DNA from: Polycladidibacter stylochi
GTDB taxonomy: Bacteria; Pseudomonadota; Alphaproteobacteria; Rhizobiales; Stappiaceae
DNA: 64,000 nt
Assembly: GCF_001562055.1 (NCBI RefSeq)
Contig: NZ_LLWE01000024.1
Location: 1 to 64,000, forward strand
Direction: 5' to 3'
Part shown: positions 1 to 64,000 of the stretch, one piece after another
Layout: each line of letters opens with the position of its first letter
Numbering within the stretch: the stretch's first letter is position 1
Notes under the pieces: generated by a model
Seen by the model: only the letters and a program-made list of their open reading frames with translations
Told to the model about the DNA's origin: nothing
Databases searched by the model: none
Translations under genes and position numbers: made by a program

Positions 1-157
1 AACTCAAAATCCAAACTCTCATCCAGATCCCAAGTCGCAGACAGCGCCGCCTACGTTTCTCTTTCTAAATCATATTCAATTGTCAATGAACCCGAGGAAA
101 TTCCTCGCTTTTTTCAACCCCATCCGGCAACCCCGTGGGGCCCGTCCGTTTGGCGTG
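1..157 (-). other. Leader of a ribosomal RNA operon (upstream of 16S)
   Basis: Read on the minus strand, positions 95 to 1 give the motif series typical of alphaproteobacterial 16S leaders: GTTCATTGACAATTG (about 80-95), then AGAAAGAGAAACG and GGCGGCG, then a GAGAGTTTG-like stretch near the window edge. The 16S rRNA itself is not inside the window. It should start just left of base 1, transcribed leftward. A short palindrome (GAGG-AAATT-CCTC, about 94-106) lies in the leader. The match is to remembered leader patterns, not an alignment. Confidence 0.75.
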
Positions 158-163
158 GAGCGG

Positions 164-192
164 TTTATAGGCACTCAAACCCAACCCGTCAA
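164..192 (-). promoter_or_regulatory. rRNA operon promoter (sigma70-type)
   Basis: On the minus strand a -35 box TTGACG (192-187) and a -10 box TATAAA (169-164) are separated by exactly 17 bases. They are followed by an ACCGC start region about 60 bases before the 16S leader motifs. The GAGTGCC just before the -10 box is also typical of alphaproteobacterial rrn promoters. The box sequences and spacing are seen directly; the assignment to the rRNA operon is inferred from the leader that follows. Confidence 0.75.
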
Positions 193-611
193 CACCACAA
201 GCATAAAAAATAACAAAATGCGCAAAAAACTTCTCAAAGCACCCAAAAACACCCTCAAACTACACCAAAACACCCCCCTCACAACCATAGATATACACAC
301 AAGAACAAAACAGGAAAACCCGCAGAAACACAACACGAAATAACACCCAGCAATTCAACTAAACCATTATAAACAACCCTCTTTTCCACCAATCCTTAAC
401 AAACTACTAAAATCAACAGCACAAGCAAAACAACGAAAAGCCGAACCTAGGAGAGAGAGAAAACACAAACACAGAGACAAAGTGGAGAGCGAACAACCAG
501 ACAAACACCAAGCGCAAAGATCAATAAATAAGTGAGCCCCAAACGAGAGCAAGATCTGGCAAAAAAGTGCCAGGAGAGGACGAAGTGAAAGAAAAGACTA
601 ATGCGAAAAGC
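193..611. other. A/C-rich strand-asymmetric spacer, no gene seen
   Basis: This stretch lies between the rRNA promoter and the end of clpB. Its plus strand is overwhelmingly A and C with few T or G, especially 200-360 and 400-540. Short open frames cross it on both strands but have low-complexity composition, lack ribosome binding sites, and one runs antisense into the rRNA leader. I see no gene here. Confidence 0.6.
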
Positions 612-638
612 AAACCCCCGCCATTCTGGCGAGGGTTT
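612..638 (-). terminator. clpB terminator
   Basis: An 11-bp inverted repeat (AAACCCTCGCC / GGCGGGGGTTT on the minus strand, one G-T pair) with a short loop lies 25 bases after the clpB stop codon and is followed by a T-rich stretch. Confidence 0.7.
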
Positions 639-662
639 CTATGAGTTTACGCCCAAAGATGC

Positions 663-3245
663 TTACATTGTTGTAAAGGTCAATTGGCCATCCTGAATTG
701 TGCTTTCGACTTTTTGCCCCTCGATTATTTCCCCCCCCAAGATTAACTCAGCTAGCGGATCTTGCACCTGCTTTTGGATCACCCGTTTCAATGGTCGTGC
801 GCCATAGGCTGGATCATAGCCTTTGTCTGCCAGCCAGTTTATGGCAGCATCATTCAGATCAAGCTGAATACCACGATCATCCAGCAGCTTTTGCAAGCGC
901 TTCAATTGTACATGCACAATCGCCGACATCTGCTCTCGTTGCAAACGGTGGAAGAGTATGATCTCGTCTAGACGATTTAAGAATTCAGGCCTGAAGTGGT
1001 TGCGCACTGCCGCCATAACCGGCTCACGTACCGCGTCAACACCTTGCCCCTCTTCCTGAAGAACAAGAAATTCTGCCCCCAGGTTGGAAGTTAAAATGAT
1101 CAGTGTATTGCGAAAGTCGACGGTACGCCCTTGTCCATCGGTCAAGCGCCCTTCATCAAGCACTTGCAGCAGAACGTTAAAGACATCCGAATGCGCTTTC
1201 TCGATTTCATCGAACAACACAACCTGATAGGGGCGACGACGAACAGCCTCGGTTAATGCCCCCCCTTCCTCGTAGCCCACATAACCGGGAGGAGCTCCGA
1301 TCAAACGGGCGACACTATGCTTTTCCATGAACTCGGACATGTCTATGCGCACCATAGCTGTCTCGTCATCAAACAGATAAGACGCCAGCGATTTGGTCAG
1401 CTCGGTCTTACCCACGCCGGTAGGACCTAAGAACAAAAATGAGCCAATTGGACGGTTCGGGTCCTGCAAACCGGCACGCGAACGTCGCACTGCGGTAGAT
1501 ACAGCACTCACCGCTTCGGCTTGACCAATGACCCGCTTACCGATTTCCTCTTCCATCCGCAGCAGCTTTTCACGCTCACCTTCCAGCATTTTATCAATCG
1601 GGATACCGGTCCAGCGAGAAACCACCTGTGCAATACCTTCACTCTCAACGGTTTCATTGACCATCGTCGCTGTGTCGTCTTCATCTAAAGCTTCTGCAGC
1701 CGTTATTTTGCGCTCTAAATCGGGAATAACACCATAGGCAAGCTCGCCTGCCTTGGCCAAATCACCACGACGTTGCGCTTGCTCCAATGCAATACGTGCC
1801 TCATCAAGCTGCTCTTTTAGCTTTTGCTCCGAACTCAGCTTGTCTTTTTCGCCTTGCCAGCGCTGGGTCAGTGCCTGCGATTGTTCTTCCAAATCACTGA
1901 GTTCGATTTCCAGACGATTAAGCCGCTCCTTTGTGGCATCATCACTTTCTTTCTTTAACGCTTCACGCTCGATCTTCAGCTGGATAATGCGGCGATCCAA
2001 CTCGTCCAGCTCTTCCGGCTTTGAATCCACCTGCATGCGCAAACGGCTTGCCGCTTCGTCGACCAAATCAATGGCTTTATCAGGTAGAAAACGATCGGTG
2101 ATATAGCGATCAGAAAGCGTCGCCGCAGCGACAATAGCACTATCGGAAATACGCACCCCATGGTGCAGCTCGTACTTTTCTTTAATGCCGCGCAAAATAG
2201 AAATAGTGTCTTCCACACTGGGCTGGCTGACAAACACCGGTTGGAAACGCCGCGCCAATGCTGGATCTTTCTCCACATGCTTGCGATATTCATCCAGCGT
2301 TGTGGCACCCACACAGTGCAGTTCACCACGCGCCAAGGCAGGCTTGAGCAGGTTTGAGGCATCCATGGCACCGTCAGACTTACCTGCCCCAACCAAAGTG
2401 TGCATCTCGTCAATAAACAGCACAATGCCACCTTCGGCCGCTTGCACCTCGTTCAAAACACCCTTTAGGCGCTCTTCAAACTCACCACGATATTTGGCAC
2501 CAGCAATCAATGCACCCATATCCAATGCAAGTAGCTGTTTATCACGTAATGATTCCGGCACATCTCCATTAACAATACGCAGGGCAAGGCCTTCAGCAAT
2601 GGCCGTTTTACCAACACCGGGTTCACCAATGAGGACAGGGTTGTTTTTCGTGCGACGTGACAAAACTTGTATGGCGCGACGGATTTCTTCATCACGGCCA
2701 ATAACCGGGTCCAACTTGCCATCACGCGCCGCCTGTGTGAGGTCCTGCGCGTATTTCTTCAACGCATCATACTGGTTTTCGGCTGATGCAGAATCAGCTG
2801 TGCGCCCTTTACGCAATGCGTTAATTGCCTCGTTCAAACCACTAGCGTTTACACCAGCTTGTGCCAAAGCTTTTCCAGCCTTGCTACTTTTATCCATGCA
2901 TAACGCCAGGAGTAACCGCTCAACTGTGACAAAAGAGTCCCCCGCCTTATCGGCGATTTTCTCAGCCTGTTCAAAGAGGCGTGCTGTTTCTGCGGCCAGA
3001 TAGAGCTGGCCATTGCCACCAGAAACCTGCGGCATTGCAGCCAAGTCGGCTTCCACCTGTAAGCGTACATCCTGCGTGCGGCCGCCGGAGCGCTCAATCA
3101 GACCACTACACAGTCCTTCTTTGTCATCCAGTAAAACCTTAAGGATGTGCTCTGGCGTAAATTGTTGATGGTTTTGACCAATGGCATAAGTTTGAGCCGA
3201 CTGGATAAAGCCACGCGCACGTTCTGTATACTTTTCAATATTCAT
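663..3245 (-). CDS. clpB: ATP-dependent disaggregase ClpB
   Basis: 860 aa, the normal length for ClpB. It is the hexameric AAA+ chaperone that threads aggregated proteins through its pore together with the DnaK system in the cytoplasm. Visible in order: Clp N-terminal repeats (about 1-150); first AAA domain with Walker A GEPGVGKT near 205 and the pore motif [10 protein letters not shown]; a charged heptad-rich coiled-coil middle domain (about 410-525); second AAA domain with Walker A GPTGVGKT near 610 and pore loop PPGYVGYE. The ATG at 3245 has AGGAG at proper spacing. In many Rhizobiales clpB follows the DUF4167 gene; here it lies beside an rRNA operon, so it has been moved. I could not see a convincing heat-shock (RpoH) promoter upstream. 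Confidence 0.97.
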
Positions 3246-3526
3246 CTATGATCTCCTGTTACCAGCACACCCGAAGCGTGTACGGCCTGTAAGAAACCGT
3301 GAGCCTTCTTCGAAGCACTCACATAAGGGAATTTTCTTCCCACTCCTTTGATATAGTCATGTAAATTACGCACAAAAGGGGAAGACATTTTTTTATTTCT
3401 AATATGCTAGCCATTCCAACCTTGCCCCGCCCAGACCAAACCACGAAAATTCTTTCGTCCTCAGCACTTTAGCTGTACACTCCAACTCCCGATTTCACCT
3501 AAATCAATTGTTTGCCAGGTAAGCAC

Positions 3527-4282
3527 ATGCAAATTTCACAATTATGGACCTACCCCGTAAAAGGCTTAAGTCCAGAAAAACTAAAAAGTGTTGATTTACA
3601 AACCGGGGGCACATTCCCCTTTGACAGGGCTTATGCAATTGAAAATGGTCCTGCCGGTTTTGACCCGCAAAACCCGCAGCATATCTCCAAAATGCGCTTC
3701 ATCGTTTTGGCACGGTTTGCCAGCCTTGCAAAACTTAAAACCAGTTTTGACATGCAAACACAAATACTTACTATCCATAAGAGCGGCCAAACACTTGCGC
3801 AAGGCTGCCTGTTAGAGCCTGAAGGTCGGAAAGAAATTGAAGATTTCTTTGATACGGAAATGCACGATGAGCTCACAGGAAAAGCAAAAGTCCTGAACGC
3901 TGCAAACCATTCCTTTTCGGACTTAAAAGAAAAACGCATCCACTTGATTAATGCGCAAAGCCTGCGTGAGCTTTCAAAGATCACAGGTCAACAACTCGAT
4001 CCGCTGCGCTTTCGCGCCAACATCTTGGTAGAGGGATTAGAGCCATGGCAAGAGTTCGAATGGCAAGACAAAACCATCGAAAGCAGCGGAGGCGTGCGTT
4101 TCTCGTTCCACAAAGCCACCAAGCGATGCGCTGCAACAACTGTAAATCTTGAGAGTGCCCAAAGAGACTTGCCACTACCTAAAATCCTAAGCGAAAATTA
4201 TGGCCATATGGACTTTGGCATTTATTTAAAAGTCGAAAATAACGGCACACTCGCTGATGGCGACACCCTAAAGGTTATCTAG
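3527..4282 (+). CDS. MOSC domain-containing protein
   Basis: 251 aa from the ATG at 3527; an in-frame TTG lies 15 bases earlier. The N-terminal half (about 1-115) looks like the MOSC_N beta-barrel domain starting SQLWTYPVKGL. The C-terminal half is a MOSC domain with the conserved cysteine C201 in KRCAATTVN, the residue expected to carry sulfur or bind a molybdenum cofactor. Family members include molybdenum cofactor sulfurases and the mARC/YcbX reductases that act on N-hydroxylated compounds. No 2Fe-2S domain follows, so it is shorter than YcbX. It stands alone between two genes on the other strand, and its substrate cannot be told from sequence. Confidence 0.85.
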   Translation: MQISQLWTYPVKGLSPEKLKSVDLQTGGTFPFDRAYAIENGPAGFDPQNPQHISKMRFIVLARFASLAKLKTSFDMQTQILTIHKSGQTLAQGCLLEPEGRKEIEDFFDTEMHDELTGKAKVLNAANHSFSDLKEKRIHLINAQSLRELSKITGQQLDPLRFRANILVEGLEPWQEFEWQDKTIESSGGVRFSFHKATKRCAATTVNLESAQRDLPLPKILSENYGHMDFGIYLKVENNGTLADGDTLKVI

Positions 4283-4315
4283 CGGCACCAGCCCAATAGA
4301 TTCTCAAGGACAAAT

Positions 4316-4341
4316 AAAAACGGGAGGCCGAAGCCTCCCGT
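4316..4341 (-). terminator. secA terminator
   Basis: On the minus strand GGGAGGC-TTCG-GCCTCCC with a tetraloop is followed by GTTTTT. It lies 15 bases after the secA stop. Confidence 0.85.
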
Positions 4342-4355
4342 CGCATTCGATAGCT

Positions 4356-7151
4356 TTATACCAAAGCACCGTGACAGTGCTTGTATTTTTTGCCCGAACC
4401 ACAAGGACAAGGTTCGTTACGCCCAACCTTACCCCAAGTCTCTGGACTTTCAGGATCACGTCCATCTGGTGCCGCTGCCGCGCGCGCTGCAGCCAATTGA
4501 CGATCGGCCAATGCCATCTCGTCTTCACCTGTTGTGGCATCAGTGTGGTGAGCACTCATTTGCGGCAGGTCCGCATTGGTTGGCATACGTGGTTGTTCTT
4601 GCACCAACTCAACCCGCATTAGCTGGCTTGTGGTTGCCATGCGCAAGTTCGAGAGCATTGCTTCAAACAGCGAGAAAGCCTCGGTCTTGTATTCTTGTAG
4701 CGGATCACGTTGGCCATAGCCACGCAAACCGACAACAGAGCGCAAGTGGTCAAGGTTCGCCAAGTGTTCGCGCCATAAATGATCAACTGTCTGTAAAAGA
4801 ATAGCTTTTTCGACCTGACGAATAATATCGGCACCATAATTGGCAGCTTTTGCAGCCATAGCCTCCGCAGCCGCTTTCTTTATCCGTACGGTCACTTCTT
4901 CATCGGCAATGCCTTCTTCATTGGCCCAATCCACAATCGGTAGGTCCAAATTCAAGCCATTGTGAACTTCACTTTGTAAGCTCTCTGTATCCCACTGCTC
5001 TGGGTAGGCGCGCTCGGGAATATACTTGGCAACGAGGTCTTCAATAACCTCTTCACGCATTTCCGCAACAGCTTCTTGAATAACCTCGCCATCCATCATT
5101 TCAAGACGTTGCTCAAACACCACCTTACGCTGGTCGTTCATAACATCGTCGAATTTCAGAAGGTTCTTACGAATATCGAAGTTACGTGCCTCAACTTTTT
5201 GTTGAGCTTTTTCAAGCGCTTTGTTGATCCATGGATGAACAATTGCCTCGCCCTCTTTTAGGCCCAGTTTCTGCAGCATGGAATCCATGCGCTCAGAACC
5301 AAAAATGCGCATCAAATCATCTTGCAATGACAAATAGAATTTAGAGCAGCCCGGATCACCCTGACGGCCGGAACGACCACGCAGCTGATTATCAATACGC
5401 CGGCTTTCGTGGCGTTCGGTAGCAACCACATACAAGCCACCGGCTTCAAGCGCAGTCTGCTTTAAGCTCTCGATCTGTTCTTTAATGGATGCTTCTTTTG
5501 AAGTGCGCTCTGCCCCCTCAGCCATATCACCAAGTTCGGCAGCCAACCGCATGTCCACGTTACCGCCCAATTGAATATCGGTACCACGGCCCGCCATATT
5601 GGTTGCAATCGTCACGGCACCCGGCACACCGGCCTGAGCAATAATAGAGGCTTCTTGCTCGTGATAACGCGCATTCAAAACAGAAAACAGCTTAGGGTGT
5701 TTACCATCTTTGCTTTCATAGAGCGGCGCAAAGGCTTTTGGGTTAGACAAGTCGATTTGCTTGTATCCATGTTTTTTCAAAAGCTCGGCAATCAACTCTG
5801 ATTTCTCAATGGACGTCGTACCCACCAGTATCGGTTGACCACGGCCATTACAGTCATCAATCAACTCAATGATCGCGTTGTATTTTTCTTCAGCTGTCCG
5901 GTAGACTTCGTCATCCTCATCCACACGCTTTACAGGCAAGTTCGTAGGAATCTCGATAACCTCAAGGCTGTAGATATCCATAAACTCGTCGGCTTCCGTC
6001 ATAGCGGTACCTGTCATACCGGCAAGTTTTTCATACATACGGAAGTAATTCTGGAACGTGATCGAAGCCAGCGTCTGGTTTTCAGGCTGAACAGCAACAC
6101 TTTCTTTCGCTTCCAAGGCTTGGTGAAGCCCTTCGGAAAAGCGGCGGCCTGGCATCATACGACCTGTAAACTCATCAATAATTACAACTTCATTATTGCG
6201 GACAATATAATCTTTATCACGTTGGAAAAGTGTGTGTGCTTTCAGTGCCTGTTGAAGGTGGTGAACAACCGCAACGTTTTCCACATCATATAGCGAATCA
6301 CCTTTCAGCAAACCGGCCTCAGCCAGTAACGTTTCAAGCTTTTCATTGCCTTCTTCGGTGAAGGTCGCAGAGCGCGCTTTTTCGTCCAGCTCGTAATCTT
6401 CAGTGCTGATTTGCGGTATAAAGCCGTCTATTGTCTTGTAAAAATCTGTTCGATCTTCAAGCGGACCGGAAATAATCAACGGCGTTCTGGCTTCATCGAC
6501 AAGAATGGAATCAACCTCATCGACAATCGCAAAGTGATGTGGGCGCTGAACCATTGTTTCGCGCTCATACTTCATATTATCGCGCAGATAATCAAAGCCG
6601 AATTCGTTATTAGTACCGTAAGTTACATCCGCAGCATAAGCAGCCAAACGTTCTTCATCGCTGATACCATGAACGATAAGACCGGTGGTCAAGCCAAGGA
6701 AACGATAGACCTTGCCCATCCATTCCACATCGCGACTAGCCAGATAATCGTTCACTGTCACAACGTGAACACCCTTACCTGTCAATGCGTTAAGATAAAC
6801 AGGCGCCGTTGCGACCAGTGTTTTACCTTCACCCGTACGCATTTCGGTAATCTGGCCTGCATGCAAAACCATACCACCAATGAGCTGCACATCGTAATGG
6901 CGCAAGCCCAACACACGCTTGGAAGCCTCGCGTACAACAGCAAACGCGGGCACCAGCAAATCATCAAGAGAAGCACCATCTCGTAACTTCTGGCGGAACT
7001 CGTCCGTTTTGGATTGCAGTTGCTGATCGCTTAAAGCCTGCATTTCTGGCTCTAAAGCGTTAATCATATCAACTTTTTGCCGCAGCACTTTAACCCTACG
7101 GTCATTAGCTGAACCAAATATCTTACGAGCGAGTGTGCCGAGCCCCACCAT
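4356..7151 (-). CDS. secA: Preprotein translocase ATPase SecA
   Basis: 931 aa. The motor ATPase that pushes unfolded precursors through SecYEG at the inner membrane. The start is placed at 7151 because AGGAAGGA lies seven bases before this ATG; in-frame codons upstream have no such site. Motifs: Walker A-like TGEGKT near residue 105, DEAD-type [12 protein letters not shown] near 210, the preprotein cross-linking and helical wing/scaffold regions, and a C-terminal SEC-C zinc motif [14 protein letters not shown] that binds zinc and SecB/ribosomes. Adjacent and divergent is a secreted parvulin, an arrangement common in Rhizobiales. Confidence 0.97.
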
Positions 7152-7418
7152 GTGGCGGTCCTTCCTGTTTGTGGGCTGCTTCATTCACAATCGATGCAAG
7201 CGCCCTAGAAATCGTCAAATTTCTGATCTATGCAGCTACAGACCCACGTCTTGGCAGTCTCGTGCTGCAACTCTTCAGAAGCCCTCCCAAAAAAAGCAGG
7301 GCGTCAGAGAGATAAGAGGGGGTCACTAAGTTGTCAACGGTAACAGCGCATGCTTGACTGCGCTTTATTGTAATTAAAGGTCCATTTTGGGCGCCATGTA
7401 ACTGGAGAAAGACCGCGA

Positions 7419-8291
7419 ATGCTTCGTAAATTTACAAAAACTCTTGCCGGAACAGTGGCCGTTTGTGCCATTGCGTTGAACATCACAGCACTTGAAGCCA
7501 ATGCCGAAGAGCTTGATGATATTGTTGCAAAAGTTGGCAAGCAGGAAGTCACCGAAGCCGATTTGGCTTTCGCAGCCCGCGATTATGCACCCCAGTTGCA
7601 GCGCGTTCCACCAACCGAGTGGCGTAAGGTATTGATCGACGTCATGGTAGAAATGGATGTACTCGCCAATGCCGCAGAAAAAAACGGCATGGAAAATGAC
7701 GAGAACTTCAAAAGGCTTATGAAATTTGAGCGCAATCGCGCCCTACGCAATGTTTACTATCAAAAATTCATCGCAAGCGCTGTCTCCGATGATCAGGTCA
7801 AAGCTGCCTATGATGAGCGCTATGCGAATTTTGAAGGCACACCGCAAATCTCGGCCCGCCATATTCTTTTGAAAACAGAAGAAGAAGCCAAGGAAGTCAT
7901 CAAAGAGCTTGAAGGCGGCGCAGACTTTGCAGAATTGGCGAAAAAGAAATCCACAGGCCCTTCTGGCGCGAACGGCGGCGAGCTTGGCTACTTCAGCAAA
8001 GGCCAAATGGTACCAGAGTTTGAACAGGCAGCCTTCGCCATGAAAAAAGGCGAGTTCAGCAAAGAGCCGGTAAAAACACAATTTGGCTACCATGTCATTA
8101 AGGTTGAAGACAGCCGTAAAACACCAAAACCAACCTTTGACCAGGTAAAAGATAATATTAAGCAAGAGCTTACCGTTGCCAAATACAAAGAGGTTATGGA
8201 AAAGCTTAAAGCGGATACCAAAGTAGAAGTGCTCAAGGCAGAGCCTCAGGGTGAAGCTGCAAAAGAAACTCCGAAAGACACAAAGAAATAA
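7419..8291 (+). CDS. Periplasmic parvulin-type peptidyl-prolyl isomerase
   Basis: 290 aa. A signal peptide covers residues 1-29 (hydrophobic VAVCAIALNITAL, cleavage ANA|EE). A SurA/PrsA-like N-terminal chaperone region follows, then a PpiC rotamase domain (about 140-235) with ISARHILLKTEEEA, the core GPSGANGGELGYFSKGQMVPEF and FGYHVIKVED. The tail is rich in Lys and Glu. It should catalyse cis-trans isomerisation of proline bonds and assist folding of exported or outer-membrane proteins. Its position back-to-back with secA fits a role just after translocation. A strong terminator separates it from argJ. Confidence 0.92.
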   Translation: MLRKFTKTLAGTVAVCAIALNITALEANAEELDDIVAKVGKQEVTEADLAFAARDYAPQLQRVPPTEWRKVLIDVMVEMDVLANAAEKNGMENDENFKRLMKFERNRALRNVYYQKFIASAVSDDQVKAAYDERYANFEGTPQISARHILLKTEEEAKEVIKELEGGADFAELAKKKSTGPSGANGGELGYFSKGQMVPEFEQAAFAMKKGEFSKEPVKTQFGYHVIKVEDSRKTPKPTFDQVKDNIKQELTVAKYKEVMEKLKADTKVEVLKAEPQGEAAKETPKDTKK

Positions 8292-8345
8292 TAGTTTCCT
8301 GAGAACACCTCAGGAGATTAACACAATTGTGCCTTGTCAATTTAG

Positions 8346-8378
8346 CTCCGGTTGGTTTAACTCCAACCGGAGTTTTTA
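8346..8378 (+). terminator. Terminator after the parvulin gene
   Basis: A 10-bp perfect stem CTCCGGTTGG / CCAACCGGAG (8346-8355 and 8363-8372) is followed by TTTTTAT. It sits between the parvulin stop and the argJ start. Confidence 0.9.
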
Positions 8379-8393
8379 TATCGGGAGCCCTCT

Positions 8394-9626
8394 ATGTCTG
8401 GTCAATTATCACCACTTGCACCAAGTAGTTACCCTAGTATGCCCCCTGTCGCAGGTGTGCGCTTGGCCACAGCCGCCGCGGGCATCAAATATGAAGGGCG
8501 ATCAGATGTCACTTTGGCGATTCTCGATGAAGGCACTCAAATCGCTGGCGTTTTCACCAAATCAATGTGTTCGTCCGCACCAGTGGATTGGTGCAAACAC
8601 AACCTCGATCACGGTAAAGTCAGGGCAATTCTTATAAATTCCGGCAACGCAAACGCTTTTACCGGTAAAAAGGGCCAAGAATCTGTAAGCCTTTCAGCCA
8701 GGATGGTGATGGAAGCGCTTGGCTGCCATGAAGAAGAAGTGTACTTGGCATCAACGGGTGTCATTGGCGAGCCATTGCCAGCCGATCGCTTCGCCAATGT
8801 TATAGAAGGCCTAGTACGTTTGGCCAGCGACAGCCACTGGCGCCAGTCCGCCGAAGCAATCATGACCACTGACACGTTCCCCAAAATGGCCACAAGACAA
8901 ATCATGCTTGGGGACAAAACTGTGACACTGAACGGTATAGCCAAAGGCGCTGGCATGATCGCACCAGACATGGCAACCATGCTTGGCTTTTTGTTTACCG
9001 ACGCCGCAATTGCAGCCCCAGTTCTCCAGCAACTTTTAAGCAACTGTGTGACCGGTTCGTTCAATGCGATCACAGTAGATAGCGACACCTCAACCTCTGA
9101 TACAGTATTGCTAGCTGCCACGGGCAAAAGCAACAATGAGTTAATCACGGATATTGACGATCCGCGCCTGGAAGGCTTTAAGCTTTCATTACAAGATGTT
9201 ATGCGAGAACTCGCGCATATGATTGTCCGCGACGGTGAAGGTGCCACCAAATTTGTAGAAGTACAGGTTACAGGCGCAATAGATAGCAACTCGGCAAAAA
9301 AGATCGGCCTTTCCATCGCCAATTCACCTCTCGTCAAAACTGCTATCGCAGGCGAAGATGCCAACTGGGGCCGTGTGGTTATGGCCGTTGGGAAGGCTGG
9401 CGAACCTGCCGATCGTGATAAACTGGCCATTTGGTTCGGCGATATTCGCGTCGCTGTTGAAGGCGAGCGCGATCCGGACTACAGCGAGGAAGAAGCCTCG
9501 TTGGTAATGAAGAACAAAGAGATTCTCTTAAAAGTTGATCTGGGGATTGGCGAAGGGTCCAACACAGTCTGGACCTGCGATCTCACAAAGGAATATGTGG
9601 CCATTAATGGTGATTACAGAAGCTAA
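8394..9626 (+). CDS. argJ: Bifunctional ornithine acetyltransferase / N-acetylglutamate synthase ArgJ
   Basis: 410 aa, full length. ArgJ moves the acetyl group from N-acetylornithine to glutamate (and often uses acetyl-CoA), which makes the arginine pathway cyclic. The precursor cuts itself into alpha and beta chains. The cleavage motif [13 protein letters not shown] is at residues 184-196, so the break is expected between A194 and T195, T195 becoming the nucleophile. The substrate-site motifs [11 protein letters not shown] and [16 protein letters not shown] are intact. The next gene, a GNAT acetyltransferase, overlaps its end by 20 bases, which suggests translational coupling. Confidence 0.97.
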
Positions 9627-10422
9627 ATGCGAACAAGGACCCGCACCGGTTTGTACACTGGAGCGGGTTTTACGATTGGAACAAGCCAACTTAAACTCAT
9701 TCCCGGCTTATAAAAATCATTTTGATGGCGGGTGGATAACCCGCCTAACACCACAAAACCCTTCAAGGCGTATCAACTCGCTTAACTTTTACGAACCCAG
9801 CGACAACAAGAACATCGAAGCTCGCCTGATGCAATCGCGGGCTCGCTTTGCCAACCACAGCATTCCTTTCCACATTCGCTGGACCCCGTTAATGCCTAAG
9901 GATGTGGAACCCTTAGCATTGCAATTATGCCCCCAAAGGCTCGGGGAAACGATTGTTCTGGAACGTACGATCTGGGCCCTCGGAGAGCCAGATTTACCCG
10001 CATCTTATACCCTTGAACGCTGCCAGCTTGCAGACTTTATCCTCGCCTTCAAAGAGATTGGTGGAACACGCGATGCCGTCGTTCAACCGCATGCCCTTAA
10101 AAGCTTGGAAGTCGCGTTATCCGCTGTCCCCGCACAGCTGTTATGCTTAAAGGCAAGTGATAGCAACGGCAGGACTGCAGCTGTCTTGCTTGGCGTGATA
10201 GACGACGACTGCCTTGGAATTTTCGACGTTGCCACCGCCCCTTGGGCGCGGCGCCAAGGACTGGCCCGCGCATTGGTAATCGAAGTTCAACGTCTGGGAG
10301 CGGAAGCCGGAGCACAAACAGCATGGTTACAAGCAGTGACAGTTAACACCCCCGCGCAAGACCTCTATTCCTCGCTTGGCTATAAAGAAGCCTATCGTTA
10401 CCACTACCTAAAACCAAAATAA
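9607..10422 (+). CDS. GNAT family N-acetyltransferase
   Basis: 271 aa from the ATG at 9607, which lies inside the end of argJ; a GTG at 9610 is an alternative. The C-terminal third carries the GNAT fold with the acetyl-CoA pyrophosphate-binding motif [10 protein letters not shown] near residues 218-227 and the [16 protein letters not shown] end motif. The N-terminal part resembles a degenerate GNAT half. It is conserved between argJ and mutT in rhizobia. The substrate is unknown; the coupling to argJ does not prove an arginine role. Confidence 0.85.
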
Positions 10423-10470
10423 TTACAGTTAACAAACACATACCTAACTGTACCAAAACGGGACTTCCAA

Positions 10471-10878
10471 ATGGTTAAGAATGTTATTGTCGTCGCCTGT
10501 GCTTTGCTTGATGCAGACAACAGAGTACTGCTGGCCCAGCGCCCGGAAGGCAAATCAATGGCAGGACTCTGGGAATTTCCAGGAGGCAAGTTAGAAAGTG
10601 GCGAAATTCCCGAGGAAGCGCTCATTCGCGAATTGCACGAAGAACTTGGCATTGTGGTTAAAAAAGAGTGCCTCGCTCCCCTCACCTTTGCATCCTATGG
10701 TTACAAAGATTTTCATCTCCTTATGCCACTTTTCGTTTGTAGACGGTGGAGCGGCACACCTATGGGGAAGGAAAATCAAGCGCTTAAATGGGTAAGACCT
10801 GTTCGCTTGAGAGACTACGATATGCCACCGGCTGACGAACCACTAATTCCACATATCATGGAGCTTGCCTCCATGTGA
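10471..10878 (+). CDS. mutT: Nudix hydrolase MutT (8-oxo-dGTP diphosphatase)
   Basis: 135 aa, typical MutT length. The complete Nudix box (G-x5-E-x7-REUxEExGU) spans residues 39-61, beginning GGKLESGE and ending RELHEELGI, preceded by AGLWEFPGG. MutT hydrolyses oxidised guanine nucleotides so that they are not put into DNA. The family signature with LWEFPGGK is characteristic of MutT rather than other Nudix enzymes. It lies 48 bases after the GNAT gene and is probably in the same transcript. Confidence 0.92.
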   Translation: MVKNVIVVACALLDADNRVLLAQRPEGKSMAGLWEFPGGKLESGEIPEEALIRELHEELGIVVKKECLAPLTFASYGYKDFHLLMPLFVCRRWSGTPMGKENQALKWVRPVRLRDYDMPPADEPLIPHIMELASM

Positions 10879-10892
10879 GTTTCGGGGCAACT

Positions 10893-11123
10893 ATGATTTC
10901 ACTATTGCGGCTTTCGCGCAAAAGTCACTGCGGCTTTTCACTACCATACCTAACCGAGGACGAAAAAGGCGCAGTTGCCATTGAGTACGCGCTCATTGCC
11001 GCAAGCATTGCTGTCATCGTGGTCACGGCATTTCTAACGTTGGGCAGTTCATTGGGAACCAGTTTTGAAGATACTGGCGATAAAATCGCCAATACAGCCA
11101 ACCATATGCCCCAAACAGACTAA
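10893..11123 (+). CDS. Flp/Fap-type pilin subunit
   Basis: 76 aa from the ATG at 10893. A short basic leader precedes the Flp pilin signature GAVAIEYALIAA, where prepilin peptidase would cut after the glycine. A hydrophobic helix follows (ASIAVIVVTAFLTL) and then a short hydrophilic tail. These pilins are assembled by Tad/Cpa systems into thin adhesive fibres. No other tad gene is in this window, so this is an orphan copy. Its stop codon overlaps the stop of the convergent methyltransferase gene by four bases. Confidence 0.85.
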   Translation: MISLLRLSRKSHCGFSLPYLTEDEKGAVAIEYALIAASIAVIVVTAFLTLGSSLGTSFEDTGDKIANTANHMPQTD

Positions 11124-12001
11124 TTCCCTTGCTTTGAAGGCAATACAGAAGCCAGGCTTACCTTTGCCGAGCCTGGCTTTAATGGCTTTTGCTGGCTTTC
11201 ATGTGGAGCCCAGCCAGAAAGCGAAGCCAGTGTAAAAGTGGCACGAATACGGCCATCTTCATCGGCGTATTTATCATGGTAAATTTCGGCGGCACGGAAA
11301 AATAAATTCTTTGGGCTCAGTGACTTAAGTCGATCTTTAAGCGGATTGGTGACACCCATAACCCGCAAATCCTGCATCAGATTAAAAGCAGAATCATAGC
11401 GCACAGTTATCCGGTCCACATCACTCACTGGCAAAGCAAAGCCTGCCCGCTGCAACAGCCCCCCTAAATCTTTTGTATCTGCAAAGGGAATGACCCGCGG
11501 CGACACCCCACCGCTCAATTCCATTTCAGCAAGCATCAGGCAATCTCTCAGCTCATAAAGTGTATCTTGACCGAGCATGGTACCCAAAAACAAGCCATCA
11601 GGCTTAAGGCTTTGCTTTATTTGATATAATACGCCCGGTAAATCATCAACAAGCTGCAAGTGAAGGGCCGAGACAATCAGGTCGAAACGCTCTGCAGCCA
11701 GCGGTAAAGCACGATCATCCAAAACAAAATCAGGTTTCGGCAAATTCGGATCAGCGCAATAAAAATCACCGCGCAGGACCTCTCCCACTTTCCCCGACTG
11801 CTTCAGCGCCCGATAAACCAAACCGGTATGGCCCCCAAGATCCAGCCCCAAATCAAAGCTTTTCGTGGTTAAGCATAAACGTTCTTGCAAATCATCTGCG
11901 GCCATTTCCATTAAAAAACCGCTATCATTTTCGTATCGTTTTAGTGCCAGTTTGCGACGCAAAACGAGCGAATTATGGTCGAAAAGCGGTTCTTTTTGCA
12001 T
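11120..12001 (-). CDS. SAM-dependent methyltransferase, BioC/NDUFAF5-like
   Basis: 293 aa from the ATG at 12001 (AAAGG upstream). A class I methyltransferase fold is seen with motif I LDLGGHTG (about residues 69-76), RFDLIVSALHLQLVDDLP (motif II-IV area) and an L-K-PDGLFLGTMLG strand. The family in alphaproteobacteria resembles BioC and the mitochondrial complex I assembly factor NDUFAF5. It sits divergent to comF as in other rhizobia. The substrate cannot be read from sequence; a role in complex I assembly is only an inference from the relative. Confidence 0.8.
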   Translation of the reverse strand: MQKEPLFDHNSLVLRRKLALKRYENDSGFLMEMAADDLQERLCLTTKSFDLGLDLGGHTGLVYRALKQSGKVGEVLRGDFYCADPNLPKPDFVLDDRALPLAAERFDLIVSALHLQLVDDLPGVLYQIKQSLKPDGLFLGTMLGQDTLYELRDCLMLAEMELSGGVSPRVIPFADTKDLGGLLQRAGFALPVSDVDRITVRYDSAFNLMQDLRVMGVTNPLKDRLKSLSPKNLFFRAAEIYHDKYADEDGRIRATFTLASLSGWAPHESQQKPLKPGSAKVSLASVLPSKQGN

Positions 12002-12154
12002 ATCAATGTACCTTTGCAAAACGAGAGTGCAGCTAGATGCACCGCTCCCCGATTCCACATACCCAAAATGGCACCATGAAAATGAGAGAGGCCGCAGAGC
12101 TGCGACAACTTGTTATAATCGCACTTCATAGCGAATATTGCGAAACTTGTCTAA

Positions 12155-12952
12155 ATGAACCTTTTGCCTCAACACACTGCACAAAACAAATATCGTTTAA
12201 ATATAGGTTCTTTCGCCAAAATAATTTGGCACCAAATCAAAGAACTTATCTGGCCTACCACCTGTGGTGCCTGTGGGCAAATCATCGCCCCATTACCAAA
12301 TCACAACACAAGCGCACTGTGCCCAGCCTGCTATCACAAACTAACAATTATCACCCCCCCTATTTGCCAGCACTTGGGCACACCATTACCCTATGACTTG
12401 GGCAAGGAGGCGCACTCGCCAGCAGCACTTGCCAGTTCCTTACACCATATCTCCCGTGTACGTACCGCATCCCTTTACAAGGGGACAGCGCAAACTCTGG
12501 TGCATAACTTGAAGTATCGCAACATGCCACAACTTGCCCAGCTCATGGCCACGCTTATGCGACAAAACTTCAACGCGCTGGTAACAGACAAGAGTATTTT
12601 GGTAAGTGTGCCTCTGCACCCAGTGCGCCTATGGCAGCGCGGTTACAACCAGGCAGAGCTTTTATGCCATCAACTAGAAAACTATAGTGGCTGCATACAT
12701 TATCCCGCACTCAAGCGAATAAAAAACACCGCGCCGCAAGTAGGGCTAACAAAGCAGCAACGTCAGGAAAACCTGCAAAACGGTTTTAAACTAGCACCGC
12801 AATTCATAGGCCTAGTGACGGGGCAAAATGTCATTCTGGTTGATGATGTTTTCACAACAGGCGCAACGGCACAAGCATGCGCACACCAGTTACACCTTGC
12901 CGGGGCACGAACTGTCGATCTTGCGGTATTTGCAACCGTCCCCCTTGCATAA
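12155..12952 (+). CDS. comF: ComF family protein (phosphoribosyltransferase-like)
   Basis: 265 aa. The N-terminal zinc ribbon has C37-x2-C40 and C56-x2-C59 (CGAC, CPAC). The C-terminal part is a type I PRTase fold with the PRPP-binding signature VILVDDVFTTGAT near residue 225 and the ComF motif PLHPVRLWQRGYNQAELL. ComF proteins act in DNA uptake during transformation or in a related cytoplasmic step; the true reaction is unsettled. The gene is AT-richer than its neighbours. The ATG at 12155 has a weak ribosome binding site. Confidence 0.9.
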   Translation: MNLLPQHTAQNKYRLNIGSFAKIIWHQIKELIWPTTCGACGQIIAPLPNHNTSALCPACYHKLTIITPPICQHLGTPLPYDLGKEAHSPAALASSLHHISRVRTASLYKGTAQTLVHNLKYRNMPQLAQLMATLMRQNFNALVTDKSILVSVPLHPVRLWQRGYNQAELLCHQLENYSGCIHYPALKRIKNTAPQVGLTKQQRQENLQNGFKLAPQFIGLVTGQNVILVDDVFTTGATAQACAHQLHLAGARTVDLAVFATVPLA

Positions 12953-13182
12953 CTCTACATGCCATAACCATGCCCGTTACATACCGTGCCCGCTAGAAGT
13001 CGCAGGCTTTTCAAAACCGAGGGTGGCGAAGAAACCTCGTGTGCGATTAAACGCTCACTTGTACCGCACAGCCAGTGACCTATATAGATGCTCTCAGGAA
13101 AAACTGTTTTACCCAATGCTCCCAAGAAATGCTGTAAAACAACGTTAAAACAGAGCATTAAGACGAGATAAGGAAACTGAAC

Positions 13183-13443
13183 GTGGCAAACACCGTTATT
13201 TATACCCGCGACATGTGCGGCTATTGTGCCAAAGCCAAGCGCTTGCTTGACCAAAAGAATGTGGATTATGTTGAATATAATGCCAGCAAAGACCCCGCAT
13301 ACCGCCAGGAAATGATTTCAAAATCTAATGGCGCTGCAACGTATCCGCAGGTATTCATAGGTGAAGAGCACGTTGGTGGTTGCGACGACCTCTACGCACT
13401 GGAACGCCGTGGGCAACTTGATGCCCTGTTGGCGATTGCCTAA
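13183..13443 (+). CDS. grxC: Glutaredoxin 3 (GrxC)
   Basis: 86 aa, a dithiol glutaredoxin with active site C12-G-Y-C15, the cis-proline motif ATYPQVFI and the glutathione-binding GGCDDL. It reduces disulfides and ribonucleotide reductase using glutathione. Translation is taken from a GTG at 13183, with AAGGA eight bases upstream. It starts an operon with the nitrilase-family gene (18 bases later) and the DUF1178 gene, a set conserved in rhizobia. Confidence 0.95.
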   Translation: MANTVIYTRDMCGYCAKAKRLLDQKNVDYVEYNASKDPAYRQEMISKSNGAATYPQVFIGEEHVGGCDDLYALERRGQLDALLAIA

Positions 13444-13461
13444 CAAGCAAGGGTATTGAGC

Positions 13462-14316
13462 ATGACAACATTTCGGGCAGCTGTAATTCAATTGCGATCA
13501 GGCCAAGACCCTGAAGAGAACTTGAAAGCCTGTGAGGCTTTTGTGCGTGAAGCAGCTGCCAAAGGCGCACAATATATACAAACGCCCGAAATGAGTAACC
13601 TGCTCACCCGCACCCGCCAAGCACAATGGCAGGCTGCCTACACACAAGAGCAAGACCCTTTTTTAGCGCGAATGTGTAAACTCTCGGCGCAGTTGGGCAT
13701 ATATCTTCACCTTGGCTCACTAGGACTGCGGCAAGGGCCAAAAATGCTTGTCAATCGTGGATTTTTCATCTCTCCAACAGGTGAAATTATAACGCACTAT
13801 GACAAAATTCACATGTTCGATGTCGATTTACCCAATGGTGAAAGTTGGCGCGAATCTGAAAGCTATATCGCAGGCACCACCGCCCCTATTATTACCAGCC
13901 CCTATGCAAATTTTGGCATGGCAATTTGCTATGATGTACGCCAACCACAGCTGTTTCGAGCCCAAGCCCAACAAGGGGCCGATATCCTGACTGCTCCAGC
14001 CGCCTTTACCCGCCAAACAGGCAAAGCCCATTGGCACGTACTACAGCGGGCCAGAGCTATAGAAAATGGTGCCTACATGATATCCGCGGCTCAAGGTGGC
14101 CTTCATGAAGACAAGCGCGAAACCTACGGCCATAGCTTAGTGGTTAATCCTTGGGGTGAGGTCATCGCCGAATTAGAACATGACAATCCAGCGGTTTTAC
14201 TGGCAGAAATTGACAGGAAGCAGGTAAAACTTGCGCGTTCACGCATACCGGCCCTTGCCAATGCCCGCTCTTTTGAAGTATCTGCGCTAGGCGCAGAGGA
14301 GAATTCAGGTGATTAA
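13462..14316 (+). CDS. Carbon-nitrogen hydrolase, Nit1/Nit2-like amidase
   Basis: 284 aa from the ATG at 13462 (AAGGG eight bases upstream; a TTG six bases earlier is less likely). The nitrilase-superfamily triad is present: E43 (TPEMSN), K115 (YDKIHMFDVD) and C156 (MAICYDVRQP). It most resembles Nit-type enzymes, which hydrolyse deaminated glutathione or omega-amides such as 2-oxoglutaramate. Being next to a glutaredoxin gene fits a glutathione-repair role, but that is inference. The end overlaps the next gene by eight bases. Confidence 0.9.
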   Translation: MTTFRAAVIQLRSGQDPEENLKACEAFVREAAAKGAQYIQTPEMSNLLTRTRQAQWQAAYTQEQDPFLARMCKLSAQLGIYLHLGSLGLRQGPKMLVNRGFFISPTGEIITHYDKIHMFDVDLPNGESWRESESYIAGTTAPIITSPYANFGMAICYDVRQPQLFRAQAQQGADILTAPAAFTRQTGKAHWHVLQRARAIENGAYMISAAQGGLHEDKRETYGHSLVVNPWGEVIAELEHDNPAVLLAEIDRKQVKLARSRIPALANARSFEVSALGAEENSGD

Positions 14317-14914
14317 ATATTCACTTGCTTGCGACCAAAAGCATAGCTTTGAGGCTTGGTTCCGCAATTCAGATGACTATGAAAAACAAAAACAGCTTGG
14401 CTTCGTTACTTGCCCTGTTTGCCAATCGGCATCTGTTGAGAAGCAATTAATGGCGCCCAACGTTTCCACATCGCGCAACCAGAAAAAAGCGCAGGCCCAG
14501 CGCCAACAAGAAATAGCAGCGCAAAAAGCCAAGAGTGCAAACGAAGAGCAAGCAGCCAAACAACCCGAAAAAGAAGCCGCAACACCAGCCAAAGCGCCCT
14601 TGTCATCAGCAGAAAGCACAGCAAAAAAGAGTGTTTTACCTGCAATGGGCAGTGTCTCGGCCAAACCTCAATTACAAGAAACACCCGCACCCCTGCGCGA
14701 ATTAATGGATAAAATGCGCGAGTTTCGCCAGCAAGCAACAAAAAATGCCGACTATGTTGGCGATGCATTTGCCGAAGAAGCCCGCAAAATCCATTATGGC
14801 GAAAGTGAAGCCAGGGGTATTTACGGCGAGACCACCGTTAATGATGCCAAGGAGCTGATGGACGAAGGCATTGGCCTTGTTCCCCTACCCACATTGCCAG
14901 AAGACAAGAATTAA
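14309..14914 (+). CDS. DUF1178 family protein
   Basis: 201 aa from a GTG at 14309 with AGAGGAG upstream. The N-terminus (IKYSLACDQKHSFEAWFRN, then CPVCQS) is a small zinc-ribbon-like module with three Cys. The middle (about 50-115) is a low-complexity Ala/Lys/Glu/Gln linker. The C-terminus ends with the family's conserved block GEARKIHYGE-type region (here FAEEARKIHYGESEARGIYG). Function is unknown. It is always found with the glutaredoxin/nitrilase genes in rhizobia and overlaps the nitrilase gene here. Confidence 0.85.
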   Translation: MIKYSLACDQKHSFEAWFRNSDDYEKQKQLGFVTCPVCQSASVEKQLMAPNVSTSRNQKKAQAQRQQEIAAQKAKSANEEQAAKQPEKEAATPAKAPLSSAESTAKKSVLPAMGSVSAKPQLQETPAPLRELMDKMREFRQQATKNADYVGDAFAEEARKIHYGESEARGIYGETTVNDAKELMDEGIGLVPLPTLPEDKN

Positions 14915-14992
14915 CGCGATAAAGCGCTATACTAACTACAATCCATTATTTGTTAGTAATATGCACTTGATGCAAGTATTCCTTGGTTTATC

Positions 14993-15026
14993 AAAAAGCA
15001 TCAACGGATGAGATTACCCGTTGATG
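14993..15026 (-). terminator. Enolase gene terminator
   Basis: On the minus strand, a 9-bp perfect stem CATCAACGG / CCGTTGATG (15026-15018 and 15007-14999) with a 10-base loop is followed by CTTTTTGAT. It lies 80 bases beyond the enolase stop. Confidence 0.75.
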
Positions 15027-15105
15027 TACATTATGCGCGTCAAAAAGCTTACCACAAACAACCTGCATGCAAAAGCTGGCTGGGTTTGGCAGCAAGAAAC
15101 GTATT

Positions 15106-16410
<1,305 letters not shown>

Positions 16411-16438
16411 TTATTATTGTTATGATTGCGCATTAGGG

Positions 16439-16472
16439 GCGAAAACAGGAGACACCTGCTTTCGCTTTTTTT
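16439..16472 (+). terminator. Terminator-like hairpin on the plus strand
   Basis: GCGAAAACAGG / CCTGCTTTCGC (16439-16449 and 16455-16465, one mismatch) with a 5-base loop is followed by seven T on the plus strand. Both flanking genes run on the minus strand, where no T-run follows, so its use is unclear. Confidence 0.5.
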
Positions 16473-17244
16473 ATGCTGGCGTTTGTCGTGCCCGCCTTCC
16501 GCCTGCTGTCTTTGCTTTTGCTGCGGTACTTGCTGTGCGACGTGGCCGTTTGACATTGCTGCTTACGCTTGCAGCAGTTACTTCAGTTGCAGCTTCAGGG
16601 GTAGAACTCACATCAACAGCAATAGTATTCTCGTCCTTTACAGCAATAGAGGCCTTGCGTGGCGCAGGTTTAGTGCTCACCTGCTTTTGCATTGGAGCCT
16701 TCGTTATAGGACTGACATCCTCGTCCTTTTTTGCAGCAACAGTTTTGCTAATTTCCTGAGTTTTTTTTACCCGAGCCGTTCGCTTCGGTTTCTCATAGCT
16801 GTGCTCTCCTGGATGCAAATTATCTTTGTCCCGCTCTGACAATTCTTTGAAAGCACGGGCGCACTCTTGTGCTGTATGCTCATTTGTTTCGACACAGCCA
16901 GATAAACCACAAAGCATTTGTCCGGCTGCTTCGCTGCCATATTCTTGATAGTCAGTTAGCGCATTACCCATAAACTCAGAGGTTAAACGTCCCATTTCTG
17001 GGCCATTCGGAAACGCCATTAATCGTGTAAAAAGTTCGAACTGCGCCTGACAACGTTTTTGGACGAACGTTAAATGCTGTGCCAACAGATCATGGCCAGT
17101 TGAAAACCAGTCTTTTTGGCTTACCGCCATATGTTGCAAGCCAGTTCCATTAAGCCTGTCGAACTCCTCGGCCCAGTACCAAGCCTGCGAAGTTTGCTCC
17201 CAACTATCAGTTGACCAATTAAAGTGATTGCCTTCCTTGCTCAT
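16471..17244 (-). CDS. Phasin-like protein with basic histone-like tail
   Basis: 257 aa with a very strong ribosome binding site (GGGAGGAGG). Residues 1-140 are an amphipathic, Trp/Phe/Gln-rich helical region of phasin type (TGHDLLAQHLTFVQKRCQAQFELF), suited to coat polyhydroxyalkanoate granules. Residues about 150-257 are a low-complexity Lys/Arg/Ala/Thr/Val tail with KPKRTARVKK and KRPRRTASTAAKAKTAGGRR, similar in style to AlgP/PhaF histone-H1-like tails that bind DNA. The overall layout and size match Pseudomonas PhaF, although I cannot show homology of the N-terminus. A palindromic operator candidate lies upstream. The family call is by pattern and is moderately sure. Confidence 0.65.
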   Translation of the reverse strand: MSKEGNHFNWSTDSWEQTSQAWYWAEEFDRLNGTGLQHMAVSQKDWFSTGHDLLAQHLTFVQKRCQAQFELFTRLMAFPNGPEMGRLTSEFMGNALTDYQEYGSEAAGQMLCGLSGCVETNEHTAQECARAFKELSERDKDNLHPGEHSYEKPKRTARVKKTQEISKTVAAKKDEDVSPITKAPMQKQVSTKPAPRKASIAVKDENTIAVDVSSTPEAATEVTAASVSSNVKRPRRTASTAAKAKTAGGRRARQTPA

Positions 17245-17300
17245 AACGCCTCCTCCCGCTGTCTGCTATCAGCGTAGAAACTCTGGGTCCGCGTAGGTTC

Positions 17301-17325
17301 TGTTGTGCATAGATCACACACAACA
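17301..17325. promoter_or_regulatory. Inverted-repeat operator candidate upstream of the phasin gene
   Basis: TGTTGTG and CACAACA (7-bp perfect arms) are separated by 11 bases, about 57-81 bases upstream of the phasin start. The spacing of about 1.7 helical turns fits a dimeric repressor. PhaR-type regulators control phasin genes in relatives, but this motif is not one I can assign to a known regulator. Confidence 0.45.
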
Positions 17326-17482
17326 ATCGGTGCCGTCATTTTTTGATACACCTTGGCGAAGGTTATAGGCAAGGAAACGGTCGAGCTGATATCCCTCATA
17401 TTTAACGGGTGATTTATGGGTTCCCGAAATAGCTGTAGGTCATTGTGATTACAATTAAAAATAAGGGAGCAAGACTATAAAT

Positions 17483-18175
17483 CTAGCTGCTCAATATCCC
17501 AGAGATTTTAAAGGCAACTTCCCTAGGCTTCTCTAGTAAACACAAATGCCCTGCTCCGGAAATTTGCTGCAACTGGCTGCCAGGTAATACCGCATGCATT
17601 TCATCCATCATTTCATAGGGTGTAACGATATCTTCCCCACCATGAATGAGGCAGCAAGGGGCTGCAAACCCGCTCAATGTTTCAAGTGATGCAGGACGTG
17701 CAGCAATTGCTTTTTGCTGGTTGACGAACCCCTGTACACCCACAGCCTCGGCCATAGCCCGATGGCACTGACGCAAATCATCCCGCCCCTGCTGTGCCTG
17801 CGCAAACATACTTGGAAATTGCGCCCTAATAATTTTGCCATAACCGCCCTTGGCCGCAATTTCGCATTGCTGCGCACGTGTACGCTGCATTTCAAGGCTA
17901 TCTGACTTTGCATTGGTACTAATTAAAATCAAAGCATTAATTCGTTCAGGTGCTTGGCGAATCATTTCCATCGCCACATACCCTCCCATGGAGACACCCA
18001 TAAGTGCAAATGAGGCCGGGGCGCGTGCCAGCGTTGCCGCCGCCATGGCCTCTACACTGTCATTTTCAAAAGTGTCACCACAGATTATCTCATGATCAGG
18101 CAGCGCTTTGAATAGTGGGTCGAACAGCGCTTGCGTACACACCAGCGCGGGCAAAACAACAACTGGCTGCCCCAT
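17483..18175 (-). CDS. Alpha/beta hydrolase
   Basis: 230 aa from the ATG at 18175, with GGGAG eight bases upstream. Alpha/beta-hydrolase fold with nucleophile elbow G-V-S-M-G-G (about 84-89), acid in HGGEDIVTPYEMM and the His in SGAGHLCLLEKP. The family includes esterases, lactonases and C-C hydrolases; the substrate is not evident. It ends about 240 bases upstream of the phasin gene on the same strand, so a PHB-related function is possible but unproven. Confidence 0.85.
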   Translation of the reverse strand: MGQPVVVLPALVCTQALFDPLFKALPDHEIICGDTFENDSVEAMAAATLARAPASFALMGVSMGGYVAMEMIRQAPERINALILISTNAKSDSLEMQRTRAQQCEIAAKGGYGKIIRAQFPSMFAQAQQGRDDLRQCHRAMAEAVGVQGFVNQQKAIAARPASLETLSGFAAPCCLIHGGEDIVTPYEMMDEMHAVLPGSQLQQISGAGHLCLLEKPREVAFKISGILSS

Positions 18176-18208
18176 TGAAACCACTCCCGAATTCTAAAGC
18201 TTATACCT

Positions 18209-18979
18209 TTAGGCAGATTTTGGCCTACGGGCAATCATCATATAATTCACCGAAAGGTCCGTCGAGCGTGACCAGGAATCCATGAGTGGATTATAGCTCA
18301 CACCACACCGCTCGAAAACTTCCATACCAAAGCCTTTGAGCGGCACCTCAATTTCTTCCGGCTTGAGAAACTTATCATAGCTGTGGGTACCTGCTGGCAG
18401 CCAGCGCAAAATATATTCAGCCCCGATAATCGCCAATGCATATGACTTTAAAGTGCGGTTCAATGTAGCAATAAACATTAAGCCGCCCGGCTTCACCAAC
18501 TTGGCGCAGGATTCAAGAAAAAGGTCAACATCCGCAACGTGTTCAATAACTTCCATGTTCAAAACAACATCAAACTGCTCGCCTGCTGCCACCAGTTGCT
18601 CGGCAGTTTCGGCGCGGTAGTCAATCTCTAACCCATTTTCTTGCGCATGAACGGACGCCACCTTGATGTTCTTTTCCGAAGCATCCGCGCCAGTCACGCT
18701 TGCACCCATCCGTGCCATCGGCTCAGAAAGCAGACCGCCACCACAACCGATATCGAGTATCTTCAGGCCGCTTAAAGCCTGAGGGTCTTTTTCATCACAA
18801 TCGAAAGCGTCACAAATATACTCTTTTATGTAGCCCACCCGCACCGGGCTAAACTTGTGCAAGGGACGAAATTTTCCACTCGGGTCCCACCACTCGGCGG
18901 CAATCGCCGAAAAGCGGGCAACTTCGGCTTCATCAATTGTGGCACGATTAACAGTGCTGTCATTTTGCGCGGCGCTCAT
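18209..18979 (-). CDS. ubiG: Ubiquinone biosynthesis O-methyltransferase UbiG
   Basis: 256 aa from the ATG at 18979 (GAGGGA upstream). UbiG performs both O-methylations in ubiquinone synthesis. SAM motif I LDIGCGGG is at residues 75-82, the family stretch [19 protein letters not shown] is at 29-47, and [14 protein letters not shown] and [14 protein letters not shown] follow. It is divergent from lysC, the classic rhizobial arrangement. It is also followed closely by the alpha/beta hydrolase gene on the same strand. Confidence 0.96.
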
Positions 18980-19136
18980 GATACCATCCCTCACTCTGCA
19001 ACAGGCCAACTGGTGGTTCGTCTTGACGAATTTGTCAAGTCACAGGTTGCGATGAATAGCCACTAGCTGTATGCATGGGCACGAATTATGGCTCCTATAC
19101 AGCCTGCTGCAAGGCCCTCGGAGGAAAAATTAGGCG

Positions 19137-20387
19137 ATGGCCAGATTAGTAATGAAATTCGGCGGCACCTCCGTCGCCGACCTCGACCGCATCCGCAATG
19201 TTGCGCGGCATGTGAAACGAGAAGTGGACGCAGGAAACGAAGTGGCAGTTGTTGTCTCTGCAATGTCAGGGGTTACCAACTCACTTGTCGGATACACAAA
19301 AGAAGCTGCAGCAATACATGATGCACGCGAATACGACGCCGTGGTTGCCTCTGGAGAACAGGTAACTTCCGGCCTCCTGTCGATTGTACTGCAAGACATG
19401 GGCGTCGATGCCCGCTCGTGGCAAGGATGGCAAATCCCCATCCGCACCAACGAAGCGCATGGCGCTGCTCGAATAAAGAGCATTGAAGGCAAGACGCTGA
19501 TCGAGCGCCTTGAACGCAAACAAGTGGCAGTTATTGCCGGGTTCCAAGGGCTGGCCCCTGACAACCGCATAGCAACGCTTGGACGTGGTGGCTCTGATAC
19601 CAGTGCCGTAGCCATTGCAGCCGCAATTGAGGCCGACCGTTGCGATATTTACACTGATGTAGATGGTGTCTACACCACGGACCCGCGTATCGTTGCCAAA
19701 GCACAGCGCCTTGACCGCGTTGCCTTTGAGGAAATGCTGGAGATGGCATCACTAGGTGCCAAGGTCTTGCAAGTCCGCTCAGTAGAAATGGCAATGATAC
19801 ATGGTGTACGCACCTTTGTACGCTCAAGTTTTGACGACCCGGATGCGCCGCAAGTGGGCGCAGGCGGCTTACCGCCGGGAACCCTGATCTGTGACGAGGA
19901 CGAAATAGTGGAACAGCAAGTGGTCACAGGCATCGCCTACTCTAAGGACGAAGCCCAGATTTCAATCCGCAATGTAGCCGACAAGCCCGGTGTAGCCAGT
20001 AATGTGTTCATTCCGCTGGCTGAGGCAAGCATCAATGTGGATATGATTGTCCAGAACATATCCCCAGATGGCAAAAGCACCGATATTACCTTTACGGTAC
20101 CTGAAAGCGACTATGAACGCGCCCGTCAGGTGATTGAAAGCAACCTGGAAGGTATTGGCTTTGAGAACATCGAAGGGGCTACAGACGTTGTAAAAGTCTC
20201 GGTTATTGGCATGGGCATGCGTTCTCATGCTGGTGTTGCTGCCGAGTGTTTCCGTGGTCTTGCCGAGAAGGGCATCAACATCCGTGCTATTACCACATCG
20301 GAAATTAAAATCTCTGTATTGATAGATTCTGCGTATACTGAGCTTGCAGTAAGGACTCTGCATTCGCTATACGGTCTTGACGGTTAG
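19137..20387 (+). CDS. lysC: Aspartate kinase LysC
   Basis: 416 aa. It phosphorylates aspartate, the first step towards lysine, threonine and methionine. The kinase domain covers residues 1 to about 240, with KFGGTSVAD at 7-15, GRGGSDTSAVA and YTDVDGVYTTDPR. Two ACT domains follow (about 265-335 and 345-416), with VADKPGVASNVF and IRAITTSEIKISVLID, where feedback inhibitors bind. A 7-bp hairpin lies after the stop, with no T-run, and ptsP begins 100 bases later. Confidence 0.97.
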   Translation: MARLVMKFGGTSVADLDRIRNVARHVKREVDAGNEVAVVVSAMSGVTNSLVGYTKEAAAIHDAREYDAVVASGEQVTSGLLSIVLQDMGVDARSWQGWQIPIRTNEAHGAARIKSIEGKTLIERLERKQVAVIAGFQGLAPDNRIATLGRGGSDTSAVAIAAAIEADRCDIYTDVDGVYTTDPRIVAKAQRLDRVAFEEMLEMASLGAKVLQVRSVEMAMIHGVRTFVRSSFDDPDAPQVGAGGLPPGTLICDEDEIVEQQVVTGIAYSKDEAQISIRNVADKPGVASNVFIPLAEASINVDMIVQNISPDGKSTDITFTVPESDYERARQVIESNLEGIGFENIEGATDVVKVSVIGMGMRSHAGVAAECFRGLAEKGINIRAITTSEIKISVLIDSAYTELAVRTLHSLYGLDG

Positions 20388-20414
20388 AATCTCTTCTTAC
20401 CAAATTTAAGAATT

Positions 20415-20440
20415 CACGCTCTGGTTTTACCCGGAGCGTG
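20415..20440 (+). other. Hairpin between lysC and ptsP
   Basis: CACGCTC / GAGCGTG stem with a 12-base loop. No T-run follows, so it is a weak terminator or a message-stability element. Confidence 0.4.
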
Positions 20441-20486
20441 CAATTGGCTATAATGGCCTGAAACTCAAATACAGGGTAGGGCAGGT

Positions 20487-22754
20487 ATGCGCAGCAGCTT
20501 GGCCGGACCACGCGTTCTACTGCGTCGCCTCCGTGAGGTGATGGCAGAACCCATCGACGCGCAGGAGCGGCTCGATAATATTGTTCGTCTGATTGCAGCA
20601 AATGTGGTTGCAGAGGTTTGCTCTGTATACATATTGCGCGCCGACGGTATTCTGGAGCTGTTTGCCACAGAAGGTCTCAATAAAGGGGCGGTTCATGAAA
20701 CTGCTCTCAACGTGGGCGAAGGCTTGGTTGGCCTTATTGCTTCCAATGCACGCCCCCTGAACCTGCCAAATGCACAGGCTCATCCATCATTTGCTTATCG
20801 GCCGGAAACCGGAGAAGAGCATTACAACTCTTTCCTTGGCGTTCCCATTTTGCGCGCTGGGCGAACACTTGGCGTTTTGGTTGTTCAAAACAAAGAGCAC
20901 CGCACGTACTTTGAAGATGAAGTCGAGGCCTTGCAAACCACGGCAATGGTTATTGCCGAAATGGTTGCAGCAGGCGAGCTGGAAGCGATCGCCCAAAAAG
21001 GCACGACAATTGATGTCATTCGCCCGATGCACCTGACCGGCGTAAGCTTGGCCGACGGTATTGGCCTTGGCCATGTGGTGCTGCATGAGCCGCGCGTTGT
21101 TATCACCAATCTGATTGCAGAGGACGCGGATAGCGAAAAAGAACGCCTTGACGACGCCGTTCTACGCTTGCGTCAGTCGCTTGACCGCATGCTTGCCTCT
21201 GGAGAGTTTTCACAGCATGGCGAGCATCGCGAGGTGCTGGAAGCCTACCGCATGTTCGCCTATGATCGTGGTTGGGTGCGCAAAATTGAAGAAGCTATAC
21301 GCAACGGACTAACCGCCGAAGCTGCCGTGGAAAAGGTACAAAGCGACACGCGCGCCCAGATGTTGAGGCAGACCGACCCTTATCTGCGCGAGCGTTTGCA
21401 TGATCTGGATGACCTCGCCCACCGCCTCATCCGCGAGCTTATGGGCCGCGAACATGGTGCCAATGATAGCGATTTACCCAAAGACGCCATCATCATTGCC
21501 CGCAATATGGGCGCTGCCGAACTGCTGGACTATGACCGTGATCGTATTCGCGGTTTGGTACTGGAAGAAAGCGGCCCCACCAGCCACGTGACCATTGTGG
21601 CCCGTGCGCTCGGCATACCCGCCGTCGGGCAAGTGGAAGACATTGTTTCTCTTACCGAAGCTAATGATGCCATTATTGTTGACGGCGAAGTGGGACAAAT
21701 TTTCTTGCGCCCAGCGAGTGATGTCGAACAAGCCTTTGCCGACAAAGTACGCTTTAGAGCCAAGAGACAAGAGCAGTACCGCCAGCAACGGGAAATGGAA
21801 AGCCGCACCAAGGATGGCACAAACGTAAAGCTTCAGCTTAATGCGGGCTTGCTGGTTGATATGCCGTCCATGGTCGATGCCGGAGCTGACGGGGTCGGTC
21901 TATTTAGAACCGAACTGCAATTTATGGTTGCCTCTTCCATCCCGCGTATGAGTGAGCAACAAGAGCTTTATTCAAAAGTGCTGGACATGGCGGGCGATAA
22001 GCCAGTGACCTTCCGCTCGCTTGATATCGGCGGCGATAAAGTATTACCGTATTTGCGCTTTGCGCAGGAAGAAAACCCTGCCATGGGTTGGCGTGCCATC
22101 CGCTTCGGCCTTGACCGCCCCGGTATGCTACGCACACAAATTCGTGCCATGCTCCACGCTGGTGCAGGCCGCAAATTGCGTATTATGTTTCCTATGGTGG
22201 CTAACACCAGCGAATACCGCCGCGCCCGCGAACTGGTAGAAAAAGAGCTGGCTCATTTGAAACAACATGGCCATGAAGTACCCGCAGAGCTGAAACTGGG
22301 CGTGATGATTGAAGTTCCTGCCCTGCTTTACCAGTTGGAAGAAATCTTCTCAGAGGTAGATTTCGCCTCTGTCGGTTCTAACGACTTGTTCCAGTTCTTT
22401 TATGCAGCAGATCGTGGCAACAACCGTGTGGCTGAACGCTTCGATAGTCTTGCTCCGGCATTTTTGCGCGCACTCAAGTCTATTGTTGAAGTTGGAAACA
22501 GACTGGACAAACCGGTTACCTTGTGTGGTGAGCTGGCAGGTCACCCCTTGTCGGCTATGGCACTACTGGCTATTGGCTACCGGCGTCTATCCATGTCTCC
22601 AGCCTCAATTGGCCCTGTGAAAACCATGCTTTTACAGCTGGATTTGGAAAAACTGCGCCCTGAGTTTTCAACACACTTGCAATTGTGCAACGGGTTGGAC
22701 GATGTGCGCTCGTTCTTAAAAAGCTTTGCCGCCGATCATAACATCCCTGTATAG
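20487..22754 (+). CDS. ptsP: Nitrogen-PTS enzyme I (EI-Ntr), PtsP
   Basis: 755 aa. EI-Ntr takes phosphate from PEP and passes it to NPr (PtsO) and EIIA-Ntr (PtsN), linking nitrogen status to potassium and carbon regulation, including PHB in several alphaproteobacteria. An N-terminal GAF domain covers about 20-165. The phosphohistidine domain has the active-site motif GPTSHVTIVARALG near residue 370. The C-terminal PEP-binding barrel has GADGVGLFRTE and FASVGSNDLFQF. ATG at 20487 with AGGGCAGG upstream. The partner genes ptsO and ptsN are not in the window. Confidence 0.96.
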   Translation: MRSSLAGPRVLLRRLREVMAEPIDAQERLDNIVRLIAANVVAEVCSVYILRADGILELFATEGLNKGAVHETALNVGEGLVGLIASNARPLNLPNAQAHPSFAYRPETGEEHYNSFLGVPILRAGRTLGVLVVQNKEHRTYFEDEVEALQTTAMVIAEMVAAGELEAIAQKGTTIDVIRPMHLTGVSLADGIGLGHVVLHEPRVVITNLIAEDADSEKERLDDAVLRLRQSLDRMLASGEFSQHGEHREVLEAYRMFAYDRGWVRKIEEAIRNGLTAEAAVEKVQSDTRAQMLRQTDPYLRERLHDLDDLAHRLIRELMGREHGANDSDLPKDAIIIARNMGAAELLDYDRDRIRGLVLEESGPTSHVTIVARALGIPAVGQVEDIVSLTEANDAIIVDGEVGQIFLRPASDVEQAFADKVRFRAKRQEQYRQQREMESRTKDGTNVKLQLNAGLLVDMPSMVDAGADGVGLFRTELQFMVASSIPRMSEQQELYSKVLDMAGDKPVTFRSLDIGGDKVLPYLRFAQEENPAMGWRAIRFGLDRPGMLRTQIRAMLHAGAGRKLRIMFPMVANTSEYRRARELVEKELAHLKQHGHEVPAELKLGVMIEVPALLYQLEEIFSEVDFASVGSNDLFQFFYAADRGNNRVAERFDSLAPAFLRALKSIVEVGNRLDKPVTLCGELAGHPLSAMALLAIGYRRLSMSPASIGPVKTMLLQLDLEKLRPEFSTHLQLCNGLDDVRSFLKSFAADHNIPV

Positions 22755-22767
22755 GCATATATTAAAG

Positions 22768-22797
22768 CCCGCGCATTAAACCAATAGCGCGGGTTAT
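22768..22797 (+). terminator. Hairpin after ptsP
   Basis: CCCGCGC / GCGCGGG stem (22768-22774 and 22787-22793) with a 12-base loop, followed by TTATTAAT. It is a modest terminator between ptsP and prfA. Confidence 0.6.
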
Positions 22798-22832
22798 TAA
22801 TGTGCCTATGCTTGATAAGGAGAAGAGCGCAC

Positions 22833-23906
22833 ATGCTGGCGCCAGAAAAACTAGATACACTTTTAAATCGCTTTGAACAGATTGAGGCCGAGATGGCGTC
22901 AGGGCCTGATCCGCAGGTCTACATCAAACTCTCCCGCGATTATGCCGAACTGGATCCAGTGGTTCAGTCCATTCGCCAACTGCGCAAAGCAGAAAGTGAC
23001 CTGGAAGGGGCAAAAGCCCTGCTTGAAGATGCCGGCACCGATGCTGAAATGAAAGAGTTGGCGCAGCTGGAACGCGACGAGCTGGTAAGCCAAGTGGAAG
23101 AGCTGACGCAAAAAGTTCGTGTTGGCCTGCTGCCGCGCGATAAGGCCGACAGCCACGATGTTATTTTGGAAGTGCGTGCCGGTACCGGCGGCGATGAAGC
23201 TGCGCTGTTTGCCGGTAATTTGTTCCGCATGTACCAGCGCTTTGCCGAGCTCAACGGCTGGAAGGTTGAAATTCTTTCCACCAGTGAAGGCGAAGTGGGC
23301 GGCTTTAAGGAAATTGTAGCTGCCGTAACAGGCAGCGAGGTTTTCGCCAAGTTCAAGTTTGAATCGGGTGTGCACCGCGTGCAGCGTGTACCGGAAACCG
23401 AATCCGGTGGCCGTATTCACACCTCTGCCGCCACAGTTGCTGTACTGCCACAGGCGGAAGAAGTCGACGTGGAAATCAACCCGTCAGAGCTGCGCATTGA
23501 TACATACCGCGCTTCCGGTGCCGGTGGTCAGCACGTCAACACCACCGATTCCGCAGTGCGTATTACCCACGAGCCAACAGGTATTGTGGTGGCTGTACAG
23601 GACGAGCGCTCACAACATAAAAACAAAGACCGCGCCATGAAGTTGCTGCGGGCAAAAATCTTTGAAGTAGAGCGTGAGCGTGCAGCATCTGAGCGCACGG
23701 AAGCCCGCCGCTTGCAGGTTGGCTCTGGCGACCGCTCTGAGCGCATTCGCACCTATAACTTCCCTCAGGGCCGTGTGACCGACCACCGTATTGGCCTTAC
23801 CCTTTACAAGCTGGACCAGATTATTGCCGGTGATGGTTTGGGGGAAGTCGTTGATGCATTGATTATGGACCATCAGGCCAACTTGCTGGCAGCCGAAGGT
23901 TTATAA
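22833..23906 (+). CDS. prfA: Peptide chain release factor 1
   Basis: 357 aa from the ATG at 22833 with AAGGAG upstream. RF1 reads UAA and UAG and triggers peptide release. The PCRF domain is N-terminal. The codon-recognition tripeptide is P-E-T (residues 187-189) and the catalytic GGQ is G231-G232-Q233 in [16 protein letters not shown]. The glutamine is the methylation target of PrmC, whose gene starts directly after this stop codon. Confidence 0.98.
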
Positions 23907-24770
23907 GTGGCATCGCAAAAGACGATAGGTGAGTACTACCGTGCTATGCGGCAAAAGTTTCGAGAAGCAGCAATAACAGAGGCTGAGCTCGACGCTAAAG
24001 TACTTGTGGCAGAGGCATGTCAAAAGACTCTAGCCTCTTTGCCTCTTAGCTATGAGTGCTTACTAGAGCCCCCGGTCCAAGACAAACTGGCTCACTGGCA
24101 AGAACAACGTCTTGCCGGGATGCCAGTGGGGCGAATTATAGGCTATCGCGAATTTTGGGGCCTCCAGTTTAGGCTTTCAGCTGACACGTTGGAACCGCGC
24201 CCGGATACGGAAACACTTGTTGATAGCGTGCTGGCCAATCTGGACAAAAAAAACAAACTTAATGACCCATTATTTTTTGCGGATATGGGAACCGGTAGCG
24301 GTGCTATTGCCATAGCTCTATTGACGGAATTACCATATGCACAGGCAATAGCTGTGGATTTATCGCTTGGCGCGGCGCAAATGGCAAAAAAAAATGCACA
24401 GCTCAACGGTGTAGAAAGCCGACTTTTGGTTGTTCAAGGTAACCTTTTACATGCCGCCCGTCCTGGCCTTGATTTTGTTGTAAGTAACCCCCCCTACATC
24501 AAAACAGAGGTTTTGCAACAACTCGATCAGACCGTAAAAGACTATGATCCCTTACTGGCACTTGATGGGGGATGTGATGGTTTAAATCCGTACAAGCCAT
24601 TGATAGAACAAGCGAATAATATCATTAAGCTAGGTGGCAGCTTGCATATGGAAATAGGTTTCGACCAACAAAACGACCTTGAAAAACTCAGTATGGAAGT
24701 GCTGGGCAAGTCTTGCACATGTCAACACGATTTAGCTGGTCAACCTAGGGTTATCACAATTGAATTTTGA
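23907..24770 (+). CDS. prmC: Release factor glutamine methyltransferase PrmC
   Basis: 287 aa, starting at a GTG that directly follows the prfA stop with AAGG in the prfA end, so the two are translationally coupled. SAM motif DMGTGSG is at 126-132 and the substrate-Gln motif NPPY at 194-197. It methylates the GGQ glutamine of release factors. Its sequence is AT-richer and more Lys-rich than prfA, but all motifs are intact. Confidence 0.95.
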   Translation: MASQKTIGEYYRAMRQKFREAAITEAELDAKVLVAEACQKTLASLPLSYECLLEPPVQDKLAHWQEQRLAGMPVGRIIGYREFWGLQFRLSADTLEPRPDTETLVDSVLANLDKKNKLNDPLFFADMGTGSGAIAIALLTELPYAQAIAVDLSLGAAQMAKKNAQLNGVESRLLVVQGNLLHAARPGLDFVVSNPPYIKTEVLQQLDQTVKDYDPLLALDGGCDGLNPYKPLIEQANNIIKLGGSLHMEIGFDQQNDLEKLSMEVLGKSCTCQHDLAGQPRVITIEF

Positions 24771-25195
24771 AAATCCGGAAGTTAACAGCCAATGACATCT
24801 TATAGGATTTGTTAAGAAAAAAGTCCTTGGAAAATCTCTCAAAAGCGGCTAGGTTCAATGCGCCGACAAGCACTACCAGCGATAAGCTGATAAGGGTAAT
24901 ACTCAAATTTTATGAGTAGCTCCAAAAAGACGGTGAAATTGTTTCAGGATACAATTTGGAAGCTCTTGCTATCGCAATATTGGTAATGCGTGCCTTTGGG
25001 TAGCTTTTTCGTAGCGTTGGCCTATCGCATAAAACAAACGAATGGGATTGAGTGCGATTGCATTTGAGTGTGGGCGACAATGATGTCGAACAACACAAAA
25101 GTTTATTGGTGGGTTGTTTATCCGTGAATGGGTATTGAACCGAGTGGAAGGTCAGCACTTTGTGTTGATCGCCGTTCGTGAAAGAAAACGGCAGA
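24771..25195 (+). other. Long intergenic leader before the DUF4167 gene
   Basis: About 425 bases without a convincing gene. It contains a 7-bp inverted repeat AAATTGT / ACAATTT (24936-24942 and 24951-24957) and a repeated CTATCGCA (about 24970 and 25022). A short minus-strand frame (82 codons) lacks a ribosome binding site and coding character. It probably holds the promoter and a long 5' UTR of the next gene. Confidence 0.5.
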
Positions 25196-26035
25196 ATGAG
25201 ACCAGGAAATCAAAAAAACAATCGGATGCGTGGTCGTGGACGCAAAGCGCCTAACACGCTTACCAGAACATTTGAATCGAACGGACCTGATGTAAAGATT
25301 CGCGGTACTGCCATGCATATTGCGGAAAAATACACCCAGCTTGCACGTGATGCACAAGCAGCTGGCGACCGCGTCATGTCAGAAAACTACAGTCAGCATG
25401 CTGAGCATTATCAGCGTATTATTGCTGCAGCTCAGGCACAAATGTCCCCCGCGCATTCGAACAATGCAGGACGACATAATAGCGAGATGGCAACACCAGC
25501 TGCACCGCAAGACAATGCTGATGCTGAACGCCAGCAAGTGGCTACAAGTGTCGACTTAACAGCAGAAGCTGCGGCAGAAACAGTTGTTACGTCGGATGCG
25601 AGCCCTGTAATGGGTCTGGATGCTCCACAGCCATTTATTGAAGACGCCAGCAATAATTCCTCTCAGGAAATTCCTGCGCCGACACCTTCAACACTTGAAG
25701 ATGAAGACGAAGACAAACCACGCCGCCGCGCTCGTGGCACCCGTGGTCGTGGGGTTCGCCGCGCAAATGCAGCCCCTGTTGCCGCATTGCCTGACGAACT
25801 GGCCGAAGCGTCTTCACAGCAGGCACCAACCGAGGAAGCCGAGGTCAAACCGCGTAGGCCCAGAACACCAAGGACACCGCGCGCAAGGAACCCGAGAACC
25901 CCACGTACAGCAACCGGTCGCGGTAGACGCCCTGCAGCAGATGCTCTACAGCAAACCGAATTGCCTGGCGTAGGTGGCGATGATGCTCCGCAAGCTTCAA
26001 CGCCAGCGAGCATTCCAGCGGACACTGACAACTAG
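25196..26035 (+). CDS. DUF4167 domain-containing protein
   Basis: 279 aa from the ATG at 25196, chosen because the family starts MRPG-x-NRMRGRGRK; a GTG 18 bases upstream is unlikely. The DUF4167 domain (about 1-80) is basic with RTFESNGPDVKIRG and AEKYTQLARDAQ. The rest is disordered: an acidic middle, then Arg/Pro-rich stretches RRRARGTRGRGVRR and RPRTPRTPRARNPRTPR that look like RNA or ribosome contacts. Function is unknown. Its place after prmC is conserved in rhizobia and suggests a link to translation. Confidence 0.9.
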   Translation: MRPGNQKNNRMRGRGRKAPNTLTRTFESNGPDVKIRGTAMHIAEKYTQLARDAQAAGDRVMSENYSQHAEHYQRIIAAAQAQMSPAHSNNAGRHNSEMATPAAPQDNADAERQQVATSVDLTAEAAAETVVTSDASPVMGLDAPQPFIEDASNNSSQEIPAPTPSTLEDEDEDKPRRRARGTRGRGVRRANAAPVAALPDELAEASSQQAPTEEAEVKPRRPRTPRTPRARNPRTPRTATGRGRRPAADALQQTELPGVGGDDAPQASTPASIPADTDN

Positions 26036-26037
26036 CG

Positions 26038-26075
26038 CACTTGCCGTTTGTTTAACTTCAATCAAACGGCAAGTG
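26038..26075 (+). other. Strong 13-bp hairpin after the DUF4167 gene
   Basis: A perfect 13-bp inverted repeat (26038-26050 and 26063-26075, arms CACTTGCCGTTTG / CAAACGGCAAGTG) with a 12-base loop begins 3 bases after the stop codon. No T-run follows. It may protect the 3' end or pair with another RNA. Confidence 0.6.
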
Positions 26076-26171
26076 ACCGCCCTAACATTTTTAATAGTGC
26101 ATTTCGGTTGCTGAGAGAGTGAAAGCTCTTTGGATTTTTTTGCTCTATACCTATCAAGATATGTAAAGCAT

Positions 26172-26196
26172 AAAAGCCCGCCTAAGCGGGCTTTTA
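26172..26196. terminator. Bidirectional terminator
   Basis: AAAAGCCCGC-CTAA-GCGGGCTTTT, a 10-bp perfect stem with a tetraloop and T-runs on both strands, lies between the convergent DUF4167 and L,D-transpeptidase genes. Confidence 0.9.
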
Positions 26197-26265
26197 TAAT
26201 ATATTTTATCCATCAACTGCTATTATTTAGTAAGCAAGGATAATATTAAAGCAACAGCAAGTAAC

Positions 26266-26889
26266 TCAACGAACGATAACTTTTGTACCAACCTTCACCT
26301 GATCGTATAAATACTCAACATCATCATTGAACATACGTATACAGCCAGATGACATGGCAAGACCGATGGACCAGTCTTCATTGGTCCCGTGTATACGATA
26401 AATCGTATCGCCTAAATACAACGCACGTGCACCCAATGGATTATTAGGGCCACCTTCCATGAAAGCAGGTAAGTCACGACCATTTTCACGCTTTTCTCTA
26501 GCAACCATCTCTGGCGGTGGTGTCCAGCCCGGCCATTCGGCTTTACGGCTAATGCGTTGTCTTCCTTTCCACTCAAAACCTTCTCTACCGACACCGATGC
26601 CATAGCGCATAGCGGTGCCACCTTTCATGACGTGTAAAAGCTGCCGTTTTTTTGTATCAACAATAATTGTACCCGGAGTTTCTTTACCATCATAGGGAAT
26701 AATCTTACGCTTGAATTTCTTGCGTGCTTTACGAGCCAAAGTAGAAGCTGAATCGCGGTAGGTAACCCATTCGCCTTTTTCATTGTCCCAGTATTGCCCA
26801 GCCGTAGCGCTTGCAACAAATGACGTACTTGTAAAAACAGCGGTCATGAGAGCCAAACAAATGGCGCTTGCACCTATTCCAAATCGCAT
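26266..26889 (-). CDS. L,D-transpeptidase (YkuD family)
   Basis: 207 aa from the ATG at 26889, chosen for GGGGG seven bases upstream and for the signal peptide that follows (residues 1-30, cleavage near ATA|GQ). The YkuD domain covers about 72-207, with HGTN (H167) and the active-site motif SSGCIRM, C183 being the nucleophile. Such enzymes make 3-3 cross-links in peptidoglycan or attach lipoproteins to it, in the periplasm. It is a single-domain member without LysM or peptidoglycan-binding modules. Confidence 0.93.
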   Translation of the reverse strand: MRFGIGASAICLALMTAVFTSTSFVASATAGQYWDNEKGEWVTYRDSASTLARKARKKFKRKIIPYDGKETPGTIIVDTKKRQLLHVMKGGTAMRYGIGVGREGFEWKGRQRISRKAEWPGWTPPPEMVAREKRENGRDLPAFMEGGPNNPLGARALYLGDTIYRIHGTNEDWSIGLAMSSGCIRMFNDDVEYLYDQVKVGTKVIVR

Positions 26890-27224
26890 TGCAAACCCCC
26901 AAAAGAATGCCTTATTGCTACTCACGAATTTGCTATTTATTGGTATTCCAGCGAAATATGCCGATAGCAAGAAACGAGCCTCTTGTGCTCTAATTGGTTC
27001 TTTAGGAATAAAACCACAGCAATGCAACCCATAAATTAAGCAGTCCAGTGGAAAGAAGTAGCTACTATAAACCTTTACTATAAAAAAACTGATCATTGTA
27101 ATAGGTAGTAACCTAAAGTCATGCCATGCAATTCACAGAACCTAACTCAATGATCTATTGAATTATATCCAAACTTTTCTATTATTTTCAATAAATAGGA
27201 TTTGTGCCCCTGAGGAAATATCTC
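26890..27224. other. AT-rich divergent intergenic region
   Basis: 335 bases between two divergent genes, AT-rich and without coding signals. It must contain both promoters. I see no clear box pair, repeat or RNA structure. Confidence 0.4.
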
Positions 27225-28013
27225 GTGAACATTGTACAACATTTAGAAAATACATTACCCTATATATCATTCAATAATACATCAGATAATTCAATAATTT
27301 TCATCCATGGCTTTGGTAGTGATGCCAACACATGGCATAATATTCAACAGCAATTCTCCAAAAAATATAGCAGTATTGCTTTTCATCTACCTGCACATGG
27401 CAAAGCGCAAGATTGGCCAAGGCAAGGAAACGCCATAACAGCCGCAAAAGAAGTTCAAGCCAGCCTTAAAAATATGGAAATAACGCATTGCCATCTCGTT
27501 GGCCACTCCATGGGCGGGGCAATCGCTGCATTAATTGCCATGAAGAACCCACAATTGGTTAAAAGCCTCACCCTTTTAGCTCCAGGTGGCTTTGGACATG
27601 AAATAAACTATCCGCTTATGCAAGCCTATGCCAATATCAACAGTGAAGCAGAAGCACGTCGAGTACTGCAGGAATTTGTTGCCCCCACATTCAAACTCCC
27701 CCGTAAAATGCCAGGCTATGTCTACGAGCAACGCATAAAACCCGGCATGCATGAGCGCTTGAATAATATACTCGCGCAGATCACGAAGAATGGTGAACAA
27801 GGCACCCTGCCGCTCGATAAGCTCGCCAGCACACCCTACCCGCTCTCCGTTATCTGGGGGGAACAGGACGCAATTGTGCCTGTCTCGCAATTGAACAATC
27901 TGCCACCAAGTGTAGCAAGACCAATCTTGAAAGACACCGGTCATATGGTTCATCTTGAAAGACCGCAGGAAACTATTACCGCCATAAAAGCCAATATTGA
28001 ACAGGCCACATAA
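27225..28013 (+). CDS. Alpha/beta hydrolase
   Basis: 262 aa from a GTG at 27225 with TGAGGA eight bases upstream; another GTG at 27204 is possible. Fold motifs: oxyanion HGFGSDANTWH, nucleophile GHSMGG (near residue 94), acid in WGEQDAIVP and the His in DTGHMVHLERP. It resembles the hydrolase domain found in acetoin-cleaving system components and other esterases. AT-rich compared with neighbours. Substrate unknown. Confidence 0.85.
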   Translation: MNIVQHLENTLPYISFNNTSDNSIIFIHGFGSDANTWHNIQQQFSKKYSSIAFHLPAHGKAQDWPRQGNAITAAKEVQASLKNMEITHCHLVGHSMGGAIAALIAMKNPQLVKSLTLLAPGGFGHEINYPLMQAYANINSEAEARRVLQEFVAPTFKLPRKMPGYVYEQRIKPGMHERLNNILAQITKNGEQGTLPLDKLASTPYPLSVIWGEQDAIVPVSQLNNLPPSVARPILKDTGHMVHLERPQETITAIKANIEQAT

Positions 28014-28097
28014 TAAACAGCTTCTACCAGAAGCCACGAAAACCACCGCAAACCAATGCAGCGGTTTCCATTTATGAATGCTGTATCCAAATCCAAG

Positions 28098-29288
28098 CTA
28101 TGCCGGGGGTAATAAATCTTCCCGCCATGGCTGGCCAATAACGCGCCGTGCCATCATATGAGATTTTGGATGGTTGACACTGTCTACACAAACCAGCTTG
28201 TCGTCCTGAAGGTAGGCGATATAGAAGCTGTGGTTGTCACGCGAACCAACCTCGACAACACGCTCATATGCTCGCGCCAAACCGGCAATTTGCAATTTAC
28301 AGTCATACTGATCCGACCAGAACCAAGGCAGCGGATCATACTCCGCACCTTCACCCATTAAACTACCAGCAACTATTTTCGCTTGATCTATAGCATTTTG
28401 TACGCTTTCCAAGCGCATAGAGCAGTTGTAGCGAGGAGAAAAGAAGCGGCTGCAATCACCGCAAGCATAAATATCTTCGTGCGATGTCCGGCCTTGCCCA
28501 TCGACCAAAATACCATCATCACATTCAATATTACTCGCAAGTGCCAAGCTGTCATTAGGCAATGCCCCCACAGCGCTTAATACCAGATCACAAGGGAAAA
28601 CCTCGCCTTCTTGCGTTTCGACACCGCTCACGCTTTCGGTGCCATGGAACTGTTTCAAAACCTGTCCACACAGTACTTTCACACCGTTCGCTGCATGAAG
28701 CCCTGCAAAAAACTCGGAAATCTGCGGTGCCACAACCCGTTTCAACAAACGTTCCTGCGCTTCCAACACCACCACATCAAGCCCGAGCTGCTTGGCCACA
28801 GCTGCAACCTCTAGCCCCACATAGCCGCCGCCCACGATAACCAGTTTCTTGCCCGCTTGCATGTGTGGGCGTAGCCGATCAATATCACTGATACTGCGCA
28901 CATTGAAAATACCAGCCAGTTGCTTACCTCGCGCATCCAGCTCTGCAGGCAATTGGCGCGCCCGCGTGCCAGTGGCAAACACCAAGCGATCAAACCCCTT
29001 CGTTTCGCCACTCGCCAGTGTTAATTGATGTCCGGCCATATCTACTTGGGTTACACGATCATTCAACACATCTATCTTTTGTTGCTCATAAAAGGCAGCT
29101 GGTCGTAAATACAACCCGTCTTGAGGCATTTCACCTTTCAGATAACGCTTGGATAGAGGTGGACGCTGATAAGGCAAATGACCTTCATCACCAATGATAG
29201 TGAGTGCACCTTCATAGCCTTTTTGGCGCAGCGAAATAGCAACTTGTGCACCAGCTTGACCGGCACCAACAATACAGATGGACTTCAT
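28098..29288 (-). CDS. FAD-dependent NAD(P)H:ferredoxin reductase
   Basis: 396 aa. It belongs to the putidaredoxin/rubredoxin reductase class. The FAD-binding GAGQAG is at residues 8-13, the NAD-binding GGGYVGLEVA near 153-162, the second FAD site is IYACGDC near 273, and a reductase C-terminal domain follows (WFWSDQYDCKLQIAGL). It moves electrons from NAD(P)H to a small iron-sulfur protein for a P450 or oxygenase. No ferredoxin or P450 gene is nearby, so the partner is unknown. Confidence 0.9.
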   Translation of the reverse strand: MKSICIVGAGQAGAQVAISLRQKGYEGALTIIGDEGHLPYQRPPLSKRYLKGEMPQDGLYLRPAAFYEQQKIDVLNDRVTQVDMAGHQLTLASGETKGFDRLVFATGTRARQLPAELDARGKQLAGIFNVRSISDIDRLRPHMQAGKKLVIVGGGYVGLEVAAVAKQLGLDVVVLEAQERLLKRVVAPQISEFFAGLHAANGVKVLCGQVLKQFHGTESVSGVETQEGEVFPCDLVLSAVGALPNDSLALASNIECDDGILVDGQGRTSHEDIYACGDCSRFFSPRYNCSMRLESVQNAIDQAKIVAGSLMGEGAEYDPLPWFWSDQYDCKLQIAGLARAYERVVEVGSRDNHSFYIAYLQDDKLVCVDSVNHPKSHMMARRVIGQPWREDLLPPA

Positions 29289-29480
29289 TTCAAACCTAAG
29301 ATTTTATAGCGGGATATCAAAGCCTAAACTGTTTAGATATCGGGCGCAATACGGGAACCCTACTCTTAGTGCTTATGAGACAATAAGACGTTTTAATGAG
29401 CGCTCGAGCATAAATGGACACTTGCCCTAAGCAAGCACCACTCTTACAACACATATGACATTCGCATTCATAGGCTTATC

Positions 29481-30368
29481 TTGACTACATCTGTAAAACT
29501 CATTCCCGCCGCCTTTGTGCTGTTCTGGTCCACCGGATTTATTGGCGCAAAAATGGGCGCACCCTACGCCTCGCCCTTTGTGTTTCTCACGCTCCGCTTC
29601 TTTTGCGTGCTACCGCTCCTCGCTCTCATTCTCTACTGGCAACAACAGTCTTTCACCTTACCGCGCAAAACCGCTATGCATGCCATTATCACCGGTGCTT
29701 TGGTGCATGGGGTTTATCTTGCCGGTGTTTTTTGGAGTATTGACCAAGGTTTGCCAGCGGGTGTAACCGCCATGATTATGGGCGTGCAGCCTTTGCTCAC
29801 CGGCATGTTCTCGGCACTGTTGTTGGGCGAAAGTATCTCAACAAAACAATGGGGTGCACTTACCTGCGGCCTTATCGGTGTGATGCTGGTGATCCTGCCC
29901 AAACTGGGGGGAAGTATGGAAGAAATACCACTCTATACGCTGCCGGCAGCCCTTATTGCAGTGGTTACAATCAGCTGCGGCACCGCCTACCAAAAGAAAA
30001 TGCCACAGGGAACGAACCTTATAGCGGCAACCACCTACCAATATATTGGTGCGCTTCTTGTACTCCTGCCTCTTTCCATAAGTGAAAACTGGCAGGTAAC
30101 ATGGAGCGGAGAATTTATTTTTGCCCTTGGTTGGCTGGTTCTGGTTCTCTCTATAGGAGCGGTTTTGCTCCTACTGGTACTCATCCGCGAAGGAGCCGTT
30201 TCATCAACCGCACGCCTGTTTTATCTTGTACCGGTTGCAACCACGATCGAGAGCTATTTGTTATTCGGCGAAACCTTGCACCCGATACAATTGCTTGGCA
30301 TGTGCGTTATAATGGCGGCAATCTTGTTAGCGCGTCCCCGTCCGATCCCTGCGCCCGCCAGCGATTGA
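29481..30368 (+). CDS. DMT family transporter (EamA)
   Basis: 295 aa starting at a TTG at 29481; no in-frame ATG precedes it. Ten hydrophobic segments form two EamA repeats (about 8-140 and 150-290), starting with LIPAAFVLFWSTGFIGAKMG. Such inner-membrane exporters move metabolites or amino acids; the substrate is not predictable. The last 62 bases overlap the convergent YihY-family gene on the other strand. Confidence 0.9.
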   Translation: MTTSVKLIPAAFVLFWSTGFIGAKMGAPYASPFVFLTLRFFCVLPLLALILYWQQQSFTLPRKTAMHAIITGALVHGVYLAGVFWSIDQGLPAGVTAMIMGVQPLLTGMFSALLLGESISTKQWGALTCGLIGVMLVILPKLGGSMEEIPLYTLPAALIAVVTISCGTAYQKKMPQGTNLIAATTYQYIGALLVLLPLSISENWQVTWSGEFIFALGWLVLVLSIGAVLLLLVLIREGAVSSTARLFYLVPVATTIESYLLFGETLHPIQLLGMCVIMAAILLARPRPIPAPASD

Positions 30369-31215
30369 TTTTACGTAGCCGCATTATTGATGCGTTAAAT
30401 TCGCCCCCTAAAATAAAGATGACGGCAGTAAGGTACATAAAAACCAAGGCCGTCATCACACCGGCAAGCCCTGCATAAATAGATACATAATTAGCAAAAC
30501 GTGCCAGATACTCACCAAAAGCCGCGCCGGTAACCAGCCATAACCCCAACGTTAACACAACGCCGGGCAGTACTTGAAAAAAGCTGCGCTTGCCGGAAGG
30601 CAGCACAATATGTGCCCCCAAAAGCGCTAGCACCAACAATATTGAAGTCACAGCATAACGAATAAAATTGGCGTGATAGCCAAACATGTCTGCATGCGGG
30701 AAAAAGCGCAGTAGTGTCTGCCAAATAAGTGGCCCAAAGACGATTAATACAGTGAAGACAACCAATACCAGCGACCCGGCAAGTACTGCCACCAAAGACT
30801 GGGCGCGGCAATAATACCAAGGCCGTGCCTCGCGCACCCGATAGGCACGATTGAGCGCCACCCGCATGGCCTCGACCCCGTTGGAAGAAAACCAAAGGGT
30901 TACCACCACACCAAAGGTGAGCAAGTCACCGCGTGGCTGGGTTAAAACCCGCTGAATTTCATCACTCACCGGTTTGGCAACCTGTGCGGGCCAAGCATTA
31001 AAAATAATCGTTGTAACTTCTTGGGCAAAGTCTGTCAGTCCGAAATGACCTGCCAGCGAGGTTACAAATATTAAAAAGGGAAACAGCGCCATTAGCGAGG
31101 ACAGCGCCACATGACTGGCAACCGCAAATCCCTCGTCCTGCGCGAAATGGCCATATACATCTGCCAGTACCTGCAGGCATTGTTTCAAAAACCATTTCAT
31201 ATTGGTTAGGATCAT
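30307..31215 (-). CDS. YihY/virulence factor BrkB family membrane protein
   Basis: 302 aa, six hydrophobic segments. The conserved start block DEGFAVASHVALSSLMALFPFL-type region, the W-FSSNGVEAMRVALNRAY motif and the C-terminal YAGLAGVMTALVFMYL are typical of the family. Once misnamed RNase BN, its real function is unknown; roles in envelope transport are suspected. The start could be the ATG at 31215 or 31200, and neither has an ideal ribosome binding site. The 3' end overlaps the DMT gene by 62 bases antisense. Confidence 0.9.
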   Translation of the reverse strand: MILTNMKWFLKQCLQVLADVYGHFAQDEGFAVASHVALSSLMALFPFLIFVTSLAGHFGLTDFAQEVTTIIFNAWPAQVAKPVSDEIQRVLTQPRGDLLTFGVVVTLWFSSNGVEAMRVALNRAYRVREARPWYYCRAQSLVAVLAGSLVLVVFTVLIVFGPLIWQTLLRFFPHADMFGYHANFIRYAVTSILLVLALLGAHIVLPSGKRSFFQVLPGVVLTLGLWLVTGAAFGEYLARFANYVSIYAGLAGVMTALVFMYLTAVIFILGGEFNASIMRLRKINRWRAQGSDGDALTRLPPL

Positions 31216-31385
31216 TCCACCTAATCTTTCTATCCGCTCAATTCACTGTAAAGAATAATAGAAACCAAAGCTGTAGCGCACCTCAAGAATTGCCGGATTG
31301 CAAACAAATTGCACCAAAGGGGCATTGAACTGTGACATATCTGCGCTAATTTTGCATTGCACAATATCAAGAGAAAGCGCGCTAT

Positions 31386-33062
31386 ATGACACAAGACACT
31401 CTAGCACCAGCAGATAACAAAATAACGCAGACAAACCTCTACCAACAAGCATTGGACACACTAGATATAGTTGTGACAGTGAGTAAAGAAAAGCTGCGAG
31501 AGCGTATTTGTGTTGCAGGCCGGGTAAGTGCGCAGCAACTAGAACACAACCAACAACAGGCCCATGCTCTGGCATGGCTCGCCACCTATGTGAGTGCACT
31601 GCACCAACTCGCCGCTTACCGACAAAACCTGATAGAAAACGGCAATCTTTCCGAATTTGAAGACAATTTGATCCGTCTTGGCTTTGCCGAGTACCTGACA
31701 CAAATCTTTGCCGGTATTCCCATGAGCCAGCTGGAATTTGCCCGCTTGGAAAGCCTTGGTCACAGCCCGAAAGATATAGCGGGCTACAAGCAAGGGGCGA
31801 TTGAACAACTCATTGCGCAGGCCAATGACGCTTCCTTGTATGCTGCAATCGCACAAGAGTTGGAACACCGAACCGATACCCCAACAATCGCCACCTCCGG
31901 TCTTGATGAAACCAGCGAGCAAATACGCGAACAAATGCGCCGCTTTGCAGAGGCAGAAGTGGTGCCCCACGCCCACGAATGGCACTTAAACAACGCTTAT
32001 ATTCCTCTGGACGTTATTGAAGCCATGGCCGAATTGGGCGTTTTCTCCCTTACCATTCCCGAGGAGTACGGCGGTTTGGGTCTTGGCAAAACGGCTATGT
32101 GTGTGGTTTCAGAAGAGCTATCTCGTGCTTACATCGGTGTTGGCTCGCTCGGCACGCGCTCGGAAATCGCCGCCGAACTTATTCTGGCCGGTGGTACAGA
32201 GGCACAAAAACAGCACTGGCTTCCGCGCATTGCCAGTGGTGAAATTCTCCCAACCGCTGTCTTTACCGAACCAAATACCGGCTCTGACCTAGCATCACTA
32301 CGCACAAGAGCACAAAAGCAAGGAGACACCTATAGCGTAAACGGCAACAAAACATGGATCACCCACCCTGTGCGCGCTGACATCATGACTCTGCTGGCAC
32401 GCACCAACCCCGATCAAACCGGATACAAGGGTCTTTCCATGTTTATCGCCGAAAAACCGAGAGGCGATGACGATAACCCGTTCCCAGCGGAAGGCATGAG
32501 CGGCGGTGAAATCGAGGTGCTCGGCTACCGTGGCATGAAGGAATACGAAATCGCCTTTGAAGATTTCAAAGTCCCTAGCAAGAACTTACTGGGTGAGGTA
32601 GAAGGCCAAGGCTTCAAACAATTGATGCAAACCTTTGAAGCCGCTCGTATTCAAACCGCTGCACGTGCTGTTGGCGTTGCTCAATCGGCCTTAGAGTCAG
32701 GGTTGCAATACGCCTTGGAGCGTAACCAGTTTGGCAAAGCCATCTACCAATTCCCGCGCGTTGCCAATAAGCTGGTGTTAATGGCTGTTGAACTGCTTTT
32801 GGCTCGCCAGCTCACTTATTTTGCTGCCAACGAGAAAGACCAGGAGCACCGCTGCGATTTGGAAGCGGGCATGGCCAAACTGTTGGCCGCCAAAGTGGCA
32901 TGGTCTTGTGCAGACAATGCCTTGCAGATACATGGTGGCAACGGCTTCGCTCTTGAGTATCCGGTATCGCGCTTGCTATGCGATGCAAGAATTCTCTCCA
33001 TATTCGAAGGCGCTTCTGAAATTCAGGCGCAAGTTATTGCAAGAAGAATTCTCGAATCATAA
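31386..33062 (+). CDS. mcd: (2S)-Methylsuccinyl-CoA dehydrogenase
   Basis: 558 aa, much longer than an ordinary acyl-CoA dehydrogenase (about 380 aa). The extra N-terminal helical domain of about 170 residues is the hallmark of Mcd. The dehydrogenase part has FTEPNTGSDLASLRT (FAD and substrate), TWITHPVRADIMTLLART, GGEIEVLGYRGMKEYE and the terminal FEGASEIQAQVIARRIL with the catalytic Glu. Mcd oxidises methylsuccinyl-CoA to mesaconyl-CoA in the ethylmalonyl-CoA pathway of acetyl-CoA assimilation. Other pathway genes (ccr, ecm, mch, mcl) are not in the window. A strong terminator follows. Confidence 0.88.
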   Translation: MTQDTLAPADNKITQTNLYQQALDTLDIVVTVSKEKLRERICVAGRVSAQQLEHNQQQAHALAWLATYVSALHQLAAYRQNLIENGNLSEFEDNLIRLGFAEYLTQIFAGIPMSQLEFARLESLGHSPKDIAGYKQGAIEQLIAQANDASLYAAIAQELEHRTDTPTIATSGLDETSEQIREQMRRFAEAEVVPHAHEWHLNNAYIPLDVIEAMAELGVFSLTIPEEYGGLGLGKTAMCVVSEELSRAYIGVGSLGTRSEIAAELILAGGTEAQKQHWLPRIASGEILPTAVFTEPNTGSDLASLRTRAQKQGDTYSVNGNKTWITHPVRADIMTLLARTNPDQTGYKGLSMFIAEKPRGDDDNPFPAEGMSGGEIEVLGYRGMKEYEIAFEDFKVPSKNLLGEVEGQGFKQLMQTFEAARIQTAARAVGVAQSALESGLQYALERNQFGKAIYQFPRVANKLVLMAVELLLARQLTYFAANEKDQEHRCDLEAGMAKLLAAKVAWSCADNALQIHGGNGFALEYPVSRLLCDARILSIFEGASEIQAQVIARRILES

Positions 33063-33068
33063 AAACAG

Positions 33069-33098
33069 GGCCGCCATTTAAGTGGCGGCCATTATATT
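33069..33098 (+). terminator. mcd terminator
   Basis: GGCCGCCA-TTTAAG-TGGCGGCC, an 8-bp perfect stem (33069-33090) followed by ATTATATTT. Confidence 0.8.
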
Positions 33099-33304
33099 TA
33101 CCTATGGTTAATAGTTATTCATCGTGTCTACATAATAGATATATACCTATTATATTTGAAGTAATTAGCGACTATAAGTTGACCATAGTAGTTCAGCTAA
33201 GCTCAAATCTACTTGGGACGATTTTATTTTCTTGCAATTTGCATCACCACACACATAATTAATTAAAATTTTATTAAAATTATATTTATTGGTGTGGTGA
33301 CCAA

Positions 33305-33625
33305 ATGGCGAAAACGAGTTTACTGCTACTATCAGCGACAGCTCTTACACTTTTGTTGGCTGTATCCTCAAGTGCATATGCCTACAAACTCGTGCCATGG
33401 CAAAGGGTCAAAAATGGCCTTGTGCAACTACCAGCTCCTGAAAACACCCTGAAGGAATACAAGATAAAGTCACGCTTACACCCCTTGTCGCCAACCAGTA
33501 GGCTATTGAGCTTTAAAAACAAGCCCAAACAGAAAAAACTACAAAAATGGCCAGCATTAACAAGTAAGCCTGGGCTTATTCCCATGCCGATAAAAACCAG
33601 CAGAGCCTATAAAGTAGAAATCTAA
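33305..33625 (+). CDS. Small secreted basic protein of unknown function
   Basis: 106 aa. Residues 1-26 form a signal peptide (SLLLLSATALTLLLAVSSSAYA, cleavage AYA|YK). The mature part of about 80 residues is rich in Lys, Pro and Leu with no Cys and is strongly basic. No family is recognised. It is preceded by about 200 AT-rich bases and stands alone. The clear signal peptide is the main reason to accept the gene; the ribosome binding site is weak. Confidence 0.55.
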   Translation: MAKTSLLLLSATALTLLLAVSSSAYAYKLVPWQRVKNGLVQLPAPENTLKEYKIKSRLHPLSPTSRLLSFKNKPKQKKLQKWPALTSKPGLIPMPIKTSRAYKVEI

Positions 33626-33733
33626 ATCATAACAACGTTCTGACGCAGTTATAAATGCCACTGGCTACCAGCTCTGTCACTGAGCCCAACAACGTGCCCC
33701 ATCGACCAAGGTAACAAGATACAAAACACATCT

Positions 33734-34270
33734 TTAAGCAGCTAAAGGATAGGCTTCCTCAACCAGATATGGGCCGCCACCAACCGAACTACGCGATGAG
33801 AACAGCACAAACCGCTCGACTGTGAACTGTTGTGCACTATAACCCGAGCGCATACTAAGCCAGCTGGCAACCTCGTGATCACTGGTTCCCTTTAAACGCG
33901 CAAGCGTTATGTGTGGTGTGTAGCGACGGGTTTGCGCAGCAAAACCAAGTCGCCGTAAAATACGCTCTTGCTCTGCCTGCATTTCAAATAATGCAGGACA
34001 AGGCTTCACACCGGCCCACAAACTATGGGGCTTACCACTACCAAACGAACCAAGTTCCTGAATGGTTAGGCTCACCGGCTCACGACGCACGCGCCCAAGT
34101 TCGAAGGCGACTTCATCGGCAATCCGATCGTCAACCTCGCCCATATAGCGCAATGTGATGTGATAGTTTTCAGGGTCAATCCACCGTGCCCCTCTTAAGC
34201 CGCCACGCAATAAAGAAAGCTGCGTGGCTATGGTTGAAGGGATTTCAAGGCCTGTAAACAGTCTCGGCAT
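33734..34270 (-). CDS. thpR: RNA 2',3'-cyclic phosphodiesterase ThpR (2'-5' RNA ligase family)
   Basis: 178 aa. Two HxTx motifs form the 2H phosphodiesterase site: HITL at residues 37-40 and HITL at 120-123. The opening PRLFTGLEIP and WIDPENYHITLRYMGEV are typical of ThpR. Such enzymes open 2',3'-cyclic phosphate RNA ends and can join tRNA halves in vitro. Cytoplasmic. It lies upstream of, but is not clearly co-transcribed with, a minus-strand neighbour. Confidence 0.93.
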   Translation of the reverse strand: MPRLFTGLEIPSTIATQLSLLRGGLRGARWIDPENYHITLRYMGEVDDRIADEVAFELGRVRREPVSLTIQELGSFGSGKPHSLWAGVKPCPALFEMQAEQERILRRLGFAAQTRRYTPHITLARLKGTSDHEVASWLSMRSGYSAQQFTVERFVLFSSRSSVGGGPYLVEEAYPLAA

Positions 34271-34379
34271 AACGTTTCCCTCCGTTCTTGCATTTATATG
34301 AGGCCATTTTTATTGCCAACACACAACCAAAAAATGACAATCCATTAAATCATAGTGTAGAGAGAAGGGCGTACTCCAT

Positions 34380-34403
34380 AAAAAAGGGGAGCCAAAGCTC
34401 CCC
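34380..34403 (-). terminator. Terminator of the aldo-keto reductase gene
   Basis: On the minus strand GGGGAGC-TTTG-GCTCCCC is followed by TTTTTT, 28 bases after the stop codon. Confidence 0.9.
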
Positions 34404-34431
34404 AAAAACATTTCAATAACAATCCATTATC

Positions 34432-35484
34432 TTAGGGACACGGGTTTGTGTACTGAAGGTGGATATCGTTAATGCGTCCTTCAATTTCTGGGGTAATTTT
34501 GAGGCTTGTCGCCCCCATATCGGTTTTCAATTGCTCAAGGGTTGTTGCACCCAGAATAACCGATGTCATGAACGAGCGGCTTTCTGCAAAAGCCAAAGAC
34601 AGAACAGAGGGGTCGACGCCCAATTCCAGCGCCAAATCAAGATAAGCATTAATCGCCGCTTCCGCATGTGGTGTCTCATAGCGCTGCATGCGCTCGAACA
34701 ACACTTTACGCGATCCGGCAGGACGGGCACCATTGCGATACTTGCCCGTCAAGAACCCTTGGGCCAAAGCAGAGTAGGCAAGTAGGCCAACGTCTTCGCG
34801 CAGTGCAACCTCTGAAAGCCCCCCTTCGAACACGCGATTGATGAGAGAATACGCGTTCTGGATCGATGCCACCCGCGGCAGGCCCTTGAACTCAGCCAAC
34901 TTGGCAAATGTCATCGTGCCCCACGGGCTCTCGTTAGAAAGACCCACATGACGGATTTTCCCTTGCTGCACCAACTCTTGCATCACACCCAAGGTTTCTT
35001 CGATAGATGCTTCGTTCTCATAGGGCTTGGGGTCATTCCATATCACCGGCACAGAACCAAACAGCGGTACATTCCGCTCAGGCCAATGGATTTGATAGAG
35101 ATCGATATAATCAGTTTGCAAACGCCGTAAAGAGTTCTCGACCGCTTCAAAAATCTGCGCTCTTGTCAGTGCCGTTGTCGAGCCATCCTCACGAAACCAG
35201 GAAAGCTGCGAACGTCCAACAACCTTGGTTGCCAGCACCACTTTATCGCGATTTCCCTTCCCCTGCATCCATGTGCCAATTATTTCTTCTGTGCGCCCCT
35301 GAGTTTCAGGCTTTGGCGGAATAGAATAAAGCTCAGCCGTATCAACAAGATTAATCCCGTTCTCGAAAGCGTAATCAAGTTGTGCATGGCCTTCGGCCTC
35401 GGTATTTTGTTCACCAAAAGTCATGGTACCAAGTGAGAGGCTACTCACCTTGATATCGGTGCGTCCCAACTGACGATAATCCAT
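34432..35484 (-). CDS. NADPH-dependent aldo-keto reductase, Tas-like
   Basis: 350 aa from the ATG at 35484; a TTG nine bases upstream is a poorer start. AKR TIM barrel with tetrad D48, Y53, K87 and H133 (LVDTAELYS, LATKVVG, YQIHWPERN). The pattern PKPETQGRTEEIIG is typical of the Tas/YajO-like group. It reduces aldehydes or ketones in the cytoplasm; the physiological substrate is unknown. Confidence 0.92.
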   Translation of the reverse strand: MDYRQLGRTDIKVSSLSLGTMTFGEQNTEAEGHAQLDYAFENGINLVDTAELYSIPPKPETQGRTEEIIGTWMQGKGNRDKVVLATKVVGRSQLSWFREDGSTTALTRAQIFEAVENSLRRLQTDYIDLYQIHWPERNVPLFGSVPVIWNDPKPYENEASIEETLGVMQELVQQGKIRHVGLSNESPWGTMTFAKLAEFKGLPRVASIQNAYSLINRVFEGGLSEVALREDVGLLAYSALAQGFLTGKYRNGARPAGSRKVLFERMQRYETPHAEAAINAYLDLALELGVDPSVLSLAFAESRSFMTSVILGATTLEQLKTDMGATSLKITPEIEGRINDIHLQYTNPCP

Positions 35485-35562
35485 CGGTTCCAACTATCCT
35501 GAAATTGAATGCTTCCAGCACAATGCCGGCAGGCAAGTTATGGGCAAAGCTATAAACTGGTA

Positions 35563-36210
35563 CTAATGCCCATCAGTTTCAACAGCAATTATCATTTCTT
35601 CAACAAAGGGCAGGATTTTCTTAACAATAACAGCAACCCCATCTGCCGTAGGGTGAATGCCATCTGCCATAGTATAGCGCGGATCTGTCGCCACACCCTC
35701 TAAGAAGAATGGATAATAGTACGTTTGGTACTTAACTGCTAACTCACTATAAATACTATCAAATTTCTTTGTGTAATCCTCACCCATATTGCGCGGAGCC
35801 ATCATACCGGCCAACAAAACTTTTATGCCGCGCCTTTGTAATTCAACTATCATTTTCTCAAGATTGTCTCTTGTGGTCTCTGTAGGGAAACCACGTAGGG
35901 TATCATTACCGCCAAATTCAAGAATAACAGCCTGTGTATCCTCAGGGACCGACCAGTTCAATCGTGCCAACCCCGCACCCGTTGTATCACCGGAAACGCC
36001 AGCATTAGCAATCGAAACATCATAGCCTGAAGCTTTAAGTGCATTTTCAAGTTGAACGGGAAACGCCTTATCTGCCGACAGCAAATATCCAGCGGTTAAA
36101 CTATCGCCAAAAGCAACTATTCTCACCTTTTTCCCCTGTGCAACGGCATAAGAGCTAAAACCAATAAAAAGCAATACAACAAACGCAAAGAGACTTGAGC
36201 TTTTTCGCAT
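35563..36210 (-). CDS. tesA: Periplasmic SGNH esterase TesA-like (arylesterase)
   Basis: 215 aa with a signal peptide (1-24, cleavage AVA|QG) and AAAGGAG upstream of the start. The SGNH blocks are all visible: AFGDSLTAGY (S37), AGVSGDTTG, FGGNDTLRG and DGIHPTADG with Asp and His. It is a thioesterase/arylesterase of the periplasm. It is divergent from the YbbA/YbbP-type ABC genes, the same arrangement as in E. coli and rhizobia. Confidence 0.93.
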   Translation of the reverse strand: MRKSSSLFAFVVLLFIGFSSYAVAQGKKVRIVAFGDSLTAGYLLSADKAFPVQLENALKASGYDVSIANAGVSGDTTGAGLARLNWSVPEDTQAVILEFGGNDTLRGFPTETTRDNLEKMIVELQRRGIKVLLAGMMAPRNMGEDYTKKFDSIYSELAVKYQTYYYPFFLEGVATDPRYTMADGIHPTADGVAVIVKKILPFVEEMIIAVETDGH

Positions 36211-36382
36211 ATTTTACTCCTTTGGAAGGCGATAGGAACAATTTAAAAATCCCGCCCCCACTGGACGCCAAGATAGTATACCCCCATATGTGCGCTTATA
36301 GATACTTTGTAAATGCTGGCCAAAGCTAAAAAGCAACGCATAAAATCAACTGTCTTTATTGAACAAATAGAAAGCTTCAAGA

Positions 36383-37090
36383 ATGTCACAACAACTCGCC
36401 ATAGCACTGGACCAGATAGAGCTCAGCCTTGGAGAAGGTGCCGGGCGTGTGCACATACTCAAGGGCATTGATCTCACTATTCGGGCGGGCGAATCTGTTG
36501 GGCTTGTTGGGCCCTCTGGCTCTGGAAAATCTACTTTATTGATGGTTATGGCCGGGCTGGAGAGGCCCGATAGCGGCCATGTGAATGTTGCAAAGCATAC
36601 TTTACAAGAGATGAACGAAGACCAACTGGCCAAATTTCGCGGTAAACATGTGGGCATAATATTTCAGTCTTTTCACCTTATCCCCAATATGACGGCGCTT
36701 GAAAACACAGCAATTCCACTTGAATTAATGGGAAATAAAAATGCCCGCCAACTGGCAGAGCAAGAGCTAACCTCAGTTGGCCTGTCTCACCGCTTACACC
36801 ACTATCCTGCCCAGCTTTCTGGCGGCGAACAACAACGCGTGGCTATAGCCCGAGCCTTGGCTCCCAACCCCGAGATTTTAATTGCCGATGAGCCCACAGG
36901 AAACCTAGATGAAACCACCGGTAAGCAAATCATTGAGTTGATGTTCAACGCACAAGAAAAGCGCGATACAACTTTGGTTCTTGTCACCCACGACCCTTCT
37001 TTAGCCCAGCGCTGCGATCGCACAATAACGGTTCGTGAGGGCAATATATTTGAAAAACCGGCACAACAAAAAGCGGCGGGTGCTCTATGA
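36383..37090 (+). CDS. ABC transporter ATP-binding protein, YbbA/LolD type
   Basis: 235 aa. Walker A GPSGSGKST at residues 43-51, signature LSGGEQQRVAIARAL, Walker B ILIADEPTGNLD and the switch His in VTHDPSLA. It is a MacB/LolD-class ATPase driving an FtsX-type permease. Its stop overlaps the permease start (ATGA), so they are coupled. Being next to tesA, it matches the ybbA-ybbP system, whose substrate is unsettled. Confidence 0.95.
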   Translation: MSQQLAIALDQIELSLGEGAGRVHILKGIDLTIRAGESVGLVGPSGSGKSTLLMVMAGLERPDSGHVNVAKHTLQEMNEDQLAKFRGKHVGIIFQSFHLIPNMTALENTAIPLELMGNKNARQLAEQELTSVGLSHRLHHYPAQLSGGEQQRVAIARALAPNPEILIADEPTGNLDETTGKQIIELMFNAQEKRDTTLVLVTHDPSLAQRCDRTITVREGNIFEKPAQQKAAGAL

Positions 37091-39663
37091 GTAAACAGTC
37101 AAGAGCAACACATAATTCCATGAGTTTTACCCTTGCCTTACACTTGGCACTGCGCGAACTACGCGTGGGCCTAAAAGGCTTTTATATTTTTATTGCCTGT
37201 ATCGCACTTGGTGTTGCGGCAATATCGGGTGTGGCTTCTGTCTCAAAAACTTTAACCCAGTCAATTACCACCCAAGCACGCCAAATACTCGGCGGTGATA
37301 TTGCTATTTCCCAAATTCACCGCCCGGTATCACTCGAACAAAAAGCTGCGTTCGCAAAGCTCGGCCAGCTGTCCAGCATCACCACTTTGCGGGCAATGGC
37401 GCGCTCAACTCACGATCAACAACAAACGCTTGTCGAAATCAAAGCCATTGACCATGCTTATCCCCTTAACGGTAGTTTGAAATTAAAAACAAATACGAAC
37501 AAGGCCCAAACGCTAAATCAAACAGCGGCTTCTATTTTTCCGGCGTTTGCCGACCCAGAACTCCTCGCCAGACTGAATATATCCATTGGCGATCAAATAG
37601 AGGTAGGCCGCACTAAACTGGAAATTGTTGACGAGATCACCCAGGAGCCAGACAAGCTCGGCAGTGGCATGACTTTGGGTCCGCGTTTGATGATCGGCCA
37701 GCAGGCATTAGCAGCCACTGGCCTGATACAACCTGGCAGTCTTGCCACGTATCAATACCGTATTAAACTGGAGCCGGAACCGGATAGCGAACAACTCAAG
37801 CAAACCATCAACCATTTGGAAACCCAGTACCCCGATGCAGGTTGGCGTATTCGCAGCCGTATGCAAGCAGCCCCTTCCCTGCAAGCCAATATTTCCCGCT
37901 TCGCGCAATTTCTCAGTTTGGTTGGCATAACCTCGCTTATTGTTGGTGGTGTTGGTGTTGCCAATGCGGTTCGCAGTTATTTGGCAACACGGCGCAGTAC
38001 TATAGCCACATTCAAATGCCTTGGCGCATCAGGTGCGTTGGTTTTTCAAATCTATCTCATCCAAGTCATGATTTTGGCGACCCTTGGCGTGGTACTAGGC
38101 ACCCTTATTGGCGCATTAGCCCCTTTGGTGATAACCGAACTATTGCAATCTCGCCTGCCCATCACCCTTAGCTATGCCATCTACCCCGGCGAGCTTCTTT
38201 CGGGTATCGCCTATGGTTACTTAACAGCACTTGCTTTTGCTCTACTGCCACTAGGTCGTGCGCATGATGTCTCACCTTCACTGCTCTTTCGCGAAGATAC
38301 CTCAAGCAAGAAAAAACAGCCTAAACTACGATATTACATTGCAACGGCGGGTACTTTGGCGTTGCTGCTAGCATTTGCCATAGCACTCTCCTACGATCAA
38401 CGGGTAACCATTTTCTTCATTCTTGCGTGTGCGGCAACATTCATACTTTTGCTATTAATCGCCAAGCTAATTATGGCATTAGCCCGCCGCATGCCGCACA
38501 TTGCCTCCTGCGAATGGCGTCTGGCCATCACCAATATGCACCGTCCCGGCGCATTAACCCCTTCAGTTGTTATGTCACTTGGACTTGGCCTCACACTGCT
38601 GGTAGCTTTGGCACTAACAGACAGCAACTTAAGAGCAACGCTAACACGTACTGCAAACGAGCAGGCACCAAGCTTCTTTTTACTCGATATACAACACAAT
38701 GAAATCGATAACTTAAGCCGTTTCATACAAACAAAGGCACCCCAGGCCCAGCTGGAAACTGTCCCCATGTTGCGTGGTCGCATACTCTCGCTTGCTGGCA
38801 TTCCGGCAAGCCAAATTACGCCGCCACCAGAAGCAGCATGGGTACTGCGTTCTGATCGGGGAATAACCTATTCCAGCCAATTACCAGAAAACTCAAAGCT
38901 GATTAGTGGCAGTTGGTGGCCAGATAATTACACAGGCAAACCACTGGTTTCGTTTGACTTTGAACTTGGTCAGGCACTTGGTTTAAAAATTGGCGATAGC
39001 ATCTCTGTAAATGTATTAGGGCGCACCATAACAGCCAATATTGCCAACTTCAGGCAAGTTGAATGGGAAAGTCTGGGTATTAACTTCGTCATGGTTTTCT
39101 CGCCAAATACGTTTGCAGGCGCACCGCATACCATGCTCACCACAATTAAGTGGCCCAACAAGGCCACGACACAAGACGAGCTCGCCCTTCTGAGTGCACT
39201 GACAACAAAATACCCAACGATAACAGCTATAAGAGTGAAAGATGCGATCACGCAGGTAAATAGCTTAATTGCCCAATTGGCATGGGCCATCCGCGGTGCC
39301 TCGGCCATTACGCTACTTGCAAGCGTGCTGGTATTGGCCGGTGCCTTGGCCGCTGGCCACCAAAGCCGGATTCACGATGCCGTGCTTTTAAAAACATTGG
39401 GCGCAACACGTGGCCGCATCATGAAAGCTTATATTATTGAATACGCACTGCTAGGCACAACTACCGCCATTTTTGCCATCATCGCCGGGTGTATATCTGC
39501 CTACTACGTGATCGCAGAGATTATGGGGGGCAGCTTTAGTTTTTACCCCTTAACCGCTGTATCCGCCATTCTTATTGCCATTGGGCTGACAATTGGCTTT
39601 GGTCTGCTCGGAACATGGCGAATCCTTGGTGAACGGCCGGGTGCGGTTTTGCGTGAGTTGTAA
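37087..39663 (+). CDS. ABC transporter permease with FtsX domains, YbbP type
   Basis: 858 aa. One N-terminal transmembrane helix is followed by a large periplasmic domain. A first FtsX block follows (about 265-400, ITSLIVGGVGVANAVRSYL and CLGASGALVFQIYLI), then two helices, a second periplasmic domain and a second FtsX block at the C-terminus (about 735-858, KTLGATRGRIMKAYIIEYALLG). This is the duplicated layout of YbbP. It probably moves a lipid or lipid-linked molecule, or does mechanical work, rather than importing solutes. The family role is unsettled. Confidence 0.93.
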   Translation: MSKQSRATHNSMSFTLALHLALRELRVGLKGFYIFIACIALGVAAISGVASVSKTLTQSITTQARQILGGDIAISQIHRPVSLEQKAAFAKLGQLSSITTLRAMARSTHDQQQTLVEIKAIDHAYPLNGSLKLKTNTNKAQTLNQTAASIFPAFADPELLARLNISIGDQIEVGRTKLEIVDEITQEPDKLGSGMTLGPRLMIGQQALAATGLIQPGSLATYQYRIKLEPEPDSEQLKQTINHLETQYPDAGWRIRSRMQAAPSLQANISRFAQFLSLVGITSLIVGGVGVANAVRSYLATRRSTIATFKCLGASGALVFQIYLIQVMILATLGVVLGTLIGALAPLVITELLQSRLPITLSYAIYPGELLSGIAYGYLTALAFALLPLGRAHDVSPSLLFREDTSSKKKQPKLRYYIATAGTLALLLAFAIALSYDQRVTIFFILACAATFILLLLIAKLIMALARRMPHIASCEWRLAITNMHRPGALTPSVVMSLGLGLTLLVALALTDSNLRATLTRTANEQAPSFFLLDIQHNEIDNLSRFIQTKAPQAQLETVPMLRGRILSLAGIPASQITPPPEAAWVLRSDRGITYSSQLPENSKLISGSWWPDNYTGKPLVSFDFELGQALGLKIGDSISVNVLGRTITANIANFRQVEWESLGINFVMVFSPNTFAGAPHTMLTTIKWPNKATTQDELALLSALTTKYPTITAIRVKDAITQVNSLIAQLAWAIRGASAITLLASVLVLAGALAAGHQSRIHDAVLLKTLGATRGRIMKAYIIEYALLGTTTAIFAIIAGCISAYYVIAEIMGGSFSFYPLTAVSAILIAIGLTIGFGLLGTWRILGERPGAVLREL

Positions 39664-39874
39664 TGAAGGTGTAATGGCCTTATGCTATTACCTATGAATA
39701 ATTACTTAAGGCAGGTTTAACACTTGCTATAATAGATTGATCGACGAAAACTCGGCCCCTTTGTACGTCTATTTGCGTAGGGGTCTTGTTTCCCGTCATC
39801 ATTCAGACCATATTCTATGATGAATTGTTTTTTACGTCGCCATAATGGCAAACACAACAGTAAGAGGAATTGAC

Positions 39875-40663
39875 ATGTCGACCTTCGACCGCAACTCCGC
39901 ACAGCGGTATGGGATGGCCGGCGGACATGCCGACGCCGCCAGCTTTGACGCCGGACTGCGCGCATATATGCTCAGCGTTTACAACTACATGGCTGTGGGT
40001 TTGGTTATTACCGGCCTCATGGCAATGGCTGTGGCAGCTCTCGCAACAGCACCAGCAGGTTCTCCTCAGGCCGTAGCTCAGATTAAAAGCGATCTGTTTC
40101 TTACCGAATTTGGCGTGATGCTCTACACCAGCCCGCTTCGCTGGGTGGTCATGCTAGCTCCTCTTGGCATGGTGTTCCTGCTGGGTGCCCGCGTTCATAA
40201 AATGAGCGTATCTGGCGCTCAGATGATGTTCTGGACATTTGCGGCCATTATGGGCATTTCCCTGTCCTCCATCTTCTTGGTATACACATCTAGCTCCATC
40301 GCCCGGGTGTTCTTCATTACCGCGATTTCATTTGGTGGCTTAAGCCTCTACGGTTACACAACCAAAAAGAGCCTGTCAGGTTGGGGTTCATTCCTCATGA
40401 TGGGTTTGATCGGCATTATCGTTGCCTCTATCGTCAACTATTTTGTGGGTTCTTCTGCGCTTCACTTTGCGATTTCGGTTATTGGTGTGCTGGTATTTGC
40501 GGGCCTCACTGCATACGACACGCAGCGCATTAAAGAAATGTATGCTGCTGTTGATAGCTCCGACATAGCAGGCAAAAAGGCCATTATGGGCGCGCTGACA
40601 TTGTACCTGGACTTCATCAACATGTTCATGATGTTGCTGTCTTTGTTCGGCAACCGCGACTAA
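39875..40663 (+). CDS. Bax inhibitor-1/YccA family membrane protein
   Basis: 262 aa from the ATG at 39875, chosen for AAGAGGA eight bases upstream rather than the ATG at 39845. Seven hydrophobic helices follow a short cytoplasmic start. The conserved C-terminal VFAGLTAYDTQRIKEMY and ALTLYLDFINMFMMLL carry the Asp pair involved in pH or calcium gating in the family. In bacteria YccA interacts with FtsH and modulates membrane proteolysis. Confidence 0.93.
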   Translation: MSTFDRNSAQRYGMAGGHADAASFDAGLRAYMLSVYNYMAVGLVITGLMAMAVAALATAPAGSPQAVAQIKSDLFLTEFGVMLYTSPLRWVVMLAPLGMVFLLGARVHKMSVSGAQMMFWTFAAIMGISLSSIFLVYTSSSIARVFFITAISFGGLSLYGYTTKKSLSGWGSFLMMGLIGIIVASIVNYFVGSSALHFAISVIGVLVFAGLTAYDTQRIKEMYAAVDSSDIAGKKAIMGALTLYLDFINMFMMLLSLFGNRD

Positions 40664-40682
40664 AACAGCTGACTGACGACCA

Positions 40683-40710
40683 AAAGCGCGGCACCCACCG
40701 CGCTTTTTTT
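40683..40710 (+). terminator. Terminator after the Bax inhibitor gene
   Basis: AAAGCGCGG-CACCCA-CCGCGCTTT, a 9-bp perfect stem, followed by TTTT. Confidence 0.9.
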
Positions 40711-40789
40711 ATGCCTAAAAACTCAACAGCACATGAAAAGATCTGTTTTTACGGCTCTTCACTCCCTACAAGTCGCCTAGATTGTCTGC

Positions 40790-41170
40790 TTACTCCACAA
40801 CACGAAGGTGGCTTTTCCGGTCGAATACTTTTAGCACCTGCACAAGGTCATGTCCGCGCTTTAGTATTTGCCCACTTGCCGCCACCACACGATACGCCCC
40901 TTGCCGACGTGCCAGTTTCGGGTCTTTTTCTATGCGGTACAGCGGCACTTCACCGCTATGACGAAAGACAGCAAAAACAGCGACATCGCCGCCCATATCA
41001 AGTGCATAATCCCGCCACTCACCAGCAGCCACCATACGCCCGTAAACGCGTAAGATGCTATCCAGTTCACGTCGATGAAAAGCAACCGGAATAAAGGCTT
41101 TACGCCGTTGGGGCTGCCCTTGCCCTTTTAGCGCAGACGGCACAATTTGTATTGGTGTTTCATTCCCCAT
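40790..41170 (-). CDS. DUF2794 family protein
   Basis: 126 aa with CAGGAGG upstream. The family block VAFHRRELDSILRVYGRMVAAG is followed by WRDYALDMGGDVAVFAVFRH and PLYRIEKDPKLARRQGAYRVV. It is a small cytoplasmic protein restricted to alphaproteobacteria with no known function. A 7-bp palindrome lies 16 bases upstream of the start. Confidence 0.88.
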   Translation of the reverse strand: MGNETPIQIVPSALKGQGQPQRRKAFIPVAFHRRELDSILRVYGRMVAAGEWRDYALDMGGDVAVFAVFRHSGEVPLYRIEKDPKLARRQGAYRVVAASGQILKRGHDLVQVLKVFDRKSHLRVVE

Positions 41171-41185
41171 ACCACAGCCTCCTGA

Positions 41186-41204
41186 CTTAAGGTTTCGCCT
41201 TAAG
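41186..41204. promoter_or_regulatory. Inverted repeat upstream of the DUF2794 gene
   Basis: CTTAAGG-TTTCG-CCTTAAG, perfect 7-bp arms and a 5-base loop, 16 bases before the DUF2794 start. It could be an operator or a 5'-UTR hairpin close to the ribosome binding site. Confidence 0.4.
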
Positions 41205-41623
41205 AAAGCGGCGTGAACCTGCCTAGAATATATAGCAGCCTAACAATTTTTCTAGCAACCATCAAACTATGTGGTCTCGGCGGTATAGCGGCAACAAAAA
41301 ACAAATCACTATTCATAAATCTACGCAATATAACCATGACATTGTCACAATCTCAACATGGGCCAGCCACGATAAGCCGCCAATATCTCCTTGTTGCCCA
41401 AGCTGATCCGGCTTCAACTGCCACTACCCTATTCCCCTCATTTCCTTGGTGGTTGAAGCCGGACCTTTTTCACTGCTATACCTAAAGTAAACCGGGTACT
41501 AAAATACATCACGTAACTTTAGCGACTAGGCAAAAAGCCTATTAGAAAAAGACTAAATTAGCGCTTGAATCCCTTGGCCACTCCTGCAATACAAGCATCA
41601 ATCAAAATCGGAGTGCTGTATTT
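41205..41623. other. Intergenic region upstream of ppa
   Basis: About 420 bases between divergent DUF2794 and ppa. A 90-codon plus-strand frame (41213-41485) crosses it, but it lacks a ribosome binding site and runs through a terminator-like hairpin, so I do not call it a gene. The hairpin at 41407-41468 is listed separately. Confidence 0.45.
41407..41470 (+). terminator. Intergenic hairpin with T-run, possible sRNA end or attenuator
   Basis: Perfect 12-bp arms TCCGGCTTCAAC / GTTGAAGCCGGA (41407-41418 and 41452-41463) with a 33-base loop, followed by CCTTTTT. No annotated plus-strand gene ends here, so it could terminate a small RNA starting in this gap or attenuate ppa. Confidence 0.5.
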
Positions 41624-42163
41624 ATGCGTATTGATCAAATCCCGATGGGTAAAAACCCACCTGAAGATGTAAATGTAATTATTGAAGTTCCTGTTGGCGG
41701 CGAGCCGATTAAATACGAAATGGAAAAAGAATCCGGCGCAATGTTCGTCGATCGTTTCCTTTACACACCAATGCGTTACCCTGGAAACTATGGTTTTGTT
41801 CCTCACACTTTATGTGGTGATGGCGACCCAATTGACGTAATTGTTGTCAATCAGCGTCCTGTGATTCCTGGTGCGGTTATGAACTGCCGCCCAATTGGCG
41901 TTCTGATTATGGAAGACGAGTCAGGGCAGGATGAAAAAATCATTGCTGTACCAAGCAGCAAGCTGACCCGTCGCTATGAGAGCATTAAGACAATTGAGGA
42001 CCTGCCAGAAATTACAATTAAGCAGGTTGAGCACTTCTTTGAACACTACAAAGACCTTGAGCCAAACAAATGGGTTAAAATCAAGGGTGTGCAGGGTGTC
42101 GTAGAAGCCCAAAAACTCATCACCGAATCAATTGAGCGCTACAATAAAGAAGAAGGCAAATAA
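41624..42163 (+). CDS. ppa: Inorganic pyrophosphatase
   Basis: 179 aa, family I soluble pyrophosphatase. The signature DGDPIDV (near residue 66) and metal ligands in [24 protein letters not shown] and the downstream Asp/Lys are present. It splits pyrophosphate in the cytoplasm and drives biosynthesis forward. Codon use is that of a well expressed gene. A strong terminator follows. Confidence 0.97.
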
Positions 42164-42184
42164 GCCAACTCTTTCAAAACACAA

Positions 42185-42213
42185 AAACCCGCGTCTACAC
42201 ACGCGGGTTTTTC
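42185..42213 (+). terminator. ppa terminator
   Basis: AAACCCGCGT-CTACAC-ACGCGGGTTT, a 10-bp perfect stem followed by further T. It lies 20 bases after the ppa stop. Confidence 0.92.
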
Positions 42214-42232
42214 TATGAAAACAGATAGCAAA

Positions 42233-42766
42233 CTACGCTTTCGCACTTGGACGCAAGACAACCCCGCAAAGCGCAACAAACGACATTCCCAGCGAGTAGA
42301 ACACGTTTAAACCTGCAAATGACAGGCCCAAAATGCGGATTGAAGCCGTTGAACAGCTCACGACCCGCGTATGTGCCAGCGTCTTGAGCATATCGGCTGC
42401 ACTACCAAGTTGCGGCGCAGCACCGCCTCCGCAGTCGTTCGGGCCAAGCCACCAGTCCCATTCAGCACCAGCTTGATAAATCCCCACACCACCGCCGTAT
42501 ATAAAGAAACCGACGCTTGCTAACAGGCAAAGTGTTGCCAACCACTTAAAGCGTGCTGTGAGTGCAAAACCCAATGCCCCCAGGCCTAAAACCACGCCGA
42601 CATAATAAGGCACACGCTGGGCAAGGCACAGCTCGCAAGGTAAATAACCGCCTATAAGCTGAAACCCCCATGCCATAGTAATAGAAAAAGCACTCCCTAA
42701 AATAACCAGAAGTGCAGCGCTGGCTTTGGGGTTGCGCAGCACCAATGACCACATTTGTTTCAGCAT
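42233..42766 (-). CDS. dsbB: Disulfide bond formation protein DsbB
   Basis: 177 aa from the ATG at 42766, chosen for AAAGG eight bases upstream; a longer frame would overlap the gene before it. Four membrane helices; first redox pair C44-E-L-C47, second pair C112 and C138 in the second periplasmic loop. DsbB reoxidises the periplasmic oxidase DsbA using quinone. It is 11 bases after the DedA-type gene, so the two form an operon. Confidence 0.92.
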   Translation of the reverse strand: MLKQMWSLVLRNPKASAALLVILGSAFSITMAWGFQLIGGYLPCELCLAQRVPYYVGVVLGLGALGFALTARFKWLATLCLLASVGFFIYGGGVGIYQAGAEWDWWLGPNDCGGGAAPQLGSAADMLKTLAHTRVVSCSTASIRILGLSFAGLNVFYSLGMSFVALCGVVLRPSAKA

Positions 42767-42777
42767 TTGAAAAACCT

Positions 42778-43356
42778 TTACAAAATTTTCAAGAGTGCGA
42801 AGCCGCCTAGCAAGCACACCATAAACACAGTGAACACCAAGCCAAGTCGTTTTTCAATGAAATCACGCATGGCTGGCCCAAAGAAATATAAAAGCCCTGC
42901 CACGACAAAAAAGCGCAGGGCCCGAGAAACCAGGCTTGCAAATATGAACACTGGCAAACTTAAACCAAATGCCCCGCTTGAAATCGTAATAACTTTATAG
43001 GGAAACGGTGTTAGCCCGGCAAAAAACACAAACCACCAACCATAGTCGTCGAAAATACTTCTAAATTGCTGGTATTTTTCGGAATAACCATAGAACTGTA
43101 AGAGAGGCTCGGCTACTTGGGAAAAAAGCGCAGCTCCAATGTAATAGCCAAGCATTCCGCCCAATACCGAGGTTAACGTTGCGATGAACGCAAACCACCA
43201 TGCGCTATTTCGTTTCGCGATAACCATCGGAATAAGTAGAATGTCCGGCGGAATAGGAAAAAACGAGCTTTCAGCAAATGCAACCGTTCCCAACGCATAA
43301 GGCGCTTTACGCCCTTCAGCGAGCGATAATGTCCAATCATATAAACGTCGTAGCAT
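42778..43356 (-). CDS. DedA/VTT family membrane protein, YqaA type
   Basis: 192 aa, about five membrane segments. The family motifs are seen in FAESSFFPIPPDILLIPMV (E and PPD) and FFAGLTPFPYKVITISSG. VTT/DedA proteins take part in phospholipid flipping across the membrane. It is the first gene of a two-gene operon with dsbB, an arrangement known in rhizobia. Confidence 0.9.
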   Translation of the reverse strand: MLRRLYDWTLSLAEGRKAPYALGTVAFAESSFFPIPPDILLIPMVIAKRNSAWWFAFIATLTSVLGGMLGYYIGAALFSQVAEPLLQFYGYSEKYQQFRSIFDDYGWWFVFFAGLTPFPYKVITISSGAFGLSLPVFIFASLVSRALRFFVVAGLLYFFGPAMRDFIEKRLGLVFTVFMVCLLGGFALLKIL

Positions 43357-43611
43357 TTAAAAAAGTATCTCCACTCATCAGCAAGCCGGAACATCCGTGC
43401 ATTTACAAAAGGCAGACAAACCAGATCTCCTATAAGCGCAACAGCAAACCTAAAACTATCAACAGGCAAAGCAATGAAGTACACAACCAACAAGCTTTTC
43501 AAAACCGCAGCTTCGCGGTATTTTTAAGGCCAGCATCAAAAAAGCAGCGTCTTCAGAGCGAGTTAGCAAACATACTTTTCCACCGAAGTTGTGGTTTTTT
43601 AATAGTTTTCA
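43357..43611. other. Intergenic region between yqaA-type gene and tRNA-Leu
   Basis: Together with the tRNA promoter this leaves about 317 bases without a protein gene. Open frames here run into the tRNA and are not credible. I see no other element apart from the tRNA promoter at 43612. Confidence 0.4.
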
Positions 43612-43639
43612 TTGACCTTGAAACGGATCTGGATATATT
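43612..43639 (+). promoter_or_regulatory. tRNA-Leu promoter
   Basis: TTGACC (43612-43617) and TATATT (43634-43639) separated by 16 bases, about 35 bases upstream of the mature tRNA 5' end. Confidence 0.6.
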
Positions 43640-43673
43640 CCCCCCATCGCAGCCGCAACAAGCGGTTTTCTTA

Positions 43674-43759
43674 GCCCCCGTGGCGGAATTGGTAGACGCG
43701 GTAGATTCAAAATCTGCTGCCCACTGGGCGTGCCCGTTCGATTCGGGCCGGGGGCACCA
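43674..43759 (+). tRNA. tRNA-Leu (anticodon CAA)
   Basis: 86 nt including an encoded CCA. The acceptor stem GCCCCCG pairs with CGGGGGC, the D-arm has TGGTAGAC, the anticodon stem GTAGA / TCTGC holds the loop TTCAAAA with anticodon CAA at 43708-43710, a long class II variable arm follows, and the T-arm has GTTCGATTC. Confidence 0.97.
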
Positions 43760-43852
43760 TTCTTTCCCTATATAAATGCTATATCGCATCATAACTCAGG
43801 GTGTATTATTGCCTTTAGGGGACGACACGCGCTCCAATAAAAGCCCCCCTTA

Positions 43853-44815
43853 TTACTCTTCCCCGCTAGCTGTAGCTATATCACCATCTGCTGCTGCCAA
43901 AGGGTGATGATCATTCACCAGCTGATGTAAGCGTTCATCCAGTACATGTGTGTATATTTGTGTGGTTGTGATATCCGCATGGCCTAATAGTTTTTGTACC
44001 ACACGCAAATCAGCCCCGTTTTGCAGAAGATGCGATGCAAACGCGTGCCGCAGTACGTGTGGCGACACTTTCGAGCGGTCCAGCTTCGCCGCTACCGCCA
44101 GGTCTTTTAAGTCACGGCCAAAAGCTTGCCGGGTAAAATGCCCACTTTCACCATGCGAGGGAAACAGCCAAACGCTATCTTCATATTTGCCCAGCGCTGC
44201 CCGCAAACGTACATATTCAGCCATGGCAGTTTGCGCCCGTACACTCAACGGCACCACCCGCTCTTTATTGCCCTTGCCTTTAACGGTCAGCAACCGGCTG
44301 TCACGCAGTGCAGCACTAACTGGCAGAGAAACCAATTCAGATACACGTAGGCCAGTAGCATAAAGCACTTCTAGAAGCGTATAGAGCCGCTGCGCCTTAA
44401 TGTGCTTGGCATCGCTATTATGATCTGCTTTTGTGTTGTCTTCCGCTTCTTTAAGTAACCGATCCACCTCATCCTCACTCAAAACCGATGGTAGTGAAAC
44501 CTGCTTTTTTGGGGATGAAATGGTACGGGTAGGGTCATCACTACGCATCCCTTCCCCATAAGTAAACTGATAGAACTGGCGTAGTGCAGACAACCGGCGT
44601 GCTTGCGAGGTCGCGGCAAAACCGCGCTCGTGTAAATCAATCAGGTATTCTCGTATATGCTCTGCTTGCGCATCTAATAGCTTAACGCCTTGGCGAACCA
44701 AGAAATCATCATAGTCGTCGAAGTCGGCGCGGTAGCTTTCCAGTGTATTAAAAGCGCTGTCGCGCTCCACTGTCAGCATTTCAAAAAATGCTTCACATTC
44801 AAATGAGCTGCGCAT
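43853..44815 (-). CDS. xerD: Site-specific tyrosine recombinase XerD
   Basis: 320 aa. N-terminal SAM-like core-binding domain (1-100) and catalytic domain with R157, K181, H253, R256, H279 and Y288 (ATGLRVSEL, HVLRHAFASHLL, LLGHADITTTQIYTH). With XerC it resolves chromosome dimers at dif near FtsK. Its location divergent from aroK is the standard rhizobial context, so despite the nearby tRNA it is not a phage integrase. A 46-aa ORF ends eight bases before its start. Confidence 0.93.
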   Translation of the reverse strand: MRSSFECEAFFEMLTVERDSAFNTLESYRADFDDYDDFLVRQGVKLLDAQAEHIREYLIDLHERGFAATSQARRLSALRQFYQFTYGEGMRSDDPTRTISSPKKQVSLPSVLSEDEVDRLLKEAEDNTKADHNSDAKHIKAQRLYTLLEVLYATGLRVSELVSLPVSAALRDSRLLTVKGKGNKERVVPLSVRAQTAMAEYVRLRAALGKYEDSVWLFPSHGESGHFTRQAFGRDLKDLAVAAKLDRSKVSPHVLRHAFASHLLQNGADLRVVQKLLGHADITTTQIYTHVLDERLHQLVNDHHPLAAADGDIATASGEE

Positions 44816-44823
44816 GCAACACC

Positions 44824-44964
44824 CTACCCCAAGCCATCATTAGAAATCTCGACATGGAATTGTCGTGGCGTTGGCTCGACAAAGGTCGCGAGTGCATACA
44901 TGCTCAGCACAACACCAAGTACAATCATTCCGATTATTGAAAGAAGTCTGGTTAATGTAGGCAT
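44824..44964 (-). CDS. 46-aa single-span membrane protein
   Basis: ATG at 44964, stop TAG at 44824, 46 residues. A hydrophobic span (LLSIIGMIVLGVVLSMYAL) is followed by a short tail containing FVEPTPRQFHVEI. Small proteins with a similar ATFVEPTPRE-type tail are remembered next to xerD/aroK in other alphaproteobacteria, which supports it being real. It ends eight bases before xerD on the same strand. Function unknown. AGGAG lies rather far (about 13 bases) upstream, the main weakness of the call. Confidence 0.6.
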   Translation of the reverse strand: MPTLTRLLSIIGMIVLGVVLSMYALATFVEPTPRQFHVEISNDGLG

Positions 44965-45167
44965 GGTGAAAATGCAAACTCCTGTTTATATCTATAAAAG
45001 CCAAGGGAGGTGCCATTCAATACGAAAGGCAAATACGCCATAATTTCGCTTCCTGTGCACCCTTATAGATGTGTACTATACACGGCCGTCTCGCATGAAA
45101 CTTGACAGCAGACCCAAGTATACGCTCAAAGCAAGCATAACCATATAAAAGTTAGAGAGGAACGGGT

Positions 45168-45800
45168 GTGAGTGCCAGCGAAACAAGACCAGAAAGCCAA
45201 ATACAACGCGCTCAAAGCATTATAAAGCGCCTTGGCACCAAATCAATTGTTCTGGTCGGCATCATGGGGTGTGGAAAATCCACAGTTGGCCGACGCCTTG
45301 CCCAATACCTTTCTTTGCCTTTCGTTGATGCTGATTCTGAAATTGAACGCGCAGCCAACCGAACCGTGAGCGAAATCTTTAAGGAACATGGCGAATCTTA
45401 CTTCAGAGAAGGCGAAAAAAGAGTTATCGCAAGACTTTTAAATGAAGGTCCGCAAGTTTTAGCTACTGGTGGCGGTGCTTTTATGAATACCGAGACCCGC
45501 GAACGCATTAAAAAAGGCGGTGTTTCTGTTTGGATGAAAGCCGAGCTACCGGTTTTAATGGCACGTGTAAAAAAGCGGCCCACACGTCCTTTGCTGCAAT
45601 CAGAAGACCCGGAAGGCACACTAAAGCGATTGATGGACGAAAGGTATCCCATCTACGCTGAAGCCGATTTGTCCATTTGGTCCCGCGATGTCACCCATGA
45701 AGCGGTCATGGAAGAGATTCTTAAAGTCCTAGAGGCTGGTCTTCCGCCCCTTGGCGCGCCTTCGGCAACCCCGGCCATTAACATTGATAGCGAGGAATAA
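45168..45800 (+). CDS. aroK: Shikimate kinase
   Basis: 210 aa from a GTG with AGAGGA upstream. P-loop GIMGCGKS is at residues 31-38, followed by the shikimate-binding DADSEIE and ATGGGAF motifs and a lid region with RPTRPLL. It phosphorylates shikimate in the chorismate pathway. It leads the aroK-aroB-corC operon, aroB starting 2 bases after its stop. The first 20 residues are an extension common in rhizobia. Confidence 0.95.
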   Translation: MSASETRPESQIQRAQSIIKRLGTKSIVLVGIMGCGKSTVGRRLAQYLSLPFVDADSEIERAANRTVSEIFKEHGESYFREGEKRVIARLLNEGPQVLATGGGAFMNTETRERIKKGGVSVWMKAELPVLMARVKKRPTRPLLQSEDPEGTLKRLMDERYPIYAEADLSIWSRDVTHEAVMEEILKVLEAGLPPLGAPSATPAINIDSEE

Positions 45801-45802
45801 TT

Positions 45803-46927
45803 GTGAGCCCACAACAAACAGCAACAACTGTAAATGTTGAACTTGGTAACCGCTCATACCCAATTATAATCGGCAATGGCCTTATGGCTGAAGCAGGCAA
45901 ACACATCTCCCAAGCTTTACCTGGGGGGCGCTGCGCCATTGTCACCGACGAAACCGTTGCCGACATACATTTAAAAACTCTTGAAGCCAGCTTGAAAGAG
46001 CACGATGTTTCTTTTGAAACCCTTATTGTGCCAGCTGGCGAAAAAACCAAGTGCTTTAGCCAGTTTGAGCATTTATGTGATGAAGTGCTCAGCTGCAAAC
46101 TAGAGCGCGGCGACGCACTCGTTGCCCTTGGTGGCGGTGTAGTGGGCGATCTCACCGGCTTTGTCTCCGGTGTTGTCCGCCGAGGTATGAAGTTCATTCA
46201 AGTTCCCACAACTTTGCTTGCACAAGTAGATAGCTCCGTAGGCGGTAAAACAGGCATTAACAGCCGTCACGGTAAAAACTTGTTGGGTGTCTTTCATCAA
46301 CCCGCATTGGTTCTGGCCGATACACAAGCCCTCGACACCCTTAGCCGGCGCGAGTTCCGCGCCGGTTATGCCGAGGTTGCCAAGTATGGCCTGATTGATG
46401 ACGCGCCTTTTTTTGAATGGCTCTGCAACAATTGGCAGGATGTTTTTGCAGGTGGCAGCGCACGTATTGAAGCTGTTGCCCACTCTTGCCGTGCAAAAGC
46501 CCGTGTTGTGGCAGAGGATGAGCGCGAATCGGGTAAGCGTGCTCTGCTCAACCTTGGGCACACCTTCGGCCATGCCCTTGAGGGAGCAGTTGAATACGAT
46601 GGCAGCCGCCTGGTGCATGGCGAAGGTGTTGCCATTGGCATGACGCTTGCCTTCCAGTTCTCAAGTCAACTTGGTCTTTGCAGTGAAGAAGATACGCAAA
46701 GAGTGATCACCCATCTGAGTGAAGTTGGCCTGCCTACACGCATTGACCAAATCCCCGGCCAACTACCGCCATTGGAGCATTTTTTAACGCTCATCGCTCA
46801 GGATAAAAAAGTCAGCCGTGGTCAATTAACATTCATACTGGCAAACGGCATTGGCCAATCCTACATAGATAAAACGGTAGACCCGCAACAACTCTCTAGC
46901 TTCCTTGGAGCAAAACTAGCAAGATGA
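45803..46927 (+). CDS. aroB: 3-dehydroquinate synthase
   Basis: 374 aa from a GTG with GAGGAA upstream. NAD-binding ALGGGVVGDLTGFV and PTTLLAQVDSSVGGKTGIN, and metal ligands in the Glu of AEVAKYGLI, NLGHTFGHALE and HGEGVAIGM. It turns DAHP into 3-dehydroquinate, two steps before the AroK substrate. Overlaps corC by four bases (ATGA). Confidence 0.97.
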   Translation: MSPQQTATTVNVELGNRSYPIIIGNGLMAEAGKHISQALPGGRCAIVTDETVADIHLKTLEASLKEHDVSFETLIVPAGEKTKCFSQFEHLCDEVLSCKLERGDALVALGGGVVGDLTGFVSGVVRRGMKFIQVPTTLLAQVDSSVGGKTGINSRHGKNLLGVFHQPALVLADTQALDTLSRREFRAGYAEVAKYGLIDDAPFFEWLCNNWQDVFAGGSARIEAVAHSCRAKARVVAEDERESGKRALLNLGHTFGHALEGAVEYDGSRLVHGEGVAIGMTLAFQFSSQLGLCSEEDTQRVITHLSEVGLPTRIDQIPGQLPPLEHFLTLIAQDKKVSRGQLTFILANGIGQSYIDKTVDPQQLSSFLGAKLAR

Positions 46928-48225
46928 CCGAATTTCCACTGTGGCTTTCTGTAGGCAGCATCGCTTTACTACTTGTATTGTCCGGCTTTTTCTCCGGCTC
47001 CGAAACGGCGCTTACCGCTGCCTCGCGAGCTCGCATGCATCAAATGGAAAAATCGGGAAATAAGAAAGCCGCTGTGGTCTCAAGGCTGATCCAAGCTCGC
47101 GAGCGGCTCATTGGTGCTCTGCTCTTGGGCAACAATCTTGTCAATATTTTAGCATCCGCACTGGCAACATCAGTATTATTGAAAACATTCGGCGATGCCG
47201 GCGTTGCCTATGCGACCTTATTGATGACAGCTCTGGTCCTAATTTTTTCCGAAGTCCTCCCAAAAACCTGGGCGATATCCAACGCTGATAAATTCGCGCT
47301 ATCAGTTGCGCCGGTCGTACGCCCGCTCGTTGCGATTTTCAGCCCCATTGTGGCAACAATCGAAGTTATCGTTCGCCTTATCCTACGCCTGTTCGGCATA
47401 CGTATCGATGAGGAGACCGCTGTCCTTTCGGCGCACGACGAACTACGCGGTACGCTTGACTTGCAGCATAAGGAAGGCGCACTGGTTAAAGCAGACCGTG
47501 ACCGTATTGGCGGCCTACTCGATTTGGCCGAATTAGACGTTTCTGACGTCATGGTGCATCGTACCAAGGTATTTGCCTTAAATGCTGATCTCCCCCCTGA
47601 GGAGCTGATTAAAGAGGTACTTGCCAGCCCTTTTACCCGTATTCCCCTATGGCGCGATGACCCCGACGAATTTGTCGGCCTGCTACATGCCAAAGATGTT
47701 CTGCGTGCCTTAGCAGCGGTAAAAGGTGATACCAGCAAGTTCAAGCTTGATAAGGTTATGACCCCCCTTTGGTTTGTTCCCGACACCACCAGCTTGCAAA
47801 ACCAGCTCAACGCCTTTTTGAAGCGCAAAACCCACTTTGCTTTGGTGGTAGATGAATACGGCGAAGTTATGGGGCTGGTGACCCTTGAGGATATTCTGGA
47901 AGAGATTGTTGGAGAAATTGCCGACGAGCATGACAATGAACTCCCCGGCCTTCACCCGCAAACGGACGGTTCGGTGATTGTTGACGGTTCCGTCCCCATT
48001 CGTGATTTAAACCGTGCTACGGATTGGGAACTGCCTGATGATGAAGCCACCACCATTGCGGGCCTTGTGATTTACGAGGCCAAGGTTATTCCCGAGGAGC
48101 GGCAAATATTCACGTTTCACGGCTTCCGCTTTACAGTTTTGAAGCGCGAGAAAAACCGCATCACCCGTTTACGCATGATGCCGCTCGCAACTGCACTGGC
48201 AAAAACAAAACGTGAAGGCAGTTAA
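46924..48225 (+). CDS. HlyC/CorC family transporter (CNNM-like, CBS domains)
   Basis: 433 aa. N-terminal DUF21/CNNM transmembrane domain (about 1-190) with GFFSGSETALTAASRARM and LGNNLVNILASALAT, then a CBS pair (about 210-335) and a C-terminal CorC_HlyC domain. Related proteins handle magnesium or cobalt efflux. It is translationally coupled to aroB, the usual rhizobial order, and converges with bolA five bases later. Confidence 0.93.
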   Translation: MTEFPLWLSVGSIALLLVLSGFFSGSETALTAASRARMHQMEKSGNKKAAVVSRLIQARERLIGALLLGNNLVNILASALATSVLLKTFGDAGVAYATLLMTALVLIFSEVLPKTWAISNADKFALSVAPVVRPLVAIFSPIVATIEVIVRLILRLFGIRIDEETAVLSAHDELRGTLDLQHKEGALVKADRDRIGGLLDLAELDVSDVMVHRTKVFALNADLPPEELIKEVLASPFTRIPLWRDDPDEFVGLLHAKDVLRALAAVKGDTSKFKLDKVMTPLWFVPDTTSLQNQLNAFLKRKTHFALVVDEYGEVMGLVTLEDILEEIVGEIADEHDNELPGLHPQTDGSVIVDGSVPIRDLNRATDWELPDDEATTIAGLVIYEAKVIPEERQIFTFHGFRFTVLKREKNRITRLRMMPLATALAKTKREGS

Positions 48226-48230
48226 TGCCT

Positions 48231-48503
48231 TCATTCTTTTGTCTGTGCACTTGCCTCAATAGCAAGCGCATGAATGCCATTATCAAGCTCGCTTTGAATG
48301 CAATTATGTACTGCTCTGTGGACAGCAACCCGTGGCATGCCTGTAAAGGCTGTGGATACGATTTTAACTCTAAAGTGTGTCTCACCGCCCACACGATAGC
48401 CAGCATGCCCCCTATGTCGTTCAGATTCATCGATAACTTCAAGCATCTGCGGCGAAAAAGCCTGCTGTAATTTGTTAATCATGCTAGCTTTAATAGTAGT
48501 CAA
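48231..48503 (-). CDS. bolA: BolA family protein
   Basis: 90 aa if translation starts at the TTG at 48503, which has GGAGG eight bases upstream; the first in-frame ATG (48482) has no site. BolA fold with HAGYRVGGETHFRVKIVS and VAVHRAVHNCIQSEL, containing the conserved His residues that bind a shared 2Fe-2S cluster with a monothiol glutaredoxin. It acts in iron regulation and morphology. Divergent from the DnaJ-like gene, as in rhizobia. Confidence 0.92.
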   Translation of the reverse strand: MTTIKASMINKLQQAFSPQMLEVIDESERHRGHAGYRVGGETHFRVKIVSTAFTGMPRVAVHRAVHNCIQSELDNGIHALAIEASAQTKE

Positions 48504-48624
48504 TCCTATATCCTCCCTCAGGAAACTTAGTCTTGGGTCTTGCATTACCCCCTAATTGTTTCCTATCAATGCCGACCGGTATTCCTTCTGGCAGTTCGTT
48601 CAACAAGGCATGTGACTTCACAAT

Positions 48625-49245
48625 ATGAAAATCAATTCATCCCTTTTTGACGGGATCCGTGTGAAACCCGACAAGAAAAAGCAAGCAAAGAAAGAAAGCC
48701 CTAAATGCGATTGGGAGGGTTGTCAAAACCCTGGTGTCCATAAAGCCCCTAAAGGGCGTGATCGCGAGGGCCAGTTCTTTAATTTCTGTATGGAGCATGT
48801 ACGGGCCTATAATAAGTCCTACAATTACTTTTCTGGATTGGATGATGACTCCATCAAAAATATCCAAGAAGATGCTGTTACAGGCAATCGCCCCACGTGG
48901 AAAATGGGGGTAAACTCAGACCCCAATGCAGCACCGGGCCGCGATGGCTCTCGCACGAATATTAATGATAATAGATTCTCGGATAAGTTTGATTTTCTTG
49001 AGGATGGATTAGGTGACACAAGCGCCCCTAAAGGTCCACAAAGAAAAGTCTTAGCTCTTGAGAAAAGATCATTTGAAACCCTTAATTTGCGTGTTACTGC
49101 TCGTGGAGCGGAAATTAAGTCGCGCTATAAAGAGCTTGTTAAAATCCACCATCCCGACGCAAATGGTGGCGACCGTTCCTCGGAAGATCGCCTGCGAGAA
49201 ATTATTCAAGCTTATAACCTACTTAAGAAAAACGGTTACTGTTAA
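48625..49245 (+). CDS. J domain-containing protein
   Basis: 206 aa. A C-terminal J domain (about 148-206) has the HPD motif at 176-178 needed to stimulate DnaK. The N-terminal part has a possible zinc site (C28, C33, H39, C55, H58). No Gly/Phe or substrate-binding domain is present, so it is a specialised co-chaperone. Conserved between bolA and cobS in rhizobia. Confidence 0.92.
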   Translation: MKINSSLFDGIRVKPDKKKQAKKESPKCDWEGCQNPGVHKAPKGRDREGQFFNFCMEHVRAYNKSYNYFSGLDDDSIKNIQEDAVTGNRPTWKMGVNSDPNAAPGRDGSRTNINDNRFSDKFDFLEDGLGDTSAPKGPQRKVLALEKRSFETLNLRVTARGAEIKSRYKELVKIHHPDANGGDRSSEDRLREIIQAYNLLKKNGYC

Positions 49246-49313
49246 AGCAGCCGCTATCAAAAAACGATCCTTATTGACTAACCCCAGAACGGCATTGGGG
49301 CTTGGAGGAAATT

Positions 49314-50300
49314 ATGAGTGAAAACAGCAACCCTTTAAAAAACCTCCCCGACCACACCATTTCCGTTCGCGAAGTCTTTGGTATTGATAGCGACCTGATG
49401 GTTCCCGCATTTTCCACCAGAACCGAGCACGTGCCGGAACTTGATAAAGACTACCTGTTTGATCACGGCACCACACTGGCAATTCTAGCGGGTTTTGCAA
49501 AAAACCGCCGCGTCATGATTACCGGTTACCACGGTACTGGTAAATCAACTCATATTGAGCAAGTTGCAGCCCGTCTGAACTGGCCATGTGTACGCGTAAA
49601 CTTGGACAGTCACGTGAGCCGTATTGATCTGGTGGGTAAGGACGCGATTGTCGTGAAAGACGGCCACACGGTAACCGAGTTTAAAGATGGTATTTTACCA
49701 TGGGCATTGCAGAATAACGTCGCATTGGTGTTTGATGAATACGACGCTGGTCGCCCGGATGTGATGTTCGTGATCCAGCGTGTTTTGGAAGTTTCCGGCC
49801 GCCTAACCCTGCTCGACCAAAACCGCGTTATTCACCCACACCCGGCGTTCCGCCTGTTTGCAACTGCCAACACCGTCGGCCTTGGCGATACATCGGGCCT
49901 TTATCACGGTACCCAGCAAATCAACCAGGGACAAATGGACCGCTGGTCTATCGTCAGCACCTTGAATTACCTGCCGCACGACAACGAAGTCGAAATCGTT
50001 CTATCCAAGTCGCCCCATTACCAGTCCGAGGAAGGCCGTACCATTATTTCTAAAATGGTTCGTGTTGCAGACCTGACCCGTAATGCCTTTATCAATGGCG
50101 ACCTTTCAACCGTTATGAGCCCGCGCTCGGTCATCACTTGGTCTGAAAATGCGGATATCTTCGGCGATCTCGGCTTTGCTTTCCGTCTAACGTTCTTGAA
50201 TAAATGCGATGAAACCGAGCAATCTCTAGTTTCGGAATTCTACCAGCGCTGCTTTGGTGAGGAACTGCCAGAATCTGCTGCCAACGTTGTTATGAGCTAA
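49314..50300 (+). CDS. cobS: Cobaltochelatase subunit CobS
   Basis: 328 aa from the ATG at 49314 with GGAGG upstream. AAA+ ATPase of the MoxR/CobS class: Walker A GYHGTGKS at 71-78, Walker [15 protein letters not shown], sensor [10 protein letters not shown]. CobS and CobT form the ATP-driven chaperone for CobN, which inserts cobalt in aerobic cobalamin synthesis. cobT starts 11 bases after. Confidence 0.97.
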
Positions 50301-50310
50301 GGACATTCCC

Positions 50311-52194
50311 ATGGCGGACCGCAAGTACTTGGTGCAAAAAAGTAAATCCGCCACCTTGCCTCTGAAGCAGGCCATAAGCCAAACCGTTAGGGCTATTGCT
50401 GCCAACTCAGAGCTTGAGGTGCAGTTCACACAAGACAAGGCTGGCATGGCGGGCAACCGTGTTCGCTTACCAGACCTAAACCGTAGCGCCACGTATGAAG
50501 ATATTGCTGTCACTCGTGGTATTGGCGATTCAATGGCTTTGCGCCAAGCCTGTCACGATAACAGTGTCCATCGCAAATTATCGCCAGTTGGCACAAATGC
50601 GAAGGCAATTTTTGACAGTCTGGAGCAGGCACGCTGCGATTCCCTCGGCTCTCTACGCATGACCGGCGTTGGCGACAATATTGATGCCATGTTAAATGCC
50701 CGCTACGCGCGTGAAGAATTCGCCACAGCCACCAATCGTTCTGAGGCACCGCTCCATGATGTCCTCTCTTTGATGGTGCGCGAAAAACTCACAGGTCGCC
50801 CTATACCGGAAAACGCCCAACATCTAGTTGGCATGTGGCGTGAGTGGATTAACGATAAGGCTGATGGCGCACTGGATCATCTGGTGTCATCTATCGAAAG
50901 CCAAGCCGAGTTTGCCAACCAGACCCGCGATCTGTTGCGCTCGCTAGACATGTCCGATGAAGTCGGTGACGACCCGCAAGACGAAGAGGCAGAAGAAGAA
51001 GCACCAGCAGAAGAGAACGAGCAGCGGGCGGATGCTGCAGGCGATAAAGAGCAGGGCAGCGGCGAACAGGAAGGCGCACCGGAAGAGCAGGAGCTTTCTG
51101 GTGATGAGCAAGAACTTGGCGAGACCGAAGGCGCTGATGGCGACTATCAGGAAATGCCTGAGGATATGGCCAGCCCTTCTGAAGAGCCGGGCCAGCAAGA
51201 GCGCCGCGAACTCCCGTTTACCAATCAGCCGAACCCTGAGGTCTATAAGGCCTATACACATGGCTTTGACGAAATAATCGCAGCTGATGAGCTATGCGAC
51301 CAAGAAGAGCTTGACCGATTGCGCGGCTTTTTGGATCGGCAACTGGTGAATCTGTCTGGAGCGGTTGCTAGGCTAGCCAACCGCTTGCAACGCAAGCTCA
51401 TGGCACAGCAGAATCGCTCATGGGATTTTGATTTGGACGAAGGCATGTTGGATACAGCCCGTCTTTACCGCGTGGTCACTGATCCGTTACAGCCCTTGGC
51501 CTTCAAGTGGGAAAGCGACACGCAGTTCCGCGATACTGTGGTGACACTACTGCTTGATAATTCAGGCTCCATGCGCGGCCGCCCAATTACAGTTGCCGCC
51601 ACCTGCGCCGATATACTGGCCAGAACATTGGAGCGTTGCGGCGTTAAGGTCGAAATTCTCGGCTTCACAACAAAAGCTTGGAAAGGCGGCGAATCACGTG
51701 AAAAGTGGTTGGCTGATGGTAAGCCTGCCAACCCTGGACGGCTGAACGATCTACGCCATGTTATTTACAAAGCCGCTGACACCCCATGGCGCCGCGCCAA
51801 GCGCAATTTAGGCCTCATGATGCGTGAAGGACTTTTAAAAGAAAATATTGATGGTGAAGCGCTGGAATGGGCCCACCAACGCCTATTAGCACGCCCTGAA
51901 CAGCGCCGCATTTTGATGATGATCTCTGATGGTGCCCCTGTTGATGACACAACCCTTTCGGTTAATCCCGGCAATTACCTTGAAAAGCACCTGCGTAAAG
52001 TCATCGATGATATTGAAAACCGATCGCCGGTCGAACTCATTGCAATCGGGATCGGCCACGATGTCACACGCTATTACAAAAGAGCCGTTACAATTGTTGA
52101 TGCAGAAGAACTTGCAGGTGCGATGACCGATCAACTTGCAGACCTGTTTGATGAAAATCTGGATACCGCCAAAGGGAGAGGGCGCAAACACTAA
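50311..52194 (+). CDS. cobT: Cobaltochelatase subunit CobT
   Basis: 627 aa. N-terminal CobT domain (1 to about 210), a highly acidic low-complexity linker (about 214-298), and a C-terminal von Willebrand A domain with the MIDAS motif DNSGSM at 416-421. Works with CobS to load cobalt through CobN. Its stop overlaps the start of the next gene by one base. cobN is not in the window. Confidence 0.97.
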
Positions 52195-53237
52195 TGAAAT
52201 ATTCAAAAACATTTATTTTTTCTGCGCTTCTCTTCACCTTTGCACTCGTAATTATCATCATTGATTTGCAGCCCGTATGGTCAACATATCGTCCTGATGG
52301 CCAGACAATCGAAATAACAGCCGCAAAGCTGGATGGTTTTGACCCGGACGATACAGCTGAAACCTCCTTTGGAAAGCTGACTTTTCTCGGAGGTTTGGAG
52401 TTAAACTCCAATGAACGCTGGTTTGGCGGCTTTTCCGGCTTAATCGTCAGCCCCGACGGTAAAAAACTCACAGCTGTATCTGACCGTGCTCTCTGGTTTA
52501 CGGCTGATTTGGTGCAAGCAAAAAATGGTGCCCCATTAAAGCTCACCAATGCCTACATGGAACCGATGGATGGAATAGGCAAAACTGCACTTGCCAGTAC
52601 AGATAAATCGGATACTGAGGCCCTTACAGTAGACGGCAAAGGCCGCTTGCTGGTCTCCTATGAAGGCTACGGCGGGATTCTCGCTTACAAATATAAAGCC
52701 AATGGTAAACTAGCCGCACCTGAAGACCTTTCCGTACCGCAAGATCTGCATATGTTGGAAAAAAACAAGGGCATTGAGGCTCTTGCCTATGCCCCGCGCG
52801 GTTCCATACATGCAGGCAGCGTATTTGCTTTGTCTGAGAGATCTGGAAGCTCGACAGATGACCGGTTGGCCTATGAGATTAATCTTGAGCACCCTGCCAG
52901 ATCGAATAAATTCATCATCAAAGATATAGATGGCTATGATATTACCGATGCTGCCTTTTTGCCTAATGGTGATCTTATCTTTCTTGAGCGTCAAATAGGT
53001 ATTTCAGTCGGCTTGAATTTTCGCATGCGTCGTATTGCTGCCAAGGATATCAAGCCCGGAGCGGAAGTCACAGGAGACGTTCTTCTTGATGTGGGCATGA
53101 GCAAGCGGATTGATAACTTTGAGGCGCTGGCTATCCATAGCGATCAGAACGGTGATGCCATCTTGACCCTGCTCTCCGATGATAACCATAACATGATCCA
53201 GCGTACCTTGCTTCTGCGCTTTAAACTCGCGATGTAA
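52194..53237 (+). CDS. Esterase-like activity of phytase family protein
   Basis: 347 aa. An N-terminal signal anchor (about 7-25, FIFSALLFTFALVIIII) precedes a beta-propeller-like phytase/esterase-like domain with FGGFSGLIVSPDGKKLTAVSDRA, DTEALTVDGKGRLLVSYEG and the end block NFEALAIHSDQNGDAILTLLSDDN. It is periplasmic. Its position immediately after cobT is conserved in rhizobia, but no cobalamin role is shown. Substrate unknown. Confidence 0.88.
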   Translation: MKYSKTFIFSALLFTFALVIIIIDLQPVWSTYRPDGQTIEITAAKLDGFDPDDTAETSFGKLTFLGGLELNSNERWFGGFSGLIVSPDGKKLTAVSDRALWFTADLVQAKNGAPLKLTNAYMEPMDGIGKTALASTDKSDTEALTVDGKGRLLVSYEGYGGILAYKYKANGKLAAPEDLSVPQDLHMLEKNKGIEALAYAPRGSIHAGSVFALSERSGSSTDDRLAYEINLEHPARSNKFIIKDIDGYDITDAAFLPNGDLIFLERQIGISVGLNFRMRRIAAKDIKPGAEVTGDVLLDVGMSKRIDNFEALAIHSDQNGDAILTLLSDDNHNMIQRTLLLRFKLAM

Positions 53238-53552
53238 AAGCACGTAACCCTTATTCATGCAGGACCATACCATGCCCTGTCCTATCTATTGCAGGGCGTG
53301 GATTATCATAGCTTAGCTAACCGGCATATTAATTAGAAAACTGGTTTCACATACCTGTTGTCTAGTCAGATGTAGATCACCCTCTCGCAAACTCTCAATA
53401 CCTCTCCAAAATCACTATATGGCGTTATTGATACCTTTTGGCTGGCAGTTGCCTGTATACAGTTGGGTCTCAAAAAACTCGGCTATTTGGTTTAGAAAGC
53501 AAGAGCATTACCAACGTAAGTGAGTGCGCTAAAAACACTACAAAAGCTATTC
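53238..53552. other. Intergenic region with a hairpin
   Basis: 315 bases between convergent genes. A 9-bp stem (CATGCCCTG / CAGGGCGTG, 53272-53280 and 53293-53301, one G-T pair) follows the phytase-like gene and is a plausible weak terminator. Nothing else stands out. Confidence 0.45.
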
Positions 53553-53804
53553 TTAAGCTAGCCCACCTACAAACGCACTCATCTTGCTTTTGTGCGAAAC
53601 TGCCAAACGCACAGTACCTCCGCATCCCCGTTGAACACAGACCTGCCGCTCCTCAACCTCGCTTAAATACAAGTAGCGTTGCTCTTCCTTTGTTAAATAC
53701 TCCGCTACAGGGCGGAAAAAAACATGTCCGCACGTTTTACAGGTGAACTCAAGCCGTTGATCAGGCTCCAAGTCTTGTAATTGAATATTATCTTTCCAGC
53801 TCAT
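53553..53804 (-). CDS. Small zinc-ribbon protein, probable SOS operon member
   Basis: 83 aa with AAAGGA upstream. Four cysteines, C22-x2-C25 and C56-x4-C61, can form a zinc ribbon (CKTCGH, CVQRGCGG). The rest is mixed and polar. It lies 93 bases downstream of the Y-family polymerase on the same strand with no obvious terminator between, so it is likely induced with it. No family with a known function is recognised. DNA or protein binding is a guess from the zinc site. Confidence 0.7.
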   Translation of the reverse strand: MSWKDNIQLQDLEPDQRLEFTCKTCGHVFFRPVAEYLTKEEQRYLYLSEVEERQVCVQRGCGGTVRLAVSHKSKMSAFVGGLA

Positions 53805-53897
53805 ACACTATCCTTTCACCTCAAGTCATAAGCCCACTGCACAGAGCGCAATCTTAGGCGGGGTAGACGCAGCACCAAAAGCCCGTACACCTGCCAG

Positions 53898-55145
53898 CTA
53901 CCAAAAGTCCTCGGCATCCGGCACGCGGGTATAAGAGATTTTCCCGCCGACATGTCCCCCGGCAGGTGGTGCCCAATGGCCCATAGACACCAGCGTGCGC
54001 CCATAGCGCATGTTCAAATCATCACTCAAAGAAGAAAGCCGCTCCCAGTTCTGCCGCTCCCGATCATCATCTAAAAACATATCCAGCTGCCGCTCTTGCG
54101 CAGCGGACAGATCGAATAATACGACTGAAACCTTGAAAACCTTTGCCCGCGCCTGCACACCTTGCCGCGCCTGTTCCCAGAGCCGCTCTAGTGCCGCCAA
54201 AAAAGCTTGGTCATCGCGCACAACAGGCAAGCTGTAGGCTTCACCCCAGTGGTTTTGAGAGAGACTGAGTCCAAGTCCGAGACCGCTGGCATAAAACCCT
54301 TCACGACGCAAACGTCTTGCAGCTTTAATCAAAAGCAAGCGCGATATTTCTCGTGCCCCCTCAAGACTACGCGCTTCGGGTGGCAGCACACGGCTATGGC
54401 CAAACATACCACGGTGAGACGGAGGCGATGCGACATCATAACCATGCAGTGCATACCACAAGCGCTCACCGGTCACATTACCCCAAATAGCTCTCAACTG
54501 TTTGGCAGAGGTTTCGTAAAGCTGGCGTGTGGTGCCAATATGTGCTCGCGCTAGTCGCTGGTCAATACGCTTGCCGATACCCGGAATATCTGCCAGCGCT
54601 ACTTGAAACAAAGGCTCTGGCATTTGTGAGGGCTGCCAAATGGTCACCCCATCTGGCTTATTTAGTTTACCGGCTATTTTAGCAAGCTGCCTGTTGGCGG
54701 CAAAACCGATAGAACAAGTAATATGCGGCCCCACATTGGCTGCAATACGTGCTTTGATGCGTTGTGCAATCCCTTCGGGGTTCGTACGGTCTGCTAAAGC
54801 GACGCGACACGCCAGCTCATCGATAGACTTGATGGCATCAATAGGCACCACCGTTTCAATTTCGCATAGCAATGCATTGTGCGCCCGTCGATACAAATCC
54901 GGAGATTGCGGCACCAAGACAAGCGAGGGGCAAAGTTTCAAGGCATCATTCACCCGCATGATGCTTTTAACCCCGCGCGCTTTTGCCTCTTTCGAGCACG
55001 CAATCACGCAAGTACGGTCCGTACCGGCAAAAGGTACAACCCCCACAGGGCGGCCACGTAGATTTGGCCTTGCCTGCTGCTCCACCGAGGCAAAAAAACC
55101 ATCAAAATCCAGATATAAATGTTCTACTTGAGTCGGCTGTCGCAT
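53898..55145 (-). CDS. Y-family (DinB/UmuC-like) translesion DNA polymerase
   Basis: 415 aa from the ATG at 55145, with AGAGGA upstream; a longer frame would run into the LexA sites. Catalytic acids D13 (YLDFDGFFASVE) and D109-E110 (KSIDEL), steric-gate Phe F18, helix-hairpin-helix ADIPGIGKRIDQRL and a little-finger domain ending GGKISYTRVPDAEDF. It copies damaged DNA at the price of mutations. The sequence type (CSKEAKARGVKSIM) is the rhizobial DinB-like paralogue, not canonical DinB. Three tandem LexA half-sites precede it. Confidence 0.92.
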   Translation of the reverse strand: MRQPTQVEHLYLDFDGFFASVEQQARPNLRGRPVGVVPFAGTDRTCVIACSKEAKARGVKSIMRVNDALKLCPSLVLVPQSPDLYRRAHNALLCEIETVVPIDAIKSIDELACRVALADRTNPEGIAQRIKARIAANVGPHITCSIGFAANRQLAKIAGKLNKPDGVTIWQPSQMPEPLFQVALADIPGIGKRIDQRLARAHIGTTRQLYETSAKQLRAIWGNVTGERLWYALHGYDVASPPSHRGMFGHSRVLPPEARSLEGAREISRLLLIKAARRLRREGFYASGLGLGLSLSQNHWGEAYSLPVVRDDQAFLAALERLWEQARQGVQARAKVFKVSVVLFDLSAAQERQLDMFLDDDRERQNWERLSSLSDDLNMRYGRTLVSMGHWAPPAGGHVGGKISYTRVPDAEDFW

Positions 55146-55160
55146 TTTGTCCTCTGCATA

Positions 55161-55186
55161 GAACAAAAATAGAACATATAAAGAAC
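55161..55186 (-). promoter_or_regulatory. Tandem LexA boxes (GTTC-N7-GTTC-N7-GTTC)
   Basis: On the minus strand GTTC occurs three times with exact 11-base periodicity (starting at 55186, 55175 and 55164). The alphaproteobacterial LexA site is GTTC-N7-GTTC, so this is two overlapping sites in one. It ends 15 bases before the polymerase start codon. The repeat is seen directly; LexA binding is inferred from the known consensus. Confidence 0.85.
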
Positions 55187-55545
55187 AGAGTCAATCAAAC
55201 GATATCAGCGGATGAGCTGTCTAAACTGAACCAATCTATATGACGATAGCAATATTTGATCGAACTGTTCTGGTGAAAGCCTAAAATGGTCACCTGACAT
55301 CAAAATCTCCAGTTGGAGAGCTTGAAACACAACTCAGCTCAAATACAAATATTTTTATGGGCACTGAACCTTACTATATTATATCCTTATAGATAAGAAC
55401 CAAAATAACTTACCAATAAATGATAATATGAAGATAAACTACTCATTTTATCTAAGTAACTAAAGTACACCAAAATTTACTCAGTTCAAACAATGTGATT
55501 TTTATTGTATAGATAAGATGATTATCTTTATATAAGGAGATGACA
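55187..55545. other. AT-rich intergenic region
   Basis: 359 bases between the divergent polymerase and the orphan gene, about 65-70% AT from 55340 on, with repeated short AGATAAG-like words (about 55390, 55431, 55512). It probably carries the orphan gene's promoter. No gene or clear structure seen. Confidence 0.4.
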
Positions 55546-55881
55546 ATGGGAAATGGCAAAATGTTTTATGGCTCACCCTACGGACCTTGTAGAAGTAAAT
55601 CCCCTGAACAATACCTTGTATCTTCTCGTATTCAGACCGATGAGGAAATAGCTGCAGAAAAAATAAGAGACCAATACAGAAGAAAAGAAAAAGAGTTAAA
55701 GCTTCTTAAGCGACTTGAGAACAAAAAACGTAAATATCTTAGAAAAATAAATAAAGATATAAAAACAAAGTCAATTAACTGTAATATTTCAAATCCTAAA
55801 AACGAACAAAAGAGTAATTTTCCACCCAATACAATAATGAGAGAGCAACTTCAGAGCCTTTATAATAAAATGGTATCTTAA
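55546..55881 (+). CDS. AT-rich orphan gene, lysine-rich coiled-coil protein
   Basis: 111 aa from the ATG at 55546 with a textbook AAGGAG six bases upstream. The middle (about 30-75) is a highly charged helix of Lys, Arg and Glu (EEIAAEKIRDQYRRKEKELK and more), likely a coiled coil. No domain is recognised. Base composition and Lys/Asn/Ile content are far from the neighbours. With the adjacent IS remnant this suggests horizontal acquisition. Confidence 0.6.
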   Translation: MGNGKMFYGSPYGPCRSKSPEQYLVSSRIQTDEEIAAEKIRDQYRRKEKELKLLKRLENKKRKYLRKINKDIKTKSINCNISNPKNEQKSNFPPNTIMREQLQSLYNKMVS

Positions 55882-56084
55882 CTTTACCGCCTCATTTGCG
55901 CATAATCGGACAATCACAAAAATTATAGGTGAATTTTCGCTTTGTACAGAAAATTAGGTTTCAATGCTTCAAACCATCCAACATAACGTCCCTCTACTGA
56001 CTAATACATATGAGCGTGGGAGCTTTAAAACGCTTCGCTTGCACCACTGTGAAGTAGCTTTTCTTGCCTTTAATAGCTAACTTT

Positions 56085-56470
56085 AAACAGATCGTCGCCG
56101 TCACTTGCCTTATCCTTCTTCTCCTGATTTTGGATATAGTGTCTAACGACCTGTTCTTAATAGCCCGTCGTTGAAACGAAGTATCCTCGCGCCAAAATGA
56201 TATCCCTTATGGGGCCGTTTCCTCGCATACTTAATGGCAATATAAAGAGACGTTTTGCCTTTCAAAAATCCAACGAGATGCGCCACCGATTACTTAAGTG
56301 GAAGAGAGATAAGCATATGCACCTGGTCAGGCATGAGCTCGCCTTCTTCAAAACGGCATCCTTTTCCAGCGCCAATCTGATAAACTGGTCTTACAGCTCT
56401 CTTCGCAACTCACTATAAAGCCGTTTTGTGCGGTATTTACTGCTAAAAAACAGCGGCCCAAGCAGGAGGG
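56085..56470 (-). pseudogene. Decayed IS200/IS605-type transposase TnpA
   Basis: Translating the minus strand gives pieces of an IS200 TnpA in order but in different frames with stops: KYRTKRLYSELRRE, then EGELMPDQVHMLISLP followed by a stop and VAHLVGFLKGKTSLYIA, then ARGYFVST, a stop, and EQVVRHYIQNQEKKD. The HUH metal motif (normally HVH in MPDHVHM) is QVH, and at least two in-frame stops and two frameshifts are present. The Tyr of VRHYI is kept. The element is dead; its ends could not be delimited. Confidence 0.85.
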
Positions 56471-56535
56471 TCCCATAACTAAAATATAAAACTCTTCCAG
56501 TCCTCCACCAAGGGTGGGCGCTTATTTTGCCTACA

Positions 56536-56563
56536 ACAAAAAAAGGGCGCTGGATGCGCCCTT
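56536..56563 (-). terminator. accA terminator
   Basis: On the minus strand AAGGGCGC-ATCCA-GCGCCCTT is followed by a run of T (complement of 56536-56542), about 42 bases after the accA stop. Confidence 0.88.
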
Positions 56564-56604
56564 AGTACTTACGATTCTTATCACACGTGTATTTTAATAG
56601 GTGC

Positions 56605-57561
56605 CTAAGGCAGCTCGCGACCAATGCGCAGGAATTTATCTTTTCGATGCTTGGTGATCTCCTGGCTGTTCATGCCAGAAAACTGCGCTAGCGCTTTTTC
56701 AATTGTTGAACCAGCACGGTCGATAACAATTTCTTTCGCCCGATGAGCACCACCAACCGGCTCACTAATGATTTCATCAATCACACCCATGCTATTTAAA
56801 TCCTGAGCAGTGATTTTCATATTGGTGGCAGCATCTTGTGCACGCGTACTATCACGCCATAGGATTGAAGCACCTGCTTCTGGAGAAATTACACTATAAA
56901 TAGCGTGTTCCAGCATGGCTACATGATTTGTTGTGGCTATGGCTATAGCACCACCTGATCCACCTTCACCAATTACGAGCGATACATTTGCAACGCCTAA
57001 ATCCAGACAAGCGGCTGTAGAGCGCGCAATTGCTTCTGCTTGTCCGCGCTCCTCGGCACCAATACCGGGATAAGCGCCAGCGGTGTCAACAAACGAGACA
57101 ACCGGAATTTGGAAACGATTGGCAAGCTCCATAATACGGACAGCTTTACGGTACCCTTCTGGGCGTGCCATGCCGAAGTTTCTCTCAAGGCGGGACTGAG
57201 TATCGTTGCCTTTTTCTTGCCCGAGAACTGCAACGGATTGCCCGCGAAAACGACCGAATCCGGCAATCATGGCGTTGTCCTCGGAGAACTTGCGGTCCCC
57301 AGCCAGTGGAGTGAAGTCAGTTATTAACCCATTTATATAATCGAGTGCATGTGGCCGGTCAGGGTGGCGGGCTACAAGGGTTTTTTGCCAAGGGGTTAAT
57401 TTCGCATAAACGTCCGATAGCGCCTGATTTGCTTTTTCCTGTAGTTTCGATATCTCATCGTCAACATCAACGGCCTCACCGCTTTCTGCAAGACTTTTGA
57501 GTTCTTGAACCTTACCTTCAAGGTCCGCTACAGGTTTTTCAAATTCAAGGTAACTGTGCAT
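56605..57561 (-). CDS. accA: Acetyl-CoA carboxylase carboxyltransferase subunit alpha
   Basis: 318 aa, full length. With AccD it moves CO2 from biotin to acetyl-CoA, the first step of fatty-acid synthesis. Motifs: FVDTAGAYPGIGAEERGQ, VIGEGGSGGAIAIA and the EAGASILWRD block. The ribosome binding site before the ATG at 57561 is weak. In most rhizobia accA adjoins xerD; here it is 12 kb away, next to DUF3108, evidence of a local rearrangement. Confidence 0.97.
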   Translation of the reverse strand: MHSYLEFEKPVADLEGKVQELKSLAESGEAVDVDDEISKLQEKANQALSDVYAKLTPWQKTLVARHPDRPHALDYINGLITDFTPLAGDRKFSEDNAMIAGFGRFRGQSVAVLGQEKGNDTQSRLERNFGMARPEGYRKAVRIMELANRFQIPVVSFVDTAGAYPGIGAEERGQAEAIARSTAACLDLGVANVSLVIGEGGSGGAIAIATTNHVAMLEHAIYSVISPEAGASILWRDSTRAQDAATNMKITAQDLNSMGVIDEIISEPVGGAHRAKEIVIDRAGSTIEKALAQFSGMNSQEITKHRKDKFLRIGRELP

Positions 57562-57775
57562 TTATATAATCACTCGTTGCAACTAGCAGGAAAGGCTCCG
57601 CTTGTTTATGTGGTGTCGGAATACACCTTAATTTTGCGCGACACTGTCTCTCATGTCGCTATCTGTCAAGACTAACCTTATTAAAATTGAGTACCAGACC
57701 CCAACCTTCAAGCTTTTTTGCTTAATTTAGGTAAAAAAAAGGGTGTAGCTTGTTAAAAATATTATTTTGCCGGTT

Positions 57776-58633
57776 TCAGTGTAACGCGCTCGTGCCTTCG
57801 CTACCGTAAGAAAGTATAAGCTCTTGTGCCTTAATAACAAGGTCACCCGTTATTGTTGGCATTGCAATTCGGTAGGGTATGAGAATGCCACTATTACCGA
57901 CAGGGGCAAACCAGGCCTCAATTTTTTGGGCATTGACCAACAGCTTTACCGATTCTCTCTCGGGCTTATGGCCTGCAACCGGAATCCATTGAGCCTGGCA
58001 AACAACCACTTTACCATCATAACCATTTCCTTGAACCTGCTTGGTTTCTTTGTAAGCAAGCTCAACATCAAACCGTGTCCAGCCGTCATAAATGTGTAAC
58101 CTACGATTACACGCAGTATCACTAATGCTATGTGCCCCCTCAGGTAGCGTTAAGAGTGCAGCGCTGATGGGATCCATAGCGTTTTTTTTGTGCGCTTCTG
58201 TCATTTTTACGCGTGTCTTGGATGGCTTGAAACGCGGTGAAATTACTGCTTCACGAATATGACCAGAACCCATTTGTAAATTGGCATAGAAATCTCGGCC
58301 TGCTGCTTTAGATGTCATTGTATAACGTGAGGGCAAAATAGTGTTATTTTGAATCCAGCCGGTCGCTTCCGCTCCCCCAGCACCTGTGGAAAAAAGCGTA
58401 CCAATACCAGCTGGCTCCATGCCAATTTTGGCTGAGTAAGCGTTATCTTGCAAAATTAGCGATACACTGCCACGCCCAACGGTAATACCTGCCACAGTGA
58501 TATCGTAGATACCTCCAACACGGCCGGTTTTCCCCACAGCAGCTGTGGAAAGGGGAATAAGTAGCGCCAAAAAAAACAAGCCTGTGTATTTTGTGACAGT
58601 CCATGCTTTAGAAAAATAACTAAATACCGACAC
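57776..58633 (-). CDS. DUF3108 domain-containing periplasmic protein
   Basis: 285 aa from a GTG with GAGGGGA eight bases upstream. A signal peptide (about 1-32, FFLALLIPLSTAA) is followed by the DUF3108 beta-rich domain with GIYDITVAGITVGRGSVSL, LPSRYTMTSKAAGR and the usual Asp-Pro-x-SAALLTLPEG. It is probably periplasmic; function unknown. Divergent from rpmB, as in other rhizobia. Confidence 0.85.
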   Translation of the reverse strand: MSVFSYFSKAWTVTKYTGLFFLALLIPLSTAAVGKTGRVGGIYDITVAGITVGRGSVSLILQDNAYSAKIGMEPAGIGTLFSTGAGGAEATGWIQNNTILPSRYTMTSKAAGRDFYANLQMGSGHIREAVISPRFKPSKTRVKMTEAHKKNAMDPISAALLTLPEGAHSISDTACNRRLHIYDGWTRFDVELAYKETKQVQGNGYDGKVVVCQAQWIPVAGHKPERESVKLLVNAQKIEAWFAPVGNSGILIPYRIAMPTITGDLVIKAQELILSYGSEGTSALH

Positions 58634-58977
58634 TTGTTTTGTCCCCTCAGTGCTGCTTTGCCTGTTAAGCAGCCGCTTATTCTACAAGATATTAAGTTTA
58701 ACCTTGTGTTTGCCTGTAACTTTCGAACTCTAGCGAAATATGGTAACGGGGGGGTTAAAGCGATAAAAAACGGTGCGAGAGGGTTGAAAAAAGGCCTCAA
58801 TAGAGTCAAAGAGTACGCAAAGTCTTGACGAACACGGCTCTACTATTTATAGCAAGCCAACTTTTCTTTACAGGCCGGGTGTTGGCTTGTGCGCAATCAA
58901 GTAGCGCCGCTACACTTTTCTGCCTTAACCAATGTGCCCGATATCAGTGGGCCAGATGAGAATAAAGGGTGACCCCA
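58634..58977. other. Intergenic region upstream of rpmB
   Basis: About 344 bases between divergent DUF3108 and rpmB genes. A 64-codon frame beginning here has no ribosome binding site and is not credible. The rpmB promoter at 58825 is the only clear element. Confidence 0.45.
58825..58853 (+). promoter_or_regulatory. rpmB promoter
   Basis: TTGACG (58825-58830) and TATAGC (58848-58853) with exactly 17 bases between, about 125 bases upstream of the start codon. Confidence 0.55.
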
Positions 58978-59265
58978 ATGGCACGCCGCTGCGAACTTAC
59001 CGGTAAAGATGTAATGACCGGCAATAACGTTTCACACGCTAACAACAAGAGCCGTCGTCGCTTCTTGCCTAACCTGTGTAACGTTTCTTTGATGAGTGAA
59101 ACTCTGGGCGAAACATACAAGCTTCGCATTTCCGCACACGCATTGCGCTCTGTTGAGCACCGCGGTGGTCTGGACGCATTTTTGATGAAAGCTGCTGAAG
59201 CTGAGCTTTCTCCTAAAGCACGCATCTTGAAAACAGAAATCAAGCGCCGTCAGGCTGCAGCTTAA
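58978..59265 (+). CDS. rpmB: 50S ribosomal protein L28
   Basis: 95 aa from the ATG at 58978 with AAGGG upstream; the GTG nine bases earlier is not needed. Typical alphaproteobacterial L28 with [20 protein letters not shown] and [11 protein letters not shown]. The cysteine-pair zinc type is absent (only single Cys). yhhQ follows 15 bases later. Confidence 0.97.
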
Positions 59266-59280
59266 TTTATAGCAGCAATT

Positions 59281-59931
59281 ATGAGCGCTAAGAAAGCTGT
59301 ACAAGCACAGCCACTGATTTACGGTATTGCCGCGATGACTGCTGTTGTCGTGGCATCTAACTATCTTGTCCAGTTTCCAGTGCATGCCACATTAGGGTCG
59401 CTTAATCTTGCCGACCTTCTGACTTGGGGTGCATTTACATATCCGCTTGCTTTTGTAGTAACTGACTTGACAAACCGCCAATACGGACCAGCAACTGCGC
59501 GCCGTATTGTCTATGCCGGCTTTGCTGTTGCAGTTGTGCTGTCCATATATCTGGCAACCTACCGTATTGCAGTTGCTTCGGGTATTGCATTTATGTGCGG
59601 ACAACTGTTGGATGTGTATGTATTCAACCGCCTGCGCACTTTGAGTTGGTGGAAAGCGCCGGTTGTCTCTTCGGTGCTTGGTGGTGTTCTGGATACGATT
59701 TTATTCTTTGGTATCGCCTTCTCCGCTTCTTTTGCATTCATGGGCTATTATGATGCATTTGCAGTAGAAAGCGCGCCTATGTTTGGCATGTTACCGGTAG
59801 ATGTTCCGCGCTGGGTATCATGGGCCGTTGGCGATTTCAGCGTTAAAATGTGTGTTTCCATGTGCATGCTGGTGCCTTATCGTGTCGTTCTATCACTTTT
59901 GGGCGCAGCACCAGATTTACAACGTGGATAG
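59281..59931 (+). CDS. yhhQ: Queuosine precursor transporter (YhhQ/VUT family)
   Basis: 216 aa, six membrane segments, with the family motifs LTWGAFTYPLAFVVTDLTNR and VLGGVLDTILFFGIAF. YhhQ takes up preQ0/preQ1 for queuosine tRNA modification. It lies directly after rpmB, as in many rhizobia, and is followed by a strong terminator, so the two form one transcript. Confidence 0.93.
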   Translation: MSAKKAVQAQPLIYGIAAMTAVVVASNYLVQFPVHATLGSLNLADLLTWGAFTYPLAFVVTDLTNRQYGPATARRIVYAGFAVAVVLSIYLATYRIAVASGIAFMCGQLLDVYVFNRLRTLSWWKAPVVSSVLGGVLDTILFFGIAFSASFAFMGYYDAFAVESAPMFGMLPVDVPRWVSWAVGDFSVKMCVSMCMLVPYRVVLSLLGAAPDLQRG

Positions 59932-60341
59932 TCGACTAGACTACACAAATGGTTTTTTGGAAGGGCGGCCTTTTGGGTCGCCCTTTTTGTTTTTATGAAA
60001 GTTTCAAAGCGTAGTGCTGACTCTTTTGTAGTAATGTTAAGGCCATCCCCAAGTACCTCAGATTTAGATATCAAAATCACACCTCCCAATGTCTGTTTTG
60101 AGCACCTAACAATCAAGTAAAATGACATGAAGATTATCTAAATATTAGTAATATTCATCAAAAAGTAAATATAAATGAACTCCAATAAGTCAAATAAGTG
60201 ATTTATAAATAAAATATTTTTATATACGCTTTATATACAAACATTGTTGGGAGTTCTTATTGCCTTCAAGACTATTACTAATGTAAATAGTTAACTGCAT
60301 TTTGCAAATACTTGAGTAACACATTATTGGCTGAAATAGAA
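59932..60341. other. AT-rich intergenic region after yhhQ
   Basis: 410 bases including the yhhQ terminator and then a strongly AT-rich stretch (60120-60300). A minus-strand frame of 83 codons overlaps the end of yhhQ and the terminator and is rejected. Nothing else supported. Confidence 0.4.
59961..59990 (+). terminator. rpmB-yhhQ terminator
   Basis: AAGGGCGGCC-TTTTG-GGTCGCCCTT, a 10-bp stem with one G-T pair, followed by TTTGTTTTT. Confidence 0.88.
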
Positions 60342-60638
60342 ATGACAAGAGTAGTAAAAGTTGAAGAGCGCCAGAGAGGCGTTTTTGGGAAAATCATCAA
60401 ATGGTTATTTATAATTTTTAATGTATTGATGCTAACCTGGCTTGGGTCCTATTGGATGGATCTAGGTGATATGAGCCAAAATCTGTCAAATGATTTTGAG
60501 CGTGCTAGCCTTGGTATTGGCGGAACTATTGGTACAGGTCTTGTTCTATCCGTCTGGCTATTTGGTGATCTTTTCTTAGGTCTGTTTGTCTTGCTAACAC
60601 GCGGTAAGAAAGTCACCATTGAAAAAACCATCGATTAA
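60342..60638 (+). CDS. Two-helix membrane protein of unknown function
   Basis: 98 aa from the ATG at 60342; a TTG at 60312 would add ten residues. A basic start MTRVVKVEERQRGVFGK is followed by two membrane helices (about 20-38 and 62-88) and a basic end TRGKKVTIEK. Similar small proteins beginning VKVEERKRG are remembered in alphaproteobacteria, without known function. The ribosome binding site is weak. A terminator follows. Confidence 0.7.
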   Translation: MTRVVKVEERQRGVFGKIIKWLFIIFNVLMLTWLGSYWMDLGDMSQNLSNDFERASLGIGGTIGTGLVLSVWLFGDLFLGLFVLLTRGKKVTIEKTID

Positions 60639-60653
60639 TCGGGATGGTCATCA

Positions 60654-60682
60654 GAAAGGGTAGATTTTTACCCTTTCTTTCC
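60654..60682 (+). terminator. Terminator after the two-helix protein gene
   Basis: GAAAGGGTA-GATTTT-TACCCTTTC, a 9-bp perfect stem followed by TTTCCTCT. Confidence 0.85.
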
Positions 60683-61031
60683 TCTGGTATTATTATTAAT
60701 TACTCTGCAGCACTCTAAAGTGCTCAGCGATTTCATTAATCATCGACGCACTATTATCACGCCTCAAATTCTGACCGTTACATCTCAAAGACCAAGAAAC
60801 ACCCGAAGAATGGGGTTTTCAATGGCTCATATCAGCAAAGTACTTCTATAAGAAAATTGAAATTTTAAAAACATCGCAAGTAGAATGGCTAACTACAACT
60901 CGTTTCTTGGTACATTCATACCAGCTCGAACAGATGCTATGACAAGAATGGCAGGGCCTATCAAATGTGATGTTATTAGATAATAAGTTAATTCTCTAAG
61001 CTAAGCGTCTACCCACCTGAATGGATAAGAG
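60683..61031. other. Intergenic region, no gene seen
   Basis: About 350 bases, AT-rich, with no frame longer than a few dozen codons and no clear repeats. It lies before the hairpin-rich block. Confidence 0.4.
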
Positions 61032-61300
61032 AAAGTCTCGCTGCTCAAGGGGGGTGGAGAGGCAGCGAGACTTTTTCCAGAGGTCACCCTCTGGTTATGG
61101 GGATACATCATCAGGCGCTCTAGTCGCGCCGGAGTGCATTGGCGTTCAAGAGCAGGGTGGAAGAGACTGACAAAGCATCCTCATATGTAACGCCCACAAG
61201 GCGGAGGAGTAACCTTGCAACATGGTCGTGAAAAGGGAAGACCAGACGCTACACTTTAAGGGGGGCTGCCACTGTGCAAAGACAACCGCCCTCAAAGTTC
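61032..61300. ncRNA. Candidate structured RNA or structured 3' UTR of kbaZ
   Basis: A 270-base GC-richer block between AT-rich flanks contains a row of possible helices: 61032-61044/61062-61074 (13 bp, perfect), 61077-61083/61088-61094 (7 bp), 61114-61118/61126-61130 (5), 61141-61146/61189-61194 (6) enclosing 61154-61159/61176-61181 (6), 61197-61201/61213-61217 (5), 61223-61227/61240-61244 (5) and 61261-61266/61288-61293 (6). The first stem has T-rich tails on both strands (TTTTT on plus, TTTCTCTT on minus). Strand is not settled; on the minus strand it would be the kbaZ 3' end. It matches no RNA family I know. Confidence 0.4.
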
Positions 61301-61308
61301 AGTAGTAC

Positions 61309-62571
61309 TTAAACCTCTTGGCAACCGTAACGGTAATCCTCAAGGATTTGCTGCACTTTATCTAGCAAGATATTCTGTGCAGTGATTTCTTTACCCGCGT
61401 CTTGCAATCGTGCCCGCTCAAGGCCAGCATATTGGCGCACAAGACTGTCTATCATCGTCGTTTCATTGAGATTTTGCATCAATTTTTCAACGGCGGACTG
61501 CACATCCTCTTGAGGCCAGTAGTAACGGATGCGGTCCGAATTACTGTAGCCGCGCAGTACTTTTTGTGCTGACGCGTTGCCTTGGTAGTAACGCTGCCAT
61601 TGTCCTGGCTCGTCAAGCATGACACGTTCCATTACTGAGCGTAATTGTGAACGCTTCTCAACGGAGACGAGTTCGTCCTCAATCGCAGCAAGAGCAAAAA
61701 GGCCTTCACGTAAAGCAAATGTTAGTGCTGGACCAACTTTTAGAATTGCAAAGTGATCTTCAACCAATTCGCGGAATTTTTCTTTCGGCTGATAGTCGGT
61801 TGAGTGTGCTTCAAATACCAGACCTTTTTGATCAGCAATAAATTCTGCGAGCTCTTTTGCTTTCGGGCGATCATAGGCAATGATGGAAGTGTGGTCGAAG
61901 TCAACACCTGGCTGAACGACAACACCAATAACGCGGGTGAATGCATCTTGCAAACCGCGAGCTTCAAATGCTTTACGGTGTAACTCAATCGTTTCTTTAA
62001 CATCAGGTACTTTAGAAATCTGAATACCTGTTAGGCCGTCAGTCTCGCCACCTGGAACGGGAACTTCAGTACCCACAATGTAAAGTGGCTTTTCACCTTC
62101 AGTACAAGCTTCCTCAGCTGCAACGCACATATCGGCCGCGCGCTCAGCAACAACAGCGGGGTCTAGCGGGTCAGTTTCGCCCAATACCGCCATAGAGGCG
62201 TCAAGGTGGATTTTACGGAAACCGGCCTTAACGTAATCGGCAACCAGTGTGCAAGATAGCTGCATGGCTTCTTCGGGTGTTTTGTCGCGCCAAGTGTTTG
62301 GACCCAAATGGTCGCCACCGAGGCAAATACGCTCACGCGGAAAACCGATTTTATCGGCAATAGCGAATACGAATTCGCGGAAGTCGACGGGCTTCATGCC
62401 AGTATAGCCACCAAACTGGTTTACCTGGTTGGAGGTGGCCTCAATAAGCACCGTACGATCTGTTTCTAGATCAAAACGCAATGCTGCTTCAATAACCAAT
62501 GGAGAAGCGGAGCAGACGGAGCAGATACCAGCTGGTAAGCCTTTATCTTGCTTTTCAATAATCGTTTTCAT
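61309..62571 (-). CDS. kbaZ: D-tagatose-bisphosphate aldolase, class II, accessory subunit KbaZ/GatZ
   Basis: 420 aa from the ATG at 62571 with GGAGG five bases upstream. The GatZ/KbaZ family is recognised by GICSVCSASPLVIEAAL at the start, LIEATSNQVNQFGGYTGM, GGDHLGPNTW, KIHLDASM, GTEVPVPGGE and VFEAHSTDYQ. It stabilises and activates the class II aldolase KbaY/GatY that splits tagatose-1,6-bisphosphate, or acts as a tagaturonate/tagatose-phosphate enzyme in some bacteria. The catalytic partner is not in the window. Divergent from a sugar kinase gene, suggesting a galactitol, tagatose or amino-sugar pathway. Confidence 0.93.
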   Translation of the reverse strand: MKTIIEKQDKGLPAGICSVCSASPLVIEAALRFDLETDRTVLIEATSNQVNQFGGYTGMKPVDFREFVFAIADKIGFPRERICLGGDHLGPNTWRDKTPEEAMQLSCTLVADYVKAGFRKIHLDASMAVLGETDPLDPAVVAERAADMCVAAEEACTEGEKPLYIVGTEVPVPGGETDGLTGIQISKVPDVKETIELHRKAFEARGLQDAFTRVIGVVVQPGVDFDHTSIIAYDRPKAKELAEFIADQKGLVFEAHSTDYQPKEKFRELVEDHFAILKVGPALTFALREGLFALAAIEDELVSVEKRSQLRSVMERVMLDEPGQWQRYYQGNASAQKVLRGYSNSDRIRYYWPQEDVQSAVEKLMQNLNETTMIDSLVRQYAGLERARLQDAGKEITAQNILLDKVQQILEDYRYGCQEV

Positions 62572-63475
62572 ATGTCCTCCTTCGGGCAATAGAAACCCGT
62601 TGCCAAAGTTGCGGCTTTGGCCTGTGATTTTTAAAGGTGATCAACTGGAATAATGGTTGCTGACAAACAAAAGCTCATTGTGAGACTTGCTGCTTAGCTA
62701 GCGATTTTCTTAGGGCGATCCCATTTACCAAACCTCCCGCAATCCACGCATTCAGCTAGGTGCGAATGAACTTTGTCTGACCTGCAAAATATCTTTCTAC
62801 CCAGAGGGCGAGTATTTGCATTACTGAGCAAGAGTTCTTTAAATGAACAATTACTCAGCTATGGGGCATAAATTTACACTGAATGTCAACCCAAACTTGC
62901 AATTTCGCCCAAAAAAACCACAAATGCTTAATTTGAATTATCTGACCACGCATTTGATGAAGGCAAATAATATTCTATTATATTGAAATTATTGTATTTT
63001 ATTTGATGTAAGCACTGATACATACACCAATACACAAAGAGTACATATCAAGAAATTTCATCAATAACGATTCTATGAAAATCGATACACAAAAGCTATC
63101 ATATTGTAAAACCTAGCTTTATTGGGAAATAATTATTAATTTAATCGTCGATCATAAAATTCCTTCTTGGCGCGCAAAGAAGTGCGACACAAAAACACAA
63201 TACGGGTTCTCAAATATCAAACTCCTAATAATATTCAGTAATTTCAATGATTTATAATTAACTATCAATAAGACTATTAAAGCCTACCAGTTAATAGCGA
63301 CAAAAAATCAGATAATGAATATTTGCTCTAATAATAAAAATTTGCTAGTAAACTGAATGCTGGCGCTATTTGAAGTGACGGCAGTAAGGCTAAACAGGCC
63401 ACTTGAGCGACTTTTATTCTGGGCAGAAGAAATCGTTTGGGCGCAAGAACAAGCATATGTCAAACAGGAGTTTTC
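62572..63475. other. Long AT-rich divergent regulatory region
   Basis: 904 bases between kbaZ and the kinase gene, very AT-rich from 62910 to 63360. No credible frame is present. It contains the dyad at 62824-62858. The last 100 bases before the kinase are less AT-rich and may be its leader. Confidence 0.5.
62824..62858. promoter_or_regulatory. 35-bp dyad, operator candidate
   Basis: Two nested inverted repeats share one centre (62841): outer CTGAG (62824-62828) with CTCAG (62854-62858), inner GTTC (62834-62837) with GAAC (62845-62848). It lies 253 bases upstream of kbaZ. It looks like a site for a DeoR- or LacI-type sugar regulator, but no regulator gene is visible. Confidence 0.45.
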
Positions 63476-64000
63476 ATGTCATACTTTTTGACATTCGATA
63501 TTGGTACCACAAGCCTTAAAGCTGTACTGTTTGACTCTGATTTAAATATTGCAGGTCAAGCAAAGCAAGAGTACGAGACCTTATACCCGCGTTTAGGCTG
63601 GGCCGAACACGAAGCAAGCTATTGGCGGGCTGCTATGGGCACTTGTATTCAAGAGTTGTTACATGGCTGTGCACTAAAGGCCTCTCAAATTGCCGGTATT
63701 GGTATTGCTGGTATGTCCTCTATGTTACTGCCTGTAGATGCCAACGGAACCCCTCTTCGCCCTGGCTTGATCTGGTTAGACCGTAGGGCGCAAAGACAAA
63801 GCGACTACATAAAAGAGAATTTTGAAAATCGGCAGATTGAAATAAATGGCAACCGCTCTGATCCGTCCAATTTTGGCCCTAAGGCCATGTGGTTACGTGA
63901 TAACGAGCCGGAAATTTATGCCAAGGCAGCATACTTGTTGCACTGTAACGCCTATTTAGTGCACCAGTTGACCGGTGAATTCACTATGGATCGCTCTCAG
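63476..64000 (+). CDS. FGGY-family carbohydrate kinase (cut by window end)
   Basis: The first 175 codons of an open frame running off the right edge, from the ATG at 63476 with CAGGAG five bases upstream. FGGY N-domain: phosphate-binding FDIGTTSLKAVLFD (residues 7-20), GWAEHEASYWRAA, GIAGMSSMLLPVD, GLIWLDRRAQRQ and LHCNAYLVHQLTGEF. Xylulokinase-like enzymes phosphorylate pentoses, hexuloses or polyols. With kbaZ next door, a tagatose, galactitol or related ketose kinase is plausible. The sugar cannot be fixed from half the protein. Confidence 0.93.
   Translation, partial: MSYFLTFDIGTTSLKAVLFDSDLNIAGQAKQEYETLYPRLGWAEHEASYWRAAMGTCIQELLHGCALKASQIAGIGIAGMSSMLLPVDANGTPLRPGLIWLDRRAQRQSDYIKENFENRQIEINGNRSDPSNFGPKAMWLRDNEPEIYAKAAYLLHCNAYLVHQLTGEFTMDRSQ

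Follow-up and report, generated by a model that had tools for sequence, protein, structure and literature searches.

The window, the whole stretch of 64,000 nt that was analysed, contains a minus-strand gene whose predicted product is the non-catalytic subunit of a class II D-tagatose-bisphosphate aldolase. The product scored 609 bits against TIGR02810 (cut-off 568.8), 585.1 bits against the GatZ model NF011626 (cut-off 579), and 529.3 bits against the KbaZ model NF012002, under its cut-off of 707. The start codon of this gene, kbaZ (gatZ), was chosen from the sequence, and AAGGAGGA precedes the ATG. The gene and an FGGY-type kinase gene form a divergent pair, and the kinase gene is followed by a galactitol-1-phosphate-dehydrogenase-like gene; the kinase and the dehydrogenase-like gene were both under the curated cut-offs of their models. 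A block flanked by the plus-strand ORF 60342-60638 on one side and the end of kbaZ at 61309 on the other had been described in an earlier note as lacking a normal gene, and apart from kbaZ the ORFs overlapping it were indeed at most 49 aa. As ORF 60342-60638 has its own terminator-like hairpin, it does not need the hairpin of kbaZ. The features are listed below; the 3' UTR is assigned from position, orientation and the minus-strand fold, and the helices from the minimum free energy (MFE) and centroid predictions.

60653-60678, plus strand: terminator-like hairpin of ORF 60342-60638 (inverted repeat of 10 nt, 100%, then T-rich sequence)
61029-61308, minus strand: probable kbaZ 3' UTR, extending from the stop codon through the terminator-type stem
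61029-61077, minus strand: hairpin 5, terminator-type stem with A-tract and U-tract, loop CUCUCCACCCCCCUUGA (inverted repeat)
61077-61094, minus strand: hairpin 4, CCAGAGG-GUGA-CCUCUGG (MFE and centroid)
61098-61185, minus strand: helix 3, interrupted, loop AAUGCACUCC (MFE)
61187-61252, minus strand: helix 2, two-armed, loops UUCCCUUUUCAC and UACUCCUCC (MFE and centroid)
61253-61298, minus strand: hairpin 1, loop UUUGCACAGU, without anti-Shine-Dalgarno character, loop pairing energy -1.2 (MFE and centroid)
61309-62571, minus strand: kbaZ/gatZ coding sequence, ATG at 62571-62569

The adjoining AT-rich intergenic stretch 60616-60911 contained the inverted repeats 60616-60631/60810-60825 and 60791-60800/60902-60911 and resembled decayed coding DNA, with no credible Pfam family in the two frames scanned. 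A transposase remnant in 60690-61030 was considered and rejected, as two of the six frames were scanned and gave no credible Pfam family.

The G+C content was 0.547 in 61025-61174 and in 61100-61249 (150-base steps), compared with 0.36-0.41 in the four steps from 60650 to 61024. The earlier picture of a GC-richer block in AT-rich DNA was therefore right for the left side, but the right-hand neighbour, the kbaZ coding region, had 0.41-0.54 in steps of the same size. The arms of hairpin 5 (61029-61044 and 61062-61077) were 94% complementary with 17 nt between them, and T-rich sequence followed on both strands; the 13-bp helix with T-tails on both strands that had been reported before lies inside this long hairpin. 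Hairpin 5, whose loop was predicted to be mostly unpaired, was unlisted in the terminator scan, which takes loops of 3-8 only. The putative 3' UTR is about 280 nt long and starts directly after the kbaZ stop codon. In its MFE structure there were five hairpin loops of 9-12 nt, partly inside interrupted or branched helices. The minus-strand hairpin loops were UUUGCACAGU, UUCCCUUUUCAC, UACUCCUCC, AAUGCACUCC, and UCCACCCCCCUU, three of the five being clearly pyrimidine-rich. Helix 3 is weakly supported, because most of it disappeared from the centroid structure once the 3' end was omitted, an omission that also removes four of its own bases.

The block had also been called hairpin-rich, and the minus strand bore this out: 61020-61310 folded at -112.2 kcal/mol (z = -5.94), and none of 200 shuffled sequences was as good. 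The signal was, however, strand-biased, with z = -2.25 for the plus strand (5/200 shuffles as good), and after removal of the two 3'-terminal hairpins the 207 nt that were left gave z = -2.30 on the minus strand (2/200) and -0.20 on the plus strand (83/200). This fall in z indicated that the fold of the block is not uniformly remarkable; the exceptional portion is the 3' end, where the terminator-type stem stands beside a short hairpin, and the remainder is modestly structured. When G+C was regressed out over 709 window positions on both strands, the minus strand of the block was at -2.8 sd and the plus strand at -0.8 sd, and a single one of the 1418 strand-windows, 33031 on the plus strand, lay under the block's minus strand. 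This other region, 33031-33330, is intergenic and had, on the plus strand, the most extreme fold of the window for its G+C (-3.2 sd), with a low value on the minus strand as well (-2.7 sd); a 9-bp terminator-like hairpin just past ORF 31386-33062 and AT-rich inverted repeats are found in it.

At gathering scores, Rfam gave no family in the whole window, in agreement with the earlier note, which had seen no match to housekeeping RNAs or riboswitches. A permissive search of 60640-61320 (681 bases) listed four sub-threshold matches. The highest-scoring two, ar14 (RF02344; 17.6 bits, E = 0.61, gathering score 58.8) and CcsR1 (RF02791; 15.7 bits, E = 0.45, gathering score 65.3), both lay on the minus strand. 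These E-values are at chance level. Since both families are anti-Shine-Dalgarno (aSD) sRNAs of alphaproteobacteria, this weak resemblance to the "cuckoo" RNAs, which the earlier note had not mentioned, was nevertheless tested directly, and the tests did not uphold membership. In searches of the own genome, the kbaZ 3' UTR was not listed for RF02344 at E <= 10 and was the better of two CcsR1 matches (E = 0.567); at E <= 10, ar14 matches were found in 9 of 14 control genomes and CcsR1 matches in 12 of 14. At the DNA level the block had just two further matches in its own genome (16-21 nt, E = 0.5-1) and matches in 6 of 100 related genomes (18-36 nt, best E = 0.003), the latter taken as chance, and it had no relatives in plasmids or phages. 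The homology search for aligned copies, suggested in the earlier note, thus returned no alignable homologue from these 100 genomes, plasmids and phages, and the candidate new structured RNA proposed there was not established; a new RNA family is not shown.

According to the accessible parts of two reports (PMC10746234, PMC3927594), cuckoo RNAs carry CCUCCUCCC in unpaired hairpin regions. The alpha-r14 RNA is described there as three hairpins, each with this ultraconserved motif (PMC10746234), and SmelA075 and SmelA099 are described in the same way, with strongly diverging stems and a variable hairpin number noted in addition, and with two to four successive hairpin modules in cuckoo RNAs (PMC3927594). 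RF02344 was detected at E <= 0.01 in 76 of 101 genomes (the own genome and 100 relatives) and in none of 14 controls, and above its cut-off in 42 of the 101. The own genome has one genuine cuckoo RNA, on contig C42 at about 34814-34935 (L061 1501-1622, minus strand), with 33 bits to RF02344, under its cut-off. It consists of successive hairpins whose loops carry CCTCCC and lies downstream of a uvrA-like gene (a name read from the protein sequence alone), and a cuckoo RNA occupies the same uvrA-linked place in six other inspected genomes of the genus (L101-L106). In the 17 loci searched, 41 distinct CCTCCC hairpins were catalogued; 23 hairpins of the genus, a set preselected for CCTCCC, were nearly invariant for UCCUCCCA. 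A single-hairpin model was set aside because the automatic alignment matched loops and not stems, and a covariance model, R1, was built from the seven uvrA-linked loci. Model R1 recovered its member from the own genome as well as each of the six additional genus cuckoo loci supplied (of ten fetched), with E-values of 2.7e-9 to 0.017. In a 118-kb search at E <= 10 it found nothing in the kbaZ 3' UTR of either the own genome or Pseudovibrio hongkongensis, and run unfiltered over 3 kb of the window it reached at best 1.4 bits (E = 2.8) in the block. The exact motif CCUCCUCCC was absent from the minus strand of the block, where the best loop, ACUCCUCCG, agreed at 7 of 9 motif positions, and none of the kbaZ 3' UTR loops contained CCUCCC. 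These tests do not support membership of the kbaZ 3' UTR in the cuckoo (alpha-r14) group. Nor did it show the marks of CcsR1, 65.3 bits and co-transcription with a DUF1127 gene: its host gene is kbaZ, and the sole DUF1127 match of the genome is on contig C34. As would be expected of a 3'-UTR-derived sRNA, it lies on the mRNA strand between a stop codon and a predicted intrinsic terminator.

The kbaZ 3' UTR resembles alpha-r14 (RF02344; NfeR1, SmelA075/SmelA099) in having hairpins with C-rich loops and an alphaproteobacterial host, and in its C-rich terminator loop, as the genus copies carry the motif in the terminator loop too. It differs in that its helices are interrupted or branched instead of forming a row of simple hairpins, and in lacking both a CCUCCC loop and a model match. 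With CcsR1-4 of Rhodobacter sphaeroides, which are produced from the ccaF1 3' UTR with RNase E according to the available text of PMC8625941 and PMC10253847, it shares the 3' UTR origin and a C-rich loop in the last hairpin, whereas its host is kbaZ and not a DUF1127 gene, and its 15.7 bits compare with a gathering score of 65.3. UdsB, UdsC, and UdsH of R. sphaeroides, described in the available part of PMC8625941 as 3'-UTR-derived sRNAs, are likewise structured RNAs between stop codon and terminator; release of such an RNA from the kbaZ 3' UTR is a prediction. The accessible part of a report on a Caulobacter sponge (PMC12559287) offered no closer parallel.

One loop of helix 2 holds CUCCUCC (CTCCTCC at 61203-61209, predicted unpaired probability 0.91-1.0), which recalls the aSD ("cuckoo"/alpha-r14/CcsR) sRNAs. 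About 0.006 occurrences of CUCCUCC are expected per 280 nt of one strand, as calculated from 166 on both strands of 3.68 Mb; genome-wide, these 166 compared with 193 for the reversed control, so that there was no enrichment. The summed pairing of the loops to GGGAGGAGG, the complement of the motif, was equalled in none of 912 strand-windows and in 2 of 400 mononucleotide shuffles, and the best single loop was equalled in 3 of 912 and 7 of 400, respectively. When the same nine purines were permuted, 27 of 36 permutations equalled or beat the true sequence in summed loop pairing, and 14 of 36 did so for the best loop. These counts indicated that the loops are C-rich and not specific for the Shine-Dalgarno (SD) sequence. 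Of 23 start regions picked from the window, 2 paired with the CUCCUCC loop at -9 kcal/mol or better; one belongs to the gene that starts at 17244 and the other to kbaZ.

The sole close kbaZ orthologue in the genome collection was that of P. hongkongensis (NZ_LLWC01000004.1, 78% identity); other relatives were 41-47% identical and were not treated as orthologous. By inspection, the divergent arrangement of kbaZ, kinase and dehydrogenase genes is the same in both species, and a DUF1127 protein is present in both genomes. The P. hongkongensis stop codon is followed by approximately 140 nt ending in their own terminator, shorter than the 280 nt in the window, and this 3' UTR folded at z = -4.82. 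It contained CCUCCUCCC exactly, at one of the 24 places of this motif in that genome (reversed control, 16), and the computed expectation in 140 nt was about 5e-4. If the RNA ends at the terminator, the predicted unpaired probability of the motif was 0.36-0.92, with three of the nine bases at 0.36-0.53; with 17 more bases after the terminator it dropped to 0.04-0.59 for all nine. In this comparison with one close orthologue, the two 3' UTRs gave no alignment. Their positions therefore correspond, and neither shared sequence nor shared structure is shown.

Because the block starts right after the kbaZ stop codon on the minus strand, the most straightforward interpretation is a kbaZ mRNA 3' UTR with an intrinsic terminator. 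We consider this interpretation very probable; it is supported by position, orientation, the terminator-type 3' hairpin, and the strand-biased fold. The earlier note had offered a long structured 3' UTR on the minus strand as one of two options, and this option was supported on the same four points; that it yields a small RNA, as the note added, is plausible. The 3' UTR position, the terminator-type hairpin, and the strand bias of the fold are legible in the sequence; that the block is transcribed, that an RNA is processed and released from it, and that this RNA pairs with and regulates targets is inferred. Transcription of kbaZ would run through the block on the minus strand and stop at the intrinsic terminator, and RNase E would cut between the stop codon and the hairpins, leaving a stable 3'-UTR-derived sRNA of about 80-280 nt. 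The pyrimidine- or C-rich loops, CUCCUCC above all, might then pair with SD regions of other mRNAs, and perhaps with the AAGGAGGA site of kbaZ itself, and such pairing would lower translation of the targets while the sugar pathway is on.

We assign a probability of roughly 0.35 to the whole statement, a kbaZ 3' UTR and terminator from which a regulatory sRNA would be released. Of the readings, release of this sRNA with its C-rich loops holds the greatest interest; a plain 3' UTR has a slightly higher probability. The sRNA is favored by the position after kbaZ, the minus-strand fold, the terminator-type 3' end, the sub-threshold ar14 and CcsR1 matches, the rare CUCCUCC, the loop pairing score, and CCUCCUCCC in the P. 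hongkongensis orthologue, together with the genuine cuckoo RNAs of the genus, the DUF1127 protein in both genomes, and the precedent of CcsR1-4. It is weakened by the permutation control, the missing match to the genus model, the lack of CCUCCC, the 2 of 23 start regions, the partly paired motif in P. hongkongensis, the unalignable 3' UTRs, CTCCTCC without enrichment, and a fold signal mostly in two 3'-terminal hairpins. That last point, with z at -5.94 with these hairpins and -2.30 without, speaks for a plain 3' UTR, in which a terminator and stable hairpins would end transcription and protect the kbaZ mRNA against 3' exonucleases, no trans-acting RNA would be made, and the C-rich loops would be due to chance; so do the loop pairing that is not SD-specific and the absence of a cuckoo model match. 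We give this explanation close to an even chance, although 280 nt exceeds what a terminator needs, and neither CUCCUCC here nor CCUCCUCCC in the orthologue is likely to occur by chance.

The same exact motif in the orthologous 3' UTR, as well as the sub-threshold ar14 and CcsR1 matches, would also be consistent with a cuckoo (alpha-r14/CcsR) sRNA that became established downstream of kbaZ at some point, diverged strongly, and no longer has its canonical loop motifs in this species. The strong divergence of cuckoo stems described in the accessible part of PMC3927594 and the variation of aSD hairpins at 3' ends within the genus, seen behind an outer-membrane-type gene of P. hongkongensis and its counterpart, would fit such an origin. 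We regard it as unlikely, since the genus model found nothing at E <= 10 in 118 kb and 1.4 bits unfiltered, whereas the six other genus cuckoo loci supplied (of ten fetched) all reached E <= 0.017, and since the Rfam E-values are at chance level, with ar14 and CcsR1 matches at E <= 10 in 9 and 12 of the 14 controls. The other option of the earlier note, an independent RNA, fared worse. A plus-strand transcript could start at the promoter-like site 60857-60886 (10 of 12 positions), its sole lead, and use the long hairpin, with its T-run on that strand, as terminator; the region 60600-63460 held 10 promoter-like sites versus 5.5 +/- 2.2 in shuffles. Such sites are, however, common in AT-rich DNA, and beyond the hairpin the plus strand folded like shuffled sequence (z = -0.20), which makes this explanation very improbable.

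Returning to the release of a regulatory sRNA from the kbaZ 3' UTR, we suggest, as a rather doubtful extension, that this 3' UTR might be a fast-turning aSD sRNA site in the genus. In two close species, unrelated hairpins exposing C-rich aSD loops would occupy it, and function would be kept by replacement or convergence and not by homology, coupling tagatose/galactitol catabolism to the translation of other mRNAs. If an aSD-type sRNA is released, a sugar-pathway gene would host a type of regulator that, in the accessible literature on CcsR and NfeR1, is tied to stress and nitrogen, and function would have been kept without kept sequence. If none is released, the locus would be an ordinary structured 3' UTR ending in a strong terminator.

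Elsewhere in the genus, further aSD elements were found. Among the 22 P. hongkongensis places of CCUCCUCCC for which loci were available, two lay in no frame of at least 80 aa, and both belonged to the uvrA-linked cuckoo RNA; two more lay in short frames only (88 and 112 aa), and there too the motif was in a hairpin loop. One of these short-frame places is the aSD element behind the outer-membrane-type gene, where two aSD hairpins and a terminator (L115 1512-1627, minus strand) form the 3' UTR. By inspection, the counterpart of this gene in the window genome (L151, 48% identity) has the same convergent neighbour, and behind it no aSD hairpins and a plain terminator only were found. This difference between species makes the kbaZ case believable and proves nothing about kbaZ. 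Another cuckoo locus, L114 at about 1364-1645 (minus strand), contained TCCTCCC six times, with two of these copies located within the terminator stem-loop. In P. hongkongensis, a long terminator-like hairpin carries CCTCCTCCC in its loop, at C1:410899-410907 (L125 1501-1509, plus strand), with CTCCTCC also at 410766 and 410838 nearby, and this locus is likely a further cuckoo RNA.
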